Assembly (NCBI GenBank): GCA_040757115.1
Contig: JBFLYA010000148.1
Span: 1-9,274, forward strand
Source: a bacterium
Lineage (GTDB): Bacteria; UBA9089; CG2-30-40-21; SBAY01
Direction of reading: 5' to 3'
Length of the DNA: 9,274 nucleotides
Part shown: one piece after another, positions 1 to 9,274 of the stretch
Numbering within the stretch: the first letter of the stretch is position 1
How the letters are laid out: each line of letters starts with the position of its first letter
Program-made: the position numbers and the translations under genes
Notes under the pieces: generated by a model
Databases searched by the model: none
Seen by the model: only the letters and a program-made list of their open reading frames with translations
Told to the model about the DNA's origin: nothing

Positions 1-103
1 TTTCTTTAGCTGGTTCCCCACCCATAGCTTGTAACACTGTACCTCCCCCAATCACCATACTTAAAACCACTAAAAACCCTAATACTTTTTTTACTTTAAA
101 CAT
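1..103 (-). CDS. Exported protein, N-terminal part only (runs off left edge)
   Basis: Reading leftward from ATG at 103, 34 codons stay open to the window edge. The peptide starts MFKVKKVLGFLVVLSM and continues through a glycine-rich stretch to VLQA-MGGEPAKE. It is a typical Sec signal peptide: lysines at residues 3, 5 and 6, a hydrophobic core at about 8-20, and a likely cleavage site after VLQA. The start is fixed by a strong Shine-Dalgarno AGGAGGT (113-119) nine bases upstream and by a consensus promoter at 144-172. The mature protein lies outside the window, so its function cannot be told. It is codirectional with, and 108 bp downstream of, the truncated lipase-like gene, but has its own promoter. 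It is too short for most gene finders, but all start signals agree. Confidence 0.75.
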   Translation of the reverse strand, partial: MFKVKKVLGFLVVLSMVIGGGTVLQAMGGEPAKE

Positions 104-143
104 CTTTCAAACACCTCCTAAAATTTTTAACTTTGTTTTTTTA

Positions 144-172
144 ACTATACTACATTTTTTAACATTTGTCAA
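144..172 (-). promoter_or_regulatory. Sigma-70-type promoter for the left-edge exported protein
   Basis: On the minus strand, TTGACA (172-167) and TATAGT (149-144) are separated by exactly 17 bases. Transcription would start near 137, giving a leader of about 35 bases that contains AGGAGGT. Upstream lies an A-rich tract (about 173-198) resembling those at the other two promoters in this window, possibly an UP element. Confidence 0.75.
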
Positions 173-211
173 ATTCAATTTCTCATTTTTCCCCTCATTC
201 CTTATTTACAT

Positions 212-2017
212 TTACACCTTTATCTGATGAATCAAATTATCATCTGGTATTAATTCATCACCTGAGGTAACTACAAATGAGGTACTTGCTTGACTATCTG
301 CAGGTAATTCTAAGGTAGATGCAGGATATTGGGTGATAGAAAGGCATTTTGATGCCCTAATCAGTTTCATCTCAATATTAGCCGTAAAAGACTTATTCTT
401 TGCCTTGTTAGTGATAGTGATGTAATGAGTATGTGATTCATGTGGCTCTGTAAAATTCTCCCAGGCAGGATGGATAGATACAAAGATAGGTGGCACAATC
501 TCAAAACTCCAGCGATAAGGAGATTGTTTCAAATCATGCCCTGGCTCATTAGCATTATCCTTTGCCTCAATTGAGCAAGAATACTCACCATAATCTAAGT
601 TATTCACTGCTGATGCTTGATGAAAGGTTCCTTGAGGAGTATTCAATACAATAGTTGAATTATCAATCCCGGAGGCATAGCTGTTAACTGGTGGGTCAAA
701 AAGCGTAGCAGAGATATTGACTGTCCAGGGTGTCTCCTCAGCAATAATCACCTCACCATTTGCTGGGGTGGTGGCAGTTACCTCCGGCTCCTCGGTGTCA
801 ATTAAAAAGGAATGGTAGCCTGATATTGGTACTTCAATAGTTTCAATAATATCTTCCTTACAATCAGCACTGGCTATCTTTACCTGCATTTGTGTTTTCT
901 CCTCAAAATAAAGCCTTGCGCTGCCGTCAGTCCCTTTGGGAATATTCAAGATTACAGAGAAGTTCTTACCCGAGCCGGCTAAAGATATTGGATGTGGAGA
1001 AGAAAAAGCACCGTTACCTTTAATAAATAGTGTTGGTGCTGAAGGTAAAGATTCGGATAAGGTAATAGAGATAGATATTGCCCCTTCTCTGACAGGAGAT
1101 TCCCTTGAGATAGTAATTTGTGCTGTGATAGGAGATTTAGAAAACAGCTCTTCTAATATTTGTCTTTTAACCTTAACACTTTTGTATAAGTCAACATGAT
1201 GTGTTGACAGGGCACCAATATCCTCAAGCCTTTTAACTGTCTTTCTCTGCTGATGTAGAAGTCTACCTTTAGCAGAGAGATAAGAAACCACACCATCTCC
1301 ACCCTCAAACAATGGTGGGCCAATCCTATCCTCAGCTAAATTAATATAAGTAATCGTTGGTGGGTCTGAATTTAATTTATTCTGCCAGAAATACTCCATA
1401 AAGGCACTACCTTTTTCCTGCAATTGCTCAGTTCCAACTAAGTTAGGGTCAGGTTTGTTATACTTCTTAGCAATATCTGATTTCCATTTTGAAGAAACTG
1501 GTAAATTTCGGAAGAAGTCAGATATACCACTACCCATCTGCGGTGTCCCCATCATAATAATTTGATTTATGTCATTGCCGTAGCGGGGGATGTTGGAGAT
1601 GGTTATCTTTTTGGGTTCTTTTTCACCAGCAGGAGTATATTCATAATCCATTGTAGGCTGATGTTGATTCCCATACATCATAGTATAAAGCTCAGCTACA
1701 ATACCACCTCTTGAATGAGCAACAATATCAAGTTTAGTTGCTCCTGTTCGTCTCTTAACTTCATCTATTGCTTGTTTAAGCTTTTTAACATCCTCTTGTA
1801 TCAATCCTTGTCCTCTGTTAGGAAAATCACCAAACAAATCAGCTAAGGTAAACACATCAAATCCTGCATTTTGCAATGTCTTCACCATGCATCCATCTTT
1901 AAAACTCTGTGAATCACCATTGAGTCCATGAACTATCAATACAGGATTTTTAGCAAAAGCAGGACTTAACAAAAATAAAGTGCCTACCAGACCTAAAATA
2001 ATGGTTCTTTTAAACAT
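212..2017 (-). CDS. Secreted lipase-like alpha/beta-hydrolase with Ig-like domains (paralogue A, truncated C-terminus)
   Basis: Predicted 601-residue extracytoplasmic esterase/lipase of the EstA/class 2 lipase type. A signal peptide covers 1-22, with cleavage after SPAFA. The hydrolase domain covers about 24-295: oxyanion-loop motif VLIVHG at 26-31, nucleophile elbow AHSRGG with Ser102 (AHSxG as in Bacillus lipases), a GTPQMGS motif at 157-163, probable acid Asp241 in GGDGVV, and probable His273 or His274 in THHVDLY. About 300-400 and 405-510 look like beta-sandwich/Ig-like modules, the second with the typical ending YSCSIEAKDNANEPG. The start has SD AAGGTGAG 8 bases upstream. It lies 35 bp after the LolA-like gene, so the two are probably cotranscribed. 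Compared with paralogue B it lacks everything after residue 599 and ends KV-stop. Substrate is unknown; lipase is inferred from motifs. Confidence 0.88.
   Translation of the reverse strand: MFKRTIILGLVGTLFLLSPAFAKNPVLIVHGLNGDSQSFKDGCMVKTLQNAGFDVFTLADLFGDFPNRGQGLIQEDVKKLKQAIDEVKRRTGATKLDIVAHSRGGIVAELYTMMYGNQHQPTMDYEYTPAGEKEPKKITISNIPRYGNDINQIIMMGTPQMGSGISDFFRNLPVSSKWKSDIAKKYNKPDPNLVGTEQLQEKGSAFMEYFWQNKLNSDPPTITYINLAEDRIGPPLFEGGDGVVSYLSAKGRLLHQQRKTVKRLEDIGALSTHHVDLYKSVKVKRQILEELFSKSPITAQITISRESPVREGAISISITLSESLPSAPTLFIKGNGAFSSPHPISLAGSGKNFSVILNIPKGTDGSARLYFEEKTQMQVKIASADCKEDIIETIEVPISGYHSFLIDTEEPEVTATTPANGEVIIAEETPWTVNISATLFDPPVNSYASGIDNSTIVLNTPQGTFHQASAVNNLDYGEYSCSIEAKDNANEPGHDLKQSPYRWSFEIVPPIFVSIHPAWENFTEPHESHTHYITITNKAKNKSFTANIEMKLIRASKCLSITQYPASTLELPADSQASTSFVVTSGDELIPDDNLIHQIKV
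221..801. repeat. Long direct duplication, copy A (partner 3794-4374)
   Basis: These 581 bases align to 3794-4374 at a constant offset of 3573 with no indels and about 18 mismatches by hand count. They encode residues 405-599 of both lipase-like proteins, which differ at only four positions there (406, 446, 508, 524). Similarity stops abruptly at 220/221 and falls sharply beyond 801. Confidence 0.9.
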
Positions 2018-2052
2018 AATTTACTCACCTTCAAAAGATTAAAAATTTAAGA

Positions 2053-2946
2053 CTAAAACTCAAACTCACTATCTGGAATACCAGTATTTAATTGAATATT
2101 GCTAAGAGTAATTTCTTCTGTTGCTCTTGCTGTTTTAACAAACTTTGTTGGAATCCAAGTATCATTGATAAGTACAAAATTACTGAATTCTCTGGTTGAA
2201 CTTACATTACCACTTTTAATTCCAATTGCTATAATTTTTGTAAATACCCCTTTATTAAAATCCATTGTGAATTCGTATCTTAACCATCCTGGTACAGGAT
2301 AGTTATACTCATCCTCAGGATTACTTGCTTTCGGCACTGCCTCAATCACCCAGGTATCAGGTTGAGGATTATCAATCACCTTCGTATCAAACTTAGTCAT
2401 TATCTCATCCAACCGCCAGTAGAAATCAAGTCTATCTGGGTCTAACATTAAATACCAAGGAAGTTTGTATATCCAATCTTCACCATCTACTTTCCTATAA
2501 TGGGTCTGATTTTTTATAATGGTAGGACTTTCTGGTTCATCATTAAGAATATACTTAAGTTTATCTGGTGGTTTAAATAAAAACTTTAGATTAGCTATAT
2601 GGGTATCTTTAAATAATGGATACCCCCATCCTCCTTCCTTTTTTGTCACACTATACATATCTGCCTTCAGGTCTTGTATCTTCTGGTAATTCGCCTTGAC
2701 CTTATCCAGTAATGCCTGGACAGTAGGCGTGCCGATTTGTTTTGGTCTAAGTGGTAGATTTTTCTTTTTTACCACCTTTTCCTGCTTCGTCTTTTGCTCA
2801 TTAGCCTTTAGCCATGGCCACTGCCATTCTATACCCTGGGCTATAGTGCTACTGCATAGCAAGATACACATCACCCCAATGCAACACATTATCTTTTTAA
2901 TCCTTGTTCCTCTTGAATTTCCCTTTAAACCTTTTAAATTACACAT
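2053..2946 (-). CDS. Exported LolA-like (outer-membrane lipoprotein-sorting-like) protein, unit 3
   Basis: This 297-residue protein has a signal peptide: a basic N-region at about 5-18 (RGTRIKK), a hydrophobic core at about 19-35, and probable cleavage after IAQG. A Trp- and Lys-rich linker follows, then from about 75 a LolA-like fold: helix VQALLDKVKANYQKIQDL, beta strands, a late DTWVIEAVPK strand (about 197-206), DFNKGVFTKI and the WIPT turn. LolA-like proteins bind lipid or lipoprotein acyl chains in a half-barrel; the precise role here is unknown. SD GGAGGT (2957-2962) lies 8 bases before the start, and a consensus promoter is at 3024-3052. The lipase-like gene follows after 35 bp. It shares near-identical blocks with the unit 2 paralogue at residues 20-95, 177-217 and 276-297; the parts between have diverged. 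Confidence 0.8.
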   Translation of the reverse strand: MCNLKGLKGNSRGTRIKKIMCCIGVMCILLCSSTIAQGIEWQWPWLKANEQKTKQEKVVKKKNLPLRPKQIGTPTVQALLDKVKANYQKIQDLKADMYSVTKKEGGWGYPLFKDTHIANLKFLFKPPDKLKYILNDEPESPTIIKNQTHYRKVDGEDWIYKLPWYLMLDPDRLDFYWRLDEIMTKFDTKVIDNPQPDTWVIEAVPKASNPEDEYNYPVPGWLRYEFTMDFNKGVFTKIIAIGIKSGNVSSTREFSNFVLINDTWIPTKFVKTARATEEITLSNIQLNTGIPDSEFEF

Positions 2947-2971
2947 TGTTTTTTACCTCCATATTTTTGAT

Positions 2972-3001
2972 AATTGGTTAAATGGTAACTGGTTAAATAG
3001 T
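2972..3001. repeat. Two tandem 15-bp units in the leader of the unit 3 LolA-like gene
   Basis: AATTGGTTAAATGGT (2972-2986) is followed directly by AACTGGTTAAATAGT (2987-3001), with two mismatches. The pair sits between the predicted transcription start (about 3017) and the Shine-Dalgarno (2957-2962). It could be an operator or simply slippage. Confidence 0.7.
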
Positions 3002-3023
3002 CACCCTTTACCAGGTTTCTTTA

Positions 3024-3052
3024 ATTATAACACATTTTTTGTCTTTTATCAA
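3024..3052 (-). promoter_or_regulatory. Sigma-70-type promoter for the unit 3 LolA-like/lipase pair
   Basis: Minus strand TTGATA (3052-3047), 17-base spacer, perfect TATAAT (3029-3024). The predicted start is near 3017, giving a leader of about 70 bases. An A-rich tract lies upstream (about 3055-3078), as at the other two promoters. Confidence 0.78.
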
Positions 3053-3078
3053 GGTTTAATTTTTCATTTTTTCTTTTT

Positions 3079-3160
3079 GTACACTGATTGCACGGATTAC
3101 ACTGATTTTTTTTATTTTTATACTCCGTGAGAATCTGTGCTATCCGTGAAATCCGTGTAC
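3079..3160. repeat. Interspersed hairpin repeat ('cacggatt' family) overlapping the 3' end of the 816-residue gene
   Basis: The ends form an imperfect inverted repeat: GTACACTGATTGCACGGATT at 3079-3098 against ATCCGTGAAATCCGTGTAC ending at 3160, with a T-rich centre. The same word family (cactgatt, acacggatt, cacggat) recurs inside the 8775-8866 element. It contains the last six codons and the stop of the lipase-like paralogue B. Its folded RNA could also act in 3'-end formation; no classic T-tail terminator is evident. Confidence 0.75.
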
Positions 3161-5590
3161 TTTAGATTCCAAACAGGTTAATATCCCGGGCAAAAACTCA
3201 AATTCATAGCCATATTTCTGTGTAAAACAAACTACCACACCACCTTCCTCAACATATCTCCGTAACCTCCATTCCAATATTTCAGAAGTATCTACACCAC
3301 TTAATCCATAGCTCGGAATAATTAGCACCTTGAAGTCGGATAACTTGCGAGGGATGAGGGACGAGGGATGAGGGATGAAGGACGAAAGAGGAGGGACGAG
3401 GGATGAAAGAGGAAGTGACTTTTGGAGTTCAGACTTTAGCCTTTCATTCGCAGCATTGGGCATTTGGATTTGATTTGATATTTGGAATTTGGATTTTGGA
3501 ATTTGTTTGTAATTTGGAATTTGTGATTTGGAATTTTCCTCAATGGAGGATGGTAACGGTTCAAGGTCACGATCGATAAACCAGACAGGCTCTTTAAACC
3601 GTCCTAAAAGATGTGCTACTCCATCCACAAATCCATTCAAATACACCCCAACCTCTGCCTCAGAATCTATCTTTGCCGGTGTTGGGTATCTTGGGTCTGA
3701 AATATCATAGGATTCATCCGGATGGTCAGTGACTATGTTCTGGCCATTGGCATACTGAATGGCAGATAATTTTAAGCCACGGACAGTTATTATTATCTGA
3801 TGAATCAAATTATCATCCGGTATTAATTCATCACCTGAGGTAACTACAAATGAGGTACTTGCTTGACTATCTGCTGGTAATTCTAAGGTAGAAGCAGGAT
3901 ATTGGGTGATAGAAAGGCATTTTGATGCCCTAATCAGTTTCATCTCAATATTAGCCGTAAAAGACTTATTCTTTGCCTTGTTAGTGATAGTGATGTAATG
4001 AGTATGGGATTCATGTGGGTCTGTAAAATTCTCCCAGGCGGGATGGATAGATACAAAGATAGGTGGGGCAATCTCAAAACTCCAGCGATAAGGAGATTGT
4101 TTCAAATCATGCCCTGGCTCATTAGCATTATCCTTTGCCTCAATTGAGCAAGAATACTCACCATAATCTAAGTTATTCACTGCTGATGCTTGATGAAAGG
4201 TTCCTTGAGGAGTATTCAATACAATAGTTGAATTATCAATCCCGGAGGCATAGCCATTCACTGGTGGGTCAAAAAGAGTAGCAGAGATATTGACCGTCCA
4301 GGGTGTCTCCTCAGCAATAATCACCTCACCATTTGCTGGCGTAGTAGCAGTAACCTCCGGTTCCTCGGTGTCAACCAGGAAATTATACTCACCACTAATT
4401 GGGGCTTGAATAATATCTTGAACTTCCTGACAATTTTCATCGGCTATTGTTACCGGAATTGATGTTGTCTCGTTAATATAAAGTTTGGCATTACCATCGT
4501 CGCCTTTGGAAATAAAGCATTTACCAGAGAAGTTTTTCCCGGAACCAGATAAAGCAATCTCTGGTAGTGGCACTGGGACAAATCCTCCCTTTTGGTAAAT
4601 GAGTGTTGGTGGACATGGTAAGGTCTCAGAAGTAGTTACATAAACATTTATTGCCCCTTCTCTGACAGGAGATTTCCTTGAAATAGAGATGTTAGCTACA
4701 ATAGGAGACTTAGAAAACAGCTCTTCTAATATTTGTCTTTTAACCTTAACATTTTTGTATAAGTCAACATGATGCGTTGCCAGGGCACCCATATCCTCAA
4801 GCCTTTTAACTGTTTTTCTTTGCTGATGTAGTGGGACACCTTTAGCTGAATCAAAAAAAATTACACCATCACCCGGTTTAAACGATGGAGGACCAATCCT
4901 ATCCTCAGCTAAATTAATATAAGTAATCGTTGGTAGGTCTGAATTTAATTTATTCTTCCAGAATAACTCCTCCATAAAATTACTACCTTCAGTCCGCTGC
5001 TGCTCTATTGCTACAGAATACGGGTCAGGACATTTACCTTTCTTATGGATTTCATTAACTATCTCTGGATTTTTATATGAAAAATCAGCCCACTCACTTC
5101 CCATCTGCCCTGTCCCCAGCATAATGATTTGATTGACATCATTGCCGTAGCGGGGGATGTTGGTGATGGTCTTATTTTTTTTAAATTTTTCTTTTTTGGG
5201 TTTTCCAGCAGGATAATACGAATAATCCATCGTAGATTGATATTGATCACCAGACATCATAGTATAAAGTTCAGCTACAATACCACCTCTTGAATGTGCA
5301 ACTATATCTACCTTATCTGCACCAGTAAAATTTTTAATCTCATCTATCTTTTGTTTTAGCGCCTTTACATCTTCTTGTATTAATCCCTGGCCTTTATCAT
5401 CAAAATCAATAGTAAATATCTCTTTTCCCTCATACCCAGCATTCATCAAGGTAGTTATTAAACAACCTTCTTTCCACATTTTTGAATCCGCAAAAGTTCC
5501 ATGAACTAAAAGCACAGGATTCTTCGCCACGGCAGGACTTAACCAGAATAGACTACCTACCAAACCTAAGGCTATAACTCTTTTAATCAT
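3140..5590 (-). CDS. Secreted lipase-like alpha/beta-hydrolase, multidomain (paralogue B)
   Basis: This 816-residue predicted extracytoplasmic esterase/lipase has a signal peptide at 1-22 (cleavage after SPAVA). The hydrolase domain spans about 24-295 with VLLVHG 26-31, AHSRGG with Ser100, Asp241 in GDGVI and His273/His274 in THHVDLY. The GTPxMGS motif of paralogue A is GTGQMGS here (159-165). Ig-like modules follow (about 300-510). Residues 601-680 and 750-802 are absent from paralogue A; 752-790 (KVLIIPS to EEGGVVVCF) resembles the beta-strand/GG core of a glutamine-amidotransferase-like domain, cut short. Residues about 684-747 are low-complexity sequence derived from DNA repeats, and 811-816 plus the stop come from a hairpin repeat. 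SD AGGAGGTGA lies 7 bases upstream; the LolA-like gene precedes it by 45 bp. Substrate unknown. Confidence 0.87.
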   Translation of the reverse strand: MIKRVIALGLVGSLFWLSPAVAKNPVLLVHGTFADSKMWKEGCLITTLMNAGYEGKEIFTIDFDDKGQGLIQEDVKALKQKIDEIKNFTGADKVDIVAHSRGGIVAELYTMMSGDQYQSTMDYSYYPAGKPKKEKFKKNKTITNIPRYGNDVNQIIMLGTGQMGSEWADFSYKNPEIVNEIHKKGKCPDPYSVAIEQQRTEGSNFMEELFWKNKLNSDLPTITYINLAEDRIGPPSFKPGDGVIFFDSAKGVPLHQQRKTVKRLEDMGALATHHVDLYKNVKVKRQILEELFSKSPIVANISISRKSPVREGAINVYVTTSETLPCPPTLIYQKGGFVPVPLPEIALSGSGKNFSGKCFISKGDDGNAKLYINETTSIPVTIADENCQEVQDIIQAPISGEYNFLVDTEEPEVTATTPANGEVIIAEETPWTVNISATLFDPPVNGYASGIDNSTIVLNTPQGTFHQASAVNNLDYGEYSCSIEAKDNANEPGHDLKQSPYRWSFEIAPPIFVSIHPAWENFTDPHESHTHYITITNKAKNKSFTANIEMKLIRASKCLSITQYPASTLELPADSQASTSFVVTSGDELIPDDNLIHQIIITVRGLKLSAIQYANGQNIVTDHPDESYDISDPRYPTPAKIDSEAEVGVYLNGFVDGVAHLLGRFKEPVWFIDRDLEPLPSSIEENSKSQIPNYKQIPKSKFQISNQIQMPNAANERLKSELQKSLPLSSLVPPLSSFIPHPSSLIPRKLSDFKVLIIPSYGLSGVDTSEILEWRLRRYVEEGGVVVCFTQKYGYEFEFLPGILTCLESKVHGFHG
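3350..3412. repeat. Purine-rich degenerate tandem repeat (gggatga/gggacga) inside paralogue B
   Basis: Degenerate 7-base units, mainly gggatga and gggacga, run for about 60 bases. On the coding strand they read as Ser/Leu/Pro/Ile-rich peptide (LSSLVPPLSSFIPHPSSLIP, residues 728-747). The repeat keeps the frame open. No counterpart exists in paralogue A, which ends earlier. Confidence 0.85.
3458..3537. repeat. Degenerate tandem repeat (tttggaat/tttggatt) inside paralogue B
   Basis: Repeating tttggaa, tttggat and tttgtga words span about 80 bases, 45 bases away from the purine-rich repeat. They encode a Ser/Lys/Gln/Ile/Asn-rich stretch at residues 686-712 (SKSQIPNYKQIPKSKF and onward). It is a second, unrelated low-complexity repeat read in frame in the same gene. 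Confidence 0.85.
3794..4374. repeat. Long direct duplication, copy B (partner 221-801)
   Basis: Partner of 221-801 at a constant offset of 3573, encoding residues 405-599 of paralogue B. Here the reading frame continues beyond the block into residues 600-816, so this copy looks like the fuller form. Confidence 0.9.
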
Positions 5591-5635
5591 AATCCACTCA
5601 CCTCCTAAAAACTCTAAATTCTATACTCTAAACCC

Positions 5636-6565
5636 TTACTTGAACTCAAATTCACTATCTGGAATACCAGTATTTAGTTGAATATTACTAAGCGTAATTT
5701 CTTCAGTTCCCTCTCCTATTTTAATTAATGTGGTGGGTATCCAAATATTATTGATTAGTTGAATATTTTTATATTCGGATGCTAAATCTTTATCTCCTCC
5801 AGTTTTTGCATCAAAATCAAAAATTTTTGTAATTACTCCTTTTCCATAATCAATATAAATTTCTAATCCCCACCTTGGTGAAAATGGATAATTGTACTCA
5901 TCCTCAGGATTACTAGCTTTCGGCACTGCCTCAATCACCCAGGTATCAGGTTGAGGATTATCAATCACCTTCGTATCAAACTTAGTAATTATCTCATCCA
6001 ACCGAAAGTAAAATTCAAATAACCTTTGTGGGTCTAATAAAGTATACCATGGTAGTTTATAACTTCCAACAGAAGACTCTTCAGTAATTGGTGCTCCCCA
6101 TTCTCCTATACTTTTACTGTATTTAGTACTATCTTTTACAATTACCGTGAGAACATTTTCGGGTGGTATCCATTTAAGTTTACCAGGTGCTTTAAAGAAA
6201 AACTTTTCATCCTGTGTAATTAAATCACCTACTATGCCTAACCACTTAGCAAATTCAGAATCCCATGTTTTGAAATTCCAATTTGCCTTCAAATCTTGAA
6301 TCTTCTGGTAATTCTCCTTGACCTTATCCAGTAATGCCTGGACAGTCGGCGTGCCGATTTGTTTTGGTCTAAGTGGTAGATTTTTGTTTTTAACCACCTG
6401 TTCCTGCTTAATCTTTTGCTCCTTAGCTTTTAGCCATGGCCACTGCCATTCTATACCCTGGGCTATAGTGCTACTGCCCAGCAAAACACACATCACCCCA
6501 ATGCTACACATTATCTTCTTAATCCTTGTTCCTCTTGAATTTTCCTTTAAACTTCTTTTACCCAT
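5636..6565 (-). CDS. Exported LolA-like (outer-membrane lipoprotein-sorting-like) protein, unit 2
   Basis: This 309-residue paralogue of the unit 3 protein has a signal peptide with basic RGTRIKK (11-17), a core at 18-34 and likely cleavage after AQG (35-37). The mature part opens with WQWPWLK and a charged linker, then the LolA-like region from about 74 (VQALLDKVKENYQKIQDL) through DTWVIEAVPK (197-206), a GKGVITKIFDFD strand pair and a WIPT turn. SD AGGAGGT lies 9 bases before ATG. The 816-residue lipase-like gene follows after 45 bp. No promoter like those at 3024 and 9011 is visible in the 170 bp upstream, which hold a hairpin repeat and a REP-like palindrome, so it may depend on read-through from the propeller gene. 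Segments 96-176 and 218-275 differ strongly from the unit 3 paralogue. Confidence 0.8.
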   Translation of the reverse strand: MGKRSLKENSRGTRIKKIMCSIGVMCVLLGSSTIAQGIEWQWPWLKAKEQKIKQEQVVKNKNLPLRPKQIGTPTVQALLDKVKENYQKIQDLKANWNFKTWDSEFAKWLGIVGDLITQDEKFFFKAPGKLKWIPPENVLTVIVKDSTKYSKSIGEWGAPITEESSVGSYKLPWYTLLDPQRLFEFYFRLDEIITKFDTKVIDNPQPDTWVIEAVPKASNPEDEYNYPFSPRWGLEIYIDYGKGVITKIFDFDAKTGGDKDLASEYKNIQLINNIWIPTTLIKIGEGTEEITLSNIQLNTGIPDSEFEFK

Positions 6566-6598
6566 TTTAAATCTACCTCCTCATTAGTTTAATTTTTT

Positions 6599-6661
6599 AG
6601 TAATCGGATTAGACGGATATACTGGATTTTTTATCTGCTTAATCCGCTAAATCCGATTACT
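6599..6661. repeat. Hairpin repeat ('taatcggatt' family), copy upstream of the unit 2 LolA-like gene
   Basis: AGTAATCGGATT (6599-6610) is perfectly inverted as AATCCGATTACT (6650-6661), and the pairing extends inward through aga/cggat-type words. The related copy at 8934-9007 occupies the same relative place upstream of the unit 1 gene. Confidence 0.85.
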
Positions 6662-6666
6662 AAAAT

Positions 6667-6734
6667 AGGATTAGGGTCAGGCAGTTCCCTTTACATTCCA
6701 CATTTACGGTTTGACCCCAAGAGGAACTAATCCT
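6667..6734. repeat. REP-like nested palindrome between the propeller gene and unit 2
   Basis: Outer arms AGGATTAG (6667-6674) and CTAATCCT (6727-6734) enclose GGGTCA (6674-6679) and TGACCC (6712-6717). The inner words (caggcagttccctttac, ggtttgacccc) resemble REP sequences seen near REP-associated tyrosine transposases, but no transposase gene is in the window. It ends two bases from the stop of the propeller gene and occupies the place where unit 1 has its promoter. Confidence 0.6.
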
Positions 6735-6735
6735 C

Positions 6736-8331
6736 TCAAGGCATCCAGTTAATTAATTTACCATCTTTCTTTGGCTTAAATATCAACTTTTTATTTTTAC
6801 CATTGGAATCCATTACCCATATCCTGTGTTGTGTTCCAAATAGCCAATGCATCTCTTTCCAAAATGCAATTTTCGAACTATCAGGAGACCAGACATATAG
6901 CTGTTTTAAAATATTAGAAGAGTAAACATCCCCCTTTTCTGTAAGAGACTTTTGATTTTTACCATCACTATCCATTATCCATATATCGTTATTATTTTTA
7001 AAAATAATTTTATTTCCATCAGGAGACCAAATCGGTTTTGAGCCTATCGTTGACAACTGAATTTCTTTCTCGGTCATAATATCTACTTTCCATATTCCAT
7101 TGCTGACATAAACAATTTTTTTACTATCAGGTGCCCACGCAGGTAATTCTTTATTAGCCCATATAGTATGTGAAGTTAGTTGTTTTCTATTCGTTCCATC
7201 TACATTTATAACTCCTAATGTATAAAGAGTAGGATAATCTTTAAGTGTTAAAAAAACAACCTTTTGCCCATCTGGTGAGAAGATGGGATATTCCTCACTA
7301 ATTTCATCTGTATTACTTAACCATTTTAGTTCATTAGTAAGCAAATTTATTAAACAGATATCAGAATTATCCTGGCAATTTATCATCCCATCATTATTTG
7401 TATCTTTTCTTTTAGAAGAAAAGACGAGTAAAATTTCATCATTACTCCATGCAGGATCTTCAGCATAATGAGAAGATACTACCCTTTTATTGTTACCATC
7501 AAACTCCATTATCCATAATCGTAAATCAACAGAAAGATTTGCAAAACAACCTGTTCTTTCTAATTCTTTTTCTTTAAAAGTTATGAAAGATACATATTTC
7601 CCTGTAGGAGAGAACTTAAAACCGAATTCGTAACCATAAGAAAAAGATGGAGCGGTTGATAAAAGTTTGGGTGTTTTCTTGTAATGAGTTAGCATGTATA
7701 ATTTTTTATCCACTGAAAAAACAAGATTTCCAAAAGGGAGTTTTCTCTGTAATTCAAACAAATGGGGTTTATCAAGCAAATCCCATTCAAAATAGAGTAA
7801 ACTTCCTCCTCCAGTAACTAATGCAAGGGCAAAAATTATCCACATCCCTAATTTTACTACTCGCTCATTTAGCCATTTAACTATATTTCTACTTTGGATA
7901 ATACCCCATATTAGTCCACAAAATGCTGAAATTGGAGTAATGAACAAAATTAGGAATACATAACCTATTCCTGCCAGCCCTTCAGGTTTTCCAAAAGTCA
8001 TGTTACCTATTAAAATTGCTACCAATATGCCAACTATCCCAAAGAGACCTATCCATCCAATAAGAACCCCTAAACATATTATTGGTGCTATTAGTGCTAC
8101 CCACTTACTTTTTAATTCTTCCTTAATATTTTCTCCCTTCCATATAAAATATATCCAGCTAAAGATTGCCATCCCTATAGAAAATATTACTATCGTTGCT
8201 AAAATTACATTCACTACTTTATTTTGGAAAGGGATATCCTTTAAAAATGAGGATAGAAATATAGGATAAAGACATATTTCAATAATTATCCCTACTATTC
8301 CTCCGCATAAGATAAAATGTAAAAACTTCAT
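6736..8331 (-). CDS. Membrane-anchored PD40/TolB-like beta-propeller protein
   Basis: This 531-residue protein has two parts. Residues 1-183 contain about five hydrophobic segments (roughly 3-28, 38-64, 78-110, 119-146, 160-181), predicting a multi-spanning membrane domain I do not recognise. Residues about 200-531 form a WD40-like/TolB-type propeller with PD40 motifs: FSPTGKYVSF 240-249, a degenerate AWSNDEILLVF 294-304, FSPDGQKVVF 351-360, WAPDSKKIVY 399-408, WSPDGNKIIF 435-444 and WSPDSSKIAF 481-490, alternating with VDG/DSDGKN turns. Residues 310-321 match an EF-hand/dockerin calcium loop (Asp310, Asn312, Asp314, Gly315, Ile317, Asp321). Such propellers usually bind proteins or carbohydrates; no catalytic motif is visible. 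SD GGAAGG lies about 8 bases upstream. It follows the truncated LolA-like gene by 44 bp, in the place of the lipase gene. Confidence 0.82.
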   Translation of the reverse strand: MKFLHFILCGGIVGIIIEICLYPIFLSSFLKDIPFQNKVVNVILATIVIFSIGMAIFSWIYFIWKGENIKEELKSKWVALIAPIICLGVLIGWIGLFGIVGILVAILIGNMTFGKPEGLAGIGYVFLILFITPISAFCGLIWGIIQSRNIVKWLNERVVKLGMWIIFALALVTGGGSLLYFEWDLLDKPHLFELQRKLPFGNLVFSVDKKLYMLTHYKKTPKLLSTAPSFSYGYEFGFKFSPTGKYVSFITFKEKELERTGCFANLSVDLRLWIMEFDGNNKRVVSSHYAEDPAWSNDEILLVFSSKRKDTNNDGMINCQDNSDICLINLLTNELKWLSNTDEISEEYPIFSPDGQKVVFLTLKDYPTLYTLGVINVDGTNRKQLTSHTIWANKELPAWAPDSKKIVYVSNGIWKVDIMTEKEIQLSTIGSKPIWSPDGNKIIFKNNNDIWIMDSDGKNQKSLTEKGDVYSSNILKQLYVWSPDSSKIAFWKEMHWLFGTQHRIWVMDSNGKNKKLIFKPKKDGKLINWMP

Positions 8332-8375
8332 ATTTTTAACCTTCCTTGATTAAAACTTCATATTGGAAAATTTAA

Positions 8376-8681
8376 TTACAAAACTTCTCTTTTTATCTCT
8401 GCCGTTAGGTCTTGTATCTTCTGGTAATTCTCCTTGACTTTATCCAGCAATGCCTGAACAGTCGGTGTGCCGATTTGTTTTGGTCTAAGTGGTAGATTTT
8501 TCTTTTTAACCACTTTTTCTTGCTTAGTCTTTTGCTCCTTAGCTTTTAGCCATGGCCACTGCCATTCTATACCCTGGGCTATAGTGCTACTGCCCAGCAA
8601 GACACACATCACCCCAATGCCACACATTATCTTCTTAATCCTTGTTCCTCTTGAATTTTTCTTTAAACTTCTTTTACCCAT
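8376..8681 (-). CDS. Truncated LolA-like protein, N-terminal fragment (probable gene remnant), unit 1
   Basis: The 101-residue reading frame is nearly identical to the first 93 residues of the unit 2 LolA-like protein: same MGKRSLK start, RGTRIKKIMC signal peptide with cleavage near IAQG, WQWPWLK linker and the VQALLDKVKENYQKIQDL helix. Two residues after that helix's DL it leaves the homology and ends AEIKREVL-stop, at the first predicted beta strand, so it cannot form the LolA-like half-barrel. The start and SD (AGGAGGT, 9 bases) are intact, and a promoter stands at 9011-9039. The propeller gene begins 44 bp on. It may be a broken copy left by replacement of the 3' part of the cassette, or a small exported peptide still made because the promoter is needed for the propeller gene. 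Confidence 0.7.
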   Translation of the reverse strand: MGKRSLKKNSRGTRIKKIMCGIGVMCVLLGSSTIAQGIEWQWPWLKAKEQKTKQEKVVKKKNLPLRPKQIGTPTVQALLDKVKENYQKIQDLTAEIKREVL

Positions 8682-8711
8682 TTTAAATCTACCTCCTCAT
8701 TAGTTTAATTT

Positions 8712-8922
8712 GTAACCGTTCAGGTAATCCTTTACCGCAGAGACGCAGAGGAACAGAGAAGACATAGAAATAAAGTAACTATTCAGCCACTGATTAACAC
8801 GGATTAGCACGGATAAAAAAATAAAATCAGTGTTTCATCTGTGTCCATCTGTGACTGAATAGTTACCAATAAATTTTAATTTTTTCTCTGCGTCTCTGTG
8901 GCATCTTGCGGTGAACAGTTAC
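8712..8922. mobile_element. Non-autonomous IS66-type miniature element with 8-bp target duplication
   Basis: The 211-bp element starts GTAACCGTTCA (8712-8722) and ends TGAACAGTTAC (8912-8922), terminal inverted repeats with one mismatch. It is flanked by TTTAATTT at 8704-8711 and 8923-8930. The homologous site upstream of the unit 2 gene (6588-6595) has one TTTAATTT and no insert, with matching sequence on both sides, so the insertion boundaries are seen directly. GTAA-type ends and an 8-bp duplication fit the IS66 family; family assignment is inference. Inside, CCGCAGAGACGCAGAG (8735-8750) pairs with CTCTGCGTCTCTGTGG (8886-8901), and a further inverted-repeat element is nested within. There is no coding capacity. 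Confidence 0.75.
8775..8866. repeat. Inner inverted-repeat element nested in the 8712-8922 insertion
   Basis: GTAACTATTCAG (8775-8786) and CTGAATAGTTAC (8855-8866) are a perfect 12-bp inverted pair resembling the outer ends (GTAACYGTTCA). Flanks aaataaa and caataaa match at six of seven bases, a possible decayed target duplication. Its interior carries CACTGATT/AATCAGTG arms and 'acacggatt' words as at 3079-3160. Confidence 0.75.
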
Positions 8923-8933
8923 TTTAATTTTTT

Positions 8934-9007
8934 AGTAATCGGATTGAGCGGATTAATCGGATTTCTTTTCTGTTTTTTATCTGCTCAATCCGCTAAATCC
9001 GCTTACT
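8934..9007. repeat. Hairpin repeat ('taatcggatt' family), copy at the unit 1 promoter
   Basis: AGTAATCGGATT (8934-8945) opposes AATCCGCTTACT (8996-9007) with one mismatch, and inner gagcggatt/tgctcaatccgc words extend the stem. It begins four bases downstream of the -10 box, so the transcript from 9011-9039 would start within it and carry the hairpin at its 5' end. It is related to 6599-6661. Confidence 0.82.
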
Positions 9008-9010
9008 AAT

Positions 9011-9039
9011 AATATACCCTAAAAATTTCAATCTGTCAA
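9011..9039 (-). promoter_or_regulatory. Sigma-70-type promoter for unit 1
   Basis: Minus strand TTGACA (9039-9034), 17-base spacer, TATATT (9016-9011). The predicted start is near 9004, inside the adjacent hairpin repeat. The leader to the first gene would be about 320 bases because of the 211-bp insertion. An A-rich tract lies upstream, as at the two other promoters. Confidence 0.75.
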
Positions 9040-9053
9040 TACCTCAAATTTCT

Positions 9054-9080
9054 TATTTTCCCTATTTTCCCTATTTTCCC
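9054..9080. repeat. Three perfect tandem copies of a 9-mer (TATTTTCCC)
   Basis: TATTTTCCC occurs at 9054-9062, 9063-9071 and 9072-9080. It lies just upstream of the unit 1 promoter on the minus strand, where it reads GGGAAAATA three times, about one helical turn (9 bp) apart. Confidence 0.85.
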
Positions 9081-9111
9081 CTTTTTCCTTATTTACACCA
9101 TCTCCTTCTTT

Positions 9112-9274
9112 GTAACCGTTCAGGGCTATACATTAGAAGTGTAAACAAGGAGAAACGCTCATGAGTCTGCGACTCACAAAGTCTTATGGTGAAATGTCAA
9201 GTAAAAAATTAAGTTTTTTTAAAAATATTTTTCTTGACTTATATCCCTAAAAAGGCACAAAAATAGTATGTTCG
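9112..9274. mobile_element. Apparent left end of a second IS66-type element (continues beyond window)
   Basis: GTAACCGTTCAGG (9112-9124) is identical over 13 bases to the start of the 8712-8922 element, then the sequences diverge. This suggests the left terminus of a relative with a different interior. The preceding 8 bases are CCTTCTTT (9104-9111). No right end or transposase gene is present before the window ends, so the assignment rests on one terminal repeat. Confidence 0.45.
9161..9250 (+). CDS. Possible 29-residue small ORF just inside the putative IS66-type left end
   Basis: ATG at 9161 opens a 29-codon plus-strand frame beginning MSLRLTKSYGEMSSKKLSFF and ending LYP-TAA. AAGGAG (9147-9152) stands 8 bases before the ATG, a good ribosome binding site and the only support. 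The start region contains the short palindrome GAGTCTGCGACTC (9163-9175). The peptide is basic and matches no family I recognise. It could be a leader peptide of the element, the start of a broken gene, or chance. Confidence 0.25.
   Translation: MSLRLTKSYGEMSSKKLSFFKNIFLDLYP

Follow-up and report, generated by a model that had tools for sequence, protein, structure and literature searches.

A candidate extracytoplasmic module of LolA-like proteins and secreted lipase-type hydrolases in Candidatus Desantisbacteria and other poorly known phyla

Background

LolA-fold proteins are widespread, and most of them have no assigned role. LolA proper carries lipoproteins from LolCDE to LolB; the hydrolase genes found next to the LolA-like genes considered here are unlike the context expected for LolA proper. 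Lipid binding is seen in many characterised members of the fold, which has non-lipid roles too (PMC6363788). The eukaryotic LolA-fold protein EPDR1 has been proposed to be a lipid activator or transporter serving lipid breakdown (PMC6363788). The points of likeness are the LolA fold and membrane lipid interaction; however, EPDR1 is a lysosomal dimer of animals and has no gene dedicated to it as a partner.

In Clostridioides difficile, an extracytoplasmic hydrolase, CwlD, has a dedicated partner in the LolA-fold protein GerS (PMC8496864). However, CwlD is a zinc amidase acting on peptidoglycan, whereas the enzyme described here is a lipase-type serine hydrolase, occurring in a tandem-amplified pair and in fusions; it matches lipase-type hydrolases and not the amidase_3 family. 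Family I lipases and Lif provide another example of a secreted lipase encoded together with a dedicated partner gene. Lif, however, is an unrelated membrane-anchored foldase, whereas the present partner is LolA-like and encoded upstream; no Lif-family foldase was found beside the lipase, the partner matching LolA families only. Finally, operons with YfiM-Griddle lipocones and a LolA-like chaperone sometimes encode a patatin-like lipase (PMC12419801). Thus a LolA-like protein and a lipase can co-occur in an outer-membrane operon, but the DNA analysed here (the window, 9.3 kb) contains no lipocone, POTRA or OMP gene, and its lipase is an alpha/beta hydrolase, not a patatin.

No description of the LolA/lipase pairing, or of LolA, a PD40 propeller and a lipase together, was found in the literature searched, most subscription journals lying outside that search. 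This agrees with the sequence-only reading, which had recognised no described system in the pairing. The component families are already known; the conserved pairing, the fusion, the propeller-containing form and the mosaic copies are not described in the literature searched.

Results

Gene order and copies

The window is the entire contig C148 of a genome of 4.3 Mb in 462 contigs, belonging to the Candidatus Desantisbacteria group. The same order holds Candidatus Desantisbacteria bacterium CG2_30_40_21, and contig C102 of genome G007 is MNYI01000096 base for base. The genes of the array lie on the minus strand and are given in 5' to 3' order, followed by the other features.

8376..8681, minus strand: truncated LolA-like copy of 101 aa, limited to the N-terminal part; 300 nt are 94% identical in DNA with copy a
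6736..8331, minus strand: PD40 (TolB-like) beta-propeller protein, 531 aa, about six N-terminal hydrophobic segments
5636..6565, minus strand: LolA-like copy a (309 aa) with its own ribosome-binding site; the hydrophobic N-terminus is an export signal or anchor
3140..5590, minus strand: hydrolase copy a (816 aa, short at the C-terminus), comprising a signal peptide, an alpha/beta hydrolase of lipase type and an Ig-like region
2053..2946, minus strand: LolA-like copy b, 297 aa
212..2017, minus strand: hydrolase copy b, 601 aa, N-terminal architecture as in copy a, stops before the region that continues in copy a
3024..3052, minus strand: promoter-like site 5' of LolA-like copy b, 11/12, TG before the second hexamer, consensus match only
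6592..6667, no strand: dispersed palindromic repeat just 5' of LolA-like copy a
8927..9014, no strand: second copy of the dispersed palindromic repeat, 5' of the truncated LolA-like gene

The open reading frames, their order and strand agree with the layout proposed in the sequence-only reading, that is, two complete pairs and a truncated LolA-like gene with a propeller, head to tail on one strand. The partners had been placed 35-45 bp apart, and the gaps measured are 45 nt (pair a) and 35 nt (pair b). Duplication is confirmed by direct repeats, far beyond chance (300-nt repeats with 81-97% identity, and shorter ones). The window genes have purine-rich ribosome-binding sites, and in each pair both proteins have a hydrophobic segment at the N-terminus. 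A check for further copies outside the window yielded two more LolA-like/hydrolase pairs, forming a second tandem array on contig C41 of the same genome.

In one pair of C41 (L016:7429-8148) the hydrolase is only 239 aa long and ends ahead of the catalytic Asp and His, and the LolA-like gene 5' of it is intact. Two proteins with near-identical Kelch-like repeats, a full-length one and a short one, are also encoded on the contig of the second array (L015:3436-5607 and 8837-9583).

The dispersed palindromic repeat has 37 matches genome-wide. Of the five window-type LolA-like copies in the genome, three have it immediately 5' of the gene, the third site being G000 C41:18393-18432, and it may aid amplification of the cassette.

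At the left contig end another gene starts on the minus strand (window positions 1-103), and its first 34 aa match a HEAT-repeat protein that is also encoded downstream of the pair on contig C277 of genome G001 (30 aa with 83% identity). On contig C166 of genome G002, HEAT-repeat genes are found upstream of the pair.

The hydrolase

Both window hydrolases exceed the cut-off of the Pfam family Lipase_2 (42.1 and 27.3 bits against 20.3), and solved lipases were matched by profile comparison. Only the core of the predicted structure is usable; the modelled core resembles Bacillus LipA-type lipases. When relatives are included, matches to Lipase_2, PGAP1 and palmitoyl-thioesterase are observed, and a second group of hydrolases matches family I lipases, e.g. 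1cvl/2es4. The candidate catalytic triad is S100, D241 and H274 (numbering of hydrolase copy a). The serine is present in 12/12 copies, the histidine in 11/11 and the aspartate in 10/11 complete copies; one copy has no catalytic Asp, and another is truncated before Asp and His. The Ser/Asp/His lipase triad postulated at the outset is thus conserved in the complete copies, one Asp excepted. The window product is predicted to be a secreted lipase-type alpha/beta hydrolase acting on lipid esters.

In several relatives, the hydrolase forms the N-terminal domain of a very long protein (>3300 aa in G001, 2150 aa in G002), in which it is followed by MG2 and other domains. The 601- and 816-aa window hydrolases are short forms of these long proteins.

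Very long secreted proteins with MG2 (alpha-2-macroglobulin-like) domains are encoded at L059:1-9912, L062:1026-10823 and L019:2841-8543. Two of them have the N-terminal hydrolase, and the third has its own signal peptide and only the common later part. At window positions 3334-3540, the reading frame of hydrolase copy a contains low-complexity direct repeats of the GAGGGATGAGGGACGAGG and ATTTGGAATTTGG types, encoding a repeat-rich stretch, an apparent in-frame insertion in this copy.

The LolA-like protein

Taken alone, the window LolA-like proteins fall below the cut-off of Pfam LolA_like (PF17131), with 14 and 16 bits against 30, and the profile of the window-type proteins matched no LolA structure in the PDB, so that a wider profile was needed. 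When a profile is built from relatives together with one window copy, it matches the LolA-superfamily structures 3bk5, 3buu and 4z48 (E 2e-4 to 7e-4), and comparison of 12 window-type proteins with a profile of 14 relatives gives 99.9% probability. There are relatives above the cut-offs of PF17131 or PF03548. The identification as LolA-like, made originally from the window, therefore stands through profiles of relatives, but not on the window proteins alone, which miss the Pfam cut-off. Members of the LolA superfamily is what these proteins appear to be, an assignment that is weak from the window proteins by themselves and holds via their relatives. The predicted model, with mean pLDDT 36, is too poor for a half-barrel fold or a hydrophobic cavity to be read.

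The N-termini of LolA-like proteins are of two unrelated types, one in the window genes and the other in L026:709-1581, L062:10838-11740 and L063:752-1693. In G002 and G007, the N-terminus resembles the signal peptide of the HEAT-repeat protein adjoining the window, which suggests exchange of export signals.

Conservation of the pairing

Close relatives were searched in 61 genomes by LolA similarity alone, and 12 full-length window-type LolA-like proteins were found in four genomes of the same order. All 12 genes lie directly upstream of a window-type hydrolase gene on the same strand, at a distance of 24-55 nt. A selection of loci by their neighbours was set aside as an explanation, as the loci were found by LolA similarity only; chance adjacency was set aside as well.

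Weaker LolA matches revealed a second arrangement, consisting of a LolA-like gene, a PD40 propeller gene and a gene for a PGAP1-like secreted hydrolase. A profile was then run against 386 genomes and four small phyla, and the neighbouring genes were read with profiles. In this wider LolA clade the association recurs in three further phylum-level groups, often with a PD40 propeller between the partners. Fusion to the hydrolase, or a hydrolase gene within three genes downstream, is found in 26 of the 31 loci with readable neighbours, namely the 12 window-type loci and L017, L018, L083, L084, L085, L086, L088, L089, L152, L153, L155, L156, L215 and L216. Three loci have the propeller only (L087, L154 and L217, the latter two reaching the contig end), and L160 and L219 have neither hydrolase nor propeller in view; L151 and L218, cut by contig ends, were left out of the tally. 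Some of the tallied hydrolases were in the training set of the hydrolase profile; independently of this profile, PGAP1-type matches were obtained with Pfam for L017, L018, L086, L088, L089, L155, L156 and L216. Ordinary PF17131 LolA_like genes belong to the same superfamily, but lie beside large permease-sized ORFs, and none of the 20 such control loci from related genomes has a hydrolase or propeller neighbour. Adjacency in other genomes, which had been set as a test of the pairing, is thus seen at 12/12 window-type loci and 14/19 readable loci of the wider clade, against 0/20 controls. A scan of genome contigs gave three loci, all from genomes already in the sample.

The propeller had been taken for part of a mere derivative of the pair. 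This view was not upheld, as relatives repeatedly hold a propeller gene between the LolA-like gene and the hydrolase gene.

A complete natural fusion of 1109 aa is encoded on contig C216 of the same genome, with an N-terminal hydrolase and a C-terminal LolA_like domain above the cut-off. Additional copies of the fusion are probably represented by fragments at contig ends, which occur in both genomes of the genus.

In the phylogenetic tree, the hydrolase-associated LolA-like proteins group together, apart from the ordinary ones, the main split having a support of 100. The association label changes 4 times on the tree, compared to 20.6 times in shuffles, a contrast that is inflated by near-copies.

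Selection and mosaic copies

The dN/dS ratio is below 1 in every segment of both proteins where it could be computed; as a rule, the lowest values belong to the catalytic N-terminal part of the hydrolase. Both the LolA-like protein and the hydrolase are under purifying selection.

The copies have a mosaic structure, blocks at 95-100% DNA identity alternating with others near 50-65%. Such blocks are found even across genera. Over LolA residues 229-290 the difference between the copies G1_C373 and G2_C166 is 1%, whereas the flanking DNA has about 60-70% identity, and the first part of the G1_C373 protein matches G1_C366 instead of G2_C166. The partner matched at the informative columns changes in a single run of 33 (permutation p 1e-4); a like switch is seen in two other triplets. 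The copies thus appear to be products of recombination, with blocks shared even between genera; chimeric assembly of short reads could mimic this pattern inside one sample, but less easily across separate genomes.

LolA residues 95-180 track the middle region of the hydrolase (Mantel r 0.40, p 0.011, many comparisons having been made), whereas the intervening block 229-290 shows no such tracking (r 0.11, p 0.18). Paired specificity would account for this, as would duplication of the pairs as units. Co-tracking of the variable blocks as a proof of contact was set aside, because the pairs duplicate as units.

Discussion

Functional coupling of the LolA-like protein and the hydrolase is likely because of their tight linkage, conserved order, fusion and joint constraint. 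The claim of the sequence-only reading that the two proteins work together is supported by the conserved adjacency and by the natural fusion.

As to the form of this coupling, we tentatively favour, at slightly less than even confidence, a two-protein extracytoplasmic hydrolase system in which the LolA-fold partner deals with the lipid moiety of substrate or product. The hydrolase would leave the cytoplasm via its signal peptide and would act through a lipase-type active site. The LolA-fold partner would also be exported, perhaps remaining anchored by the N-terminal hydrophobic segment, and would handle the hydrophobic part of the substrate, either presenting a lipid or an acylated molecule to the enzyme or taking up the released chain. 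In related modules the beta-propeller probably serves as a membrane scaffold. That the substrate is a lipid or an ester of an acyl chain, that the LolA-like protein binds it and captures the chain, as in the example given by the sequence-only reading, and the direction of transfer are what the protein families would suggest. This explanation is favoured by the conserved pairing and the fusion, the lipase-type matches and core fold, the link to the LolA superfamily, dN/dS below 1 and the lipid binding of many LolA-fold proteins. It is weakened by the scores of the window LolA-like proteins below the Pfam cut-off, the non-lipid roles of the fold, the hydrolase copies with an incomplete triad and the two clade loci with neither hydrolase nor propeller in view.

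The main rival, possible if rather doubtful, is that the hydrolase is activated, or helped to fold, by protein-protein contact with the LolA-like protein as its dedicated partner, in the manner of GerS with CwlD or of Lif with family I lipases, lipid binding being secondary or lost. GerS, with its LolA-like fold, activates its enzyme by binding outside the active site (PMC8496864). Family I lipases, to which the second group of hydrolases has matches, in some cases depend on a foldase encoded next to them (PMC3352829, PMC7046727). The one-to-one pairing and the fusion are equally compatible with such a role. On the other hand, the window hydrolases are closest to LipA-type lipases, and these, to our knowledge, need no foldase. 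Moreover, the partner gene is upstream and its product does not match Lif, and a stand-alone folding helper need not stay attached in a fusion.

Paired genes that are amplified in tandem, highly variable and recombined block-wise between copies and genera might also be read as a toxin and its immunity protein. The hydrolase would then attack the membranes of rivals or kin, the LolA-like protein would protect the producer, and the mosaics would reflect an arms race; the tracking of the hydrolase middle region by LolA block 95-180, and not by the intervening block, is what such a race could leave. However, co-duplication alone accounts for the co-tracking, and dN/dS is below 1 everywhere computed. 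The two parts can be fused in one protein, and the hydrolase is N-terminal, behind a signal peptide, rather than a C-terminal payload. The genes do not follow the layout of polymorphic toxins, with an exchangeable C-terminal toxin domain and a separate immunity gene, and a search of a defence library gave no match. We set this explanation aside as improbable, given the fusion, the N-terminal hydrolase and the low dN/dS.

It is very improbable that the two genes are functionally unlinked neighbours, amplified together by repeats and with several copies decaying: the palindromic repeats 5' of three of five copies and the truncation of one LolA-like and one hydrolase copy are in line with this, but the association is kept in four phylum-level groups between very diverged proteins and in differing gene order, a fusion exists, the controls have no such association, and purifying selection acts on both proteins.

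Conclusions

A broader and still more tentative proposal is that we see an extracytoplasmic module of several poorly known phyla, composed of a distinct LolA clade and a secreted serine hydrolase, with the propeller as a frequent third part, and that the pairs may have diversified block-wise across copies and genera into enzyme-carrier pairs differing in lipid specificity. The pairing and the natural fusion with a lipase-type enzyme provide a concrete, testable partner for one LolA clade. Coupling would carry the GerS-CwlD precedent over to serine hydrolases. If the pairs do differ in specificity, the mosaics would show a way in which bacteria diversify lipid enzymes and their carriers jointly.
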